A stretch of DNA of 64,000 nt from Sphingomonadales bacterium. Its GTDB lineage: Bacteria > Pseudomonadota > Alphaproteobacteria > Sphingomonadales > Sphingomonadaceae. The position numbers and the translations under genes are program-made. The stretch lies in contig SEFZ01000020.1 in assembly GCA_004173185.1 (NCBI GenBank), forward strand, positions 18,132 to 82,131, read 5' to 3'. Positions 1 to 64,000 of the stretch are shown here, piece after piece. Each line of letters opens with the position of its first letter. Within the stretch, counting starts at the first letter, position 1. The notes under the pieces are model-generated. The model was not told the DNA's origin. It searched no databases and was given only the letters and a program-made list of their open reading frames with translations.

Positions 1-38
1 GCGCGATGGATATCGTGTTCGGGGAGTGTGACCGGTGA
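1..38 (+). CDS. nuoD: NADH-quinone oxidoreductase subunit D, C-terminal end (partial)
   Basis: Only the last 11 codons and the TGA stop are inside the window; the reading frame begins at base 3 and ends with the residues AMDIVFGECDR. NuoD proteins characteristically end in a DIVFGEVDR-like tail, and the next subunit genes follow immediately. NuoD is part of the peripheral quinone-binding module of complex I. The stop codon overlaps the ATG of the next small ORF (TGATG), which suggests translational coupling. The identification rests on this short tail plus gene order. Confidence 0.85.
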   Translation, partial: AMDIVFGECDR

Positions 39-163
39 TGTCCGCGATCCTCCGCTGGGGCCAAAGCATGCCCAAAATCCTCCACGTCGTGATGGGCCTC
101 ATGTCGGGCGGCCTGGTCGCCTACGACGCGAGCAAGAAGTTCAAAGATCAGAAAAATGGCTGA
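38..163 (+). CDS. small hypothetical protein in the nuo operon (41 aa)
   Basis: This ORF is too short for the supplied track. Its ATG overlaps the nuoD stop (TGATG), and its own stop overlaps the start of the NTF2-like gene at 156. The protein has a hydrophobic stretch (ILHVVMGLMSGGLVAYDA) followed by a basic tail (SKKFKDQKNG), so it could be a single-pass membrane peptide. I do not recognise a family. The tight coupling on both sides is the main support for it being translated; an accessory role in complex I is only a guess. Confidence 0.6.
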   Translation: MSAILRWGQSMPKILHVVMGLMSGGLVAYDASKKFKDQKNG

Positions 164-509
164 GATCCTCACCATCAGCCGCCACATGGCGATCGTCGAT
201 CAGGCGATGGCGCATTACAATGCTCTCGATGCAGACGCCTATGCGGACATGTTCGCAGAGAATGGCAGCGAAGCGATGTATCGCGGCGATGTCGTGCGCG
301 AGGGCCGCGAAGGCGTGCGTTCGGGGATGAAGGCGGTTTTCGCCGAATTCCCGGAGAACCGCGCTGAAGTCCTCCAGAGCTTCGAACTGGGCGACCGGAT
401 CGTGCTGCATGAGCGGGTCTATCGCTCGATCACCGCCACGCCCTTCGACGTGATGACTGTCTATTCCTTCAGCGGCGACAAGATCGACCGCGTGGAGTTC
501 ATTCGATAA
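156..509 (+). CDS. NTF2-like / SnoaL-like family protein
   Basis: A 117-aa soluble protein with the pattern of the NTF2-like superfamily: an N-terminal helix with HYNALDADAYADMFAENG, then alternating strands ending in a YSFSGDKIDRVEFIR tail typical of SnoaL-like domains. These small cone-shaped folds bind or isomerise small molecules, but the substrate cannot be read here. It sits between the nuoD end and nuoE, overlapping the preceding 41-aa ORF by 8 bases, with its stop overlapping the nuoE start (TAATG). It is therefore co-transcribed with complex I, which is unusual compared with the textbook operon. Confidence 0.8.
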   Translation: MAEILTISRHMAIVDQAMAHYNALDADAYADMFAENGSEAMYRGDVVREGREGVRSGMKAVFAEFPENRAEVLQSFELGDRIVLHERVYRSITATPFDVMTVYSFSGDKIDRVEFIR

Positions 510-1180
510 TGGCTGACGCACCCCAACTTCCCGACGAAGCAGAAACCCGCGCACGCTGGGGCAATTTCGCATGGACTGCGGAAAATGCCGAGAAGGCGCG
601 CGATATTGCGAGCCGCTATCCGGCGAACCGTCGCTTGTCCTGCTCGCTCCCGTTCCTCGATCTGGCGCAGCGTCAGGTGGGGGCGGAAACCAATACGCAG
701 GGCTGGCTGCCGATCCCGGTGATCGAGTTCGTAGCGCGCGAAATCGGCGTACCTTATATCCGCATTTTCGAAGTCGCGACCTTCTACACGATGTATAATC
801 TCGTGCCGGTCGGACGCTTCCACGTGCAGGTTTGCGGCACGACGCCGTGCATGCTGCGCGGTTCGGACGATGTGATGGCGGCATGCAAGAGCCGCGGGAT
901 GCACAAGGGCGCGACGACCGCCGATGGGCTGTTCACGCTCACCGAAGTCGAGTGCCTGGGCAATTGCGCCTCGGCACCGATGGTGCAGATCAACGATGAT
1001 AATTTCGAGGATTTGACCTTCGATCGTACGATCGCGGTGCTCGATGCGCTGGCCAAGGGCGAGAGTCCCAAGCCGGGCTCGCAGGAGCCGGGCCGCCACA
1101 CCGTCGAGGCATATGGCGGCACTACCAACCTCACCGCGATGGTGAACGAAAACCACGATTATCGGGGGGAATGGGCATGA
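509..1180 (+). CDS. nuoE: NADH-quinone oxidoreductase subunit E
   Basis: NuoE (24 kDa subunit, 223 aa) is part of the NADH-oxidising module of complex I and carries the N1a [2Fe-2S] cluster. The four expected ligands are visible as VCGTTPC (C-x4-C) and ECLGNC (C-x3-C). The thioredoxin-like fold region lies around residues 60-170. The C-terminal extension after the cluster domain (about residues 185-223) is low in complexity and poorly conserved. The start ATG overlaps the previous stop, and its TGA overlaps the start of the 56-aa ORF. Confidence 0.97.
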   Translation: MADAPQLPDEAETRARWGNFAWTAENAEKARDIASRYPANRRLSCSLPFLDLAQRQVGAETNTQGWLPIPVIEFVAREIGVPYIRIFEVATFYTMYNLVPVGRFHVQVCGTTPCMLRGSDDVMAACKSRGMHKGATTADGLFTLTEVECLGNCASAPMVQINDDNFEDLTFDRTIAVLDALAKGESPKPGSQEPGRHTVEAYGGTTNLTAMVNENHDYRGEWA

Positions 1181-1347
1181 ACGGCTCCAACAAAAGCCTG
1201 ATCGTCACGATCCTCGCGATCATCGGCGGCATCGTGGTTGCCGGCTGGCTGCTGCGCGCGACCTTTGCGCTGCTCGGGCCGCTGGTGCTGATCGGCATTG
1301 CGGTGCTGATCTACATCATGTTTTTCAAGGGTAAGGGCGCGCGATAA
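1177..1347 (+). CDS. small membrane protein in the nuo operon (56 aa)
   Basis: This 56-codon ORF is below the length cut of the track. Its ATG overlaps the nuoE stop (ATGA) and its TAA overlaps the nuoF ATG (TAATG), so it is tightly embedded between two essential complex I genes. The protein is very hydrophobic, with two predicted membrane segments (around residues 8-27 and 29-49) and a basic end (FFKGKGAR). No family was recognised. The coupling makes translation very likely. A role in assembly or in membrane anchoring of complex I is inference. Confidence 0.75.
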
Positions 1348-2651
1348 TGCTGGCCGATAAGGACCGCATCTTCACCAATCTGTACGGGTTCCAGCCCTGG
1401 AACCTGAAGGCTGCGCAAAAGCGCGGCGATTGGGATGCGACCAAGACATTGATGGCCATTGGCCAGGACGCCGTGATCGACAAGATCAAGGCATCGGGTC
1501 TGCGTGGCCGCGGCGGGGCAGGGTTCCCCACCGGCATGAAGTGGAGCTTCATGCCCAAGGAGCCGCGTCCGGACCGTCCGAATTTCCTGGTGATCAACGC
1601 CGATGAGTCCGAGCCGGGCAGCTGCAAGGATCGCGAGATCCTGCGTCACGATCCGCACAAGCTGATCGAAGGCGCGCTGATCGCGGGCTATGCGATGCGC
1701 GCGCGCGCCGCCTATATCTATGTTCGCGGCGAATATATCCGCGAGACCGAGACGCTGCGCGCTGCCGTGCAGGAAGCCTATGACGCGGGCCTGATCGGCA
1801 AGAACGCATCGAAGTCGGGCTATGATTTCGACGTTTTCGTCCATCGTGGCGCGGGCGCATATATCTGCGGCGAAGAGACCGCGATGCTCGAAAGCCTTGA
1901 GGGCAAGAAGGGCCAGCCGCGCCTCAAGCCGCCATTCCCGGCGGGTGCGGGTCTGTACGGCTGCCCGACGACGGTGAACAATGTCGAGTCGATCGCGGTT
2001 GTGCCGACGATCCTGCGGCGCTCGCCCGAATGGTTCGCCAGCTTCGGCAACGAAGGAAATAAGGGCACCAAGCTCTTCCAGATCAGCGGCCATGTGAACA
2101 AGCCGGTGGTGGTCGAGGAAGCGATGAGCATCTCGTTCCGCGAACTGATCGACAAGCATTGCGGCGGCATTCGCGGCGGCTGGGACAATCTGCTGGCGGT
2201 GATCCCCGGCGGTTCGTCGGTGCCGCTGGTGCCCGCCGAGCAGATCATGGACTGCGCGATGGATTTCGATGGCCTCAAGGCTGTTGGCTCTGGCCTCGGC
2301 ACCGCCGCCGTGATCGTCATGGACAAGTCCACCGACATCGTTCGGGCGATCAGCCGCATTTCGTACTTCTACAAGCATGAGAGCTGCGGCCAGTGCACCC
2401 CGTGCCGCGAAGGCACCGGCTGGATGTGGCGCGTCATGGAGCGGATGCGCACCGGCGACGCGGACATCGGCGAAATCGATACCCTCTACCAAGTTACCAA
2501 GCAGGTCGAAGGCCACACCATCTGCGCGCTCGGCGACGCGGCGGCATGGCCGATTCAGGGCCTGATCCGCCACTTCCGGCCCGAAATGGAGCGCCGGATC
2601 AATGAGCGTAATGGCACCGGCGATGCTCCGATGGTGGAGGCGGCGGAATGA
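1347..2651 (+). CDS. nuoF: NADH-quinone oxidoreductase subunit F
   Basis: NuoF (51 kDa subunit, 434 aa) binds NADH and FMN and carries the N3 [4Fe-4S] cluster, the electron entry point of complex I. Visible hallmarks are the glycine-rich [10 protein letters not shown] nucleotide-binding motif near residue 55, [13 protein letters not shown] in the FMN/NADH region, and the cluster ligands [13 protein letters not shown] plus the distal cysteine in HTICALGD. Its length is normal for the family. The start overlaps the preceding 56-aa ORF. A gene for an exported protein follows after 22 bases, before nuoG. Confidence 0.98.
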
Positions 2652-2673
2652 CGAGCAAGCGAGGGGTAAGCAT

Positions 2674-3408
2674 ATGAATTACCGAGCTATGTTTATGACG
2701 GCAGCTGCGATGGCGGCGTGTCTGACGGGCACCAGCGCATTTGCGCAGGCCGAAGGTGTTCCTAAGCCCGCCGTGAATCCGGGCGGCGTTGGCGGAGCAA
2801 GCAACCGCAACAGCATGACTGATTTCGAGCGGAGGATGAACCTCAATAATATGTTCGAGAATCCCGCTTCCGCGGCGAAAGGCTATGATGATTCTCGCCT
2901 GATCGCCGGGTGCGTGGTCAAGCTGAGCGGCAGCAAAGCGGGCGCATTGATCGGCGGCGAGGGCACCAAGGATCCGCACTTCACCAAACTCAGCAACGCC
3001 ATGACCGGCCGCTACACGTCGTGCCTGCGCGGTGCGAGCGCCAAGAGCCTGTCGCCGGTGTTGCTCAACTCGGCCATCGCGGAAACCCTGGTCGAGCATG
3101 ATGGCGCAACCGGCGTCGCGGATCGTGCGGCCAGCGTCGATACCGACAAGGCAAGCGCGTTCCACGGCGATCTGTCGGGCCCGGTGACGATCAACAATAT
3201 TGCGCGCTGCACAGTCGTTTATTCGCCGGGTCTGGCGCGAAAGGTGCTCGCAACCGAGGCTGGCTCGGCTGAGGAGAAGTTTGCGCTCGACGCGCTGTAT
3301 TCGCAGACGCCCGAGTGCGGCATGGCGACTACGCCCACCAGCGTTGGCCAGATTCTTCAGCGCTCCGCAATTGCGGACGCCAGCTACGCCTGGTCGCAGC
3401 AAAAGTGA
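2674..3408 (+). CDS. exported hypothetical protein between nuoF and nuoG
   Basis: The track ORF starts at 2602, inside nuoF, but the ATG at 2674 is preceded by GAGGGG and gives a clean Sec signal peptide (MNYRAMFMTAAAMAACLTG, cleavage likely after AFA). The mature part of about 220 residues has four cysteines, an even number compatible with disulfides in the periplasm, and no recognised domain. Its location inside the nuo operon is unexpected for an exported soluble protein. The function is unknown; it may simply share the promoter. Confidence 0.8.
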   Translation: MNYRAMFMTAAAMAACLTGTSAFAQAEGVPKPAVNPGGVGGASNRNSMTDFERRMNLNNMFENPASAAKGYDDSRLIAGCVVKLSGSKAGALIGGEGTKDPHFTKLSNAMTGRYTSCLRGASAKSLSPVLLNSAIAETLVEHDGATGVADRAASVDTDKASAFHGDLSGPVTINNIARCTVVYSPGLARKVLATEAGSAEEKFALDALYSQTPECGMATTPTSVGQILQRSAIADASYAWSQQK

Positions 3409-3475
3409 CGAACCGGGGAGGCGGGTTTGCGCCCGCTTCCCAGCCGTTTTGAACGGCGAACAAGGACCGAATTGA

Positions 3476-5476
3476 ATGCCGAAGTTGACGGTAGACGGAA
3501 TTGAAGTGGAGGTGCCAGCGGGCGCCACCGTGCTCCAGGCCTGTGAGGCCGCGGGCAAGGAGATTCCGCGCTTCTGTTATCACGAGCGCCTGAGCATCGC
3601 CGGCAATTGCCGCATGTGCCTGGTCGAAGTGAAGCCGGGGCCGCCCAAGCCCCAGGCCAGCTGTGCGCTGCCCGCAGGCGAAGGTCAGGAAATCCGGACC
3701 GACACGCCGATGGTGAAGGCCGCGCGCGAAGGCGTGATGGAATTCCTGCTGATCAATCATCCACTCGATTGCCCGATCTGCGATCAGGGTGGCGAATGCG
3801 ATCTTCAGGATCAGTCGGTCGCATATGGCAAGGGCCATTCGCGCTACACCGAGAACAAGCGCGCGGTGACCGAAAAATATATGGGTCCGATCATCAAGAC
3901 GATCATGACCCGCTGCATCCAGTGCACCCGCTGCGTGCGCTTCGGCGAGGAAGTCGCCGGCGTAGAGGATATCGGCGCGATCTATCGCGGCGAAGACATG
4001 CAGATCACGACCTATCTGGAAAAGGCGTTCCGGAGCGAGCTTTCGGGCAACGCCGTCGACCTTTGCCCGGTGGGCGCGCTGACCCACAAGCCGGTCGCAT
4101 TCGAATATCGCCCGTGGGAATTGAAGCGGAACCTGTCGATCGACGTGACCGACGCGGTTGGCACCAACATCCGCCTCGACAGCCGTGGCCGTCAGGTGAT
4201 GCGCGTGCTTCCGCGGATCAATGAAGACGTCAACGAGGAATGGGCGCACGACAAGGCGCGCTACCATGTTGACGGCCTGGTCCGCCGCCGCCTCGACAAG
4301 CCTTTCGTCCGCGTGAACGGCAATCTGATCGAAGCGACGTGGGACGAAGCGTTTGACGCGATCGCCGTGGCCGCCAAGAAGGCTGGCAGCAGCGTTGCGG
4401 CAATTGCCGGCGACCTGCTCGATTGCGAGACGATGTTCGCGGCCAAGAAGCTGGTCAACGGCCTCGGCTCGAACCTGCTCGAAGGCCGCCAGACTGGCAT
4501 GGCCTATGACGTGACGAACCTCGGTTCGGTCGCGTTCAACACCACGATCGGCGAGATCGAGAATGCCGATGCGATCCTGCTCGTCGGCACGAACCTTCGC
4601 TGGGAAGCGCCGCTGATCAACACGCGCGTCCGCAAGGCGATCAAGAAGGGCGCGAAGGTCTTTGCAATCGGGCCAGAGACCGATCTGACCTATAAGGTCG
4701 AGTGGCTCGGCAACGATCTGGGCATTCTCGCCAAGATGCCGGAAGCGGCAGCCGAAGCGATCGACAATGCAGAGCGTCCCGTTCTGCTCCTCGGCCCCGG
4801 CGCGCTCAAGGACGGGCATGGCCCGGCGCTGGCGATGGCCAAGAGCTTCATCAAGGGCGACTGGAACGGCTTCAACGTCGTCCACACCGCCGCCGCACGG
4901 ATGGGCGGGCTGATGCTCGGCTATGCGCAGGCGGGCGGCATCGCCGATGTCGTCGCAGCCGATCCCAAACTGACGTTCTTCCTCGGCGCCGACGAAGTCG
5001 ATTTCTCGGCCTTCGCTGGCAGCTTCAAGGTCTATATCGGTCATCATGGCGACAAGGGCGCGCATCACGCCGATGTGATCCTGCCGAGCGCGACCTATGC
5101 CGAAAAGCCGGGTACCTATGTGAACCTCGAAGGCCGCGTACAGCGCTCCGAGCGTGCAGTGTTCGCTCCCGGCGATGCGCGCGAAGACTGGACGATCCTG
5201 CGCGCGCTGTCCGACAAGCTGGGCGCGACCCTACCGTTCGACAGCTTCGAGCAACTCCGCGCCGCAATGGCCGCCGATGTGCCCGAACTGGGGCAGGAGG
5301 GGCTGGTGCGCTACAATTGGGCGCCGCCGAAGCTCGCTGCCGAGGCCAAGGGCCCGGTCAACTATCCGATCGCCGATTTCTACCTGACCAACGCCATCTG
5401 CCGGGCCAGCCCGACGATGCAGCGCTGCTCGGCTGAACTTGTCCACGGTGAGGAATTTGCGGAGGCAGCGGAATGA
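3476..5476 (+). CDS. nuoG: NADH-quinone oxidoreductase subunit G
   Basis: NuoG (75 kDa subunit, 666 aa) carries several Fe-S clusters that pass electrons from NuoF toward NuoI. The N-terminal [2Fe-2S] ligands appear as [15 protein letters not shown], the histidine-ligated cluster as [14 protein letters not shown], and a [4Fe-4S] site as CIQCTRC with the distal cysteine in DLCPVG. The rest resembles a degenerate molybdopterin oxidoreductase domain. It is shorter than enterobacterial NuoG, as is usual in alphaproteobacteria. An AAGGA ribosome site precedes the ATG. The stop overlaps the nuoH start (ATGA). Confidence 0.97.
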
Positions 5477-6525
5477 CCGCCTTCTTCCAATGGCTCGGCC
5501 TCCCCTTCGAATGGGCCTGGTTCGTGGCAACGATCGCCGGCATCCTTCTCATCGCGCTGCCGCTGATGCTGTCGGTGGCGATGATCATCTATGCCGATCG
5601 CAAGATCTGGGCGGCGATGGCGCTGCGCCGGGGGCCGAACGTCGTCGGTCCGCTCGGGCTGCTCCAGTCGTTCGCGGATGGTCTGAAGGTCTTCCTGCAG
5701 GAAACCATCATCCCGTCGAGTGCGAACAAGGCGCTGTTCCTGCTCGCGCCGATCATCACCTTCACGGTCGCGCTGATCGTGTGGGCGGTGGTGCCGTGGC
5801 AGGCGGGCGTGACGCTTTCGAACATCAATGTGGGCCTGCTTTACATCCTCGCGGCATCGTCGCTGGGCGTTTACGGGATCATTCTTGCGGGCTGGTCGTC
5901 CAACTCGAAATATCCATTCTACTCGGCAATCCGTGCTGCTGCGCAGATGGTGAGCTACGAAGTCTCGATCGGCTTCGTGCTGATCGCGGTCGTGCTGTGG
6001 GCCGGTACGTTCAACATGGGTGGCATCGTCGAAGGCCAGAAGGGCCACATCTTCGGCCTGATCAACGGCTATGGGTTTAACCCTCTGCTGTTCCCGATGG
6101 CGGTGGTGTTCTTCATCTCGTCGCTCGCCGAAACCCAGCGCGCGCCGTTCGATCTTACCGAGGCCGAAAGCGAGCTCGTCGCCGGTTACCAGACCGAATA
6201 TTCGTCGATGAGCTTCGCGCTCTACTGGCTGGGCGAATATGCCAACGTGCTGCTGATGTGCACGTTGAACGCGACGTTGTTCTGGGGTGGCTATCTGCCG
6301 CCGCTGGATTGGGCGCCGCTGTACATGGTGCCGGGCATCATCTGGCTGTTTGCCAAGATCCTGTTCTTCTTCTTCTGCTTCAGCTGGGTGAAGGCGACCG
6401 TGCCGCGCTACCGCTATGACCAGCTGATGCGCCTGGGCTGGAAGGTATTCCTGCCGCTGTCGCTGTTCTTTGTGTTCCTCGTTTCGGGCTGGCTGATGAT
6501 CCAGCGCGTAGGACTTCCCGTATGA
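5473..6525 (+). CDS. nuoH: NADH-quinone oxidoreductase subunit H
   Basis: NuoH (ND1 homologue, 350 aa) is the membrane subunit that forms much of the quinone-access channel. Family signatures are [23 protein letters not shown] near the N terminus and the acidic loop [17 protein letters not shown]. About eight hydrophobic segments are visible. The ATG overlaps the nuoG stop by four bases, and its stop overlaps the nuoI ATG, so nuoG-H-I are translationally coupled. Confidence 0.98.
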
Positions 6526-7007
6526 GCGTCGCCCAACTCGTCCGTTCCTTCACGCTGTGGGAATTCATCAAGGCGCACTGGCTGACCTTGCAGTATTTCT
6601 TCAAGCCCAAGGCAACGATCAACTATCCGTACGAGAAGAACCCGATCTCGCCCCGCTTCCGCGGCGAGCATGCGCTTCGTCGCTATGCCAATGGCGAAGA
6701 GCGCTGCATCGCCTGCAAGCTGTGCGAAGCGGTGTGTCCGGCGCTGGCGATCACGATCGAGGCCGAGCCGCGCGATGACGGCAGCCGCCGCACCACGCGC
6801 TACGACATCGATATGACCAAGTGCATCTATTGCGGGCTATGCCAGGAGGCATGCCCCGTCGATGCGATCGTTGAAGGGCCGAACTTCGAATTTTCGACCG
6901 AAACGCGCGAAGAGCTGATCTACGACAAGGATAAGCTCCTCGCGAACGGCGACCGTTGGGAACGCGCAATTGCCGCGAACCTTGCCGCCGATGCACCGTA
7001 CCGTTAA
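6522..7007 (+). CDS. nuoI: NADH-quinone oxidoreductase subunit I
   Basis: NuoI (161 aa) holds the two [4Fe-4S] clusters N6a and N6b that relay electrons to quinone. Both ferredoxin motifs are intact: [12 protein letters not shown] and [12 protein letters not shown]. An N-terminal amphipathic segment ([13 protein letters not shown]) fits its membrane-surface location. It starts inside the nuoH stop (ATGA) and is followed by a 33-base gap before nuoJ. Confidence 0.98.
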
Positions 7008-7040
7008 GCGCACCGAAACCGTCAGGGGCCGCCAGATTCC

Positions 7041-7652
7041 GTGATCCAGATCCTCGCCTTTTATCTCTTCGCCACAGTCGTGATCGCGTCCGCCGCGATG
7101 ACGATCCTGTCGCGCAATCCGGTGCATTCGGTGCTCTGGCTTATCCTCGCATTCTTCAACGCGGCGGGTCTCATGATCCTGTGCGGTGCCGAGTTCATCG
7201 CGATGCTGCTCGTCATCGTGTATGTCGGCGCGGTTGCGGTGCTGTTCCTGTTCGTCGTGATGATGCTCAACATCGATTTCGCCGAGCTGCGGGCGGGCGT
7301 GATGCGCTATGCCGCGATCGGCGCGCTGCTCGCAGTGGCGCTGGTCGCTGAGATCATCATCGCGGTTGGTGCCTGGAGCGCCGGTGGCGTCCAGTTGGGC
7401 CGCCGCATCGCTCCGATCGACGCCGAAACGCCAAATATCGAAGCGGTCGGACAGCTTCTCTACAGCCGCTATCTGTTCGTGTTCGAAGGCGCGGGCCTTG
7501 TGCTGCTCGTCGCGATGATCGGCGCGATCGTGCTGACCCATCGCCAGCGCAGCGATGTTCGCGTGCAGAACATCAGCCGCCAGATTAACCGCCGTTCGAA
7601 GGACGCTACCCGCAACATGAAACCGCCAGTCGGGCAGGGAGTCGAACTGTGA
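7041..7652 (+). CDS. nuoJ: NADH-quinone oxidoreductase subunit J
   Basis: NuoJ (ND6 homologue, 203 aa) is a membrane subunit with five hydrophobic helices. The family signature [23 protein letters not shown] is recognisable around residues 55-77. It starts at GTG, and no better in-frame ATG exists before the first helix. A charged C-terminal tail (residues about 168-203) is longer than the membrane core needs. The stop overlaps the GTG of nuoK (GTGA). Confidence 0.96.
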
Positions 7653-7954
7653 TCGGCGTCACGCATTATCTCGTCGTCTCGGCGATCCTGTTCACGCTCG
7701 GGGTGCTTGGCATCTTCATGAACCGGAAGAACCTCATCGTCATCCTGATGGCGATCGAGCTCATCCTGCTTTCGGTGAATTTGAACTTTGTCGCTTTCTC
7801 GGCGGCGCTCGGCGATCTCGTGGGGCAGGTCTTTGCGATGTTCGTGCTGACCGTCGCTGCTGGTGAGGCCGCGATCGGGCTCGCCATTCTCGTTATTTAC
7901 TTCCGCGGCCGCGGCACGATCTCGGTCGACGACGTCAATCGGATGAAGGGCTGA
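7649..7954 (+). CDS. nuoK: NADH-quinone oxidoreductase subunit K
   Basis: NuoK (ND4L homologue, 101 aa) is a three-helix membrane subunit of the proton-pumping arm. The membrane glutamate in the second helix ([15 protein letters not shown]) and the later one in [10 protein letters not shown] are both present. It begins with GTG overlapping the nuoJ stop and ends in TGATG, coupling it to nuoL. The length matches the family. Confidence 0.97.
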
Positions 7955-10035
7955 TGTCTCCAATCCTCTTCATCGTATTCCTGCCGCTTCTGGCAGCGAT
8001 CGTCGCTGGCCTGTCGAACAAGTCGTTCGGCGCGGCCTTCCCGAAGCTCATCACCACGGGTGCGCTGTTCATCGCATGCGGCCTCAGCTGGCCGGTGTTC
8101 CTCAGCTATATGGCCGGGACTGCCGAGCCTGTAGTCGTGCCGGTGCTGCATTGGATGACCAGCGGCACGTTCAGCGTCGAGTGGGCATTGCGTGTCGATG
8201 CGCTCACGGCGGTCATGCTCGTGGTGGTCACCAGCGTCTCGGCGCTCGTCCACCTCTATAGCTGGTCCTATATGAGCGAAGACCCGGATCAGCCGCGCTT
8301 CTTCGCTTATCTCTCGCTCTTCACCTTCGCGATGCTGATGCTCGTGACGGCCGACAACCTCGTCCAGATGTTCTTCGGCTGGGAAGGCGTGGGCCTCGCA
8401 TCCTACCTCCTGATCGGTTTCTGGTTCCGCAAGCCGAGCGCCAATGCTGCTGCGATCAAGGCGTTCGTCGTCAACCGCGTCGGCGATCTGGGCTTCATGC
8501 TCGGCATCTTCGGCATCTATCTGGTGTTCGGCACGGTCTCGATCCCCGAGATCCTCGCCGCCGCGCCGAACATGCATGGCTCGACCATCGGCTTCCTGTG
8601 GTTCCGGGCGGACACGGTTACCGTGCTCTGCTTGCTGCTGTTCGTCGGTGCGATGGGCAAATCGGCGCAGCTTGGCCTGCACACATGGTTGCCGGACGCG
8701 ATGGAAGGCCCGACCCCGGTGTCGGCGCTGATCCACGCAGCCACGATGGTCACCGCCGGCGTGTTCATGGTCTGCCGCATGTCGCCACTGTTCGATCAGA
8801 GCGCCGTGGCGATGAGCGTGGTCACGTTCGTTGGTGCCGCAACCTGCCTGTTCGCAGCGACGGTCGGCACCACGCAGACCGACATCAAGCGCGTGATCGC
8901 CTATTCGACCTGCTCGCAGCTCGGCTACATGTTCTTCGCAGCGGGCGTGGGCGCCTATGGCGCGGCGATGTTCCATCTGTTCACGCACGCGTTCTTCAAG
9001 GCACTGCTGTTCCTGGGTGCCGGTTCGGTGATCCATGCGATGCACCATGAGCAGGACATGCGCTATTATGGCGGCCTGCGGAAACACATCCCGGTAACTT
9101 TCTGGACGATGCTGCTCGGCACGCTCGCCATTACCGGCGTTGGTATTCCCGCAGTGTTCGGCAATCCGCTCGCAATCGGGTTTGCTGGCTTCCATTCGAA
9201 GGATGCGATCATCGAGGCGGCCTGGGCTGCTGGCAGCACCAGCACATTCTGGGTTGGCGTGTTCGTGGCGCTGCTCACCAGCTTCTACAGCTGGCGTCTG
9301 GTGTTCCTGACCTTCTACGGCAAGCCGCGCTGGGTGCAGTCCGAGCATATCCAGCACGCCATCCATGACGCGCATGGCCACGGCCATGACGATCATCATC
9401 ATGACGCACCTTCGGAAGAAGATGCCGGCCATGACGCACATGCGCACGACGATGCTCCAAAGACAGGCACGGGCGGCTATCATCCGCATGAGAGCCCCTG
9501 GCCGATGCTGGTGCCGCTGGTGTTGCTCACCATTGGCGCGATCTTCGCGGGCTTTGTCTTCCACGGCATCTTCATCGAGCCGGAAGCGGGCGAGCATTTC
9601 TGGAAGGGCGCAATCGCGTTCAACGAGCATCTGATGCACGAAATGCACAATGTGCCGGTGTGGGTGAAGCTGTCGGCGACGACGGCGATGCTCAGCGGGC
9701 TGCTGATCGGCTGGCTGGCATATGTTCGCCATCCGGAATTCCCGGCGAAGTTCGCCGAGCAATTCGGCGTTCTCTACAAGTTCCTGCTCAACAAATGGTA
9801 TTTCGACGAGCTCTATAACTTCCTGTTCGTGCGGCCCGCATTTGCGATTGGCCGTCTGCTCTGGAAGACGGGCGACGAGGGCACCATCGATCGTTTCGGG
9901 CCGAATGGCATCGCGAAGCTGATCCAGTTCGGCGGCCTGGGCACCGCAAAGCTGCAATCGGGATACCTCTACACTTATGCGTTCATCATGCTGATCGGTC
10001 TCACCGCGGCGCTCACTTGGGTGATCGCAGGATGA
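7954..10035 (+). CDS. nuoL: NADH-quinone oxidoreductase subunit L with His-rich loop
   Basis: NuoL (ND5 homologue, 693 aa) is the distal antiporter-like proton-pumping subunit and carries the long lateral helix. Conserved segments include [50 protein letters not shown] and [16 protein letters not shown]. Between two membrane segments (about residues 465-512) is an insertion with 14 histidines and many aspartates. The insertion is in frame and does not interrupt the core helices. The stop overlaps the nuoM ATG. Confidence 0.97.
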
Positions 10036-11620
10036 CCGGCTTGCCCATCCTCTCGATCATGCTGGCGATCCCCGCGGTCGCCGCTGTCGCCTGCTTGTTC
10101 TCCAGCGCTAATAACGCGCGCTGGATCGCACTGGGCGCCACGCTTATCGATCTCGCGCTCGGCATCTGGCTGTGGGTGAATTTCGACATGAGCGACGGTG
10201 CTGCCCAATGGCAGTTCGTCGAGCATGTCCGCCTGTTTGGCGTTGGCGGCGTCGATTTCTCCTGGGCGCTCGGCATCGACGGCTTTGCGCTGATGCTGAT
10301 CATGCTCTCGGTCTTCCTCATGCCGATCTGCATCGGCGCGAGCTGGGTCGCGATCGAAAAGCGCGTGCCCGAATATATGGCCGCGATGCTTGCCACGCTG
10401 ATCCTGATGATCGGCACGTTCGCGGCACAGGATCTGCTGCTGTTCTACGTCTTCTTCGAAGGCGGCCTGATCCCGATGTACCTGATCATCGGCATCTGGG
10501 GCGGCGCGAACCGCATCTACGCTTCGTACAAATTCTTCCTCTACACGCTGGTCGGCTCGCTGCTGATGCTCGTCGCGATGATCGCAATGATCCTCAGCGC
10601 CGGCACTGCTTCGATCCCCGAGCTGATGACGCATGACTTCCCAGTCAGTTGGCAGACCTGGCTATGGCTGGCGTTCTTCGCGAGCTTCGCGGTCAAGATG
10701 CCGATGTGGCCGGTCCACACCTGGCTACCCGACGCGCACGTTCAGGCGCCGACCGCCGGTTCGGTGATCCTGGCCGGCGTGTTGCTGAAGCTCGGCGGCT
10801 ATGGCTTCCTGCGCTTCTCGCTGCCGATGTTCCCCGAAGCATCCGCGCAGTTCATGAACCTCGTGTTCGTGCTGTCGTGCATCGCAGTGGTCTACACGTC
10901 GCTGGTCGCGATGGTGCAGTCGGACATGAAGAAGCTGATCGCTTATTCCTCGGTCGCGCATATGGCGATCGTGACGATGGGGCTGTTCGCGTTCAACCAG
11001 CAGGGCATCGAAGGCGCGATGATGGTCATGCTCGGCCATGGTCTGGTCTCGGGCGCGCTCTTCCTGTGCGTCGGCGTGATCTATGATCGCCTGCATACCC
11101 GCGAGATCGACCGTTACGGCGGCCTTGCGATCAACATGCCGCGTTACGCTTTGCTGTTCATGCTCTTCACCATGGCCTCTGTCGGCCTGCCGGGCACCAG
11201 CAACTTCGTGGGTGAATTCCTGGGTCTCATGGGCGTCTATCAGGTTTCGACCTGGACCGCGTTCATCGGCACCACCGGCATCATCCTCGGCGCTGCATAT
11301 ATGCTGTATCTCTATCGCCGCGTCGTATTCGGCGATCTGACCAAGGACGATGTTCGCGCGATGCCCGATCTGAACGCGCGGGAAATCTCGCTGCTCGTGC
11401 CGATCGCAGCCGCCGTGCTGTGGATGGGTATCTATCCGGAGAGCTTCCTGAAGCCGATGCGTCCGGATGTGGAGCGTCTGGTTGAGCGGATGAGCCGTGC
11501 GGCACCTGTGGGTGACTCGCAGCCCACCGCCGGCAAGCCCGCGCCCGCTGGCGAACATCACGCTGCATCTGCCACCCAAGGCCACGAAGCCCCCGCTGCT
11601 GCGCACGGGGAGGCGCACTG

Positions 11621-11621
<1 letters not shown>
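10032..11621 (+). CDS. nuoM: NADH-quinone oxidoreductase subunit M
   Basis: NuoM (ND4 homologue, 529 aa) is an antiporter-like proton channel subunit. Signatures are [53 protein letters not shown] and [12 protein letters not shown]. The track starts it at a TTG (10017), but the ATG at 10032 overlaps the nuoL stop (ATGA) and gives a proper first helix, so I use that. The last 40 residues form an Ala/Pro/His-rich tail ([23 protein letters not shown] is its character) beyond the family core. Confidence 0.97.
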
Positions 11622-13062
<1,441 letters not shown>

Positions 13063-13066
<4 letters not shown>

Positions 13067-13764
13067 CCGCGACGATACGAACCGTCGCCGAGACGGGATC
13101 GACCAATGCAGATATGGCCGATCTCGTCCGCAGCGGTGCGAGCGAAGGGCTGTGGCTGCGCGCTGAGCGCCAGACCGCAGGCAAGGGCCGGCAGGGCAGG
13201 GAATGGGCATCGCCTGAGGGTAACCTCTACATCTCCACGGTTGTTCGCATTCGGCCAGGGGAGCCTGCGGCTGCCACGCTTGCGCTGGTCGCGGCGGTAG
13301 CGCTCCAGGAGACCATCGCGTTGTTCGCCGTGCGGCCGATGATCAAATGGCCCAACGACCTTCTGGTGAACGGTGCCAAGCTATCGGGCATATTGCTCGA
13401 GCGCGTGGACGATGCTGTTATCGTCGGCTTCGGCGTCAATCTTGCGCATTGCCCCGTGGGACTTGGCCAGCCGGCGACAAGTGTCAGCATCTATGCGCCT
13501 CCGCCCGAACCGCAGGTTGTCGCGGATACGCTCGCCGAAATTTTTGCGCGCTGGCTCTCGCGCTGGCGGGATGGCATCGCGCCGGTCCGCGAACGCTGGC
13601 TCGCCCGCGCGCACCCCATTGGCACTGCGCTCACCGCCCGATTGGCCGATGGCACCAGCGTCGATGGCTTGTTCGACGGCCTTACCAGCGACGGCGCGCT
13701 CATGCTTCGCTTGGCCGATGGCACGGTCCGTGCCATTCACGCGGGCGACGTGTTCCTGCTCTGA
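13063..13764 (+). CDS. birA: biotin--[acetyl-CoA-carboxylase] ligase, probable CTG start
   Basis: BirA attaches biotin to the carrier protein of acetyl-CoA carboxylase. This is the short class I form without an N-terminal DNA-binding domain. Motifs are GRQGREW (biotinyl-AMP loop) and KWPNDLL. The track ORF begins at ATG 13114, which would cut off the conserved ETGSTN segment. In the same frame upstream there is no ATG, GTG or TTG before the stop at 13027, but a CTG at 13063 overlaps the nuoN stop (CTGA) and yields [16 protein letters not shown] therefore infer a CTG start by coupling; length would be 233 aa. Confidence 0.85.
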
Positions 13765-13777
13765 AAGGGCTTTTTGC

Positions 13778-14554
13778 ATGCTGCTCGCGATTGACGCTGG
13801 CAACACCAATGTCGTCTTTGCGCTGGTCGAAGCCGGGGAGATCCGCGCGCGCTGGCGCATCGCCACCGATCCGCGCCGCACCGCGGACGAATATGCCGTG
13901 TGGCTCAGCCAATTGCTCAGCCTTGAAGGCTACGAAATGGGCAGCGTGAACGGCGTTATCATCGGGACCGTGGTGCCGCGTGCGCTCCACAATCTTCAGG
14001 TGCTGAGCCAGAAATATTTCAAGACCGAAGCCGTGGTGGCCGGGCAGGGTAAGGCGGCGTGGGACTTCCATCTCGATGTCGAGGAGCCGGAGAGCCTTGG
14101 CGCAGACCGCGCGCTCAACACCATCGCCGCGCATGCCCGGCACAAGGGCGATCTGATCGTCATCGATTTCGGGACCGCCGCGACCTTCGACGTGGTCGAT
14201 TATACCGGGGCCTATAAAGGCGGGATCATCGCTCCCGGCATCAATTTGTCGCTCGACGCGCTGGTCACCGCAGCCGCCAAGCTGCCCCGTATCGCGATCG
14301 AAGCGCCGACAAGCGACAGCGTGATCGGGCGGAACACGGTCAGCCAGATGCATATCGGCATCTATTGGGGTTATATCGCGATGATCGAGGGTCTGGTCGA
14401 CCGGATGAAGGCCGAGGTTGGCCGGCCCTTGAAGGTCATCGCCACCGGTGGCCTTGCGGTATTGTTCGAGAAGCAGACCGATGTGTTCGACGTGATCGAG
14501 CCGGATCTGACGATTCAGGGGCTGGCGATGCTCTGGGAACGCGCATCGGCCTAG
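13778..14554 (+). CDS. coaX: type III pantothenate kinase
   Basis: CoaX phosphorylates pantothenate, the first step of coenzyme A synthesis. The acetate/sugar kinase-like (ASKHA) fold is marked by DAGNTN at residues 6-11, GADRALN and DFGTAATFD. The track places the start at 13373 inside birA, but the ATG at 13778 gives the exact family N terminus ([11 protein letters not shown]) and 258 aa, the usual length. It follows birA by 13 bases, consistent with one transcript. Confidence 0.96.
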
Positions 14555-14612
14555 CATTCATTGCCGCTGGTAAAGATCCGATCGTCCAGCAGGGGTTGAG
14601 CTTCCTCCCCAC

Positions 14613-16268
14613 ATGCGCGACAGCGTGCGGGTGACTCCAGGAAAAGAACTAGTTTTCGTCGCGCTCGGCGGATCGGGCGAGATTGGCATGAACGTCAATC
14701 TCTATGGCTGTAACGGCAAATGGCTCATGGTCGATTGCGGCATCACCTTTGGTGATTCCAATTACCCGGGCATCGATATCATCCTGCCCGACCTGCAATT
14801 TATCGAGGACCGCCTCGATGATCTGCTCGGCATCGTGCTTACGCACGGGCATGAGGATCATATCGGCGCCTTGCCCTATTTCGCAGCCGACCTCGGCGTG
14901 CCGCTATACGCGACGCCGTTCACCGCGGGGCTCATCCACGGAAAGCTCGAAGAGGAAGGCAATGCCGACCGCATCAAGCTGAACGTGGTGAAGGAAGAGG
15001 GGCCGATCCAGATCGGGCCGTTCACCGTTACCTATATGCCGCTGGCGCACTCGATTCCCGAGGGCAATGCCGTGAAGATCGACACGCCTTACGGCACGAT
15101 CTTCCACACCGGCGACTGGAAGCTGGACGATGCGCCTGCGCTGGGCGGGCAATCGACCGCTGCCGAACTCTCCGCAGTCGGCGACAAGGGCGTGCTCGCA
15201 TTAGTCTGCGATTCGACCAACGTCTTCAATCCCCAGGCTTCGGGTTCGGAAGCTGATGTCCGCATCGGGCTCGATGAGGTCGTGGCCGGGATCAAGGGCC
15301 GCGTGCTGGTCACCACCTTTGCTTCGAACGCCGCACGACTTGAAACTTTGGGGGCGGTCGCTCGCGATACCGGACGCCAGCTTTGCGTGGCCGGTCGCTC
15401 GCTCGATCGCATCCTGCGCGTTGCCAAGGCGACTGGCTATCTGCGCGATTTCCCCGATACGATCGATTTCGACACCGCAATGTCGCTGCCCGCAAATCAG
15501 GTGATGATCATCGCCACGGGCGGGCAGGGTGAGGCACGCGCTGCGCTCAACCGCATCGCCGAAGACACCCACGTCCTCAAGCTGCACAAGGGCGACACCG
15601 TCGTCTTCTCATCGCGCCAGATCCCCGGCAACGAAGTCGCGATCGGCCGGATCATGAACACGCTGGCCGGCAAGGGCGTCGAGCTGATTACCGAGCGGCA
15701 GGCGTTCATCCACGTCTCGGGCCATCCGGGCCGTCCCGAGCTTGCCGAGATGTATAAGTGGATCCGCCCGGAGATCCTGATCCCGGTGCACGGCGAAGTT
15801 CGCCACATGCACGAGCAGGCGCGCTTTGGCCTGTCCGAAGGCGTGCCGCAGGCGATCAATCAGGTGAATGGCGATATCTGGAAGCTCGCGCCGGGCAAGC
15901 CGAAGAAGATCGGCGATGCGCCGGTTGGCCGGCTTGTGCTCGATGGCGATGTGATCCTGCCCGCCGATGGCACTACGATCAACGAGCGCCGCCGCGTCGC
16001 GCTCTATGGCCAGATCTCGGTCGCAGTAGCGATCCGGCAGGGCAAGCTGATCGGCGAACCGCAGATACGCCTGCAGGGCGTGCCGGTCGAGGAAGACCGC
16101 GACAATTTCATCGCCGATGCCGCTGACGCGGCCGCTGCTGCGGTGAAGAAGGAAACCAGCCGCGATCTGGAGAAACTGCGCGAGGCGCTTCGCCTTTCGG
16201 TCCGTCGCGTCGCAGTGAAATTTACCGGCAAGAAGCCCGTCGTCGACGTGCTGATTGTGGAGACCTGA
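14613..16268 (+). CDS. rnj: ribonuclease J
   Basis: RNase J is a metallo-beta-lactamase fold (beta-CASP) ribonuclease with endo- and 5'-exonuclease activity in RNA turnover and rRNA processing. The metal site appears as THGHEDHIGALPY, with GGSGEIGMN at the N terminus and HVSGHPGRPEL in the beta-CASP region. At 551 aa it has the normal length including the C-terminal domain. Placement after birA-coaX is common in alphaproteobacteria. The DUF1467 gene follows after 4 bases. Confidence 0.96.
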   Translation: MRDSVRVTPGKELVFVALGGSGEIGMNVNLYGCNGKWLMVDCGITFGDSNYPGIDIILPDLQFIEDRLDDLLGIVLTHGHEDHIGALPYFAADLGVPLYATPFTAGLIHGKLEEEGNADRIKLNVVKEEGPIQIGPFTVTYMPLAHSIPEGNAVKIDTPYGTIFHTGDWKLDDAPALGGQSTAAELSAVGDKGVLALVCDSTNVFNPQASGSEADVRIGLDEVVAGIKGRVLVTTFASNAARLETLGAVARDTGRQLCVAGRSLDRILRVAKATGYLRDFPDTIDFDTAMSLPANQVMIIATGGQGEARAALNRIAEDTHVLKLHKGDTVVFSSRQIPGNEVAIGRIMNTLAGKGVELITERQAFIHVSGHPGRPELAEMYKWIRPEILIPVHGEVRHMHEQARFGLSEGVPQAINQVNGDIWKLAPGKPKKIGDAPVGRLVLDGDVILPADGTTINERRRVALYGQISVAVAIRQGKLIGEPQIRLQGVPVEEDRDNFIADAADAAAAAVKKETSRDLEKLREALRLSVRRVAVKFTGKKPVVDVLIVET

Positions 16269-16272
16269 TCCA

Positions 16273-16533
16273 ATGAAGTGGCAGTCCGCGCTCGCGATCT
16301 ACATGCTGTTCTGGGTCATGTCGGCTTTCCTCGTGCTGCCGTTCGGCGTGAAGACCAGCGAGGAAGCCGGGGCCGAACTGGTGCCGGGACAGTCGCCCAG
16401 CGCGCCGCACGAGTTCAACGTGAAGAAAATGGCATTCCGCACCACCATCGTGGCGACGGTGTTGTTTGGGATTTTCTGGCTGAACTACATCTATGGCTGG
16501 GTGACTACCGACATGCTGGATTGGGCGAACTAG
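16273..16533 (+). CDS. DUF1467 family membrane protein
   Basis: An 86-aa protein with two membrane segments (about residues 4-22 and 58-76) separated by a charged loop containing FGVKTSEEAGAELVPGQ, a signature I associate with the DUF1467 family. The track start at 16255 lies inside rnj; the ATG at 16273 matches the family start (MKWQSALAIYMLFWV). It is the last gene of the plus-strand run that begins with nuo, and a palindromic repeat follows its stop. Its function is unknown. Confidence 0.85.
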   Translation: MKWQSALAIYMLFWVMSAFLVLPFGVKTSEEAGAELVPGQSPSAPHEFNVKKMAFRTTIVATVLFGIFWLNYIYGWVTTDMLDWAN

Positions 16534-16554
16534 CGAACCGCAGACCGATTGCTT

Positions 16555-16659
16555 CGTCACCCCGGCCTCGTGCCGGGGTCGACCAGGCATCCTCGTTGAG
16601 ACGCGTGCGCTGTGCTTGGCTCGCCTCCCGGTGGCCCCCGGAACAAGTCCGGAGTGACG
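16555..16659. repeat. palindromic intergenic repeat, copy 1
   Basis: A 105-base segment whose ends are near-perfect inverted copies (CGTCACCCCGG and CCGGAGTGACG, 10 of 11 pairs). The left arm also holds a local hairpin, ACCCCGGC-CTCGT-GCCGGGGT. A second element of the same design lies at 46967-47075. It sits between convergent genes and may end transcription from both sides. No transposase is present, so it could be a REP- or MITE-like element. Confidence 0.75.
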
Positions 16660-16675
16660 GGTGGCGCATCCGCCG

Positions 16676-18961
16676 CTAGTTCCGCAGCCGCTCGATCGCC
16701 TGCGCCAGCGCGACATACAGCTTGCCCATATCCGAAGACAGCAACGTCACGCCCAGCGGTGAGCCGTCACGCAGCGTCAGGATCTGGCGGAGCATCGCTT
16801 CGAAATCGTGGATGTAGCGATTGACGTTGTCGCGGAAGACATCGTCCTCGTCATAGAGCTTGTGGATCTCGCGCGCATCGCCCGCATCGAGCACACGCAC
16901 CGCGCGGCGGGTGAAGACCCCGCGGTCGCCCTTGAGATACGCGGCCCAGGCGCTGTCGGTCACGTCGGCCGCGAAGGTCTTGGTGATGTCGATCGAGTTG
17001 GAGTTCAATGCCTCGATCAGCAGCGAGACGCGCCGGGCGAAATTGTCGCCATCGGCTTCCTCGCGCGCTGCCTTGCCGGCCTCCATCTGCGCTTCGATCT
17101 GGCTGGTGCTTTCGGCGAGCTTCACCATCTGCATCGTCAGCCGCTCGGATGCGCGGTTGGCGGCGTTGACCGCGGCTTCGGTGGTCTGGCCCAGCTCGAT
17201 CAGCTGACGGCGCACGGTTTCGTCCATCGCCCGGCGCAGCGCCGTGGTGCTTGCTTCCTCCAGCGCGCGGGTTGCGCCGGGGACGATCCCCGCAATCGCA
17301 TCGCGCGCATGATCGGCGGCGGCGGCGGCAGTCTCGCGGACGCGGAGCAGCGCATCGACCAGTTGCGGCGCGGCATCCTCGGCAAAGGTGCGGGTGGTCT
17401 GGATCGTCTCGTCAACGATCTGCTCCAGCGCCTGTGCGCGCTCGCCGCCGGTCTCCAGCGTTTCGAGCAAGGACGCCTGCGTCTTGGCGAGCGTATCGCG
17501 CTGCTGGGCGACCACATCGGCAATCGCTTCGATCGCGTCGTGGGTGCTCTCGGCAGCGGTGACGAGCGCGAGCAATTCGGGCTTGGCACCCGATACGATC
17601 TGTCGGCTGGAGAGGATCCGCGCATCGAGCCGCGCCAGCGCCTCGGGCAACGTCTCATCGATCTCACGCGCAGAGGCATCGAGCGAAGTCAAAAGGTCTT
17701 CGGAGGTGTGGATTACGCGGCGGGCAATCGCATCGCCGCTTTCCATCGCCACGGCCATGCCATCGACCGATGCATGCAGTGCGCTGACCGATGCGGCCAG
17801 CCCCTGGGTGCGGTCCATCCCGGCGGCGTGGAGCACCTGAAACTCGCGATCGAGCTTGTCGACGCCGCTGGAAAGCCCGGTGAGCAGCGTATCGGCGCGG
17901 CCCTGCTCTTCGCCCAGCCGCGTGCCGACCCGGCCGATCGCGTCCTCGATCGTCGCCATGCGCTCGCTGAGCGCTTCGGTGGTGTCCTTGCTCGCGCGAT
18001 CCAGCGCGGCCTGATTGGCCTCCAGCATCGCGAGGATGGCTTCGCCCTGCGCCGCGATCCCCTTGCGCGCTTCGTCCACTGCATTGGCGGCGCGATCGAG
18101 CATCCCGTCGACTTCGGCCGACATCTGGCCGGTAACGGCTTCGAGCCGCGCGCTGGCGGTCTCGCTGGTCGCTTCCATGCGGGCAATATGCGCCGCGAGG
18201 CGATCGGCAGCGCCCCCCGCAACCTGATCCGCTTCGCGCCCACGATCGGCCAGTGCAGACAATTGCGTGTCGAGCGATGCCGCACGCTCGCTGGCGAGCA
18301 GACCGGCTGCGTCCACGCGCTCGGCGAGCCCGCGCATTTCGTCATGCGCCTTGGGCAGGGATGCCAGCACGATCGCGACGCGGCGCTCGGCTTCGCCCGC
18401 CGCGAGCGTCAATGTGCGGCTGCTGCCGTCAAGCGTGGCGGATTGGTGCGCCACGGTGCCCGCGACATCGGCGATCTGCTCGGCGGCGCGATCCCCCATC
18501 GCGATCAATATATCGGTTTGTTCGGCGAGTGCGACGCGGTTCTCATCGATCTTGCGCGCCAGCGACGCGACGATCCGGTCGAGCGCGGCGGCTTCCATCC
18601 GCATCGTATGCGCGGTTGCGCCAAAGCGGCGCGCTTCCGAACGGCTGGTGCGCATCGCGAGCATATAAAGCACGCCGATCAGCACCGGCGGCACACAGAG
18701 CGCGGCGATCAGCTGAACCAGTGCAACCGGCGACATTCCGGCCTGCATCGCGGGCAGCGCCAGCCAGCCCAGCCCAACGAACGATCCCAGCGCGGCAAGG
18801 ATCGCGAGCGCGGGCAACAGCCAGCCCCAATTGCGCCCCGGCGCATATTCTTCGAGGTCCTCGTCCACGACCGGCACCACGGCTTCGGAGAGCACGAGCG
18901 GCTCTTCGGTATCGGTTGCGAACATCTGTTCGACTGGTTTGGCCCCACTCATGTGGCCCAT
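16676..18961 (-). CDS. large membrane-anchored coiled-coil protein
   Basis: A 761-aa protein with an acidic N-terminal cytoplasmic segment, two membrane helices (about residues 45-70 and 78-102), and then some 500 residues of Ala/Glu/Asp/Arg-rich heptad-like sequence indicating a long coiled coil, with a compact C-terminal region (LLIEALNSNSIDITKTFAADVTD onward). I recognise no catalytic motif. Architecture resembles membrane-anchored structural or polar-organising proteins, but this is analogy only. The start could be the ATG at 18961 or at 18952. It is divergent from the HPt-like gene at 19035. Confidence 0.85.
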   Translation of the reverse strand: MGHMSGAKPVEQMFATDTEEPLVLSEAVVPVVDEDLEEYAPGRNWGWLLPALAILAALGSFVGLGWLALPAMQAGMSPVALVQLIAALCVPPVLIGVLYMLAMRTSRSEARRFGATAHTMRMEAAALDRIVASLARKIDENRVALAEQTDILIAMGDRAAEQIADVAGTVAHQSATLDGSSRTLTLAAGEAERRVAIVLASLPKAHDEMRGLAERVDAAGLLASERAASLDTQLSALADRGREADQVAGGAADRLAAHIARMEATSETASARLEAVTGQMSAEVDGMLDRAANAVDEARKGIAAQGEAILAMLEANQAALDRASKDTTEALSERMATIEDAIGRVGTRLGEEQGRADTLLTGLSSGVDKLDREFQVLHAAGMDRTQGLAASVSALHASVDGMAVAMESGDAIARRVIHTSEDLLTSLDASAREIDETLPEALARLDARILSSRQIVSGAKPELLALVTAAESTHDAIEAIADVVAQQRDTLAKTQASLLETLETGGERAQALEQIVDETIQTTRTFAEDAAPQLVDALLRVRETAAAAADHARDAIAGIVPGATRALEEASTTALRRAMDETVRRQLIELGQTTEAAVNAANRASERLTMQMVKLAESTSQIEAQMEAGKAAREEADGDNFARRVSLLIEALNSNSIDITKTFAADVTDSAWAAYLKGDRGVFTRRAVRVLDAGDAREIHKLYDEDDVFRDNVNRYIHDFEAMLRQILTLRDGSPLGVTLLSSDMGKLYVALAQAIERLRN

Positions 18962-19034
18962 TTACCACATTATTGCGCTGGACCAACACCGTAAGGAAAC
19001 GGAGCGTTAACTTTGGGTCTGATAGCGTCGCCCG

Positions 19035-19328
19035 ATGGCGTATGATCCCGGTGCAATCGATGCGACCTTGGCGGCGGCGGTGGGCGATGAGCCCCAGCTG
19101 ATTGCCGAGCTGCGTGAAGCGTTTCTCGACAGCGTTCGCCGCTGCCTTGAGGGAATGAAGGGCGCTGACAGCCCCGATGCATGGAGCGGGGCGGCGCTGC
19201 GTCTCAAGGGTCTTGCCGCCAGCTTTGGCGCGGTTCGCCTGATGGTTCTCGCGTCCGAAGCAGCGACCGCACAGGCGCATGACAGCGCCGTGCTGCGCAA
19301 GCTTCACCGCGCGGTCGAACGGCTGTAA
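19035..19328 (+). CDS. HPt-like domain protein lacking the phospho-histidine
   Basis: A 97-aa all-helical protein with the layout of a histidine phosphotransfer domain: an acidic first helix, then ALRLKGLAASFGAVRLMVLASEAATA, which aligns with the HPt core AxHxLKGxxxxxGA. The position of the phosphorylated His is Leu55 here, so it should not accept phosphate. It is divergent from the coiled-coil gene. It may be a decoy or binding module. The HPt assignment is by motif alone, so moderate confidence. Confidence 0.7.
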   Translation: MAYDPGAIDATLAAAVGDEPQLIAELREAFLDSVRRCLEGMKGADSPDAWSGAALRLKGLAASFGAVRLMVLASEAATAQAHDSAVLRKLHRAVERL

Positions 19329-19360
19329 GCTGGCTCCGGCTCTAGCGCCGGAGACCTGAT

Positions 19361-20206
19361 TTGCGTTTCTTTCTGACCTTCCTCGGAATGCTCGCGATGT
19401 TCGCGAGCGGCTTTGCGCATGCACAGGTGGTCGATGATCGCCCGATCGTCGTCACCGGCCGCCAGGGCGATGACCCCAAAAAGGAAGTGCAGCGCCAGCT
19501 CCGCCAGATCGTCACCACGATCGACGGACAGCTCGCCCGCTTTGCCGATCCGGTGTGCCCGATGGTCATCGGCCTCTCCCCCGAAAGCAATCTGACCGTG
19601 ATGCGCCGGATGCGCGCCATCGCCGCCGAAGCCGGGGCGAAGATCGCTGAGGATCGCTGCAACCCCAATATCGTGATCATCATCGCCGCGGATGCCGATG
19701 TTTTTACCGCAGCGCTACGCAAGCGCTTCCCCAAGATGTTCGCCGGGCTGCGCGACGGCGAATTGCGCCGCGCCAAGAAGGAAGGTCCGGTCCATGCGTG
19801 GAATACGGTGGAAGTGCGCAACGAGAATAACCTCGGCGCAGAAAGCGGGGAGGGGGACGAACCACCAACGCTGGAGATCCAATCCGCATCGAATATCGTG
19901 CGCTCGACCCAGCAGGTGACGGTGTCTTCGATCGTCGTGATCGACGATCAGGCCGCGCTCGGCAAATCGCTCACCCAGATCGCCGATTTCGCTGCGATGC
20001 GCACGCTTTCAGGGGCTCGTCCGCCGCGTCAGGCGGGGATGGCCGATACGATCCTGTCGCTGTTCGACAATGATGGCGCGCCACCGCCGCCGGGGCTCAC
20101 CGCGCTCGATAGCGGCTTCATCAAGGAGCTGTATTTCGGCGAGGGTAATGCCACCGCGCGGCAAAAGTCCCGCCGGATCGCGCGCCGGGTTGTGAAGGAG
20201 CCCTAA
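19361..20206 (+). CDS. exported hypothetical protein
   Basis: A 281-aa protein starting at TTG, with a GGAG ribosome site seven bases upstream. The TTG is needed for the signal peptide (MRFFLTFLGMLAMFASGFAHA, cleavage near AHA-QV). The mature part has a DRPIVVTGRQ segment and a later region of mixed alpha/beta character with no recognised catalytic motif. It ends four bases into the convergent VWA gene. Function unknown. Confidence 0.75.
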   Translation: MRFFLTFLGMLAMFASGFAHAQVVDDRPIVVTGRQGDDPKKEVQRQLRQIVTTIDGQLARFADPVCPMVIGLSPESNLTVMRRMRAIAAEAGAKIAEDRCNPNIVIIIAADADVFTAALRKRFPKMFAGLRDGELRRAKKEGPVHAWNTVEVRNENNLGAESGEGDEPPTLEIQSASNIVRSTQQVTVSSIVVIDDQAALGKSLTQIADFAAMRTLSGARPPRQAGMADTILSLFDNDGAPPPPGLTALDSGFIKELYFGEGNATARQKSRRIARRVVKEP

Positions 20207-21381
20207 CGCTTCCGGCTAAGCTCGCGCATCGCGTCGTCCAGCCCGGATAGCGTCAGGCCATACATGCGGTCGGTCATCAGCTCGCGGATAATCTTCACCG
20301 ATTGGGTATAGCCCCATTGCGCTTCGGGCAGCACGTTGAGCCATACGGCAGCGGGATAGGTGTTGGTCATCCGCTGGAGCCACACGGCGCCGGCTTCCTC
20401 GTTGAAATGCTCGACCGAGCCGCCGGGATGGGTGATCTCATAGGCGCTCATCGAGGCATCTCCGACGAAGATCAGCTTATAATCATGGCCATATTTGTGG
20501 AGGATGTCCCACATCGGCGTCCGCTCGGTGAAGCGGCGGCGATTGTCCTTCCACACGCCTTCATAGGGGCAATTGTGGAAGTAGAAGAATTCGAGATTTT
20601 TGAACTCGCTGGTCGCGGCGGAGAACAATTCTTCGCACAGCTTCACGAACGGGTCCATGGATCCGCCGACATCGAGGAACAGCAGCAGCTTCACCGCATT
20701 GTGCCGCTCGGCGCGCATCTTGATGTCGAGCCAGCCCTGCTTTGCGGTCCCCTCGATCGTACCGTCGATATCCAATTCGTCCTGTGCGCCTTCGCGCGCA
20801 AACCGGCGCAGGCGGCGTAGCGCCACCTTGATGTTGCGGGTGCCGAGTTCGCGGGTCGCGTCGAGATTCTTGAACTCGCGCTGGTCCCACACCTTCATCG
20901 CGCGCTTATGGACGCTCTCGCCGCCGATGCGGACGCCTTCGGGGTTGTAACCGGAGTTGCCGTACGGGGACGTGCCGCCGGTGCCGACCCATTTGTTGCC
21001 GCCCTGATGCCGGCCCTGCTGCTCTTCGAGCCGCTTCTTGAGCGTCTCCATGATCTCGTCCCACGAGCCCTGCGACTTGATCGCTTCCATCTCTTCGGGC
21101 GTCAGGAATTTCTCGGCCACTGCGCGCAGCCAGTCCTCGGGGATTTCGGCGGGCTTGACGCCATAATTGGTGGCGACGCCCTTGAAGACCTTGGCAAAGA
21201 CCTGATCGAAGCGATCGAGCAGCCCCTCATCCTTCACGAAGGTGGCGCGGGCGAGATAATAGAAAGCCTCAGGCGTGCGATCGATCACGTCGCGCTCGAG
21301 CGCTTCGAGCAGGATCAGATGCTCCTTCAGGCTCGCCTGAATGCCGGCCGCGCGAAGCTCGTCGAGGAAGGAGAAGAACAT
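20203..21381 (-). CDS. VWA domain-containing CoxE-like protein
   Basis: A 392-aa protein of the CoxE/VWA type that usually works with a MoxR ATPase in protein maturation or complex assembly. Near the centre is a von Willebrand A-like region with LLFLDVGGSMDPFVKLCEELFSA (a MIDAS-like DxGxS) and FVGDASMSAYEI. The N-terminal region (SFLDELRAAGI) is typical of the family. Its likely partner, the MoxR gene, lies 2.8 kb away at 24200 on the same strand, separated by an ABC exporter cassette and a GFA gene. Confidence 0.9.
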   Translation of the reverse strand: MFFSFLDELRAAGIQASLKEHLILLEALERDVIDRTPEAFYYLARATFVKDEGLLDRFDQVFAKVFKGVATNYGVKPAEIPEDWLRAVAEKFLTPEEMEAIKSQGSWDEIMETLKKRLEEQQGRHQGGNKWVGTGGTSPYGNSGYNPEGVRIGGESVHKRAMKVWDQREFKNLDATRELGTRNIKVALRRLRRFAREGAQDELDIDGTIEGTAKQGWLDIKMRAERHNAVKLLLFLDVGGSMDPFVKLCEELFSAATSEFKNLEFFYFHNCPYEGVWKDNRRRFTERTPMWDILHKYGHDYKLIFVGDASMSAYEITHPGGSVEHFNEEAGAVWLQRMTNTYPAAVWLNVLPEAQWGYTQSVKIIRELMTDRMYGLTLSGLDDAMRELSRKR

Positions 21382-21391
21382 GCTGCGATGT

Positions 21392-22114
21392 CTAGGCTTC
21401 CCGTCGGCTCATGTGAAGCAGCATCCCTGCCAGCGCGATCGCTCCGCCGATCCCCCCGGCCATCCAGCCCATCTGCTGGATTTCGGGCTTGGGGATCAGC
21501 AGGTCGGCGGCGAGCAGCCAGGGGAACCACACCGATTTGGATGCGCCGAACGTCGCGATCGCCACGAACGTGCCCCCAATCCCGAACACCAGCGGCACGA
21601 CGAAGCTGCGAAAAGCGAGCGCGACCCAGAGCTGGAGGATGCTCACCAGCATCGACGCGACCGTCATCAGCGCCAGCGTCCCCGCCAGCTTGCCGTAACT
21701 GGGCGCGCCGGTAACGCCGATCGGGTGCAGCGCGGTGAGTATCGCCGCGCCGCCGAGCATGAAGACGAAAAGCAAGGCCGACATCGCCGCTACCAGCCCG
21801 AGCATCACGATTGCCTTGGCGAGAAACACATTGGGTCGCGCGCCGGGGAGGGTGAGCAGATGGTTCCAGTTTCGCGAGCCATGCTCCATCTGCGCCATCA
21901 GCACGCTGAGCGCGGTGATCGCCAGCGGCAGCATCACGAACGACCAGATGCCCGGCCCGCCCAACACGAAGCTATCGAGTGAAACCGCGCGATTCTTGTC
22001 GAACGCGATGATTGTACCGAGCAAGGCAACGCATCCCGGCGCGGCGACACAGAGCATGAGCGCGAGGCTGCGGCGCAGCTTGAGGATTTCGGCGAGCAAG
22101 TAACGGTGCAGCAT
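21392..22114 (-). CDS. ABC transporter permease (ABC-2 type)
   Basis: A 240-aa polytopic membrane protein with six hydrophobic segments, typical of ABC-2 exporters, preceded directly by its ATPase gene. The track starts at TTG 22129, but a GAGGGA site seven bases before the ATG at 22114 favours MLHRYLLAEILKLRRS. The segment LMAQMEHGSRNWNHLLTLP is characteristic of bacteriocin- or lantibiotic-immunity-like permeases. The substrate is not readable. Confidence 0.88.
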   Translation of the reverse strand: MLHRYLLAEILKLRRSLALMLCVAAPGCVALLGTIIAFDKNRAVSLDSFVLGGPGIWSFVMLPLAITALSVLMAQMEHGSRNWNHLLTLPGARPNVFLAKAIVMLGLVAAMSALLFVFMLGGAAILTALHPIGVTGAPSYGKLAGTLALMTVASMLVSILQLWVALAFRSFVVPLVFGIGGTFVAIATFGASKSVWFPWLLAADLLIPKPEIQQMGWMAGGIGGAIALAGMLLHMSRREA

Positions 22115-22125
22115 GGGCATTTCCC

Positions 22126-23016
22126 TCAAGCGGCCTGGGCGATGTGGCGGTGATAAATGCCCTCGAGCGAGGGGCGGTGGCGGGTGAGGTGCGACAGCTT
22201 CTGTCCCTCGCGCACGAGCAAGGCGGCGATCTCGGCCGGGTCCGCGGCATCGATCAGCAGATTGCCGTCCTCGTTCCTGCGAACCGCGAAGCCCGCGCCG
22301 CCGAGGATCATCGCAGCGCGCGCACGGTCTCCGGTATCGACTTCCACCGCCGCCACGCCGCCAAGCAGCGCATCGAGCGGCGATTCGATCAGCAGCCGCC
22401 CGCGATGGAGCAGGCCAACATGGGTGGCGACCTGCTCAACCTCCGAAAGCAGATGGCTCGAGACGATCAGCGTCACGTCGCCCACTTCGGGCAGACGGCG
22501 CAACAAATGGCGCATGTCGCGGATGCCGTCGGGATCGAGGCCGTTGGTCGGCTCATCGAGGATCAGCAGGCGGGGATTGCCGAGCAACGCGCGGGCAATG
22601 CCGAGCCGCTGGCGCATCCCCAGCGAATAGCCGCCGACGCGTTCGTCGCGGGCGCGCCTGAGATCGACGATCTCCAGCACGCGATCGATTTCGCGCTTGG
22701 GTAGCCCGAGCAGGATACGCGTGAGATCGAGATTCTGGCGGCCGGTCAAATGGTCATAGGTCGAAGGCGTCTCGATCAGCGATCCGATGCTGGCGCGCGC
22801 CGCGCCGCTCGCCTCCTTGCCGAACAGCCGGATCGTTCCCGAATCGGCGCGCAGCAACCCCAGCACGAGCTTGAGCGTGGTCGTCTTTCCCGCGCCATTC
22901 GCGCCAAGAAAGCCATAGATCGCGCGGCGCGGCACCGAAAGGGTGACGGAATCCACCGAAGGGGCGGCCTTGCCGAAGCGCTTGGTCAACGCGTGGGTTT
23001 CGAGAGCAGGTGTCAT
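22126..23016 (-). CDS. ABC transporter ATP-binding protein
   Basis: A 296-aa ATPase with Walker A GANGAGKTT at residues about 39-47, signature YSLGMRQRLGIA, Walker B LLILDEPTNGLD and the switch His in VSSHLLSEVEQ. This arrangement matches the CcmA/BcrA class that energises ABC-2 permeases. It is the first gene of a two-gene exporter operon, and its start faces the DUF2975/XRE pair across 67 bases holding two palindromic operators, so it is probably regulated from there. Confidence 0.95.
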   Translation of the reverse strand: MTPALETHALTKRFGKAAPSVDSVTLSVPRRAIYGFLGANGAGKTTTLKLVLGLLRADSGTIRLFGKEASGAARASIGSLIETPSTYDHLTGRQNLDLTRILLGLPKREIDRVLEIVDLRRARDERVGGYSLGMRQRLGIARALLGNPRLLILDEPTNGLDPDGIRDMRHLLRRLPEVGDVTLIVSSHLLSEVEQVATHVGLLHRGRLLIESPLDALLGGVAAVEVDTGDRARAAMILGGAGFAVRRNEDGNLLIDAADPAEIAALLVREGQKLSHLTRHRPSLEGIYHRHIAQAA

Positions 23017-23028
23017 TCAAGCGACTCC

Positions 23029-23049
23029 AATTTAAGTCTGGCTTAAATT
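23029..23049. promoter_or_regulatory. palindromic operator 1
   Basis: A perfect inverted repeat, AATTTAAG-TCTGG-CTTAAATT, in the divergent intergenic space between the ABC exporter and the DUF2975/XRE genes. It has the symmetry expected for a dimeric helix-turn-helix repressor. It also contains TTAA-N7-TTAA, the spacing of a CtrA box. A second copy of the same length lies 34 bases downstream. Confidence 0.7.
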
Positions 23050-23062
23050 TGCCAATCGCCGA

Positions 23063-23083
23063 AATTTAAGTCAAGGTTAAATT
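23063..23083. promoter_or_regulatory. palindromic operator 2
   Basis: AATTTAAG-TCAAG-GTTAAATT, matching operator 1 in arm sequence and length except for one base pair. It also reads TTAA-N7-TTAA. Its right edge directly abuts the ATG at 23084, and lies 21 bases before the preferred DUF2975 start at 23105. Centre-to-centre distance from operator 1 is 34 bases. Confidence 0.7.
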
Positions 23084-23104
23084 ATGACAGTCCATGGAGC
23101 CCCT

Positions 23105-23560
23105 ATGATCGAGACGCTTCGCGCCCGTGCGCGCATCCTGATGTGGCTGGTGACGGTGCCGTTTGTGCTGTTGCTGCTTACTGCTGCGACCCTGATCTTC
23201 GCGCCGATATGGACCGGGCGCTTCCATATCGGCTCGCTGATCCTGTTTCTGCCGATGTTCATTTACATCTGGGCGATCTGGATGGTGCGGCAGGCGCTGA
23301 AATCAATCGCGGGCGGAGCGATGTTCGATCAAGTCGTGCCGCGACTGTTGCGGCGGGTCGGCGCGGCGCTGTTCGCAGGCGCGCTGATCAACGTATTCGG
23401 CGTAAGCCTGCTGACGCGCCTGATCTACGGTCGGGGTGCCTATGCGGCATTCGATGGTGCTGCGATCACGCTCGGGATAGTTGGCGCCACGCTGGTGATC
23501 CTTTCCCAGCTGCTCGCCCAGGCATCGGCCGCGCGAGCCGAGCTGGACGAGTTCTTCTGA
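23105..23560 (+). CDS. DUF2975 domain-containing membrane protein
   Basis: A 151-aa protein with four hydrophobic segments and the DUF2975 pattern IAGGAMFD. DUF2975 proteins commonly pair with a small YozG-type XRE regulator, as here, where the next gene overlaps by one base (TGATG). The track begins at ATG 23084, but the ATG at 23105 has GGAG placed five bases upstream, so I take that. Its role may be to sense or anchor; the family function is not established. Confidence 0.85.
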   Translation: MIETLRARARILMWLVTVPFVLLLLTAATLIFAPIWTGRFHIGSLILFLPMFIYIWAIWMVRQALKSIAGGAMFDQVVPRLLRRVGAALFAGALINVFGVSLLTRLIYGRGAYAAFDGAAITLGIVGATLVILSQLLAQASAARAELDEFF

Positions 23561-23793
23561 TGCCAGTCAAAGTCACACTCGACGCAGCGCTCGCCAAGCG
23601 CGGCATGACGGGCAAGCAACTCGCCGAACGCATGGGCCTGAGCGAAACCCAGCTATCGCTGTTCCGCTCGGGCAAGGTTCGCGGCATCCGCTTCGCCACG
23701 CTCGCCAAGATGTGTGCGGTGCTGGAATGTGTGCCGGCGGAGTTGCTGGATTATGAGAGCGATCCGTCCGACCTGTCGGTGGCGGACGATTAG
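23560..23793 (+). CDS. XRE-family (YozG-like) transcriptional regulator
   Basis: A 77-aa helix-turn-helix protein, hidden in a longer track ORF in the same frame (23143-23793). MTGKQLAERMGLSETQLSLFRSGKVRGIRFATLAKMCAVL is the HTH core of the Cro/C1-type domain, followed by CVPAELLDYES, the usual tail of YozG-like proteins. The ATG overlaps the DUF2975 stop. It is the obvious candidate to bind the two palindromes upstream of its own operon and of the ABC exporter. Its end overlaps the convergent GFA gene by four bases. Confidence 0.9.
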   Translation: MPVKVTLDAALAKRGMTGKQLAERMGLSETQLSLFRSGKVRGIRFATLAKMCAVLECVPAELLDYESDPSDLSVADD

Positions 23794-24203
23794 CCGATCG
23801 GCGCAGGCTGGCGTTCACTGTGCGGAAGGGCAGGGTCGAACACCGCCCAATCCGGCGCGCTCGCGGTCCAGATCACTTCGGTGGGGCGCAACAGGTTCGG
23901 ATCGTCATACGCTCCGGCGCGGACGCCAAGAAACTCGGGATCTACCGCCGGCCCGGTGAACAGCGCCGTGCCACAGCTCGGGCAAAAGCCGCGCCGCATC
24001 GCCTTGCCGCTGGCGGCGATGCTCTCATACCAGCTGACATCGCCCTCGAACACGATCTGCTCGATCCGGTACAAGGCGTTGGTCGTGCCGCTGCCCGCCG
24101 CCCAATATTGGCAATCGCGGCACCAGCAGGTCCGCGTGCGCACCGGCTCGCCGTGGATTGCGATGCGGACCTTGCCGCACAGGCAGCCCGCACCAATCGT
24201 CAT
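23790..24203 (-). CDS. GFA family protein (Mss4-like fold)
   Basis: A 137-aa zinc protein of the glutathione-dependent formaldehyde-activating (GFA) family. The zinc ligands appear as GCLCGKVR near the N terminus, TCWCRDCQ around residue 27 and FCPSCG around residue 73. Members are often annotated as formaldehyde-related, but most have unproven substrates. It overlaps the MoxR start-side neighbour's end by four bases, and may form an operon with it. Confidence 0.92.
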   Translation of the reverse strand: MTIGAGCLCGKVRIAIHGEPVRTRTCWCRDCQYWAAGSGTTNALYRIEQIVFEGDVSWYESIAASGKAMRRGFCPSCGTALFTGPAVDPEFLGVRAGAYDDPNLLRPTEVIWTASAPDWAVFDPALPHSERQPAPIG

Positions 24204-25048
24204 TTTGGCTGCTGCCGCCGTGCCATGAACGCCAGCCGCTCAAACAGCATCACGTCCTGCTCGTTCTTGAGCAGTGCGCCATGCAGTGGCGGGATCGCCT
24301 TGGTCGGGTCGCGGTTTTGCAGCACGTCGAGCGGCATTTCCTCGTGAAGCAGCAGCTTGAGCCAGTCGAGCAACTCGCTGGTCGAGGGCTTCTTCTTGAG
24401 GCCGGGCACTTCGCGGATATCGTAGAAAATATCCATCGCCTTGCTGACGAGGATTTTCTGGATGCCGGGGAAGTGGACGTCGATGATCGCCTGCATCGTC
24501 TCCCGGTCCGGGAATTTGATGTAGTGGAAGAAGCAGCGGCGCAGGAACGCGTCGGGAAGCTCCTTCTCATTGTTCGACGTGATCACGACGATCGGGCGTT
24601 CAATCGCCTTCACGGTCTCGCGGGTCTCGTAGACATGGAATTCCATGCGATCGAGCTCCTGGAGAAGATCGTTCGGGAATTCGATATCGGCCTTGTCGAT
24701 CTCGTCGATCAGCAGCACCGGCAATTGGGGTGCGGTGAACGCCTCCCAGAGCTTACCCTTGCGGATATAATTGCCGATGTCGTGGACGCGCTCGTCGCCA
24801 AGCTGGCCATCGCGCAGGCGAGCGACGGCGTCATATTCGTACAGCCCCTGCTGCGCCTTGGTGGTCGATTTGACGTTCCACTCGATCAGCGGCGCGCCGA
24901 CTGCTTTCGCAATCTCATAAGCCAGCACGGTCTTGCCGGTGCCGGGTTCGCCTTTGACCAAAAGGGGACGGCGCAGCGTGACCGCTGCATTGACCGCGAC
25001 CTTCAGGTCTTCGGTCGCGACATAGCTCTGGGTGCCTTCGAAACGCAT
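24200..25048 (-). CDS. MoxR family AAA ATPase
   Basis: A 282-aa AAA+ ATPase with Walker A GEPGTGKT, Walker B LLIDEIDKAD, sensor SNNEKELPDAFLRRCFFHY and a helical lid region. MoxR proteins act as chaperone-like ATPases with VWA partners such as the CoxE-like protein at 20203. The track extends to a TTG at 25084, but the family N terminus starts MRFEGTQSYVAT, at ATG 25048. Confidence 0.93.
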   Translation of the reverse strand: MRFEGTQSYVATEDLKVAVNAAVTLRRPLLVKGEPGTGKTVLAYEIAKAVGAPLIEWNVKSTTKAQQGLYEYDAVARLRDGQLGDERVHDIGNYIRKGKLWEAFTAPQLPVLLIDEIDKADIEFPNDLLQELDRMEFHVYETRETVKAIERPIVVITSNNEKELPDAFLRRCFFHYIKFPDRETMQAIIDVHFPGIQKILVSKAMDIFYDIREVPGLKKKPSTSELLDWLKLLLHEEMPLDVLQNRDPTKAIPPLHGALLKNEQDVMLFERLAFMARRQQPK

Positions 25049-25100
25049 GGTCACGGGATAGAGGTCTCGGGTTGCAGGATGCAACCCTTATACCTCGGCC

Positions 25101-25766
25101 TTAATGTTTATCGCGTGCGCTGGCGCGGGCTTCGAGGAGATCCCACAGCCCGCGATGCTGTGCGAAAAGCTGCTGCGCGCCAAACAGCATGGCGCGCTCG
25201 ACCGATCCTTCGCGGACGAGCGCGTCGACCACGGTGTAAGTCTCTTCGAGCGAAGGCAATTGCGTGGGCGGCGGGGTCAGGTTCAGGCGCACGGCGGCGG
25301 CATCGAGCACTTTGCGGATTTCGATCCAGTCGATCGCCAGCGCCAGCGCCGCGCCGATCGCGCAGCCTGCGCGGTCAGACTGGGCCAGCATGTCCAGCGC
25401 ATGGCGTTGTGCCGCGGCGGCAGCTTCGGATTCGGCATGGCCCGGAGTGCTGGGCAGCGGGCCTGCGGCGGCCACGATGCGGACGAGGAAAGCACGTTCG
25501 CCAGCGAATGCGTCTGCCGCGACTTCCAGCCAGCTCCGCTCGATATCGACTCGTGCATGTACCGTGGCATGATCGATCACGCCTGGATGGCGACCATGCA
25601 GGATGCACATATAATGCGCCGCATCGGCGAGATCGCGCATCGGTTCGACATTGGCTTGGAGCCGCTGGAGATAGGCGTGGTTACCGCTGCCGTCCGCAAC
25701 GGCGAGCGCTCCCAGCGAGCTCCAGCCGCCTGCCAATCGCGCAACGTTTACGGAATCCAACGGCAT
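25101..25766 (-). CDS. hypothetical protein, helical
   Basis: A 221-aa protein, mostly alpha-helical and Ala-rich, without recognisable motifs or signal peptide. The track starts at TTG 25787; the ATG at 25766 (MPLDSVNVARLAGGW) with a G-rich stretch upstream is preferred. It is 52 bases upstream of the MoxR start and on the same strand, so it may be cotranscribed. Conserved single-copy proteins of this appearance are known from sphingomonads, but I cannot name a family with confidence. Confidence 0.75.
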   Translation of the reverse strand: MPLDSVNVARLAGGWSSLGALAVADGSGNHAYLQRLQANVEPMRDLADAAHYMCILHGRHPGVIDHATVHARVDIERSWLEVAADAFAGERAFLVRIVAAAGPLPSTPGHAESEAAAAAQRHALDMLAQSDRAGCAIGAALALAIDWIEIRKVLDAAAVRLNLTPPPTQLPSLEETYTVVDALVREGSVERAMLFGAQQLFAQHRGLWDLLEARASARDKH

Positions 25767-25946
25767 ACGCCCCCAAACTTGGCTCAAACAATCCGAACCG
25801 GCGGAAGGCCGGCGCAGCGGTTATGCCACGAAGGGATATACCGAAGCGCGTAAAGACGTGGTTTAGCTGGAGTTTACCCTGACTAAACACACTGTGCCGT
25901 CATGGGATTCGTTGCGTACCCGTAAGAATATCGAGGAAGCGAAGCG

Positions 25947-25983
25947 GTGCGGCCGGGCGAGCCCTGGGCTTGCCCGGCCGCAC
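25947..25983. terminator. strong intergenic hairpin
   Basis: GTGCGGCCGGGC and GCCCGGCCGCAC form a perfect 12-bp stem around a 13-base loop that can itself pair (AGCCC/GGGCT). It follows the DoxX stop on the minus strand by about eight bases. There is no T-run on either strand, so an intrinsic terminator is probable but not certain. Confidence 0.6.
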
Positions 25984-25990
25984 TCCTAAG

Positions 25991-26383
25991 TCAGCCCTTG
26001 TTGCGCGCTGCGTCCGCGCTCCAGATCCCGCCGCCTGCTGCCGCGAGATACAGGAAGATGAAGCAATACAGCATCGCCGGCTCGCCGCCGTTCAGCGCCG
26101 GATACATCCCCTGCGGCGCGTGGGCCATAAAATAGGCGACCGCCATCATGCCCGAAAGGACGAACGCGACTGGCCGGGTGAACAGCCCGATCACGATCAA
26201 CAGGCCGCCGACCAGTTCAAGCGTACCCGCTGCCATCATCAGCGGATTGAGCGGCCCGCTCATGCCCGGCGGGGGCGGGGGCAGCTGAAACAGCTTCATG
26301 GTGCCGTGATGGAGAAACCCCAGCCCGGAGATGATACGCAGAACGCTAAGAAATTTGGACGACCAGCTATCGGGGATCGGCAT
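25991..26383 (-). CDS. DoxX family membrane protein
   Basis: A 130-aa protein with four membrane helices and the DoxX pattern RIISGLGFLHHGTMKLF near the N terminus and GLLIVIGLFTRPVAFVLSGMMAVAYF in the middle. The track start at 26455 is too far upstream; the ATG at 26383 has AGGAG seven to eight bases before it. DoxX-like proteins are linked to thiosulfate/quinone or redox stress functions, but this member's role is unknown. Confidence 0.92.
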   Translation of the reverse strand: MPIPDSWSSKFLSVLRIISGLGFLHHGTMKLFQLPPPPPGMSGPLNPLMMAAGTLELVGGLLIVIGLFTRPVAFVLSGMMAVAYFMAHAPQGMYPALNGGEPAMLYCFIFLYLAAAGGGIWSADAARNKG

Positions 26384-26533
26384 GTAAACTCTCCTGCGGT
26401 TCGGCGTCTGATGCGCCTGTTCGCAGAGCCTTTCACACCGAACAGCAGCGGTCAATCGGCCAGCAATAGTGCTGAACTTTGAGATGCGTACCGCTTTGTG
26501 TTAGCCCATCTGCAATAATGGGGAGGGTGTTAC

Positions 26534-26857
26534 ATGACCGATGAACGTAATGACACGTCCGCGGGCGGAATCATCAAGCGATTTCTGAGCTTTGACGATA
26601 TGATCGGCAGTTCGCTGATCAAATTCATCTATTATGCCGGGCTGGTAGGTGTCGCATTATACACGCTCGTGCTGTTGTTCGCGGCGGTACGCGTGCTTGA
26701 TTATTCGCCAAGCATGTTCCTGGTTGGCCTGTTGAGCGCAGCGTTCTGCCTTATCGCCGGAACGGTGATGTGGCGCTTCACTTGCGAGCTCTGGATTCTG
26801 CTCTTCCGCATCTTCGAACGTCTCGGTGAAATTCGTGATCGGCTGCCACCCCGCTAA
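26534..26857 (+). CDS. DUF4282 domain-containing membrane protein
   Basis: A 107-aa protein with two membrane segments (about residues 30-50 and 62-85) and the family-like start GIIKRFLSFDDMIGSSLIKFIYYAGL. After the second helix comes CELWILLFRIFERLGEIRD, typical of DUF4282. A GGAGG site lies seven bases before the ATG. It is divergent from DoxX. Function unknown. Confidence 0.85.
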   Translation: MTDERNDTSAGGIIKRFLSFDDMIGSSLIKFIYYAGLVGVALYTLVLLFAAVRVLDYSPSMFLVGLLSAAFCLIAGTVMWRFTCELWILLFRIFERLGEIRDRLPPR

Positions 26858-26880
26858 GCACCGGAAAGGGCAGGGGCCGA

Positions 26881-27159
26881 TCAGGCGGTAAAGCGCTTGG
26901 TGAAGCCCTTGCCCGGTTTCTCGTCGTCGGCGACCAGCACTTCGATATTATCGACCCGTGCCAGTTGCGGGCCTTCGCGGCATGCCTCGGCCAGGCGCGC
27001 GATAGCTTCCTCTTCGCCCGACGCGACAATCTCGACGCTGCCATTGTTGCGGTTGCGCACCCAGCCGGTCAGGCCCTCGGCTCGTGCGGTGCGCACTACC
27101 CAGTCACGAAACCCAACTGCCTGAACCCGCCCCGATACCAGGATACGCTTGATCGTCAT
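26881..27159 (-). CDS. acyP: acylphosphatase
   Basis: A 92-aa small enzyme that hydrolyses acyl phosphates. The phosphate-binding loop with the catalytic arginine (GRVQAVGFRDW) and the catalytic asparagine region (GWVRNRNNGSVEI) are intact. Length and fold pattern are normal. It lies on the minus strand after greB, with 85 bases between them. Confidence 0.95.
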   Translation of the reverse strand: MTIKRILVSGRVQAVGFRDWVVRTARAEGLTGWVRNRNNGSVEIVASGEEEAIARLAEACREGPQLARVDNIEVLVADDEKPGKGFTKRFTA

Positions 27160-27244
27160 TCGCTTCCTTACGCGCTTAAACTGGCATGCCCTTTAGCGCA
27201 TGCAGCGGGCAAAGGAATCGCCAAGTCCTGCGGCTCGCCGCGTA

Positions 27245-27721
27245 TCAAGGGTAAGTGAGCGCAATCACTTCATATTCCCGCTCGCCTGCGGGCAACATCA
27301 CCTTGCGCAGATCGCCCACCGCGGCGCCGCGCAGCGCGCGGGCGAAAGGCGAGTTCCAGCCGACCAGCCCTTTGCCCGCATCGGCTTCGTCATCGCCGAC
27401 GAAGGTGAGCGTGCGCTGATTGTCGTCTTCATCGGCGATGGTGACGGTCGCACCGAAGAATATCCGGCTGCGATCCTCCTGCTGCCGGGGATCGACGACC
27501 TTCGCCGCCTTCATCCGCCTGGAAAGCCAGCCCAGCCGCCGATCGATCTCGCGCAGGCGCTTGCGGCCATAGATATAGTCGCCATTCTCGGAGCGATCGC
27601 CATTGCCCGCCGCCCAGGAAATCACCTCGACCAGCTTGGGCCGCTCGTCGCCGAGCAGCGCCTCATATTCCGTTCGCAGAACGGCATATCCGGCGGGGGT
27701 GATGTAATTGGGGCGGTCCAT
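27245..27721 (-). CDS. greB: transcription elongation factor GreB
   Basis: A 158-aa Gre factor that rescues backtracked RNA polymerase by stimulating transcript cleavage. The coiled-coil N-terminal domain carries the acidic tip residues in DRSENGDYIYGRKRLREID, and the C-terminal FKBP-like domain follows (GATVTIADEDDNQRTLTFVGDDEADAG). The start residues MDRPNYITPAGY match the family. It is downstream of the lytic transglycosylase on the same strand. Confidence 0.95.
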   Translation of the reverse strand: MDRPNYITPAGYAVLRTEYEALLGDERPKLVEVISWAAGNGDRSENGDYIYGRKRLREIDRRLGWLSRRMKAAKVVDPRQQEDRSRIFFGATVTIADEDDNQRTLTFVGDDEADAGKGLVGWNSPFARALRGAAVGDLRKVMLPAGEREYEVIALTYP

Positions 27722-27730
27722 GCTGCTTCC

Positions 27731-27763
27731 TTACACCTCTCCTGCGTTCGCGGGAGAGGGTAA
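27731..27763. repeat. inverted repeat between slt-like gene and greB
   Basis: CCTCTCCTGCG-TT-CGCGGGAGAGG (10 of 11 pairs plus one wobble) with partly matching TTAC/GTAA flanks. The CTCTCC/GGAGAG arm also appears in the hairpins at 30733 and 42537, so this may belong to a scattered CTCTCC-type palindrome family, or be an attenuator between the two minus-strand genes. Confidence 0.55.
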
Positions 27764-27774
27764 GACGATGCGCT

Positions 27775-29787
27775 TCAACCCGGCCGGTTCTTGCCCAGAT
27801 ACCAGCTCAAATTCGCTGGACCTTTCGAACGCGCACGCTCGGGGTTGAGCAAATCGTAGACCACGGCATTTTCCAGCACGCGCTGGACGTAGTTCTTGGT
27901 CTCGAAGATCGGAATCTGCTCCACCCAGCTGATCACATCAACGCCGGATCGCGGATCGCCATTTGCCTTGAGCCATTTGTTCACATTGCCCGGCCCGGCA
28001 TTGTACGCAGCAACGGCCAGCGGATAGCTGCCATATTGCTTCATCATCCGCTGGAAATAGCTCGATCCCAGCTGGATGTTGTAATCGGTATCGGTGGTGA
28101 GCGCGTCGCGATTATAGGAAAGCCCGAGCATGCCCGATTGCTCGCGCGCGGTGCCCGGCATGAGCTGCATCATCCCGCGCGCACCCGCATGGCTCACGGC
28201 AGCGCGATCGAACTGGCTCTCCTGCCGCGCGATCGCGTGGATGATCGTCCAGTAATCCCGCTGCGTTTCGGGCACGCGCACCGAGGGGTAGCCCGCGACG
28301 GTATAGTCCGAGAGGCCGTTCTGCAGCGCGCTGCGGCCGACCATTACGCCCAGATCGGGGCGACCGATCGTGCGCGAAAGCTCGGCGGCGAGAATATGGT
28401 CGGTGTCGGTCGTCGCGTCGGCGGCGATCTGGCGGACGAACAGGCTCTGATCGGTCCGGTTGCCCATCGTGCCGAGCAACTGCGCCGCGCGGACGACTTC
28501 GCGACGGTAAAACGCATCGCGCACCGAAGCATCGGCGACCTTGCCGTTGAAATCGGGCGGACGACGGAGCGATTTGCCCAGCCGCTCGGAGGAAAGCTGG
28601 CCGTAATACAGGTCTGGGAAGCCCGCCGCGCGCTCGAAATACGCCTGCGCCGTCGCCTTCTCGCCTGCGGCTTCCGCCGCGCGGCCGGCCCAATAGAGCC
28701 CTTTCGACTGGGTCTGCGGCGTCTTCGATCCGTGCGAATAGCGATCGAACATGCCGATCGCGTCCCGCGCGCGGCCCGCCTTTTCCAGCGCCACCGTGCC
28801 CGCGAGCCAGGTCAGGCTCGTATAATCGTCGCGCTCGCCATACGGGCGGTCGCTGATGTCGGTGCCATCGGGATAGGCATCGTCGACCTGGCTGGCGATT
28901 TGATAAGCGAGGCTGTTTTGCCCGTCCGCCGCCGCGCTGCGCGCCACGGTCAGCAAAACTTCATACCATTTCTCAACATCGCCGGGGAAGGCGTTGAGCT
29001 TGCGGGGCTGGGCCAGATAAGAGCGCGCCGCCATGCCCTGGCCGGTCTCGCGCAGCCAGTTCGCGCGATCGGCGATATAGCCCGGGTCGTTACGACCCTG
29101 CGCCAATATGGCGGCACCACGCTCGGCCGCATCGGGTGCCTTGGCGCGATAGGCGATCCGCGCTTCGAACACGGCACGCTTGGATGGCGAGACAAACGAA
29201 AGCTGGCGGGTCGCCGCCGTCCGCTGATCGCGCCAGATCAGCATGTCGGCGCGCGCATCGTGATCGGCGGGGGTGAGCGCCGACGAGAAGTTGCTGATCA
29301 GCGTTGCCTCATCCGTCGCCCGCAGCGAACCGATGCGCCACGCCCGGCGTGCCTGTTCGGCGGCCTCGGCGCGCTTGCCCGATGCGGCCAGCGCCTCGGC
29401 ATAACGCAGGCGCCCGGCGGGGGTCAGCGGCGCGAACCGCTCGAAATACCGCGTGACCAGCCCCGGCGCATCGCTGCCATTCGTCAGGATCGTCTCGGCC
29501 GCCGCCCGCCTGCTCGTCTCGCCGGGCCAGCCGGGATGCGCGAGCAGGAAATTGGCATAATCGGAGAAGGGGTAATTGTCGGACTGCTGGAGCCGTTTCC
29601 ACTCCACCAGCACCGCGCTCAACTGATCCGACTGGATATAGGCCGGGGCGAGGCGCGGCACGCCGCTCTCGATCGCCTGGGCGTACCATTCGATCTGGGA
29701 TTTGGTCAGCTGCGAGGAGGCGGCAACGCCCGACACTCCGGCTAGCAGCAACGCACTCTTGAACACAGACGTTAGCATGCTGGACAT
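27775..29787 (-). CDS. lytic transglycosylase (Slt-type)
   Basis: A 670-aa exported murein hydrolase. The C-terminal catalytic domain carries AIARQESQFDRAAVSHAGARGMMQLMPGTA (catalytic Glu in RQES) and AVAAYNAGPGNVNKW, the classic SLT signatures. The N-terminal part is the helical superhelix of soluble Slt. The track begins at GTG 29814; the ATG at 29787 (or 29778) gives a clean signal peptide (MLTSVFKSALLLAGVSGVAAS). It acts in the periplasm in cell-wall turnover. Confidence 0.93.
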   Translation of the reverse strand: MSSMLTSVFKSALLLAGVSGVAASSQLTKSQIEWYAQAIESGVPRLAPAYIQSDQLSAVLVEWKRLQQSDNYPFSDYANFLLAHPGWPGETSRRAAAETILTNGSDAPGLVTRYFERFAPLTPAGRLRYAEALAASGKRAEAAEQARRAWRIGSLRATDEATLISNFSSALTPADHDARADMLIWRDQRTAATRQLSFVSPSKRAVFEARIAYRAKAPDAAERGAAILAQGRNDPGYIADRANWLRETGQGMAARSYLAQPRKLNAFPGDVEKWYEVLLTVARSAAADGQNSLAYQIASQVDDAYPDGTDISDRPYGERDDYTSLTWLAGTVALEKAGRARDAIGMFDRYSHGSKTPQTQSKGLYWAGRAAEAAGEKATAQAYFERAAGFPDLYYGQLSSERLGKSLRRPPDFNGKVADASVRDAFYRREVVRAAQLLGTMGNRTDQSLFVRQIAADATTDTDHILAAELSRTIGRPDLGVMVGRSALQNGLSDYTVAGYPSVRVPETQRDYWTIIHAIARQESQFDRAAVSHAGARGMMQLMPGTAREQSGMLGLSYNRDALTTDTDYNIQLGSSYFQRMMKQYGSYPLAVAAYNAGPGNVNKWLKANGDPRSGVDVISWVEQIPIFETKNYVQRVLENAVVYDLLNPERARSKGPANLSWYLGKNRPG

Positions 29788-29849
29788 GATACCCGTGTCG
29801 CTCCTATCTGCCACCCCTGATTTACCCGATTAAGGAAGTTTCTGGGATT

Positions 29850-30731
29850 ATGTTCTCCGGCTCGATTCCGGCGCTGGTTACGCCGTTCCGTAACGGCGCC
29901 TTTGCCGAAGAGGATTACCGCGCTTTGGTTGAATGGCAGATTACCGAAGGGTCGTCGGCGCTGGTGCCCGTCGGCACTACCGGTGAAGCCGCGACGCTGA
30001 GCAAAGACGAGCATTTCCAGGTTGTCCGCGTCTGCGCCGATCAGGCGAAGGGCCGCGTGAAGATTCTCGCCGGCGCCGGTTCGAACGATACCCAGGTCGC
30101 GATCGGCAACGTGAAGGCCGCGCAGGATTCGGGCGCGGACGCCGCGCTGATGGTCCCGCCTTATTATAACCGCCCGAGCCAGGAAGGCATTTTCCGCCAT
30201 TTCGAAGCGGTGGCGGAAGCGACCGATCTGCCGATCGTCCTCTATAATGTCCCCGGCCGCACCGCGACCGACATCCAGACCGCCACGGTCGCGCGGATCG
30301 TCAAGGCGTTTCCGGAGACGTTCATCGGGATCAAGGATGCCAGCGGCCAGCTCCAGCGCGTCACCGAGCATCGCCTGGGCTGCGGCCCGAACTTCGCGCA
30401 GATCTCGGGCAATGACGAAACCGCCTTGGCGTTCAACGCGATGGGCGGGGTGGGGTGCATCTCGGTGACAGCCAATGTCGCGCCGCGCCTCTGCGCCGAG
30501 TTTCAGGCGGCATGGGCAGCGGGTGACCGCGCCAAGGCGCTCGAACTCCACGACCGGCTGTTTGCGTTGCATCTGGCGATGTTCACCGATGCCTCGCCCG
30601 GCCCGGTGAAATACGCGATGGGCAAGGTCCGCAAGGGCTTCCCGACCGAACTGCGCCTGCCGATGACCGATGCGAACGACGCGAGCCGAGAGGCCGTGGA
30701 TGCGGCGCTGGCGATCGCGGGGTTGATCTAG
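29850..30731 (+). CDS. dapA: 4-hydroxy-tetrahydrodipicolinate synthase
   Basis: DapA condenses pyruvate with aspartate semialdehyde in the lysine/diaminopimelate pathway. The family signatures are PVGTTGEAATLSKDEH, the catalytic Tyr in YYNRPSQEGIF, and the Schiff-base Lys in GIKDASG. At 293 aa it is of normal length. An AGGAAG ribosome site precedes the ATG. A strong hairpin follows the stop. Confidence 0.97.
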   Translation: MFSGSIPALVTPFRNGAFAEEDYRALVEWQITEGSSALVPVGTTGEAATLSKDEHFQVVRVCADQAKGRVKILAGAGSNDTQVAIGNVKAAQDSGADAALMVPPYYNRPSQEGIFRHFEAVAEATDLPIVLYNVPGRTATDIQTATVARIVKAFPETFIGIKDASGQLQRVTEHRLGCGPNFAQISGNDETALAFNAMGGVGCISVTANVAPRLCAEFQAAWAAGDRAKALELHDRLFALHLAMFTDASPGPVKYAMGKVRKGFPTELRLPMTDANDASREAVDAALAIAGLI

Positions 30732-30732
30732 C

Positions 30733-30773
30733 TTCTCACACCTCTCCCGCCAAAAGCGGGAGAGGTGTGAGAA
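30733..30773. terminator. perfect hairpin after dapA
   Basis: TTCTCACACCTCTCCCGC-CAAAA-GCGGGAGAGGTGTGAGAA is a perfect 18-bp inverted repeat with a 5-base loop starting right after the dapA TAG. Only a short TT follows the stem on the plus strand, so termination is likely but may need help. The arm core resembles other CTCTCC palindromes in the window. Confidence 0.75.
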
Positions 30774-30818
30774 CTTGGGCTTTCCCTTTCGACGGCGCGC
30801 CCCTACATCGCCCCCTCC

Positions 30819-31301
30819 ATGGCCCGTCCTCGCCCCTTAACCTTCGATAAGGTCAAAACCGTCGCCGAGAATCGGCGCGCAAAGTATGACTATTTTATCG
30901 ACACGGTGTTCGAAGCCGGGCTGGCGCTGACCGGCACCGAAGTGAAGTCGCTGCGCGGCGGCGAGGGGTCGATCAAGGAGGCTTATGCCGAGGTCGTTGA
31001 AGGCGCGGTGTGGCTGGTCAACGCGAACATCCCCGAATTTTCGCACGGCAATCGCTTTAATCACGAGCCGAAGCGTCCCCGTAAATTGCTCCTTCATGAG
31101 CGCGAGATAAACAAGCTGCATGGTGCCGTAGCGCGCCAGGGCATGACGCTCGTTCCGCTTTCCATTTATTTCAATGGAAGGGGCCGTGCGAAAGTCGAAC
31201 TCGCGCTGGCCAAGGGCAAGAAGACACATGACAAGCGGGACTCAGCCAAGGAACAGGATTGGAAGCGCGATCAGGCCCGGATCATGCGCGACCGTGGCTA
31301 A
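30819..31301 (+). CDS. smpB: SsrA-binding protein SmpB
   Basis: SmpB binds tmRNA and brings it to stalled ribosomes. The beta-barrel signatures [28 protein letters not shown] and [12 protein letters not shown] are present, and the basic C-terminal tail ([19 protein letters not shown]) needed for ribosome interaction is complete. Length 160 aa is normal. The stop overlaps the GTG start of the DUF2062 gene. Confidence 0.97.
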
Positions 31302-31908
31302 GCCCGGCCCGAAGCCCAGCGCGAAGCCCGGCCCGAAGCCCAGCCTTGGCGCGCGCTTTCATGCGTGGGCCAAGCGCAACCTGCCGACGCGGGAAAGCTT
31401 TGAAGACAATCGCTGGCTGAGGCCGATCGCGCATCGCATCCTGCACTCCTCGCTCTGGACGATGACGCGGCGCTCGATCCCGCGCGGCGTGGCGCTGGGC
31501 ATGTTCACCGGCATCCTGATCCCGATGGGGCAGATCCCCGCCTCTGCGATCCTCGCGCTGCCTTTGCGGGCCAATGTGCCGGCGGCGGCGCTCACCACCT
31601 TCTTCACCAATCCCTTCACCACGCCGTTCCTGTTCATCCTCTATTACAAGGTGGGTGGCTGGACGCTGAATCTCTTCGGCGCGTCGGCCGCTGCCGCCGC
31701 GAAAACCGCGGTGGTGGATACCGGCTGGCTGCATTGGCTGGTCAACGATATCGGGCTGCCGACTGCGCTGGGCATGTTCATCTGCTCGGTGCTGGGCGGG
31801 GTTCTGGGCTATATAATTGCAGCGGTGGGCTGGCGGCTGTGGATCGCCGGAAAATGGCGGCGTCGCATCCGCGAGCGCGCCGAGCGGGATGCCCTCCCGG
31901 CCGATTGA
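31294..31908 (+). CDS. DUF2062 domain-containing membrane protein
   Basis: A 204-aa membrane protein with the DUF2062 pattern [22 protein letters not shown] and [21 protein letters not shown]. The track extends it to 31174 inside smpB, but the GTG at 31294 overlaps the smpB stop and gives a compact protein. Its first residues are a duplicated KPGPKPS motif made by a 24-base tandem repeat. Function unknown, possibly envelope-related. Confidence 0.85.
31299..31343 (+). repeat. 24-bp tandem duplication
   Basis: AAGCCCGGCCCGAAGCCCAGC occurs twice with a GCG spacer, a period of 24 bases, starting on the smpB stop codon. It encodes the repeated KPGPKPS at the start of the DUF2062 protein. The two copies are identical, which suggests a recent slippage event. 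Confidence 0.8.
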
Positions 31909-31964
31909 CCAGCCGTGCTGACGGCGTAAGACAGCGTATCCGAATTCCTAAGGGTTTCATCAAG

Positions 31965-34043
31965 ATGCGTTTTTCATTGCTTGCCACCACCTTCCTCGCT
32001 GCGCCCGTGCTTCTTGCCGGTTGCACCCAGACCCAGCCCGCGCCGCCCGTTACCGAAGTGCAGCCGATCACCGATCCGGCACCCGCACAGGCCGGCCCCA
32101 AGCCAACCTATGGCGATTTCGGTTTCGACGAGACGGGCATGAACCGCGCCGTCGCCCCCGGCGATGATTTCTACGAATATGCCAATGGCACCTGGGCGAA
32201 GAACACCCCGGTGCCGTCCGACAAGTCCAATTACGGCGCATTCAACGTGCTGGCCGACAAGGCGCAGGAGGATACGCGCGGGATCATCGAGGAGGCAGCA
32301 AAGGATCCGAACTCGAAGATCGGCATCGCCTATAACGCCTATCTCGATACCGCCGCGATCGAAGCGAAGGGCCTCGCGCCGATCCAGCCCTGGCTCGGCC
32401 AGATCAAGGGCCTGAAGTCGAAGGCCGGCTATGCCGCGCTCGTCGCCTCGGCCAAGCGCAACGGCGTCCGCGCGCCGTTCAGCACCTATGTCGGCCAGGA
32501 CGACAAGAACCCGGACGTCTATGCGCTCAACCTCAACCAGAGCGGCCTCGGCATGCCGGATCGCGATTATTATCTCTCGACCGACGCCAAGCTCACCGAA
32601 GCGAAGGTGGCGTATGAAAAGCACCTGACCAACGTGCTGAGGCTCGCGGACGAGCCCAATGCCGCTGCGCGCGCCAAGGCGATTGTCGATTTCGAGACGG
32701 GGATCGCCAGGATCCACTGGACCCAGACCGAGAGCCGCGACGCCGACAAGACCTATAACAAGATGACGCTGGCCGAACTGGCCAAGCTTGCGCCGGGCTT
32801 CGACTTCCCAACCTATTTCAAGGGCATCGGGGTCAAGACCCAGTTGCCTTATGTGCTGGTCTCGCAGCCCAGCGCGGTGGCTGGCATCGCCAAGGCGATC
32901 CAGACCACCCCGCTCGACGTGCTCAAGGATCAGTTGCTGGTCCGCAGCATCGATGATTTCGCCGGAGTGCTGCCCGCTGCCTTCGATAAGGAGCAGTTCG
33001 CTTTTTATAGCACGACGCTGACCGGCACGCCCGAGCAGCAGCTGCGCTGGAAGCGATCGGTGGATTACACCACCGGCATCCTCGCCGATGAGATCGGCAA
33101 GATCTATGTCGAGAAATACTTCCCGCCCGAGACCAAGAAGGCCGCGGACGAGATGGTGACAAACATCATCGCCGCGATGGGCCGCCGCATCGATTCGCTC
33201 GACTGGATGACGCCGGAGACCAAGAAGAAGGCGCGCGAAAAGCTCGCCGCCTTCACGCCGCGCATGGGCTATCCCGATCAGTGGCGCGATTATTCGTCGA
33301 TGCAGATCGTCGCGGGCGATGCGCTGGGCAACGCGCTGCGCGCCAATAACTGGCGCAATGATGACAGCATCAGCAAGCTTGGCGGGCCGATCCGCCGCTG
33401 GGAATGGGGGATGACCCCGATGACGGTGAATGCGCAAGCCAATCCCGGTCTCGTTGCGATCACGTTCCCGGCCGCGATCCTCCAGCCGCCTTTCTTCGAT
33501 CCGAACGCCGATCCGGCGATCAACTATGGCGGCATGGGCGCAGTGATCGGCCATGAGATCAGCCATCACTTCGACGATCAGGGCGCGAAGTACGACATGC
33601 ATGGTCGCCTGACCGATTGGTGGACGCCCGCCGATGTCGCGGCGTTCAAGGTCCGCACCGATCAGTTGGTCGCGCAGTACGATAAATACGAGCCGCTGCC
33701 CGGCAAGTTCGTCAACGGCCGGCTGACGCTGGGCGAGAACACCGCCGATCTCGCGGGGCTTACCGCGGCCTATGATGCCTATAAGCATTTGCTCGGCGAC
33801 AAGGCCGCGCCGGTGATCAACGGCACCACGGGCGATCAGCGCTTCTATCTCGGCTGGGCGCAGGTGTGGCGTCGCAACTATCGCGAGGCCGCGCTGCGCC
33901 AGCGCCTGCTGACGGATTCGCACAGCCCGAGCATCGAGCGCACCTGGGTCGTCCGCAATCTCGATCCCTGGTACGGCGCGTATACCCCCGCACCGACCGC
34001 GAAGATGGCGCTCTCGCCCGAGAAGCGCGTCCGGATCTGGTAA
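31965..34043 (+). CDS. M13 family metallopeptidase (neprilysin-like) lipoprotein
   Basis: A 692-aa zinc endopeptidase of family M13. The HEISH zinc motif lies at about residues 530-534 in VIGHEISHHFDDQG, with the third ligand in ENTADLAGL and substrate-binding NAQANPG upstream. The C-terminal tryptophan typical of the family is present (RVRIW). The track start at 31734 is inside the previous gene; ATG 31965 gives a lipoprotein signal with lipobox LLAGC, so it is probably anchored in the envelope. Confidence 0.95.
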   Translation: MRFSLLATTFLAAPVLLAGCTQTQPAPPVTEVQPITDPAPAQAGPKPTYGDFGFDETGMNRAVAPGDDFYEYANGTWAKNTPVPSDKSNYGAFNVLADKAQEDTRGIIEEAAKDPNSKIGIAYNAYLDTAAIEAKGLAPIQPWLGQIKGLKSKAGYAALVASAKRNGVRAPFSTYVGQDDKNPDVYALNLNQSGLGMPDRDYYLSTDAKLTEAKVAYEKHLTNVLRLADEPNAAARAKAIVDFETGIARIHWTQTESRDADKTYNKMTLAELAKLAPGFDFPTYFKGIGVKTQLPYVLVSQPSAVAGIAKAIQTTPLDVLKDQLLVRSIDDFAGVLPAAFDKEQFAFYSTTLTGTPEQQLRWKRSVDYTTGILADEIGKIYVEKYFPPETKKAADEMVTNIIAAMGRRIDSLDWMTPETKKKAREKLAAFTPRMGYPDQWRDYSSMQIVAGDALGNALRANNWRNDDSISKLGGPIRRWEWGMTPMTVNAQANPGLVAITFPAAILQPPFFDPNADPAINYGGMGAVIGHEISHHFDDQGAKYDMHGRLTDWWTPADVAAFKVRTDQLVAQYDKYEPLPGKFVNGRLTLGENTADLAGLTAAYDAYKHLLGDKAAPVINGTTGDQRFYLGWAQVWRRNYREAALRQRLLTDSHSPSIERTWVVRNLDPWYGAYTPAPTAKMALSPEKRVRIW

Positions 34044-34060
34044 CCACCTCCGACAAACAC

Positions 34061-34094
34061 CTTCGTCATCCCGGCATTCGTCGGGACGACGAAG
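34061..34094. repeat. imperfect palindrome after the M13 gene
   Basis: CTTCGTC and GACGAAG flank an inner CCCG/CGGG pairing (CTTCGTC-AT-CCCG-...-CGGG-AC-GACGAAG). The left arm CGTCATCCCGGC resembles the CGTCACCCCGGC ends of the repeats at 16555 and 46967, so it may be a diverged relative. It lies between the M13 and cckA genes and could attenuate readthrough. Confidence 0.5.
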
Positions 34095-34156
34095 AGTGGG
34101 CGTGCGGGAGGGAATGATGCTTGACCCACGCCCCACTACCGAACATCGGTAGCCGC

Positions 34157-36544
34157 ATGGCTTCACTGCCCCTCAACTCTCAGAAAAAACGTGCGTTGCT
34201 GCCTCTCGCGGCGGCAATTGGTGCCGGCTTTGTCGCGGCTGCGATCGTGCTGCTCAGCATCGAGGATCGCGCCGTTGCGGTCGGCTTTGTCGGCGCGGGT
34301 ATTCTAACGGCGGTGGGGCTGTTCGCTGCGCGCCGCTTGCTGGTCAGCGAGGAAACCGTCGAAGGCCCGACCGATTGGGCCGTGGCCCATGCGCTGGCCG
34401 CCGCATCCGATGATGCGCTTGCGGTCACCGATCGCGCCGGGCGTCTCGTATGCGCCAATAGCCGCTATGAAGCATTGTTCGCGGGCTGGCCGACGCCGCC
34501 CAGCCTGCCGGTCAGCGACGCATCGGTTACAGCACTCGGTGCCGCCGCACGCGCTGCATGGCGTGACGGGGAGGGCAGGGCGAACAATATCCAGGTGTTC
34601 GGCGCACCCGTATCGGCCCGCGTAGCCCGGGTGGGCGAAGAATCGCTCGTCTGGCGCTTCATCGGCGTGCAGGCGCTCGATCTCGCCGCGCAGGTCGAAG
34701 CAATCATCGACGGCAGCACCGGCGACCGGCTCGGCTCCGCAGGGATCATGACCGCGATGGTCACGCCCGAGGGCCGTATCCGCTCGGCCAACCGCGTATT
34801 CCGCCTCCGCGCACTGGGCGTCGCCGATCAGCCCGTTGAGGGGCGCGACTTTGCTCGCCTGTTGATCACCGACAGTCTCGGCCTAGTCCGCTTCGAGCGC
34901 GAGGGTCTTGTCGGCACGCCCTTGCGCGTTCTCCAGATCCCGTTCCTCGAAGGCGATGACGCGCCGATGCTCGTCACCTTGCTCGATGAGGAACAGGGCG
35001 CGGCCGCAGCCCCCGCCATCGGCGGCAGTGCCACCGCGCATGTCCGCTCGTTGATCGCACTGCTGCCCTCAGGGCTGGCGCTGGTCGATCGCGACGGGCG
35101 GTTTGTCAGCATGAACGATGCGTTCGTGAAGGGCACGCGCGTCAATGCCGCCGCACCCCCGCTTTATCCGGGCGATCTCGTCGTCCGCGAAGACAAGGCC
35201 GCGCTTGCCGATGCCGTGCGCCGCTTTGCCGGTGGTGCCGCGCAATCCGCCGAGATGACCGTCCGCTTTCAGGATGCGCCCGAAGAGCCCGTCGCGATCA
35301 CCATCGCCGGTGCGCGTGGGCTTGGCGATGCGGCGGTCCTGATCAGCCTCAAGGATTCGGGCGAAGAGGGGAAACTCAAGCGTCAGGTTGCGCAGGCCAC
35401 CAAGATGCAGGCGGTCGGCCAGCTTGCCGGCGGCGTCGCCCATGATTTCAACAATATCCTGACCGCGATCATCGGGCATTGCGATCTGATGCTGATGCGC
35501 CACTCGCCCGGCGACGGCGATTATGATGACATCCAGCAGATCCGCGCCAATTCCAACCGCGCCGCCAGCCTGACCCGTCAGTTGCTGGCTTTCTCGCGCC
35601 AGCAAACGCTGCGCCCGCAAGTCGTCCAGCTGCCCGACGTGATCTCGGAGGTCTCGAACCTCTTGAAGCGCCTGCTCGGCGAAACGGTGGTTCTGAACGT
35701 CAAGCACGGCCGCAATCTCGGCCCCGTCCGCGCCGATCCGGGCCAGCTCGAACAGGTCATCGTCAATCTCGCGGTCAACGCACGCGATGCCATGCTCTCG
35801 GCGAATATCAGCGGGGGCACGCTCACCATCGAGACGATGGCCGTCGCCGCCGCGCAGGTCCGCCTGATGGATGAAGTCGTGCTGCCGGTCGGCGATTACA
35901 CTGCGCTGCGCATCGCCGACACCGGCACCGGCATCCCGCACGATATCCTCCCCAAAATCTGGGAGCCCTTCTTCACCACGAAGGAAGTCGGCAAGGGCAC
36001 CGGGCTCGGCCTCTCGACGGTCTACGGCATCATCAAACAGTCCGGCGGCTTCATCTTCGCTGAGAATCTGGAAGAGGGCGGGGCGGAATTCACCATCTAT
36101 CTGCCCGTCCACGCCGCCGCCGAAGCCACCGTCGCGCTTAAGCTCCCCACCGCCCGGCCCAAGCCGGTAGACACCTGGGGCACCGGCACGATCCTCGTGG
36201 TCGAGGATGAAGACATGGTCCGCGCCGTTGCCGAGCGCGCGCTGGCGAAACAGGGCTATACCGTGCTCACCGCCGAGAATGGCGAAGTCGCGCTCGAACT
36301 GCTCGAAACGATCGAAAAGCCGGACCTGCTCGTCTCGGACGTCGTCATGCCGCTGATGGATGGCCCCACCATGGCGCGGCACATCCGCAAGAAGTGGCCC
36401 GATCTGCCGATCCTGTTCATGTCGGGCTATGCCGAGGAGCAGCTTCGCAAGTCGATCGACCTCGATAATGTCGCATTCCTGCCGAAACCCTTTTCGGTAC
36501 AGCAACTTGCCGAGGCTGCCCGCGACGTTCTCGCTGCGAAATGA
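34157..36544 (+). CDS. cckA: cell-cycle hybrid histidine kinase CckA
   Basis: A 795-aa hybrid kinase. Two N-terminal membrane helices (within residues 15-65) are followed by PAS-like sensor regions, a HisKA domain with the phospho-His at about residue 429 ([22 protein letters not shown], characteristic of CckA), a HATPase domain ([33 protein letters not shown]) and a C-terminal receiver with phospho-Asp at about 728 (SDVVMP). In alphaproteobacteria CckA feeds ChpT and CtrA. The track uses TTG 34121; ATG 34157 is preferred. Confidence 0.93.
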
Positions 36545-36663
36545 GGCTGGCAATCATCTTTTCGCCTGCGTAAGGATAAGGCGGCTGGGATAGCCCAAGC
36601 TGAACCTTTTCCTATCGACGAGTTCAACATGCGTTCAATCGCCCACGTGCCAAGGCACTCCGC

Positions 36664-37014
36664 ATGACTGCCAAGAATATCCTGATCGTCGAGGACGAGC
36701 CGCTGATCGCGATGATGCTCGAGGATTTCCTCGATGCACTCGATTATGCAGTCGCGGGCACCGCAGACACGGTTGCAGGCGCGCTGGAGCTGATCGGGGA
36801 GGGCGCGGTGGATGCCGCGATCCTCGACGTGAATCTCCGCGCCGGTGAGCAAAGCTGGCCGATCGCCGACAAGCTCGCCGAAGTCGGCATCCCCTTCGTC
36901 ATCGCCACCGGCGGCGGTGGAGACAGCATCGTCGAATCACATCGCGCCCGGCCGGTGCTCTCCAAGCCGTTCACGATGGACAGTGTCGAGAAGGTGCTGG
37001 CCAGCCTCGGTTGA
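36664..37014 (+). CDS. single-domain response regulator
   Basis: A 116-aa stand-alone receiver domain with no output domain. The acidic pocket (VEDEP), phospho-Asp55 (ILDVNL) and the conserved Lys in LSKPF are all present. The Thr switch region reads ATGGGGDSI. It lies 119 bases after cckA on the same strand. Whether it acts in the CckA pathway is inference from position only; similar stand-alone receivers accompany HWE-type kinases elsewhere. Confidence 0.9.
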   Translation: MTAKNILIVEDEPLIAMMLEDFLDALDYAVAGTADTVAGALELIGEGAVDAAILDVNLRAGEQSWPIADKLAEVGIPFVIATGGGGDSIVESHRARPVLSKPFTMDSVEKVLASLG

Positions 37015-37164
37015 GCCTAAAGTATTTTCGGCCAAATCGGCTATAAAAGTCTTTCCTTTTACTTTGCGTATTGTTGCCGCGCGGCGTTATTCTGCGCATC
37101 GCGCCAACCTGTGTTGATGCCCGTGTAGTATGCGTTGCGTTCGGCATTGCAGCAGGGGGCGGGC

Positions 37165-38712
37165 ATGACACGCGCATTTCGCATTATTCCGGCAGTTCTG
37201 GGGCTCACCGCAACATCGCTTGCGCTGAGCGCCTGCGACACCAAGCAGACGCAGACTGCCGCCACCGCTCCGGTCACCAATCCCTGCGGCACGAGCTATG
37301 CGGGGCTTTCCCCAACGCTGCCGATGGCTCCCGGCGGCAACGAGACCCAGCTCGATTGCTTTGCCTGGGGCAGCTTTGTCGCGCTCAACTGGCAGGCCGA
37401 TCCCACCAAGCCGGGCTACCCCGATCCCGCCACCGGCCCCACGGCCTTTGGCACGGGGACCACGCCTCTTGTCTGGGAAACCTATAAGGAAGCCGCGGAC
37501 GTGTTCGGCCCGGTGCTCAAGGGCACTTGGCTCGACAAGCGCCCGGCGCTGAAGGTGCTGACCCGCACTTCGAAGACTGGCGATCTCGACATGAGCGACA
37601 TCACCCAGGCGGGCGGGGGCCATCACTGGCTGACCAACCAGCGCGGCGACATCACCTATTACGAGGTGATGATGAACCGCGACGAATATGAGTTCATCAC
37701 CACGCAAAAGGGCTTCGACCTGACCACCGCGGCCGGTCAGCTCGCCTGCGCGATGCAGCCGGGCCAACCCGATGGCGAAGGCGGCCCCGGCAAGGGCCAG
37801 CTACGCGGCGGGCTGGTGCTGCCCGAAGGCCCGCACATCGCGTGGGACGACATGGATTGCACCGGCACGGTTGCCCATTATGGCGACGGCGTCGGCGCGA
37901 TGGAGATCAAGGCCTCGTGGACGCCGCTGCCCGCCGACGGTTCGCTCAATTATCGCTACAAGACCGCGACCGCCGAACTCGTCGATCCGATCACCAAGGC
38001 CAAGCGCACCGTCACGGTCGGGCTGGTCGGTCTCCACATCGCCCGCAAGCGCTTCGCCAACCATCAATGGGCCTGGGCGACGTTCGAGCATATCGATAAC
38101 GGCCCCGATGAGGACAACGGCAGCTGGAAAGCGCCGGTGTTCCCCGCCAATGCCAATCAGAAGCCCTCGCCGGGCTGGACCTTCTTCAACCCGCAATGCG
38201 ATCCTAAGACCAACGCGTTCCAGTGCGTCCACAATGCGGTGCCAACGCGCTGCCTGCTCGGCACCGATCCCAAGACCTGCCAGCCTTATACTGCGCCGAT
38301 GCAGATCACCCGGATGAACCCGGTCAACGCTACCGCCAATGGCGTGACGGCTTGGTTCTGGAGCCTGATGCCGCAGAATTCGGTGTTTAATTACTATCGC
38401 CTGGTCAACGTCCAATGGCCGCAGACTCCCGGCAAGCCGCAAACCCCGGGCGAAAAGGTGCCGCTGGGGCAGGGCAACCCGATGCCGGCAGGCAATCCGA
38501 ACGGCAAGGGCCGCGCAGCCACGATCGCCGCCAACACGACGATGGAGAGCTTCCAGCAGAGCAACGCCGCCTGCATGGACTGCCACGTCTACGCCTCGAT
38601 CGCGACGCCGGCGCTGTTGAAACCAACGGCGAACGGGCTGCGCAAGGCATCGGCGGCCCCGCAATTCGCTTCGGATTACAGCTTCATCTTCTCAACGGAG
38701 ACGAAGCGGTGA
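37165..38712 (+). CDS. lipoprotein with a single cytochrome c haem motif
   Basis: A 515-aa exported protein. The ATG at 37165, with GGGGGCGGGC just before it, gives a lipoprotein signal peptide ending in LSAC. Most of the sequence has no recognised domain, but near residue 470 there is a CMDCH (C-x-x-C-H) haem-binding motif in a short helical tail. It contains several Trp/Tyr-rich segments and multiple cysteines. It may be a periplasmic redox lipoprotein; the track start at 37135 is less likely. Confidence 0.75.
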   Translation: MTRAFRIIPAVLGLTATSLALSACDTKQTQTAATAPVTNPCGTSYAGLSPTLPMAPGGNETQLDCFAWGSFVALNWQADPTKPGYPDPATGPTAFGTGTTPLVWETYKEAADVFGPVLKGTWLDKRPALKVLTRTSKTGDLDMSDITQAGGGHHWLTNQRGDITYYEVMMNRDEYEFITTQKGFDLTTAAGQLACAMQPGQPDGEGGPGKGQLRGGLVLPEGPHIAWDDMDCTGTVAHYGDGVGAMEIKASWTPLPADGSLNYRYKTATAELVDPITKAKRTVTVGLVGLHIARKRFANHQWAWATFEHIDNGPDEDNGSWKAPVFPANANQKPSPGWTFFNPQCDPKTNAFQCVHNAVPTRCLLGTDPKTCQPYTAPMQITRMNPVNATANGVTAWFWSLMPQNSVFNYYRLVNVQWPQTPGKPQTPGEKVPLGQGNPMPAGNPNGKGRAATIAANTTMESFQQSNAACMDCHVYASIATPALLKPTANGLRKASAAPQFASDYSFIFSTETKR

Positions 38713-38815
38713 GGGGGATTTACCGCATTCATCGGGGTGAAGGCGGCTGGGGTGCTTGGCGCTCCGTCACGATGTCGTCGGTTGGTGGATTTGGCTTGCG
38801 ATCAAATAGGTGAAG

Positions 38816-39538
38816 CTACCCAACAAGCCGAACCACGTCCCCTACCTTCACAAAGCCCTTCCGCGCCGGCGCCGCATAGGCCCCGTAAATATTCCCGAAT
38901 TCCCGCGCGATCGTCCGCAGCACCTTCGGATCGCGTGCCGCTGTATCCGGGTCGATCGTCACCATCGCGCAGCGCGGGATGCCGTCCGTCATCAGCAGTG
39001 CCGCGCCATCGTCTGAGTCCTCGGGGCCAAAGACCAGCCGTTTGCCCGCCCATTCGCCCTGAGAGCGGTCGCTCTCGATCACCACATTCGCGCGGAAACG
39101 CCGCATATCCAGCGCCGCGCCGTGCGCAGCCTCAACGGAACGATGCGCCGCGGTCGTCACCACCGATACCGGCATTGCGTCATAGGCCCCGATCGCCAGC
39201 TGCATCAGCGCCACAGGTTTGCCGGCCGCAGCGGAGAGCCGCTCAAGTAGTTCTGCATCGTCGACATGCCCGCGCCAGCCATCGGGCGCGACAATCTCCA
39301 CCCGGGCGGTCTTCGGCGCGTCGGGATCGTCAAAGCGCGCCGAATGCAGCACGAGTTCGGATAGGTCGCGCCCGGTCAGCCAGGGAAAGCGCGAGCTGCT
39401 GTTACGGAAGTAAAAGCCATATTGACGGTCGCCCTCAAGGCCCTGCCAATCGATCTCGGCGACCTGCAGCGGCTCGCCCGCCATCGACTTGACCGGAAAG
39501 CGATTGAGCGCCGCGACGTGACCGATGATCTCCCCCAC
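38816..39538 (-). CDS. MOSC domain-containing protein
   Basis: A 240-aa protein with an N-terminal MOSC_N beta-barrel ([12 protein letters not shown]) and a C-terminal MOSC domain with the conserved Cys in [13 protein letters not shown] proteins handle molybdenum cofactor sulfur or reduce N-hydroxylated compounds. Start is GTG at 39538, without an obvious ribosome site. It is divergent from recA across a 151-base region that contains the SOS box. Confidence 0.92.
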
Positions 39539-39597
39539 GCGACTTTGCTACCGTGAGGGGGAAAGGGGGGCAATTGCACATCGGCGAAATAATTGTC

Positions 39598-39612
39598 GTT
39601 CCGCTCTTGTTC
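39598..39612 (+). promoter_or_regulatory. LexA (SOS) box upstream of recA
   Basis: GTTC-CGCTCTT-GTTC exactly matches the alphaproteobacterial LexA consensus GTTC-N7-GTTC. It lies 78 bases before the recA ATG, and an additional GAAC follows shortly after, which forms an inverted arm with the second GTTC. A nearly identical box is found at 63085. Confidence 0.88.
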
Positions 39613-39689
39613 CGCGAGAACAAACACGATACGAAGCGTCCAACAACAACGATTACGGTGGACAACTTCAAGTGGCGAGGGCAACGAAA

Positions 39690-40778
39690 ATGGCAGCATC
39701 CCTGAAGGTCATCGACAACAACATGGCAGCTCCAACTACCGAAAAGCAAAAGGCGCTCGAAGCAGCGCTCGCGCAGATCGATCGCGCCTTTGGCAAGGGC
39801 AGCGCGATGCGCCTCGGCTCGAAGGAAACGATGCAGGTCGAGACGATCTCGACCGGCTCGCTGGGGCTCGATATCGCGCTCGGCGTTGGCGGCCTGCCGC
39901 GCGGCCGCGTGATCGAAGTCTATGGTCCGGAAAGCTCGGGCAAGACCACGCTGGCGCTGCATGTGATTGCAGAGGCGCAGCGCGGTGGTGGCACGGCGGC
40001 GTTCGTCGATGCCGAGCATGCGCTCGATCCGGTCTATGCCAAGAAGCTCGGCGTCAACATCGATGAGCTGATCGTCTCGCAGCCCGATACCGGCGAGCAG
40101 GCGCTCGAGATCGTCGATACGCTCGTCCGCTCGAACGCGATCGACATTCTTGTGGTGGATTCGGTTGCCGCGCTGGTTCCGCGCGCTGAAATCGAAGGCG
40201 AGATGGGCGATAGCCATGTCGGCCTCCAGGCTCGCTTGATGTCGCAGTCGCTGCGCAAGCTGACCGGTTCGATCAGCCGCTCGCGCTGCATGGTGATCTT
40301 CATCAATCAGCTGCGCATGAAAATCGGCGTTATGTACGGCAATCCCGAGACCACGACCGGCGGCAACGCGCTGAAATTCTACGCCTCGGTTCGCCTCGAT
40401 ATCCGCCGCACCGGCCAGATCAAGGACCGCGACGATATCATCGGCAACACCACCCGCGTGAAGGTGGTGAAGAACAAGGTCGCTCCGCCGTTCAAACAGG
40501 TCGAATTCGACATCATGTACGGCGAAGGCATTTCGAAGATCGGTGAGATCCTCGATCTCGGCGTGAAGGCCGGACTGGTCGAGAAATCGGGCGCATGGTT
40601 CAGCTATGACAGCGTCCGCATCGGTCAGGGGCGCGAGAATTCGAAGACCTTCCTCAAGGAAAATCCGGATCTTTGCACCCGGCTTGAATCGGCGATCCGC
40701 ACGCGCACCGAAAAGGTCGCCGAAGAGATGTTGGCGAGCCCCGAGCCCGATGCTGAGGGTAGCGAGGACGATCTCTAA
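39690..40778 (+). CDS. recA: recombinase RecA
   Basis: RecA (362 aa) drives homologous recombination and LexA self-cleavage. Walker [12 protein letters not shown], Walker [25 protein letters not shown] loop [29 protein letters not shown] and the acidic C terminus are all present. The track ORF begins at 39525, but ATG 39690 ([11 protein letters not shown]) fits the family length. It is controlled by the SOS box at 39598 and followed by a structured element and an intrinsic terminator. Confidence 0.98.
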
Positions 40779-40825
40779 GTTTTCAGGCCGCGACGGTGCT
40801 TGCCCGCGCCGGATCAGTGGTCACG

Positions 40826-40916
40826 GGAGTGGCTGATCCCGCAGGGGAACGAAATGCCTCCCAGGCATTTCTCGATCATGCGGAGCATGATCGACCCCAG
40901 CGAGATCAGCCACCCC
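40826..40916. other. highly structured element downstream of recA
   Basis: A three-way-junction-like palindromic element. The outer stem pairs GTGGCTGATC with GATCAGCCAC, continues across single mismatches as CGC/GCG and GGGG/CCCC, and encloses two perfect hairpins: AAATGCCT-CCC-AGGCATTT and TCGATCATGC-GGA-GCATGATCGA. An alternative stem (GGATCAG with CTGATCC at 40811-40839) competes with the outer stem. It may be an RNA element or a REP-like repeat; no family recognised. Confidence 0.7.
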
Positions 40917-40922
40917 ATCGGG

Positions 40923-40951
40923 ACCCGGCGCATTGCCCTGCGCCGGGTTTT
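40923..40951 (+). terminator. recA intrinsic terminator
   Basis: ACCCGGCGCA-TTGCCC-TGCGCCGGGT forms a perfect 10-bp GC-rich stem with a 6-base loop, directly followed by TTT. This is a textbook Rho-independent terminator on the plus strand, about 145 bases after the recA stop and beyond the structured element. Confidence 0.85.
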
Positions 40952-41035
40952 CCGCGTTGGTCGCAAACGCGCAATTTAATGTCACGATTCGCGAGAAATC
41001 TGCGAAGCTAAGCGACATTGATCAGGAGAGCGGCC

Positions 41036-41869
41036 ATGACCGATACGCTGGAATGGACAGGTCGCGTCGGCGATGTCTGGGCGGAGGAATGGCGGCGTAC
41101 CGATCGCAGCTTTGCCAATCTGTCCCGGCATCTCGATGCAGCGATTCTCGCGGCCGCTCCGGAACAGGGCATTGCGATCGATATCGGCAGCGGCGCGGGC
41201 GGCACGTCGATCGCGCTTGCCACTGCCCGGCCGCACGTGTCCGTCACGGGTATCGATCTCTCACCCGCTTTGGTCGCGACCGCACAGGACCGCGCCGCCG
41301 GGCTGGCTAACCTGGAATTTCGCGTCGGTGACGCCCAGGCGCTTGGCGCGCTCGACGCCGATCTTTTGTTCTCGCGCCACGGCGTCATGTTCTTCGCCGA
41401 TCCGGTGGTGGCGTTCGCGTCATTGCGCGGCGCGGCCAAACCCGGCGCCAAGCTGGTCTTCTCCTGCTTTCGTCCGCGCGCCTTCAATCCATGGACATTG
41501 GTGACCGAAGCCGCAGTAGGCGCATCCTCACCTCCGTCCGCCGCCTACGCCCCCGGGCCTTATGGTCTGGCCGACCTCGATTTTACCCGCGAAATGCTTG
41601 GCAAAGCGGGCTGGGTAGATGCCACCGCCGAGATCGTAGACTTCGCCTATGTCGCGGGAGCTGGCGAAGATCCGGTCGAGGACGCGCTCAGCTATTTCCA
41701 GCGGATCGGGCCGGCTGCCCGGGCAATCGCGCTTGCCGCGCCGGAACATCGCGAGGCGTTGCGCGGTTCACTCCGCGCCGTGCTCGCCGAGCATCTCCAT
41801 GATGGCGTCGTGACTTTCGGCGCGAGCGCCTGGATATGGAAAGCAACCGCAGGAGAGGCCGAAGTATGA
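41036..41869 (+). CDS. class I SAM-dependent methyltransferase
   Basis: A 277-aa methyltransferase with motif I AIDIGSGAGGTS, an acidic motif II in VTGIDLSPALV and motif IV-like ADLLFSRHGVMFFADP. The ATG at 41036, with AGGAG eight bases before it, is preferred over the track start at 41018. Sequence type matches small-molecule methyltransferases; the substrate is unknown. Its stop overlaps the GST start. Confidence 0.9.
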   Translation: MTDTLEWTGRVGDVWAEEWRRTDRSFANLSRHLDAAILAAAPEQGIAIDIGSGAGGTSIALATARPHVSVTGIDLSPALVATAQDRAAGLANLEFRVGDAQALGALDADLLFSRHGVMFFADPVVAFASLRGAAKPGAKLVFSCFRPRAFNPWTLVTEAAVGASSPPSAAYAPGPYGLADLDFTREMLGKAGWVDATAEIVDFAYVAGAGEDPVEDALSYFQRIGPAARAIALAAPEHREALRGSLRAVLAEHLHDGVVTFGASAWIWKATAGEAEV

Positions 41870-42489
41870 TCATCGTCCACCATCTCGAAAACAGCCGCTC
41901 GCAGCGCGTGCTCTGGATGCTCGAGGAGCTCGGCCTTCCCTATGAAGTGAAGCGCTACCTCCGCAACAAGAAGACCATGCTCGCCCCGCCCGAACTGCGG
42001 AAGGTTCATCCGCTCGGCAAGTCGCCGGTGATCGAGCATGAGGGCCGGGTTATCGCGGAGACCGGGGCGATCATCGAATATATCGTCGAGCATGCCGATG
42101 GCCGCCTAGGCGCGCCCGCGCACCGCGACGATGCGCTGCGCTATCGCCACTTCCTCCATTATGCCGAGGGTTCGCTGATGCCGCCCTTGCTGCTCAAGCT
42201 GGTGCTCAGCCGCGTGCCGCTGTTCGGCAAGGCTGCGCAAAAGAAGATCCAGCCGATGATCGACGTCCATCTCGATTATGTCGAAGCCGAGTTGGCCCAG
42301 CGGCCCTGGTTCGCCGGGCAGGAGATGACTGCCGCCGACATCATGATGAGCTTCCCGTTGGAAGCAGCCGTCGCCCGTGCAGGCGCGACCGAAGGCCGCC
42401 CGCACATCGCCGCATGGATCAAGGAAATCCACGCCCGTCCCGCATATAAGGCCGCGCTCGCCGCCGGCGGGCCCTATGCCTATGCCTGA
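41866..42489 (+). CDS. glutathione S-transferase
   Basis: A 207-aa GST with an N-terminal thioredoxin-like domain (HLENSRSQRVLWMLEELGLPYEV, active-site Ser in the NSRS region; HPLGKSPVIEHEG with the cis-Pro; ETGAIIEYI) and an all-helical C-terminal domain (FAGQEMTAADIMMSF). It begins with ATG 41866 overlapping the preceding stop and follows GGAGAGG. The track start at 41836 is unnecessary. It is probably cotranscribed with the methyltransferase. Confidence 0.95.
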   Translation: MIIVHHLENSRSQRVLWMLEELGLPYEVKRYLRNKKTMLAPPELRKVHPLGKSPVIEHEGRVIAETGAIIEYIVEHADGRLGAPAHRDDALRYRHFLHYAEGSLMPPLLLKLVLSRVPLFGKAAQKKIQPMIDVHLDYVEAELAQRPWFAGQEMTAADIMMSFPLEAAVARAGATEGRPHIAAWIKEIHARPAYKAALAAGGPYAYA

Positions 42490-42536
42490 GACCAGCGCGC
42501 ATCACTGCAATTCAGCGTGCAATAAGGCCCGAATCA

Positions 42537-42566
42537 GAAACTCTCCCCGTCGCCAGGGAGAGTTTC
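42537..42566. terminator. bidirectional terminator hairpin
   Basis: GAAACTCTCCC-CGTCGCCA-GGGAGAGTTTC is a perfect 11-bp stem between the convergent GST and dicarboxylate symporter genes. The arms hold the AAA/TTT ends needed for termination on both strands. Confidence 0.8.
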
Positions 42567-42598
42567 ATTTCATAGCAGCTGAGAACCGGCCCGATTGA

Positions 42599-43930
42599 TC
42601 AGGCCTTGGGCGCTCCATAATCCTCGAAGCTGTCCGCATCCGGGCCGGGTACGGTGCCGATCGGCTTGACGGCAATCTCGGCCTCTTCGGGCGCATCGAG
42701 CTGGCCTTCCCAGCGCGCCACAACCACGCTGGCGACCGCATTGCCGATAACGTTGGTCGCGGTGCGGCCCATGTCGAGGAAGTGATCGACCGCGAGAATC
42801 AGCAGGATGCCGGCCTCGGGGATGTCGAAGTGTGCGAGCGTGCCGGTGATCACCACCAGGCTGGCGCGCGGTACGCCGGCGACGCCCTTGCTGGTGACCA
42901 TCAGGATCAGCAGCATCGAGATCATCGTCGACCAGTCGAGATGGATCCCATAGGCCTGCGCGATGAAGATCGACGCGAACGTCATGTACATCATCGAACC
43001 GTCGAGATTGAAAGAATAGCCCAGCGGCAGGACGAAGCTGGCGATCTTGGGCGGCACGCCGAACCGGTCGAGGGCTGCGAGCGTGCGGGGATAAGCGGCT
43101 TCAGACGAAGCGGTCGAGAAGCCCAGCAGGATCGGATCGCGCAGATAGCGGACCAACGTGATGGTGCGCCGCCCGACGAACATGAAGCAGGCTCCCAGCA
43201 GGAAGGTCCACAGCACGGCGAGGCCGACATAGAAACTGCCCATGAAGAAAGCGAGATCGCCGATCACGCCAAGGCCTTTGGTCGCGAGCGTCCGCGCCAC
43301 TGCGCAGAACACCGCGATCGGGGCGAAGAGCATGACGTAGCCAGTGACCGTCAGCATGACGGTGACGAGCGCTTCGAGCCCGCGGACCAGCGGCGCACCC
43401 TTTTCGCCCGCCGCGGCAAGGCCGACGCCGAAGAACAACGAGAAGACCACGATCTGGAGGATGTCGTTGCTTGCCATCGCGTCGATCGCGCTGGTCGGTA
43501 CGATGTGGATGAAGAATTTGGCGATGTCGAAGCCCGAGCGATCGACGCCGCTGCCGGCCGCTGCATCCGGCAGCGGCAGATTGAGCCCGACGCCGGGCTG
43601 CAGCGCATTGACCAGAAGCAGGCCGAGCGTGAGCGAGACGAGGCTTGCGCCAACGAACCAGATGAAGGCCTTGAGCCCGACGCGCCCGAGCGCGCTGCCG
43701 CCGCCCATATGGGCAATGCCGACGACGAGGGTGGAGACGACCAATGGCGCGATGATCATCTTGATCAGATGCAGGAACATCTGGGTCGGGATGTCGAGAT
43801 AACCGGCAATCCTGGCCAGTTCTGCCGCACCGGCTTCGCCCATCGGCGCGTAGCTGGCGTTAAGCCCCCAACCGAGTAGCCCCCCGAGCAGCAGCCCGCC
43901 GATGATCCACCATGTCAGTCGTTTGCCCAC
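42599..43930 (-). CDS. dicarboxylate/amino acid:cation symporter
   Basis: A 443-aa member of the DAACS family (GltP/DctA) that imports dicarboxylates or acidic amino acids with protons or sodium. Hallmarks are the serine-rich hairpin GFSTASSEAAYPRTL, SFNLDGSMMYMTFASIFIAQ and the substrate-site region DMGRTATNVIGNAVA. Eight membrane segments and re-entrant loops are seen. The track start at 43987 adds a hydrophilic lead; GTG 43930 with GAGGGGA upstream is preferred. Confidence 0.95.
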   Translation of the reverse strand: MGKRLTWWIIGGLLLGGLLGWGLNASYAPMGEAGAAELARIAGYLDIPTQMFLHLIKMIIAPLVVSTLVVGIAHMGGGSALGRVGLKAFIWFVGASLVSLTLGLLLVNALQPGVGLNLPLPDAAAGSGVDRSGFDIAKFFIHIVPTSAIDAMASNDILQIVVFSLFFGVGLAAAGEKGAPLVRGLEALVTVMLTVTGYVMLFAPIAVFCAVARTLATKGLGVIGDLAFFMGSFYVGLAVLWTFLLGACFMFVGRRTITLVRYLRDPILLGFSTASSEAAYPRTLAALDRFGVPPKIASFVLPLGYSFNLDGSMMYMTFASIFIAQAYGIHLDWSTMISMLLILMVTSKGVAGVPRASLVVITGTLAHFDIPEAGILLILAVDHFLDMGRTATNVIGNAVASVVVARWEGQLDAPEEAEIAVKPIGTVPGPDADSFEDYGAPKA

Positions 43931-43983
43931 GCATTGTCCCCTCAATCCATTTTGGGGCCAAAAAGGGGATTGCGCGGGCCGGG

Positions 43984-45618
43984 TCAAGCACCCTCTGGCA
44001 GTTTTCCGCCACGCCAGCCCCTTCGCGCCGCCGCGAGATCGCGCGCCGCGCCGGCCTTTGCCCCCAGTTTTGCCTGTGCCTGGCCGCGGATCGCTAGCGC
44101 CACCGGATCATGCGGACGGCGCTTCAGCGATGCGTCTGCCGCCGCCAGCGCGCCCTTGGCATCGCCGCTCGCCAGCAAGGCTGCGGCGACATCGCGGCGC
44201 ACGGGGTACCACCAGAGCGGCGGGTCCATATAATTGCTCAGCGGCTTGGCTTCTTCGATCGCTGCGGCGGCAGTGAAGAAAGCAAGGGCCTTGGCCGGAT
44301 TGCCCTGGAGCATCGCGACGCGGCCATCGAGCACGTTGCGGCTGATTGCGAGCAGCGCAGTCGCCATGCCCGATTTATCGTTGGCGATTTTCTTCGGCAC
44401 TGCGCGCGCCTCGCGCTTTACGCCCGCAAAGTCGCCCTTGCGCGCCAGCGCCTCGCCACGGGCATAGTGCCACAATGCCTGCGCAACGATCATCTTGTCG
44501 CCCGGGTCGGTGATCGCCAGCATCTGATCCGGCGTGCCGAAGCGCGCCACCGCGACAAAGGCTTCGCCCAGCACAGCCTGCATGAAATTGCCCAGCGGCT
44601 TCGGGTCGTTCTTCACCATCTCGATCATCGGCAAGGCGAGCTTGAGCCCGATATCGGCATCGCCGGACATCAGCGATCCGCCCAGCCCGAAATGCACATT
44701 ATGCCCGTGATAGGCGAGCTGCCACACCGCATCCGGCCCCGTCAGCTTGAGCCGCTCGGCATTGGCCTGATCGATCTTTACCGCATTGAAGTTCGATGTC
44801 GCCGCGTCGCCATAGCGCCCGATCCAGTAATAAGTGTGCGACGGCATATGGACGAGGTGGCTCGCCGAAGGAGCGACAATCGCCAGCCGATCCGCGAACT
44901 TTTCCGCCCGCTCGGGATAGCCCGCGCCTTCGGTGGCGTGGATGTAGAAATGGATCGCGGGCGCATAATCCGGATTGCGGGCGAGCACCGTCTCCAGCAG
45001 TTCGACCGAGCGCTTCATCGTGTCCGCGGTCCAGTCGCTGGCGGCGATCATATACGCATCGGCGGCCATCACTGCGACGGAATCGTCCCCGGGCATGATC
45101 GCGGCGATCTTGCCCATCGCGTCGGCGAACATCGCATTGCCGCCCTTGCGATAGCGCTGCTGCAACGCCCCGATCAGGTTGCGCTCCTGCACCGGCGCGT
45201 TGACGGCGAGCTTGGCGGCCAGATCGGCCATGTCCGCGAGCTTCTTGAGCTCCTCGTCGCTATCGACGCCGTAATTGATCGTCGGGCCGGAAGACCATGC
45301 TTCGCCCCACGCGCACATCGCGCATTCGGGATCGAGCCGCCGCGCTTCCTGAAACGCCTTTATCGCTGCCTTGTGCGCGAATGCGTGCGCCAGTTGCATG
45401 CCGTTGGTGAAGAATGCCTGCGCCTCGGCGCTCTTGGTGGTGATCTTGAAACCGCCCGCGCCATAGCCTGTGAGGATCACCGTTTTGACCTCGGGATCGG
45501 CAAGGTCGCTGGCATCGCCGCCGCCGCACCAATTGCCGAGGCGCACATTATCCACGGGTTGCGGAGGTGCCGTGCTGCCCAGTAGCAGGATCATCGGAGC
45601 CAGCATCATCCGTCGCAT
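43984..45618 (-). CDS. exported TPR-like repeat protein
   Basis: A 544-aa exported protein built of helical repeats resembling tetratricopeptides (AAIKAFQEARRLDPECAMCAWGEAWSSG, then similar units to the end). ATG 45618, with GAGGGGG upstream, gives the signal peptide MRRMMLAPMILLLGSTAP. The HIHATEGAGYPERAEKFADRLA and HMPSHTYYWIGRY segments are typical of this large TPR group with unknown role. It is probably in an operon with the symporter gene, 53 bases downstream. Confidence 0.85.
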   Translation of the reverse strand: MRRMMLAPMILLLGSTAPPQPVDNVRLGNWCGGGDASDLADPEVKTVILTGYGAGGFKITTKSAEAQAFFTNGMQLAHAFAHKAAIKAFQEARRLDPECAMCAWGEAWSSGPTINYGVDSDEELKKLADMADLAAKLAVNAPVQERNLIGALQQRYRKGGNAMFADAMGKIAAIMPGDDSVAVMAADAYMIAASDWTADTMKRSVELLETVLARNPDYAPAIHFYIHATEGAGYPERAEKFADRLAIVAPSASHLVHMPSHTYYWIGRYGDAATSNFNAVKIDQANAERLKLTGPDAVWQLAYHGHNVHFGLGGSLMSGDADIGLKLALPMIEMVKNDPKPLGNFMQAVLGEAFVAVARFGTPDQMLAITDPGDKMIVAQALWHYARGEALARKGDFAGVKREARAVPKKIANDKSGMATALLAISRNVLDGRVAMLQGNPAKALAFFTAAAAIEEAKPLSNYMDPPLWWYPVRRDVAAALLASGDAKGALAAADASLKRRPHDPVALAIRGQAQAKLGAKAGAARDLAAARRGWRGGKLPEGA

Positions 45619-45712
45619 CGCAATCCCCCTCAAATGCTCAGACGTGCAGGGAAGGGGATTGCCGCGCGCGGGTCAAGCGCTAAGCCCTGTAAATCTGTTT
45701 TCCGGAGAGGCC

Positions 45713-46957
45713 ATGACTTTCAGCCGCCGCGCCCTGATCGGCACCGCCACTGCTTTGCCCTTGCTGTCGATGCCTGGCCTGCTTGCCGCCGCCGAGCCTG
45801 ATCTTCAGGACATCACCAGGAATGCGATCCCGATTGGCCCCGAGGAACGCAAGGCGCGCATCGCCCGCGCGCAGGCGCTGATGGCGAAGAACAATATCGG
45901 CGCGGTGCTGATCGAGCCGGGATCGTCGCTGGTGTATTTCACCGGCGTTGAATGGTGGCGCAGCGAGAGGCTGACCTGCGTGGTAATCCCGGTGGAGGGT
46001 GAGCCTTGCATCGTCACGCCGTTCTTCGAAGAACCTTCGGTGCGCGAAAGCCTCGGCATCCCGGCCGAAATCCGCGTGTGGCAGGAGGATGAGGACCCAC
46101 TCGCGGTGGTCGCGGGCTTCCTCAAGGAGCGCAAGCTGGCCGCCAGGCCGATCGGCATCGAGGAAACCAATCGCTTCTTCATCGTCGACGGGCTGCAAAA
46201 GGCGTTGCCCACCGCGAAGATCGTCTCGGCCAATCCGGTCGTGCGCGGCTGCCGCGGCAGCAAGACCGCGCCCGAAATTGCGCTGATGCAGCTCGCCACC
46301 GATGTGACGCTCGCTGCCTATCGCTGGACCTATCCGCAGATCAAGGCGGGCATGACCCCGCAGGAGATCGGCGCGCTGATGACTGCGGCGACGCGCAAGC
46401 TGGGCGGCAAGGTCGAGTTCAACCTGATCCTGCTCGGCGAAGCAGCCGCCTATCCGCACGGCAGCGGCAAGCCGCAAAAGGTCGTCCCCGGCGAAGTTGT
46501 GCTGATGGATTGCGGCTGCAATGTGCATGGCTACCAGAGCGATGTCTCGCGCAGCTTTGTGTTCGGAGAGGCTTTGGCAAAGCAGCGCAAGGTCTGGGAT
46601 CAGGTGGCCAAGGGCCAGAAAATCGCCTTCGCCGCCGCCCAGCTCGGCAAGCCCGCTGGCAGCGTCGATGATGCCGTCCGCTTCTATTACGCCAGCGAAG
46701 GATATGGCCCGGATTACAAGCTCCCCGGCCTCTCGCACCGCACCGGCCACGGCATCGGCATGGACGGCCACGAACCGGTCAACCTCGTGCGCGGTGAAAA
46801 GACCTTGCTGGCACCCGGCATGTGCTTCTCGAACGAACCCGGCATCTACATCCCCGGCAGCTTCGGCATCCGGCTGGAGGATTGCTTCCACATGACCGAA
46901 AATGGCCCGAAATGGTTCAGCGAGCCGCCCAAGTCGATCGACGTGCCGTTCGACTGA
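45713..46957 (+). CDS. exported M24 (Xaa-Pro dipeptidase-like) peptidase
   Basis: A 414-aa protein of the pita-bread metallopeptidase family M24. The metal-binding residues appear in LMDCGCNVHGYQSDVSRSF (two Asp), SHRTGHGIGMDGHE (His), SNEPGIYIPG (Glu) and GIRLEDCF (Glu). The N terminus MTFSRRALIGTATALPLL looks like a Tat signal (SRRALIG). ATG 45713 with GGAGAGG upstream replaces the track start at 45470. It probably cleaves proline-containing dipeptides outside the cytoplasm. Confidence 0.92.
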   Translation: MTFSRRALIGTATALPLLSMPGLLAAAEPDLQDITRNAIPIGPEERKARIARAQALMAKNNIGAVLIEPGSSLVYFTGVEWWRSERLTCVVIPVEGEPCIVTPFFEEPSVRESLGIPAEIRVWQEDEDPLAVVAGFLKERKLAARPIGIEETNRFFIVDGLQKALPTAKIVSANPVVRGCRGSKTAPEIALMQLATDVTLAAYRWTYPQIKAGMTPQEIGALMTAATRKLGGKVEFNLILLGEAAAYPHGSGKPQKVVPGEVVLMDCGCNVHGYQSDVSRSFVFGEALAKQRKVWDQVAKGQKIAFAAAQLGKPAGSVDDAVRFYYASEGYGPDYKLPGLSHRTGHGIGMDGHEPVNLVRGEKTLLAPGMCFSNEPGIYIPGSFGIRLEDCFHMTENGPKWFSEPPKSIDVPFD

Positions 46958-46966
46958 CACCCTGAC

Positions 46967-47075
46967 CGTCACCCCGGCCTTGTGCCGGCGTCCACCGCGC
47001 AACTGAGGGGAGCCGCTGGAGCCTCGTACGGCTCGCTCGCGGATGGGTGCGCCCCGGCACAAGGCCGGGGTGACG
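46967..47075. repeat. palindromic intergenic repeat, copy 2
   Basis: CGTCACCCCGGCCTTGTGCCGG at the left and CCGGCACAAGGCCGGGGTGACG at the right are near-perfect inverted arms about 65 bases apart. The ends and overall length match copy 1 at 16555-16659. It lies between the M24 peptidase and alaS. Confidence 0.8.
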
Positions 47076-47110
47076 AAATGGCCGTTAGATTCGATCACCG
47101 ACACCTAACC

Positions 47111-47128
47111 GTTTCGCTTGAGCGAAAC
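47111..47128. promoter_or_regulatory. hairpin in the alaS leader
   Basis: GTTTCGCT-TG-AGCGAAAC is a perfect 8-bp inverted repeat 24 bases before the alaS ATG. It could be an operator or affect translation initiation. E. coli AlaRS is known to repress its own gene at a palindrome, but a parallel here is speculation. Confidence 0.4.
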
Positions 47129-47152
47129 GCCGCGCGCCCCTAAGTCGCATCC

Positions 47153-49810
47153 ATGACCTCGACGAACGATATCCGCCGCAGCTTCCTCGATTATTTCGAA
47201 GGGCAGGGCCATGCCCGCGTGCAATCCGCGCCTTTGGTCCCGCACAATGATCCCACTTTGATGTTCGTCAATGCGGGCATGGTGCCGTTCAAGAACGTGT
47301 TCACCGGGCTTGAGACGCGGCCTTACAGCACCGCGACGAGCAGCCAGAAGTGTGTGCGCGCAGGCGGCAAGCATAATGATCTCGACAATGTCGGCTACAC
47401 GGCACGGCACCATACCTTCTTCGAAATGCTCGGCAATTTCTCGTTCGGCGATTATTTCAAGGAGCAGGCGATCACGCATGCGTGGACGCTGCTGACCAAG
47501 GAATGGGGCATCAACCCCGACAAGCTGACCGCCACCGTCTATCACACTGACGATCAGGCGTTTGATCTCTGGAAGAAGATCGCTGGCCTGCCCGAGAGCC
47601 GCATCATCCGCATCCCGACCAAGGATAATTTCTGGGCGATGGGCCCCGATGGTCCGTGCGGGCCGTGCTCGGAAATCTTCTACGATCATGGCGATCACAT
47701 CTGGGGCGGTCCTCCCGGCTCGCCCGAAGAGGATGGCGATCGCTTCGTCGAGATCTGGAACCTCGTCTTCATGCAGCATCTGCAGGAAAACGATGTGATC
47801 GTCAGCGATCTCCCGCGCCCGAGCATCGACACCGGCATGGGCCTCGAGCGCGTCGCCGCCGTGCTTCAGGGCGTGCATGACAATTATGACACCGACACGT
47901 TCAAGGCGCTGATCGAGCAATCGGGCGCGCTGACCGGATCGCTCACCACCGGCGACAATCAGGCGAGCCACCGCGTAATCGCCGATCATCTGCGCGCATC
48001 CGGCTTCCTGATCGCAGACGGCGTGCTGCCCGCCGCCGAGGGTCGCGGCTATGTTCTCCGCCGCATCATGCGCCGCGCGATGCGTCACGCGCAGTTGCTC
48101 GGTGCCACCAATCCGCTGATGCACCGTCTGGTGCCGTCGCTGGTCGCGGAAATGGGCGCCGCATTCCCCGAACTCGTCCGCGCCCAGCCGCTGATCGAAG
48201 CGACGCTGCTGCAGGAGGAAACCCGCTTCCGCCAGACGCTCGCCAACGGCCTGCGCTTGCTCGACGAAGCAACCGCGAACATGTCAGAGGGCGGCACGCT
48301 CCCCGGCGAGACGGCGTTCAAGCTCTACGACACGTTCGGCTTCCCCTATGATCTGACCGAGGACGCACTGCGCGGCCAGGGCATGAGCGTCGATCGCGCC
48401 GGTTTCGACACTGCGATGGCCGAGCAGAAGCGCGCTGCCCGCGCCGCGTGGAAGGGCTCGGGCGACAAGGCTTCGGACGAAGTCTGGTACGACGTTGCCG
48501 ACGAACTCGGCGGCACCGAATTCACCGGCTATAACGGTACCGAAGGCGAGGCGCAGGTCGTCGCCCTCGTCAAGGATGGCGCGCGCGTCGACAAGGTCGG
48601 GGCAGGGGACAATGTCACCATCCTGACCAACCAGACGCCGTTCTACGGCGAATCGGGCGGCCAGATGGGCGATGCCGGCATCATTTCAGGCGACAAGCTA
48701 AGCGCCACGGTGACCGACACCAGCAAACCGCTCGGCCGCCTCCACGCGCATCACGCCAGGATCGACAGTGGCGAGCTTTCGGTGGGCGACACCGTCAAGC
48801 TGACCGTCGATGCCACCCGCCGCGACCAGATCCGCGCCAACCATTCGGCGACGCACCTCGTCCACGCAGCGCTGCGCAACCGTCTTGGCGGCCATGTCAC
48901 GCAAAAAGGCAGCCTCGTCGCGGCCGAACGCTTCCGTTTCGATTTCTCGCACCCGTCGGCGCTGACGGCGCAGGAGATCGCGGACGTAGAGGCCGATGTG
49001 AACGCCCAGATCCGCCATAACGAAGCCGTCGGCACCCGCCTGATGACGCCCGAAGACGCCATCGCTGCCGGCGCAATGGCGCTTTTTGGCGAGAAATACG
49101 GCGACGAAGTTCGCGTCCTCTCAATGGGTCGCGGGGACGGACAAAATTACTCGGTCGAGCTGTGCGGCGGCACCCATGTCAACGCGACCGGCGATATCGG
49201 CATCTTCAAGATTGTCAGTGAAAGCGCCGTCTCCTCGGGCATCCGCCGCATCGAAGCGCTGACCGGCGAAGCCGCGCGCCTGTGGCTCAATGCCCGCGAC
49301 GAACGCCTCAAGGAAGCAGCGGCCGCGCTCAAGACTGCGCCCGATGATGTCCCGGCGCGCGTCGCGGCCTTGGTCGAGGAACGCCGCAAGCTCGAACGCG
49401 AGCTCGCCGACGCCAAGAAGGCCCTGGCCCTGAGTGGAGCTGGGGGTGGCGGCGGTGCATCCGCGCCGTCCGGCCCCGAAGAGGTCGCAGGCGTAAACTT
49501 CATCGGTCAGGTCATCGATGGCCTCGATCCCAAGGAACTGCGCGGCGCAGTCGACGAAGCCAAGGGCCGCATCGGCTCGGGCGTGGTCGCATTGGTCGCT
49601 GTCAACGAAGGCCGCGCCTCGGTCGCGGTCGGCGTTACGCAGGGCGTGCCGCACAATGCCGTCGATCTGGTCAAGGCTGCGGTCGCAGCACTTGGCGGGC
49701 AGGGCGGCGGTGGCCGTCCAGACATGGCGCAGGGTGGTGGACCCGATGGCAGCAAGGGCGCCGAAGCCCTCGCGGCGGTGCGGGCTGCGCTGGAGAGCGT
49801 GGCCGCGTAA
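47153..49810 (+). CDS. alaS: alanine--tRNA ligase
   Basis: AlaRS (885 aa) charges tRNA-Ala. The aminoacylation domain shows class II motifs ([48 protein letters not shown]), the editing domain shows [16 protein letters not shown] and [13 protein letters not shown], and the C-terminal C-Ala domain follows a coiled coil and a Gly-rich linker ([13 protein letters not shown]). Length and domain order are normal. It is a stand-alone gene with its own leader. Confidence 0.98.
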
Positions 49811-49857
49811 AAGGGCAGCCCCCTCTCCCTTGATGGGGAGGGGCGCGCTGCGGGGGG

Positions 49858-50361
49858 TTAAGCTCCCAGCTTGTAACCGTCGCTTGGTTTCACCCATTTT
49901 GCTTTCTGGGTCATATCCGGGCGCGGGGTGCCGTCTAGCGTAACGGTGATCGTGCCGTCGGGCGCTTCGGTGCCGCAGCTCATCTTGCCTTCCATCGATG
50001 CAATCGCCGAGAGGATCTGGGGGCGAATGGCCGCTGCCATGGCGTCGTTGGCGGGTTGCCCGTCCATCTGGATGACTGCGGTTTCGAAATCGGCCTTGTT
50101 CACCGGGCCGCACAATGCGCCGCCCTGCACGGTGCCGGATGAGGTCACCGCCATCGTGATGAGGGGGCTTGGTGCGATCATCAGCGTGGTCGTGCTTTCG
50201 AAGCTGCCGTCCGCGTTGATCTTGTAGGTTGCCGTGCCCATGCAGGTCTTGGCCGCCTCATTCGGCCGGATGCACTGGATCATCCCCGCGCGCGCCTGAG
50301 CAAGCGGATCGGCGGTCTGGCCGGCAATAGGGGTAGCGAGGATCAGAAGCGCGGTAAGCAT
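49858..50361 (-). CDS. exported hypothetical protein
   Basis: A 167-aa protein with a short signal peptide (MLTALLILATPIAGQTA). Mature sequence has four cysteines and beta-rich segments such as ATYKINADGSFESTTTLMIAP and DGTITVTLDG, suggesting a periplasmic beta-fold resembling DUF3617-like proteins, without certainty. It is convergent with alaS; a CCCCTCTCCC/GGGGAGGGG hairpin (around 49820-49843) lies between them. Confidence 0.75.
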   Translation of the reverse strand: MLTALLILATPIAGQTADPLAQARAGMIQCIRPNEAAKTCMGTATYKINADGSFESTTTLMIAPSPLITMAVTSSGTVQGGALCGPVNKADFETAVIQMDGQPANDAMAAAIRPQILSAIASMEGKMSCGTEAPDGTITVTLDGTPRPDMTQKAKWVKPSDGYKLGA

Positions 50362-50444
50362 CGGTGAACTCCACAGCGTCGAATGGGTAGGTCATGCTAC
50401 GCGTGCCGGATAGCGGCAAGCGAAAATTCGACCCTCATAACGCG

Positions 50445-50618
50445 TCACAGCGGTCCTTCGATCCTGTTCCAAATCGTGGTCAGGATGTAATATTTATCGG
50501 TCTCACTCAGCGTGCTGCTCACCGCATTCGCAGCCAGATTGGCCTGCCGCAAATGCTCGACCTGCTCCGGGCTGAAGACGGTCTTCGGATATTTGTTCAC
50601 TAGGGTGATCGTCGCCAT
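50445..50618 (-). CDS. 57-aa small protein coupled to the lipoprotein gene
   Basis: Not in the supplied track because of its length. Its ATG lies three bases before the end of the upstream lipoprotein gene's stop (GTGATATGG context), with GGAGAAG upstream, giving MATITLVNKYPKTVFSPEQV and ending in WNRIEGPL. It has balanced composition and no membrane segment. No family recognised. The coupling and good ribosome site suggest a real cytoplasmic small protein. Confidence 0.6.
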   Translation of the reverse strand: MATITLVNKYPKTVFSPEQVEHLRQANLAANAVSSTLSETDKYYILTTIWNRIEGPL

Positions 50619-50619
50619 A

Positions 50620-51591
50620 TCACTTCTCCGCTTCGGTCAACGCGTCTTCCCACTGTTTCAGCAGCGCCGTGTCGTCTTGCAGAAGCCAGAACCCCATATA
50701 TTGGCGTGCCGGGGCCGCATTGGTGAAAATGGTCGCCGGTCCCGAACCTGCGGGGAGGATCGCCAAAAGGTGCTGCTGCACATCGCCGCTGCGATTGGCG
50801 ATCTTGGGCTGAAGAATGTTTGCCAGCTTGACCACTTGCGGATCGGTAAGCGCGACCAATCGGGCGCGTAAGCTGTCGCGCAGGGTAACGCTGTCGCGAT
50901 CTGCCGCATCATGGGTGATTGCCTTCAATTCGCCTTGCGCCTGCTGGGTTTCCGCTCCCGCATCCTCGTGTACGGCCGCCCATGCCGAAGTCAGCGTCCC
51001 CGCGCCCGCATAGGCGCGCAGGTCGATCAACGCTTCCTCGAGCGTATATTGCGAATCCGGCTTCGCGAGACCGGCGGTGATTGGAACCAGCGCCGTTAGT
51101 CGTGTCGCACGCATCTTGCTGATAATCGCGGAGATCGCCTCCAGATTGAACAATTCCTTGTCGACCGAATTGCGCGCGCCGATGATTCCGCCCGAAATCG
51201 CGGCAAGCGCGCTCTTCGTCTTGGCCCCGCCTGTCACCGCCGAGATTCCGTTGAGCAGGATCAGGGCACCATCGGTGCCGAGGTTGAGGCCCACACGCTG
51301 GGTGCGCAGTGCACGTATGAACGCGTTGAAAGTGTCCTCGTCCGCCGCCAGATAGCGTCGCACGACTTTGTCGCGATATGCTGTCCGGCCCAGACCTCCC
51401 CGGTCGGCATCGGTGCCGTCATAGCGTTTGAGAATGATCTCTTCTGTCTCGATCGGGTTCAGAAGCGAAGGCGGATTGGCGCTCGATAACGTGCGATACG
51501 TTAGCGCGGCCGGGCGATCATTAAATGCCGAGCCGCCGGCGCAACCGCTCAACGTTGCAGCAGCGATGATCAGTAGAGATAGTGCGCGCAT
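50620..51591 (-). CDS. lipoprotein of unknown function
   Basis: A 323-aa protein starting with a lipoprotein signal peptide (MRALSLLIIAAATLSGC, lipobox LSGC). The mature part is largely helical with no recognised domain; segments such as RRYLAADEDTFNAFIRALRTQ are only moderately conserved-looking. It probably forms a two-gene unit with the 57-aa ORF downstream, and is transcribed in the same direction as the antiporter gene, whose stop is 108 bases upstream. Confidence 0.85.
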   Translation of the reverse strand: MRALSLLIIAAATLSGCAGGSAFNDRPAALTYRTLSSANPPSLLNPIETEEIILKRYDGTDADRGGLGRTAYRDKVVRRYLAADEDTFNAFIRALRTQRVGLNLGTDGALILLNGISAVTGGAKTKSALAAISGGIIGARNSVDKELFNLEAISAIISKMRATRLTALVPITAGLAKPDSQYTLEEALIDLRAYAGAGTLTSAWAAVHEDAGAETQQAQGELKAITHDAADRDSVTLRDSLRARLVALTDPQVVKLANILQPKIANRSGDVQQHLLAILPAGSGPATIFTNAAPARQYMGFWLLQDDTALLKQWEDALTEAEK

Positions 51592-51699
51592 GTGGAGCTC
51601 CCCCGCTCTTCCGAGCGAGAAAGCTACGATTCATCAGAAACGTTTCACAGGAGAAATGAAACCGAAACGGGTTAATGTAGCGAGCACTACAGTGGGAAT

Positions 51700-53481
51700 T
51701 CAGCCCGTCGCACCTTCTTTGCGCACCCGCCGGATACGCGGCTCGCGCTCCATGCCTACGGCTTCCTTGATCGCCTTGCGCATCTTGTCGCGCTCTTCAT
51801 GGATCGATGCGATCACTGGCCCTACGCCGATGCCGAGATCGACCAGCAGTGCTTCGGATAGTTGGAGCGAGCTTTCCAGCGTCTCGGGCACCGCGTCGGT
51901 CGCGCCCGCTTTGTAGAGTTCGGCGGCATGCGTCGCATCGCGGGCGCGGGTGATTATCGGCAAATTGGGCACCCAGCCGCGCACCCGTCGCGTCAGCCGC
52001 ACGGTCAGCACCGGATCGTCCATCGTCAGGATTAGCGCACTGGCATGGCCAAGATTGAGCCGGTCGACCAGTTCGTTGCGCGTCACATCGCCGAACATCA
52101 CCGAGTAACCCTCCTTCCGGGCCGCGTTGACGTTATCGACGTCTGCATCCACGCCAATATAAGGGAGCCCGTGGCGCGTCAGCATGTCCGCCACCGTGCG
52201 GCCGACGCGGCCAAAGCCGATGACCACGGTGCCCGGCCCGGCCTCATCGATTTCGATCTCCGCCGCTGCGCCGTCGCTGGCCTGCTGGCGCTCGATCAGC
52301 CGCGCGATGCGCCGCCCGGCATAGGCCAATACCGGCGTTCCGGTCAGGCCGATTGCCGTGACCGTCGTCCAGAATGCTGCGTCCTGCGGCGCGATCAGCC
52401 CGGCTGTGGCGGCGACGCCGAGCACGATCAGCGTGGTTTCCGAAGGGCTCGACATCAGCACGCCGGTTTCCGCTGCGGTGCTCACGCGCGCGCCGGATAG
52501 TTTGAGCAGGCCCATCGTGACCCCGGCCTTGACCACCAGCACCAGCATCACCGCGCCGAGCAGCGTGCTCCAATTCTCGAACACGAAAGCAAGATCGAGC
52601 TGCATCCCCACCGTGATCAGGAACACACCCAGCGCCAGCCCCTTAAAGGGCGCGGTAATCGCCTCGACTTCGGTGTGATATTCGGTCTCGGCGATCAGCA
52701 GCCCTGCGATCAGCGCGCCGACGATGGGCGAGAGCCCCGCCGCCGCCGTCGCCAGGCTCGCGGCGATGACCACCAACAGGCTGGCCGCAAGGAACAGCTC
52801 CGGGCTCTTGGTCCGCGCCGCCTGTCCAAACATGCGCGGCAACAGGAAGCGCCCGCCGATGAACAGGATAGCGACGGTAATCGCTCCGCGCCCAAGCACG
52901 CCGACCAGCGAAGCCCATCCCGCATCCGCAGCGGCGGGCGCCATCGCGCCGAGAAGGAAGATGATCGGCACCAGCGCCAGATCTTCGAACAACAGCATCG
53001 CGAACGCAGCCTTGCCCACCGGGCTGGTCGTCCCCGCGATCGGGATCACCAATGCGGTGGAGGATAAAGCCAGCGCCAGCCCCATGCCGATCGCGCCGTT
53101 CATGCTCATGCCGGTCAGGTACAATGCGAGGCCCAGTACCAGTGCCGCGCCGCCCAACTCGGCGGCACCAACCCCGAAGACGAGGTTGCGCATCCCCCAT
53201 AATCGCTTGAACGACAGTTCCAGCCCGATTGAGAACAAGAGCAGGATGATGCCGAATTCCGCGAACGGCTCGATCGAATGCCGGTCGGTGATCGTGAAGT
53301 AATACAACCACGGATATTCCGGCACGAGCGTGCCAAGACCGGCCGGGCCGACAAGGATGCCGACCAGGATGAATCCGATGACCGGGCTGATCCGAAAGCG
53401 GGCAAATGCCGGAATGACGAGCCCAGCCGCGCCCAGGATAACCAGGGTGTCGCTGAAACCGCTATTCTGAAGGCTGATCAT
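51700..53481 (-). CDS. CPA2 family monovalent cation:proton antiporter (KefB-like)
   Basis: A 593-aa transporter with about 12 membrane segments (Na_H_Exchanger domain) followed by a TrkA-N/RCK domain. The transport core shows GLELSFKRLW and ALSSTALVIPIAG; the nucleotide-binding motif is VIGFGRVGRTVADML near residue 420. A charged C-terminal tail follows. Such proteins export potassium or sodium against protons, often controlled by NAD(H) or glutathione adducts. It is divergent from the broken FAD gene, 44 bases away. Confidence 0.95.
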   Translation of the reverse strand: MISLQNSGFSDTLVILGAAGLVIPAFARFRISPVIGFILVGILVGPAGLGTLVPEYPWLYYFTITDRHSIEPFAEFGIILLLFSIGLELSFKRLWGMRNLVFGVGAAELGGAALVLGLALYLTGMSMNGAIGMGLALALSSTALVIPIAGTTSPVGKAAFAMLLFEDLALVPIIFLLGAMAPAAADAGWASLVGVLGRGAITVAILFIGGRFLLPRMFGQAARTKSPELFLAASLLVVIAASLATAAAGLSPIVGALIAGLLIAETEYHTEVEAITAPFKGLALGVFLITVGMQLDLAFVFENWSTLLGAVMLVLVVKAGVTMGLLKLSGARVSTAAETGVLMSSPSETTLIVLGVAATAGLIAPQDAAFWTTVTAIGLTGTPVLAYAGRRIARLIERQQASDGAAAEIEIDEAGPGTVVIGFGRVGRTVADMLTRHGLPYIGVDADVDNVNAARKEGYSVMFGDVTRNELVDRLNLGHASALILTMDDPVLTVRLTRRVRGWVPNLPIITRARDATHAAELYKAGATDAVPETLESSLQLSEALLVDLGIGVGPVIASIHEERDKMRKAIKEAVGMEREPRIRRVRKEGATG

Positions 53482-53525
53482 GGCGCATCATAAGCAGGCG
53501 GAGGCGCGCTTGTCATGGGGGCGGA

Positions 53526-54728
53526 ATGACCGGAACCAAAATTAGTCCGGAGGTCTGCATCGTCGGGGGCGGCCCGGCGGGGATGGTCGCAGGCTTGCTC
53601 TTCGCGCGCGCCGGTGTTCGGACGGTGGTGCTGGAGAAGCATGCCGACTTCCTCCGCGACTTTCGCGGGGACACGGTACACCCCTCTACGCTCAATCTGT
53701 TCGACGAACTCGGGCTGATGGATCGGCTGCTCGAACGCCCGCATGACAAGGTGCCCGATGTCGAGGCGGTCATTGGCGGCAAGGCCTAGCGCATCGCCGA
53801 TTTCAGCCATTTGCCCGGTCGCGGCAAGTTCATCGCGATGATGCCGCAATGGGAATTCCTCGATTTCGTCGCACGGGAAGCGAAGCGCTATCCAGCATTC
53901 GCGCTGCGCATGGAGACCGAGGGCGTCGCGGCTATCGAGCGCGGCGGGCGCGTGATCGGCGTGCGTACCGCAACCGGCGAGGAGATTGCCGCCCGGCTGG
54001 TGATCGCCGCCGACGGGCGCGGATCGAAGCTGCGCGCGGGGCTGCCGTTGCGCGATCTCGGCGCGCCGATCGATATATTGTGGTTCGGCGTGCCCAAGCA
54101 GCGCGGCCCGGATAACCAGACCCAGGGCTATATCGCGGGTGGCGAGATGATCGTGGCGATCGATCGCGGCGACTATTTCCAATGCGCCCGCGTGATCGAG
54201 AAGGGCAGCGCTCCGGCGGTGCTGGCGCGCGGGCTGGAAGTCTTTCGCGCCGAAGTTGAGAAGGTCGTGATCCCCGTGCGGGGCCTGATGCACGGCCTCA
54301 ACAGCCTCGACGACGTAAAGCTGCTCAGCGTCACGCTCGACCGGCTCACCAAATGGTCACGCCCCGGCCTGCTCGCGATCGGCGATGCGGCGCATGCGAT
54401 GTCGCCGGTCGGCGGGGTAGGGATCAATCTCGCGGTGCAGGATGCCGTCGCCGCTGCAAACATCCTCGCCGGTCCGATGGCGCTGGGCCGCGATCCCGAT
54501 CCGTTGCTCGCCAGGGTACAGGCCCGCCGCGAATTTCCGGTCCGCGTGATTCAGGCGATGCAGCGCACCGCGCACCGCAATGTGATCGGCGCGGCTTTGC
54601 GCGGCACGCTCCAGAAAGCGCCATGGCCGGTGCGGCTGCTCGGCAGCGTGCCGTTGCTTCAGCGCATCCCGGCGCGCGTGCTCGGGCTTGGCGTTCGCCG
54701 CGAGCATATCCGCTCGCCGAAAGCCTAG
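53526..54728 (+). pseudogene. FAD-dependent oxidoreductase interrupted by in-frame TAG
   Basis: The track gives two ORFs (53526-53789 and 53811-54728), but both lie in the same frame and encode successive parts of one FAD-binding monooxygenase-like protein (about 400 aa). The first has the dinucleotide motif VCIVGGGPAGMVAG and the VHPSTLNLFDELGL segment; the second has VIAADGRGSKLRAG and the FAD motif AIGDAAHAMSPVGGVGINLAVQDA. They are joined by a TAG at codon 88 (GGKA-stop-RIADFSHL). This is a nonsense mutation, a sequencing error, or a suppressed amber codon. Confidence 0.85.
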
Positions 54729-56428
54729 TGATCGCTGCTATACACCGCCACGCTCGGCGCCAGCGCGTCGAACCGCACCCAAAGCGCGATCCCGAGCGCC
54801 AGCACGGCGAGTAAAGCCGCGGCCTGCATCGCGCGCGGCCGCTCGATCTCGGGAAGCAGCGGCAGGAGCAACAATGCGCTCAGCCCCAGCGGCAGCACCA
54901 TCGCAAACGGCATGCCCGCGCCCACCGCCTGGAACAGTGCATGGCCAAGCGTCAGCATATAGCCGACCCCCAAAGCCGCCGCCGCCGTCAGCGCCCAGCG
55001 CCCGGTCTCGCCGCCCCGCCACCGCATCACCGCCGCGCCGATGCCGCCGAGCAGCAGCGGGAGGTATAAGGGGAAAGCCGCAGTCGGCGCCGCTGCCTGC
55101 GCCAACACCGCCAGCAGCAGGAAGGGCGCGGCAATTGCCGGCAGCAACTCGATGACCCCACGCCGGTTCAGCAACCAGCCCGCGATCAGCGCCCCCGCCG
55201 CGAGACACAGCAGAGCCGCCTGCACCTCCAGCCGAGAGATCGCCGCCAGCCGGTCATAATAATTGGTCGCGCCGCCCGACCCAGAAATCAGATTGCCCAA
55301 ATAGAGCAGCACTCCCGCAGCCACGACCACCGCCAGAGAAGCGCCCGCGCCCCGCGCAAGTCCGCGCCAGTTCGTCGTGCCCCAGCCTGCATACACATAG
55401 GCCCCAACCGCCGCCGCGACGATCAGCCAGCCGACCCAAGCTGCATAAACAACGAACATCAGCCCGAACAAATCATAGAATACCCGGTCCGCCGTCTTGC
55501 CCGGCAGCGCATCCACCGCGAGCAGGCCCCGCGTCAGGTCCAATGCCTGCCGCCCGATATCCTGCAACGATCCCTGATCGAGCGCATCGGGCGTCGCCAG
55601 CGGCGAATGATATTGCCCTGGCCGGCCGATAAAGGCGAAGTTGAACCCCGGCACGCCCAGCTTCTTCGCCACGGTATAGTCGGTCGAATTGGGCAGGTTA
55701 TTATAGACGAAGACGCTCAGCGACGTGCCCACCGGCTGGCGCACCGCCGCCGCGAACAGATCGATCATCGCGCCATTGCCGTCGCCCGTCTCGAACATCG
55801 AAGCCCGGCCGCCGCCGCCGCGCGTCTCGAGATTTACGATCACGCCAACGGTGCCGCGCGCCGGGTTCGTCGCGAAAAACTGCTTCGCGCCGTCCAGCCC
55901 AAGCTCCTCGCCATCGGTGAGCAACACCATCAGCGTGCGCGCGCTTTGCTGGCCGCTCGTCCGGATCGCACGCACCGCCTCGATGATCGCCGCCACCCCG
56001 GCGGTATCGTCAGCAGCCCCCGGCGATCCCCACACCGTATCGTAATGCGCCATCAGCAGCACCGCGGGCTTTGCGGGATCGCGCCCGGGCAGCGTGGCGA
56101 TGATGTTCACCGCTTGTGCTGGCGTCGCATTACCCTGCCATTTGTTCAGCCGCGCCTGTGCGATCGGGGCAACCGGCGCGCTGCTGGTGGTGACTGTCAT
56201 GCCCAGCGATTGCAGTCGTGCGATCAGATAGGCCCGCACCCGCGCATTGTCAGCGCTGCCGGTCGGGTGCGGCGCGCGTGCGATCTCGTGGACATCGGCC
56301 ATCGCGCGCCCGGCGGAAAACGCACTGGCGGGCGCATCGGCGGGGGCGGGCGAGGGCGTGGTCGTCGCGATCACCGCGAGCAGCAATGCGCCTGCAACCG
56401 CCACCAGCAGATGAATCCAGCTCTTCAT
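54725..56428 (-). CDS. M28-type peptidase with C-terminal membrane domain
   Basis: A 567-aa protein. Residues about 40-300 form an aminopeptidase-like zinc domain: HYDTVWGSPGAADDTAGVAAI (His and bridging Asp), LLTDGEELGLDGA (catalytic Glu pair), NLETRG and QYHSPLATPDA. The N terminus has a signal anchor, and the last half contains eight or more membrane segments. It resembles ER-type Fxna/M28 peptidases found in bacteria. It overlaps the end of the convergent FAD gene by four bases. Confidence 0.9.
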   Translation of the reverse strand: MKSWIHLLVAVAGALLLAVIATTTPSPAPADAPASAFSAGRAMADVHEIARAPHPTGSADNARVRAYLIARLQSLGMTVTTSSAPVAPIAQARLNKWQGNATPAQAVNIIATLPGRDPAKPAVLLMAHYDTVWGSPGAADDTAGVAAIIEAVRAIRTSGQQSARTLMVLLTDGEELGLDGAKQFFATNPARGTVGVIVNLETRGGGGRASMFETGDGNGAMIDLFAAAVRQPVGTSLSVFVYNNLPNSTDYTVAKKLGVPGFNFAFIGRPGQYHSPLATPDALDQGSLQDIGRQALDLTRGLLAVDALPGKTADRVFYDLFGLMFVVYAAWVGWLIVAAAVGAYVYAGWGTTNWRGLARGAGASLAVVVAAGVLLYLGNLISGSGGATNYYDRLAAISRLEVQAALLCLAAGALIAGWLLNRRGVIELLPAIAAPFLLLAVLAQAAAPTAAFPLYLPLLLGGIGAAVMRWRGGETGRWALTAAAALGVGYMLTLGHALFQAVGAGMPFAMVLPLGLSALLLLPLLPEIERPRAMQAAALLAVLALGIALWVRFDALAPSVAVYSSDH

Positions 56429-56550
56429 GGCAACCGCTCCTTGGGCGCGGAGCCTATCGGGCGGGGCAGGGCCTCACAAGGCTAGTGATTCGCCGCCGAT
56501 ATGAACCGCTTCGGCTATGCTTTCCGCCAATCGCCGATATACTCGCCTTT

Positions 56551-57168
56551 GTGTTCAGCCTTCTCTTGTCCGCCGATTACGCACCCTTCGCGATTTCCTT
56601 CGTCGTCATGCTCGGCATTGGCCTGATCGAGGGGATCGGGCTTGGCATTGGTCATCTCGATCTGGATAGCGATCTGGATGGCGATATGGGGCCGGGGCTG
56701 CTCGATTGGCTTGGGCTCGGCAATGGCCTGCCGATCCTCGTCTGGCTCACCGGATTGCTCTGCTGCTTCACGGTCGCGGGCTTCGCGACCCAGCAGATCG
56801 CCACGTCAGTCTTCGGCAATCCATTCCACTGGGGCATAGCCAGCGCCATCGCTCTGGCGGTCGGCGGCGTGGCCAACGCCTTCGTCTCCGCCGGCCTCGT
56901 CCGCGTGTTCCCGTCCTATGAATCGACCGTGATCGATGCCGAAGAACTGCTGCGTCAGCGTGGCGTCGTGCTGGAAGGATCGGCAGCGCGCGGTCGCCCG
57001 GCCCGCGCCAAGGTGATCGATCAGTTCGGACAGGCGCATTACGTCATGATCGAGCCGCATCATGAGACTGACATCATCGCGCAGGGCGAGACCGCGCTGT
57101 TGATTCGCAAGGAGGGGCCGATCTTCTTCGCCCTTCCCGACGCAAGCCCCGCTCTGCGGGCACTATAA
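56551..57168 (+). CDS. YqiJ-like OB-fold membrane protein
   Basis: A 205-aa protein with an N-terminal membrane domain (three to four helices, residues 9-115) and a C-terminal OB-fold-like domain (RQRGVVLEGSAARGRPARAKVIDQFGQAHYVMIEP). The family start is MFSLLLSADYAPF, so the GTG at 56551 is used instead of the track start at 56218. The partner flotillin gene follows after 20 bases. YqiJ and YqiK-type proteins occur as a pair and act in membrane organisation. Confidence 0.88.
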   Translation: MFSLLLSADYAPFAISFVVMLGIGLIEGIGLGIGHLDLDSDLDGDMGPGLLDWLGLGNGLPILVWLTGLLCCFTVAGFATQQIATSVFGNPFHWGIASAIALAVGGVANAFVSAGLVRVFPSYESTVIDAEELLRQRGVVLEGSAARGRPARAKVIDQFGQAHYVMIEPHHETDIIAQGETALLIRKEGPIFFALPDASPALRAL

Positions 57169-57188
57169 CAAAATATGAGAGGGATCCT

Positions 57189-58877
57189 GTGACCGAGCCT
57201 TTGCTGAACATCCTGATCTACGCCGGTATCGCGTTGCTGGCGCTGGTGATCATCGGCCTCATCCTGACGCGGCTCTATCGCCGCGCGACCAAGGATATCG
57301 CGCTGATCCGCACCGGATTTGGCGGGGAAAAGGTCGTGCTCAACGGCGGGATCATGCTCGTCCCCGTGCTGCACGAACTGATGCAGGTCCGCCTGACCAC
57401 GGTGAAGCTCGAAGTCTCGCGCCTCAACAAGGATGCGCTGATCACGCTCGATAAGCTGCGCGTCGATGTCGTTGGCCTGTTCCATATCAAGGTGAAGCCC
57501 GATGCGTCGTCGATCGCCGCTGCGGCGCAGACGCTCGGCGATTCGGTCAACAGCCCCGATGCGGTGAAGTCGCTGCTCGATGGCAAGCTCGTGTCGGCGT
57601 TGCGCTCGGTCGCCGCGACGATGACGATGGAGCATCTCCACGCCAACCGCGCCGATTTCATCCAGAAGGTTCAGGAAGCGCTGATGACCGATCTGGACAT
57701 GAACGGCTTCCAGCTTGAGTCGGTCAGCATCACCCATTTCGATCAGACTGCTTTCGAGCATTTCAACGAGAATAACGCGTTCGATGCCGAGGGCCTTACC
57801 GTGCTCACCCGCACGATCGAGGAGCGCAAGAAGATCCGCAACGACATCGTCGCGACCAACCGCGTCGAGATCGAGCAGCGAAATCTGGAGGCGAACAACC
57901 AGTCGCTTGAAATCGCGCAGGCCGCCGAACAGGCCCGGCTGACGCAGGAGCAGACGTTGGCCGCGCGCCGCGCCGAACAGGCAACAGCAATCGCCACCGC
58001 CGAAGCCGAGCAGACGCGCCTCTCGGAGATTGCGCGGATCACGGCCGAGCAGGCGCAGACGGTTGCGCAGACCGAAGCCGACAAGATCACCCAGACCGCG
58101 ACGATCCAGCGCGACGGCGCAGTGCAGACCGCTACGATCGAGCGCGACCGCACGATCGAAATCGCGCGTATCACTACGGCGGTGCAGACCGCGCAGAAGT
58201 CGGAAGAGGAATCGACCGCCACCGCTGCCGCAAACGAAGCCCGCGCGCTCGCCGTGCGCGCCGAGGAAAGCGTGATGACCGCCAAGGCGACCGAAATCGC
58301 CAACCGCGAAAAGAACGTCGCCGTCATCGCCGCGACGCAGCGCGCGCAGGAGGAAGCGGTCCAGATCACTGTCGCCGCGACGGCTGAGAAGGAAGCTGCC
58401 GAAGCCCGCGCCGTGGCGCTGCGCACCGAAGCGACTGCCGAGGCGGATGCGGAAAAGGCCCGCGCCGAAGGTCGGGCTGCTGCGTTCAAGGTCGATGCGG
58501 CGGGCCAGACCGCGCTCAACGAAGCCACCAACGTGCTCAGCGACACCCAGACCGCTTTGCTGATCCGCAGGGCGATGCTGGAGGCCCTTCCCGGGATCAT
58601 CGCCGCTGCCAGCAAGCCGATGGAGCAGATCGACAAGATCTCGATCCTCGATGCGCGTGGGCTGCATGGCGATGGCGGGGCAGGCGAAGGCTCGAGCGAC
58701 TCGATGAACCTTGCCGATTCCGCCGTGGCTGCGGCGATGCGGTACCGCGTTGGCGGGCCGCTGATCGATGCGCTGATGGCGGAGATCGGCATGAACGGCG
58801 GCACGATCAACGGGCTACTGGCCGGCAGCGCCGCGCCGGTAACGCCTGCCGCCAAGCCCGAGCCGAAGGACGATTGA
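57189..58877 (+). CDS. flotillin family protein (YqiK-like)
   Basis: A 562-aa SPFH/flotillin protein. It has one N-terminal membrane helix (residues 5-27), a prohibitin-homology domain (LRVDVVGLFHIKVKPDASSIAAAAQTLG, SVSITHFDQTAFEHFNENNAFDAEG) and a very long Ala/Glu/Thr-rich coiled coil (about residues 210-430), then the C-terminal flotillin region. It starts at GTG with GAGAGGGATC upstream. Flotillins form membrane microdomain scaffolds; here with the YqiJ-like partner. Confidence 0.94.
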   Translation: MTEPLLNILIYAGIALLALVIIGLILTRLYRRATKDIALIRTGFGGEKVVLNGGIMLVPVLHELMQVRLTTVKLEVSRLNKDALITLDKLRVDVVGLFHIKVKPDASSIAAAAQTLGDSVNSPDAVKSLLDGKLVSALRSVAATMTMEHLHANRADFIQKVQEALMTDLDMNGFQLESVSITHFDQTAFEHFNENNAFDAEGLTVLTRTIEERKKIRNDIVATNRVEIEQRNLEANNQSLEIAQAAEQARLTQEQTLAARRAEQATAIATAEAEQTRLSEIARITAEQAQTVAQTEADKITQTATIQRDGAVQTATIERDRTIEIARITTAVQTAQKSEEESTATAAANEARALAVRAEESVMTAKATEIANREKNVAVIAATQRAQEEAVQITVAATAEKEAAEARAVALRTEATAEADAEKARAEGRAAAFKVDAAGQTALNEATNVLSDTQTALLIRRAMLEALPGIIAAASKPMEQIDKISILDARGLHGDGGAGEGSSDSMNLADSAVAAAMRYRVGGPLIDALMAEIGMNGGTINGLLAGSAAPVTPAAKPEPKDD

Positions 58878-58916
58878 TCGCGCCCTTCATATTTTAGGGT
58901 TTCGCCTGTTTGGCGG

Positions 58917-58954
58917 GAGCGGCGTCGGCTCGGGTCGGCGCCGCTCTTTTTTTT
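58917..58954 (+). terminator. intrinsic terminator after the flotillin gene
   Basis: GAGCGGCG and CGCCGCTC form an 8-bp stem with a 14-base loop that can pair further, followed by eight T residues. This is a clear Rho-independent terminator on the plus strand, 39 bases after the stop. Confidence 0.9.
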
Positions 58955-58982
58955 GGTGAAGCGACCTCCGCGCCGGACAAAC

Positions 58983-59010
58983 AAAAAGGGCGGCCCGAGG
59001 GCCGCCCTTT
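58983..59010 (-). terminator. intrinsic terminator after icd
   Basis: AAAGGGCGGCCC and GGGCCGCCCTTT form a near-perfect hairpin. On the minus strand, the run TTTTTGT follows the stem, so it terminates the icd transcript 25 bases after the stop codon. Confidence 0.88.
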
Positions 59011-59034
59011 CCGTACAGCTAAAAGCGAAACCGC

Positions 59035-60255
59035 TTAGGCCCAGGTAGCCATTTCGGCTTCGAGGTTCACGCGGATCTGCTCGAAGAACTGCTCGGTGGT
59101 CATCCATGCCTGTTCCGGGCCGATCAGCAGCGCCAGATCCTTGGTCATGTGGCCGTTCTCGACGGTCTCGATGCAGATGCGCTCGAGCGTCTCGGCGAAC
59201 TTCACCACGTCCGGCGTGTTGTCGAACTTGCCGCGGAACGACAGACCCTGCGTCCATGCGAAGATCGATGCGATCGGGTTGGTCGAAGTCGACTTGCCCT
59301 GCTGGTGCATACGATAGTGGCGCGTCACGGTGCCGTGTGCGGCTTCCGCTTCGATCGTCTTGCCGTCCGGCGTCATCAGCACCGACGTCATCAGGCCGAG
59401 CGAGCCGAAGCCCTGTGCAACGGTGTCCGACTGAACGTCGCCGTCATAGTTCTTGCAAGCCCAGACGAACTTGCCGCTCCACTTGAGCGCCGATGCGACC
59501 ATGTCGTCGATCAGGCGGTGCTCGTAAACGATGCCGGCAGCCTTGAACTTGTCAGCGAAGTCCGCGTCGAACACTTCCTGGAACAGATCCTTGAAGCGGC
59601 CGTCATAGGCCTTGAGGATGGTGTTCTTGGTCGAGAGATACAGCGGCCAGCCGCGATCGAGCGCATAGTTCATGCTCGCCTTGGCGAAATCGCGGATCGA
59701 CTGATCCAAATTGTACATGCCCATCGCCACGCCAGCGGCCGGGAAATCGAATACTTCCTTTTCGATCTTTTCGCCGTCTTCGCCTTCCCAGACCATGCGG
59801 AGCTTGCCGGGGCCGGGGACGAGGAAATCGGTCGCCTTATACTGGTCACCGAATGCGTGACGGCCAACCACGATCGGGTCGGTCCAGCCGGGGACCAGAC
59901 GGGGCACGTTCTTGATCACGATCGGCTCGCGGAAGATGGTGCCGCCCAGGATGTTGCGGATCGTGCCGTTCGGCGACTTCCACATGGCCTTGAGGTTGAA
60001 TTCCTCGACGCGCTGCTCGTCCGGGGTGATCGTGGCGCACTTCACGCCGACGCCGTACTGCTGGATCGCCTTGGCGCAATCGACAGTGATCTGATCGTCG
60101 GTCTCGTCGCGCTTCTCGACCGAGAGGTCGTAATATTTCAGATCGATATCGAGATAAGGGAGGATCAGCCGCTCACGGATCCACTGCCAGATGATCCGCG
60201 TCATTTCGTCGCCGTCGATTTCCACGACCGGCGTTGCAACCTTGATCTTCGCCAT
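59035..60255 (-). CDS. icd: NADP-dependent isocitrate dehydrogenase
   Basis: A 406-aa enzyme of the citric acid cycle that makes 2-oxoglutarate and NADPH. It is of the eukaryote-like dimeric type common in alphaproteobacteria: [12 protein letters not shown] near the N terminus, [20 protein letters not shown] (substrate Ser region), [24 protein letters not shown] (metal Asp residues) and [12 protein letters not shown] (cofactor site). Length is normal. Its stop is followed by an intrinsic terminator. Confidence 0.97.
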
Positions 60256-60337
60256 TTGCTAGCTTCCTGATTGGGGAGGGGTTGGCGGTGTCCCTAAGAG
60301 GAAGGGCAAAAGGGATCAAGTCGTCGCGGCTGTTTCG

Positions 60338-60361
60338 CGCGCGTGCTGGCCAGCACGCGCG
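60338..60361. promoter_or_regulatory. 24-bp perfect palindrome between icd and the methyltransferase gene
   Basis: CGCGCGTGCTGG-CCAGCACGCGCG is perfectly self-complementary with no loop. It is about 83 bases upstream of the icd start on the minus strand and some 105 bases after the stop of the PmtA-like gene. It could be a repressor site for icd or the terminator of the upstream gene; no T-run is present. Confidence 0.55.
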
Positions 60362-60465
60362 GCCGTGCGCAGCCTGTGGCGACGCGGAACGGGCGGCGAT
60401 GACCGGAGATCAGGTAGCGCGAAAGGATGGTGCGAACGCGCTTGCGGCGCGGATCGCGAGACTAA

Positions 60466-61080
60466 TCAGTCTTTCCAGGCCCACCAAAGCTGCGCCGGCG
60501 GAATGTTGATCCATTCCATGGCGTGATCGATGCGCGGGAAATAGGGCGCGAAGAAATTGCGGACCTTCGGGTTGTATTGATAGACCAGAAACGCGCCGCC
60601 GGGCCGGATGATCTCGCGCGTCGCCTTGGCGATCGCATCGCCCACGCCGGGCGGCAGGGTCGAAAAGGGCAGGCCCGATGCGATATAATCGGCATGCTCA
60701 AAGCCATGATCGTTGACGATCTGCTTCACGTCCGATGCCGAGCCGAGCACCGCCGATAGACGCGAATCGATGATCGTGGCGTTCAGATAGGCGATGAAAT
60801 CGGGATTGGTGTCGATAACGATCAGCTTGGCATCGGGTGCCAGCCGATCGAGAAGCGGGCGGGTGAAGGTGCCGACGCCGGGACCATATTCGACGAACAG
60901 CTTGCAGTTGGCGAAATCGACTCGGTCGAGCATCTTGTCGACGAGTCGCTTCGACGAAGAGGCAACTGCGCCCACCATCACCGGACGCCTGATGAACCCC
61001 TTGAGGAACATCATCGTGGGTGAGGGCAAGCCGGCGGCGCGGCGGCGGCTACGGCGCTGGGCTGCGGTCGATGCTGGCAT
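60466..61080 (-). CDS. phospholipid N-methyltransferase-like (PmtA-type) SAM methyltransferase
   Basis: A 204-aa methyltransferase with motif I VEYGPGVGTFTRPLL and the motif YIASGLPFSTLPPG typical of PmtA/rRNA-adenine-methylase-like enzymes. PmtA methylates phosphatidylethanolamine toward phosphatidylcholine. The track starts at 61149; ATG 61080, with AAAGG six to ten bases upstream, is preferred (MPASTAAQRRSRRR). It is divergent from psd-pssA, which make its presumed substrate. Substrate assignment is inference from similarity and context. Confidence 0.8.
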   Translation of the reverse strand: MPASTAAQRRSRRRAAGLPSPTMMFLKGFIRRPVMVGAVASSSKRLVDKMLDRVDFANCKLFVEYGPGVGTFTRPLLDRLAPDAKLIVIDTNPDFIAYLNATIIDSRLSAVLGSASDVKQIVNDHGFEHADYIASGLPFSTLPPGVGDAIAKATREIIRPGGAFLVYQYNPKVRNFFAPYFPRIDHAMEWINIPPAQLWWAWKD

Positions 61081-61295
61081 GTTGAACCTTTTCGCGGCTG
61101 TTACACAAAAAATACTAAGCGTGCGCACTGCGGAAAAACGAACGAACATTCAAGCGCGAGGTTCATTTGGCACGGTTTAAGCGGTGGAAAGCATCCCGGC
61201 GTTTGCTCGCATCAGCCGCTGCTGCACAACTGCGCAGGGTTCGATTAGCATATCCCCGGCTAGGAAAGCCGCGGCTGTCGGGCTAGAGGTTGGGC

Positions 61296-62024
61296 ATGGC
61301 ATCATTCGACAAGCCGCCGACTGGCACCACTACAGTCAAATGGCGCTTCCCCGAGATTCATCCCGAGGGACGCAAATATGTGGCGATTGCCGCCGCGATC
61401 GCGCTCCTCAGCCTGTTTATCTTCGATTTCATCACCTGGCCGCTGGTGTTTCTGACCCTTGGCGTTGCCGCGTTCTTCCGCGATCCGGTGCGCGTCACGC
61501 CGCAGGGGGAGGGACTGATCGTCTCGCCCGCCGATGGCCTGATCACGATGATCGAGCGCGTCGAGCTTCCGCCCGAACTGCGCGGACCGCAGGCATTGGG
61601 CGACAAGCCGATGCTCCGCGTCTCGGTGTTCATGAGCGTGTTCGACGTCCATGTGAACCGCACGCCGATCACCGGCACGATCAAGCACGTCATCTATGTC
61701 AGCGGCAAATTCATGAACGCAGACTTTGACAAAGCGAGCGAAGAGAATGAGCGCCAGCATTTCGTGGTGGAGGACAAAGCAGGTGTCCGCTTTGGCTTCA
61801 CCCAGATTGCCGGCCTCGTCGCGCGCCGGATCGTCAGCTTCGTCAAGGCGGGTGACATAGTTGTTGCCGGCCAGCGCGTCGGCCTGATCCGATTCGGCAG
61901 CCGCGTCGATGTGTTCCTGCCCGAAGGCTACGGTTGTGCCGTCGCGCTCGGCCAGCGTGCCGTTGCGGGAGAAACCATTCTCGCTAAGCGCGGCGTGGCT
62001 GACCTGGCGGGCGTATCCCAGTGA
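61296..62024 (+). CDS. psd: phosphatidylserine decarboxylase
   Basis: Psd (242 aa, short form) decarboxylates phosphatidylserine to phosphatidylethanolamine at the membrane. The self-cleavage Gly-Ser is at about residues 201-202 in RFGSRVDVFLP, with SPADGLI and FMSVFDVHVNRTPITG upstream. One N-terminal membrane segment is seen. The TTG at 61290 is an alternative; ATG 61296 with AGAGG upstream is preferred. Its stop overlaps the pssA GTG. Confidence 0.96.
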   Translation: MASFDKPPTGTTTVKWRFPEIHPEGRKYVAIAAAIALLSLFIFDFITWPLVFLTLGVAAFFRDPVRVTPQGEGLIVSPADGLITMIERVELPPELRGPQALGDKPMLRVSVFMSVFDVHVNRTPITGTIKHVIYVSGKFMNADFDKASEENERQHFVVEDKAGVRFGFTQIAGLVARRIVSFVKAGDIVVAGQRVGLIRFGSRVDVFLPEGYGCAVALGQRAVAGETILAKRGVADLAGVSQ

Positions 62025-62836
62025 GCATTCCGCCAAGGGTCAAGCGCCTACGCACGCCCCGCGTCCGCCGCGGGATACCACTTCGCACAATCGCTCCCAA
62101 CGCCGTCACCGCGGCCGCATTGTGCTCGGGGCTCACCGCGATCCGCTTCGCGATGGACGCCAAGTGGCATGAGGCCGTGCTGATGGTGCTGATCGCCGGC
62201 ATCCTCGACGGGATCGACGGAAAGGTCGCCCGGATGGTTCGTGGCGAAAGCCGCTTCGGTGCAGAGCTGGACAGCCTGTCAGACGCGATCGCGTTCGGCG
62301 TGGCGCCAGCATTGATCCTCTATCTCTGGTCGCTTCAATATCTCGGCAATTTCGGCTGGATGGTCGCATTGGTCTACGCATTGTTCTGCGTGCTGCGCCT
62401 TGCGCGCTTCAATGCCGGGATCGACAATGAGCAGCCGCACAAGTCCGCAGGTTTCCTGACCGGGGTTCCGGCACCCGCAGGCGCCTTGCTCGCGCTTGCT
62501 CCGCTGTATCTGTGGCTATCGACCGCAGAGCCGCATCTCACTCAGCCCTATCTGGTCGCGCCCTGGACCTTGATGGTCGCGCTGTTGATGATCTCCAGCC
62601 TTGCGACCTATGCGCCGGTAATCCGGCTCAAGCAGCGCATCCGCTTCGAAGTACTGGTGATATTGGCAGCGCTGATCGCCGCTCTCGTCGCGGCGCCCTG
62701 GCCAACGTTAGCCGGGATCGCCTTGCTCTATCTGGCGACAATCCCGTTCAGCATTCGCAGCTATCGCCGGGTCAAGCTGCTGCGCGCATCCCAACCCGGG
62801 CGGGCGAGCGAACCGGAGCCGACGAGCGAGCCGTGA
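62021..62836 (+). CDS. pssA: CDP-diacylglycerol--serine O-phosphatidyltransferase
   Basis: PssA (271 aa) makes phosphatidylserine, the substrate of Psd. The CDP-alcohol phosphotransferase motif DGKVARMVRGESRFGAELDSLSD (D-G-x2-A-R-x8-G-x3-D-x3-D) is intact, with several membrane helices. It starts with GTG overlapping the psd stop. The last residues (SEPEPTSEP) are a non-conserved tail. Its 3' end overlaps the convergent 71-aa ORF by 65 bases. Confidence 0.95.
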   Translation: MSIPPRVKRLRTPRVRRGIPLRTIAPNAVTAAALCSGLTAIRFAMDAKWHEAVLMVLIAGILDGIDGKVARMVRGESRFGAELDSLSDAIAFGVAPALILYLWSLQYLGNFGWMVALVYALFCVLRLARFNAGIDNEQPHKSAGFLTGVPAPAGALLALAPLYLWLSTAEPHLTQPYLVAPWTLMVALLMISSLATYAPVIRLKQRIRFEVLVILAALIAALVAAPWPTLAGIALLYLATIPFSIRSYRRVKLLRASQPGRASEPEPTSEP

Positions 62837-62987
62837 CGCGCGCCGGCCGCATCGGCAGCGCTGGCATGGCAGAAGAAGCGAACAAAGCGCGGTAGCGATG
62901 AAGCTGCGGACGTACGCTGATATAGAGCGTCCAGGCCGAAGCAGCGAAGGCAGTTGCGAAGAGCAGCACGGAAAGCAAAGCAGTCAT
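62772..62987 (-). CDS. small membrane protein, probably SOS-regulated (71 aa)
   Basis: A 71-aa protein with one N-terminal membrane helix (MTALLSVLLFATAFAASAW, possibly a signal anchor), then a basic, proline-rich tail. AGGGGA lies eight bases before the ATG, a good ribosome site. Upstream is a TTGACA element, immediately followed by a GTTC-N7-GTTC SOS box. It overlaps the 3' end of pssA on the other strand. I recognise no family. Size and topology resemble damage-induced division inhibitors such as SidA and DidA of Caulobacter, by analogy only. Confidence 0.65.
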   Translation of the reverse strand: MTALLSVLLFATAFAASAWTLYISVRPQLHRYRALFASSAMPALPMRPARVTARSSAPVRSPARVGMRAAA

Positions 62988-63079
62988 TTACCCGGTCCCC
63001 TTTTCGCCAACGCGGCGGGAATCCTAATGATTCCCTACGTTTGGCCCCGCATGACGTTCCTTGTCCGCGTTCTGACCCC

Positions 63080-63108
63080 TGTATGTTCCGCTCATGTTCC
63101 GCTGTCAA
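63080..63108 (-). promoter_or_regulatory. putative SOS promoter with LexA box
   Basis: On the minus strand: -35 TTGACA (63108-63103), then GAAC-ATGAGCG-GAAC (63099-63085, plus-strand GTTC-CGCTCAT-GTTC), and a weak -10 CATACA (63085-63080) with a 17-base spacer. The box differs from the recA box by one base in 18 when flanks are included. LexA bound here would block the promoter. The plus-strand DHFR-like gene, 72 bases away, is the other possible target. Confidence 0.72.
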
Positions 63109-63170
63109 GCGCTTATGCGTAACGGCAGAACACGTTACTCTGGAAGTATCCGGATGGGAGAATTGGCGGC

Positions 63171-63698
63171 ATGGCGAGGATCGTCTTTGGAATGAACCTC
63201 TCGCTCGACGGTTATGTCGATCATGAGAAATTTGCACCCGACCCGGCGTTGTTCGGCCATTGGATAGAGCATGTGCGCGGCCTGACGGGGAGTATGTATG
63301 GCCGCCGCATGTATGAAGTGATGCGCTATTGGGACCAAGATAAGCCCGAATGGACATCGGAGCATCGCGCCTTCGCGACCGCGTGGCGGAGCCAGCCTAA
63401 ATGGGTTGTGTCGCGCTCGTTGAAGGCAGTCGGCCCCAATGCGACGCTCGTCGGTGATCTTGCGGCCACGATACGCCAGCTCAAGGCCGAGCAGGGCGGG
63501 GAGATTTCGGTTTCCGGGCCGGAACTGGCGCAGAGCGTTACCGATCTTGGCCTTGTCGATGAGTATCGACTCTACTTCCACCCCGTGGTGCTCGGCAGCG
63601 GCAAGCCCTTCTTTGCGGGGCCTCGGCCGCCGCTCCGCCTGGTCGCCAGCGATCCGATCGGTGGGGAGGCCGTTCGTTTGATCTACGTTCCTGCCTAG
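63171..63698 (+). CDS. dihydrofolate reductase family protein (RibD C-terminal-like)
   Basis: A 175-aa protein of the RibD_C/DHFR-like fold. MNLSLDGYVDHEKFAPD at the N terminus, GRRMYEVMRYW, KWVVSRSL and the late GPELAQSVTDLGLVDEYRLYFHPVVLGSGKPFF are the familiar signatures of the YyaP/YwjB-type reductases. The exact substrate is not known for this group. It is divergent from the 71-aa membrane protein. Confidence 0.93.
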   Translation: MARIVFGMNLSLDGYVDHEKFAPDPALFGHWIEHVRGLTGSMYGRRMYEVMRYWDQDKPEWTSEHRAFATAWRSQPKWVVSRSLKAVGPNATLVGDLAATIRQLKAEQGGEISVSGPELAQSVTDLGLVDEYRLYFHPVVLGSGKPFFAGPRPPLRLVASDPIGGEAVRLIYVPA

Positions 63699-63712
63699 TT
63701 CTGCCTTGCACT

Positions 63713-63739
63713 GCGCGCCGTTCCCGGCTAACGGCGCGC
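63713..63739. terminator. hairpin between the DHFR-like gene and rpsB
   Basis: GCGCGCCGTT-CCCGGCT-AACGGCGCGC is a perfect 10-bp stem with a 7-base loop, starting 14 bases after the DHFR-like stop. No T-run follows, so it may be a terminator or part of the rpsB leader. Confidence 0.6.
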
Positions 63740-63830
63740 CCTCAACCCCACATGGGAAGCAACATAACCCGGTGCCGAGGCTTTCTCGGTCACTCGCTTC
63801 CCAGAGGATCAACCGGAAGGATATATCCCT

Positions 63831-64000
63831 ATGGCGGCACCTGTCGTCTCCATGCAGGCATTGCTCGAATCGGGCGCACATTTCGGCCACCAGACGCATC
63901 GCTGGAACCCGAAGATGAAGCCTTACATCTTTGGCGACCGTAACGGCGTCCACATCATCGATCTTTCGCAGACCGTTCCGCTCTTCGCGCGCGCACTCGA
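63831..64000 (+). CDS. rpsB: 30S ribosomal protein S2, N-terminal part (partial)
   Basis: The first 56 codons are in the window ([35 protein letters not shown]...). The pattern [35 protein letters not shown] is the conserved start of S2, including the HxGH region. S2 binds the small subunit late in assembly and S1 docks on it. GGAAGGA precedes the ATG at a suitable distance. The gene continues past the window end. Confidence 0.96.

Follow-up and report, generated by a model that had tools for sequence, protein, structure and literature searches.

Near the end of the 64-kb stretch of DNA analysed here (the window), the minus strand carries an open reading frame (ORF) for a small membrane protein of 71 aa (62772..62987), and ahead of it stands a promoter with a predicted LexA site. 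The -35 element TTGACA (63103..63108) and the -10 element CATACA (63080..63085; family consensus CATAaA) lie on the same strand with 17-base spacing, and the LexA box is an exact match of the form GAAC-ATGAGCG-GAAC (GAACATGAGCGGAAC, 63085..63099, minus strand), which reads GTTCCGCTCATGTTC (GTTC-N7-GTTC) on the plus strand. The minus-strand order is CGCTTGACA-GCG-GAACATGAGCGGAAC-ATACAGG and, because the spacer is 17 bases long, the box fills the gap between the two elements, its final base being the initial base of the -10 element. The first base of the box lies 112 bases from the ORF start, the predicted 5' leader has about 86 nt (62988..63073, minus strand, from an inferred transcript start 7 nt past the -10 element), and a ribosome-binding site GGGGA (62996..63000, minus strand) is placed 8 nt ahead of the ATG. 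A half-site pair of the form GTTC-N9-GTTC is also found at 63055-63071, just downstream of the -10 element and around the predicted transcript start. The coordinates agree with what an earlier, sequence-only reading of this DNA had described, that is, TTGACA followed by a box inside the 17-base spacer, a 71-aa minus-strand ORF with its ribosome site, and a box nearly identical to that of recA (GTTCCGCTCTTGTTC, 39598-39612, in the same window). The same reading called it the second SOS box, which holds within the window but not genome-wide, where further boxes are found at lexA, dinB, a uvrD-like gene, dnaE2 and a radical-SAM gene.

The neighbouring genes are encoded on the plus strand. The pssA gene (phosphatidylserine synthase; 62021..62836; TIGR00473, PF01066) is convergent with the small ORF and overlaps it by 65 bp. 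On the other side, the start of rpsB (63831..64000) marks the ancestral divergent neighbour, which is in the region of 91 of the 93 loci collected from the genus and of 49 of the 60 other genera sampled, and the interval that separates rpsB from the SOS promoter has received an inserted RibD_C/DHFR-like gene (63171-63698).

A single match to the box is by itself weak evidence, since GTTC-N7-GTTC occurs five times in the window against 1.3 expected; the 5.07-Mb genome has 130 matches, and 87 to the reversed pattern. The comparison was extended to the genus by synteny, used instead of a single-protein search that returned many compositional matches above E 0.001. The convergent neighbour pssA was found in 144 of 151 genus genomes and the flank beyond it was taken for 80. 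These 80 of the 93 loci were thus chosen on pssA only, with neither box nor ORF taken into account, and 13 were added from an ORF search. A homologous ORF is present in all 93 loci (profile HMM), with an exact GAAC-N7-GAAC upstream of it in every one, at a box-to-start-codon distance of 100-190 bases in most of them. The sequence-only reading had staked its proposal on the box being kept by relatives that bear the ORF, and in the genus it is kept in 93 of 93 genomes. The N7 stretch takes 89 distinct words while GAAC...GAAC stays constant, and freely varying bases between fixed half-sites are the pattern expected of a LexA site. At least five of the six TTGACA letters occur 9-11 nt ahead of the box in 92/93 loci, against 0.7% at control positions, and the bases after the second GAAC are A (98%), T (86%) and A (85%) across the genus. 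The combined pattern TTGAC-N3-6-GAAC-N7-GAACA is found 0-2 times per genus genome (the reversed control pattern, 0), and in nearly all of the 20 genus genomes with a match the small-ORF promoter is the sole one. Some loci of the genus (30/93, e.g. L031, L033 and L054) also have another LexA box in tandem, 23-32 bases ahead of the main one, with the spacings falling into two classes of 23-25 and 29-32 bases; the window genome is without it.

Beyond the genus, one representative from each of 60 other Sphingomonadaceae genera was sampled. The exact box occupies the same interval in 55 of these genera, and in 53 it is accompanied by an ORF of 55-140 aa with an N-terminal hydrophobic segment, whereas after dinucleotide shuffling of these intervals the box appears in 0.7% and the box with an ORF in 0 of 1200. 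A TTGACA with no more than one mismatch is found 9-12 nt ahead of the box in 44 of the 53 genera (control 0.4-0.7%), and the ORF ends in AA or VA in 51 of them. Two genera (g31 and g32) have the ORF away from pssA and rpsB in some genomes, presumably beside lon/hupB (L124, L126) or adk/secY (L125) as read from the translated flanks, and a box still precedes the ORF match, at a distance of about 50-180 bp. The box travels with the relocated ORF, which links it to this ORF and not to pssA or rpsB. Between rpsB and an rnhB-like gene, one g31 genome (L138) has two such small membrane ORFs in tandem (887-1166 and 1485-1776), both of which end in EAA and which represent a local duplication. A broad profile run on a class-wide sample of 192 genomes yielded no convincing family member outside Sphingomonadaceae, with one weak match located within a 658-aa frame, although fast-evolving small proteins may escape such a search. 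On these comparative grounds the small ORF is a core gene of the family, normally present in single copy per genome.

The same motif marks other SOS genes of the window genome. In lexA itself (L204), TTGACA and GTTCCTTGTCTGTTC are just ahead of the start, and GTTC-N7-GTTC boxes are directly upstream of recA, dinB, a uvrD-type helicase gene, dnaE2 and the radical-SAM gene. An identical promoter layout precedes, in another family of the order, a gene recognised by eye that we take to be uvrA, a classic SOS gene. The small ORF thus shares with this regulon a box that overlaps the promoter, of the same kind as that borne by lexA and known SOS genes, and its control by LexA is close to certain from sequence comparison, given the conservation of box with ORF, the placement in the promoter and the recurrence of the motif at lexA, recA and other SOS genes. 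SOS control of a small one-helix protein, as the earlier reading had put forward, thus has strong support from comparative genomics. In the window genome this precise layout of TTGAC and box recurs at one other promoter, on a small contig (L230, G000:C109:100-2500), flanked on one side by an ABM-domain gene and on the other by a 135-aa ORF without Pfam match; this ORF is followed by a helix-turn-helix antitoxin-like ORF, and the two are possibly a HigBA-type pair. At another locus (L232, G000:C121:20100-22500), an SOS box is 17-25 bp from the radical-SAM gene and a divergent 373-aa ORF.

The ORF is, with hardly any room for doubt, genuinely coding: dN/dS is below 1 in 34 of 34 independent pairs and the pooled ratio of N to S differences is 0.36, indicative of purifying selection. 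A hydropathy scan and AlphaFold2 both place an N-terminal membrane helix at about residues 3-25 (62913..62981, minus strand). The AlphaFold2 model, built from a shallow input alignment of five sequences (the window protein and L200-L203), consists of a single helix over residues 2-37, with block-mean pLDDT of at least 87 over residues 1-30, and a mostly disordered tail beyond. The 146 family proteins compared have a median length of 77 aa, all but two have a single hydrophobic segment, and the product is almost surely a single-helix membrane protein. The hydrophobic segment begins at about residue 3-4, with a median net charge of 0 on its N-terminal side and of +7 on its C-terminal side, so that by the positive-inside rule the Arg/Pro-rich tail is predicted to be cytoplasmic (C-in). 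The sequence is loosely conserved outside the helix and the tail end, and no interaction surface stands out.

The most conserved feature of the protein is its extreme C-terminal end. The window protein ends in Arg-Ala-Ala-Ala (62775..62786, minus strand), a candidate ClpXP degron. Of the family proteins, 133/146 end in AA and 86 in RAAA; among the long ORFs of the window, 5 of 99 end in AA. In Caulobacter, the Ala-Ala end of CtrA is required for turnover and changing the terminal alanines to aspartate stabilises the protein (PMC4433202), and ClpXP of this organism recognises non-polar C-terminal residues (PMC8973945). By these precedents the Ala-Ala end is a plausible degron, and we consider the assignment somewhat probable by analogy.

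No usable sequence match for the small protein was found in Pfam, NCBIfam, PHROGs or PDB, and the window protein and six relatives have no Pfam match above cut-off. A match to PscE (PDB, E 0.0017) concerns a 35-aa chain, looks compositional and was rejected. A prophage lysis protein (holin or spanin) was likewise discarded, as the matches are only short and weak, including an Rz-like spanin match of E 0.0015 over 19 Arg-rich residues in one relative, and the gene is core and chromosomal. The literature found on the sphingomonad SOS response is limited to SOS expression in Sphingopyxis granuli, where lexA, recA and imuAB-dnaE2 are induced together and the small gene is unnamed in the main text of the study (PMC6472365). 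The protein had been called undescribed from the sequence, and this agrees with the Pfam and NCBIfam searches and with the papers found, priority being uncertain.

Some similarities are seen between the small protein and several known systems. SidA of Caulobacter crescentus is also a small, LexA-controlled inner-membrane protein of an alphaproteobacterium and blocks division via FtsW (PMC4211646), but it has 29 aa against 58-123 aa here; the two are set apart by description, and about 190 genomes across the class outside Sphingomonadaceae gave no convincing member of the small-protein family. DidA of the same species is closer in size, with 71 aa, one transmembrane helix and induction by damage (PMC4211646), but it is SOS-independent (DriD) and its contact with FtsN needs the periplasmic part of FtsN, whereas the small ORF has a LexA box ahead of it and a tail predicted to be cytoplasmic; this distinction, too, is one of description. 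YneA (Bacillus subtilis), SosA (Staphylococcus aureus) and ChiZ (Mycobacterium tuberculosis) are SOS-induced small membrane proteins, and YneA acts on FtsW and is rapidly removed by proteases (PMC13396833). YneA has an extracellular LysM domain, while the window protein and six relatives have no LysM by Pfam and are predicted C-in, and Pfam and NCBIfam searches revealed no sequence relationship to YneA, SosA or ChiZ. SulA (PF03846) resembles the proposed protein as an SOS division inhibitor removed by proteolysis, but it is a soluble FtsZ inhibitor and the small ORF has no SulA match. The features shared with the group of SidA, YneA and SosA are SOS control (from comparative data), a single transmembrane helix and small size, and on the best reading the protein acts like SidA, YneA or SosA but forms a family of its own within this established type, without recognisable homology to any known family.

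SulA is absent from 61 of 61 genomes (the window genome and 60 relatives; PF03846), the E. coli control being positive. This absence, together with the small membrane proteins that fulfil this task in Caulobacter, Bacillus, Staphylococcus and Mycobacterium, favours a role in division, and in the SOS response late division is commonly blocked by integral membrane proteins of small size (PMC13396833; PMC4211646). That the small protein is an SOS-induced division inhibitor, one of the two roles offered by the earlier reading (the other being a membrane regulator), is suggested by analogy, and we regard the chances as evenly balanced.

Taken as a whole, the data are best explained by a LexA-repressed, family-wide small membrane checkpoint protein, an explanation that may well be right or wrong in equal measure. 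In the SOS pathway, DNA damage activates RecA, which leads to the cleavage of LexA. In undamaged cells, LexA bound to the GAAC-N7-GAAC box would block the promoter, as motif, position and conservation suggest, and LexA cleavage after DNA damage would switch the small gene on. The single N-terminal helix is predicted to enter the inner membrane, leaving the Arg/Pro-rich tail in the cytoplasm, and division would be held back, most likely via a membrane-embedded division protein of the FtsW/FtsI/FtsN type, by analogy with SidA and YneA. With the predicted C-in topology, unlike that of YneA, the target would have to be inside the membrane or on its cytoplasmic side. When LexA returns, the Ala-Ala end would let ClpXP (or FtsH) remove the protein and division would restart; against this degron step, ClpXP acts less usually on membrane-anchored proteins than on soluble ones. 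A Sphingomonadaceae-wide checkpoint of new design, with a cytoplasmic Arg-rich tail and an Ala-Ala/ClpXP recovery switch and unrelated to SulA, SidA, DidA and YneA, is a more tentative proposal, which we hold to be possible and somewhat short of probable.

Other roles have to be weighed against a checkpoint function. Small bitopic proteins commonly tune larger membrane proteins, and the product could be an SOS-induced modulator of another inner-membrane machine, such as an envelope stress sensor, a transporter, a protease or a phospholipid enzyme. The cytoplasmic Arg-rich tail, different from YneA, fits this possibility, as does the adjacent pssA, which makes phospholipid; pssA, however, is convergent and not co-transcribed, it is apart from the ORF in g31 and g32, and no partner shows conserved linkage except rpsB, itself not obligatory, so we judge such a modulator unlikely, if still worth serious thought. 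More improbable is an SOS toxin like TisB, which would depolarise the inner membrane and send cells into dormancy. SOS control, small size and a hydrophobic helix are common to both, and the core promoter is covered by a LexA box, an arrangement that gives tight repression and would suit a harmful product. Nevertheless, TisB is a much smaller protein whose gene has a structured leader and an antisense RNA, while 19 leaders of the small ORF have no conserved fold, with a single 4-bp stem (RNAalifold), and a pore would need neither the long charged tail nor the conserved AA end. The gene is also core in the family and normally single-copy, not patchy like toxin-antitoxin genes, and this conservation argues against a selfish toxin.

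Two further explanations concern the box rather than the protein. The box might serve a divergent gene, since it lies 72 bp upstream of the ATG of the RibD_C-like gene and rpsB is the usual divergent gene. On the other hand, in 92/93 genus loci the -35 and -10 elements are directed at the small ORF. Neither the remaining 92 genus loci nor the 60 other genera examined have the RibD_C-like gene, yet the box is kept there, and where the ORF is away from rpsB the box has gone with it; control of either gene was rejected on these grounds and is very improbable. A coincidence of a chance box with a chance ORF could draw on the surplus of matches in the window, some of which look accidental, such as the match at 63687, where the RibD_C-like gene ends. 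It is refuted by the family-wide conservation of promoter, ORF, C-terminus and a box whose N7 varies, a combination that shuffles do not yield, and its probability is close to negligible.

No description was found of how sphingomonads halt division after DNA damage, and SulA is lacking there; the small protein is the best candidate so far for this missing division brake. The gene has seemingly been missed because it is small and variable. The pattern TTGAC-N3-6-GAAC-N7-GAACA offers a simple means of recognising SOS promoters in these bacteria. Induction, division phenotype and proteolytic recovery can each be tested on a single core gene that carries its own SOS promoter and a suspected degron, and a large group of environmental bacteria gains one more gene in its SOS regulon.
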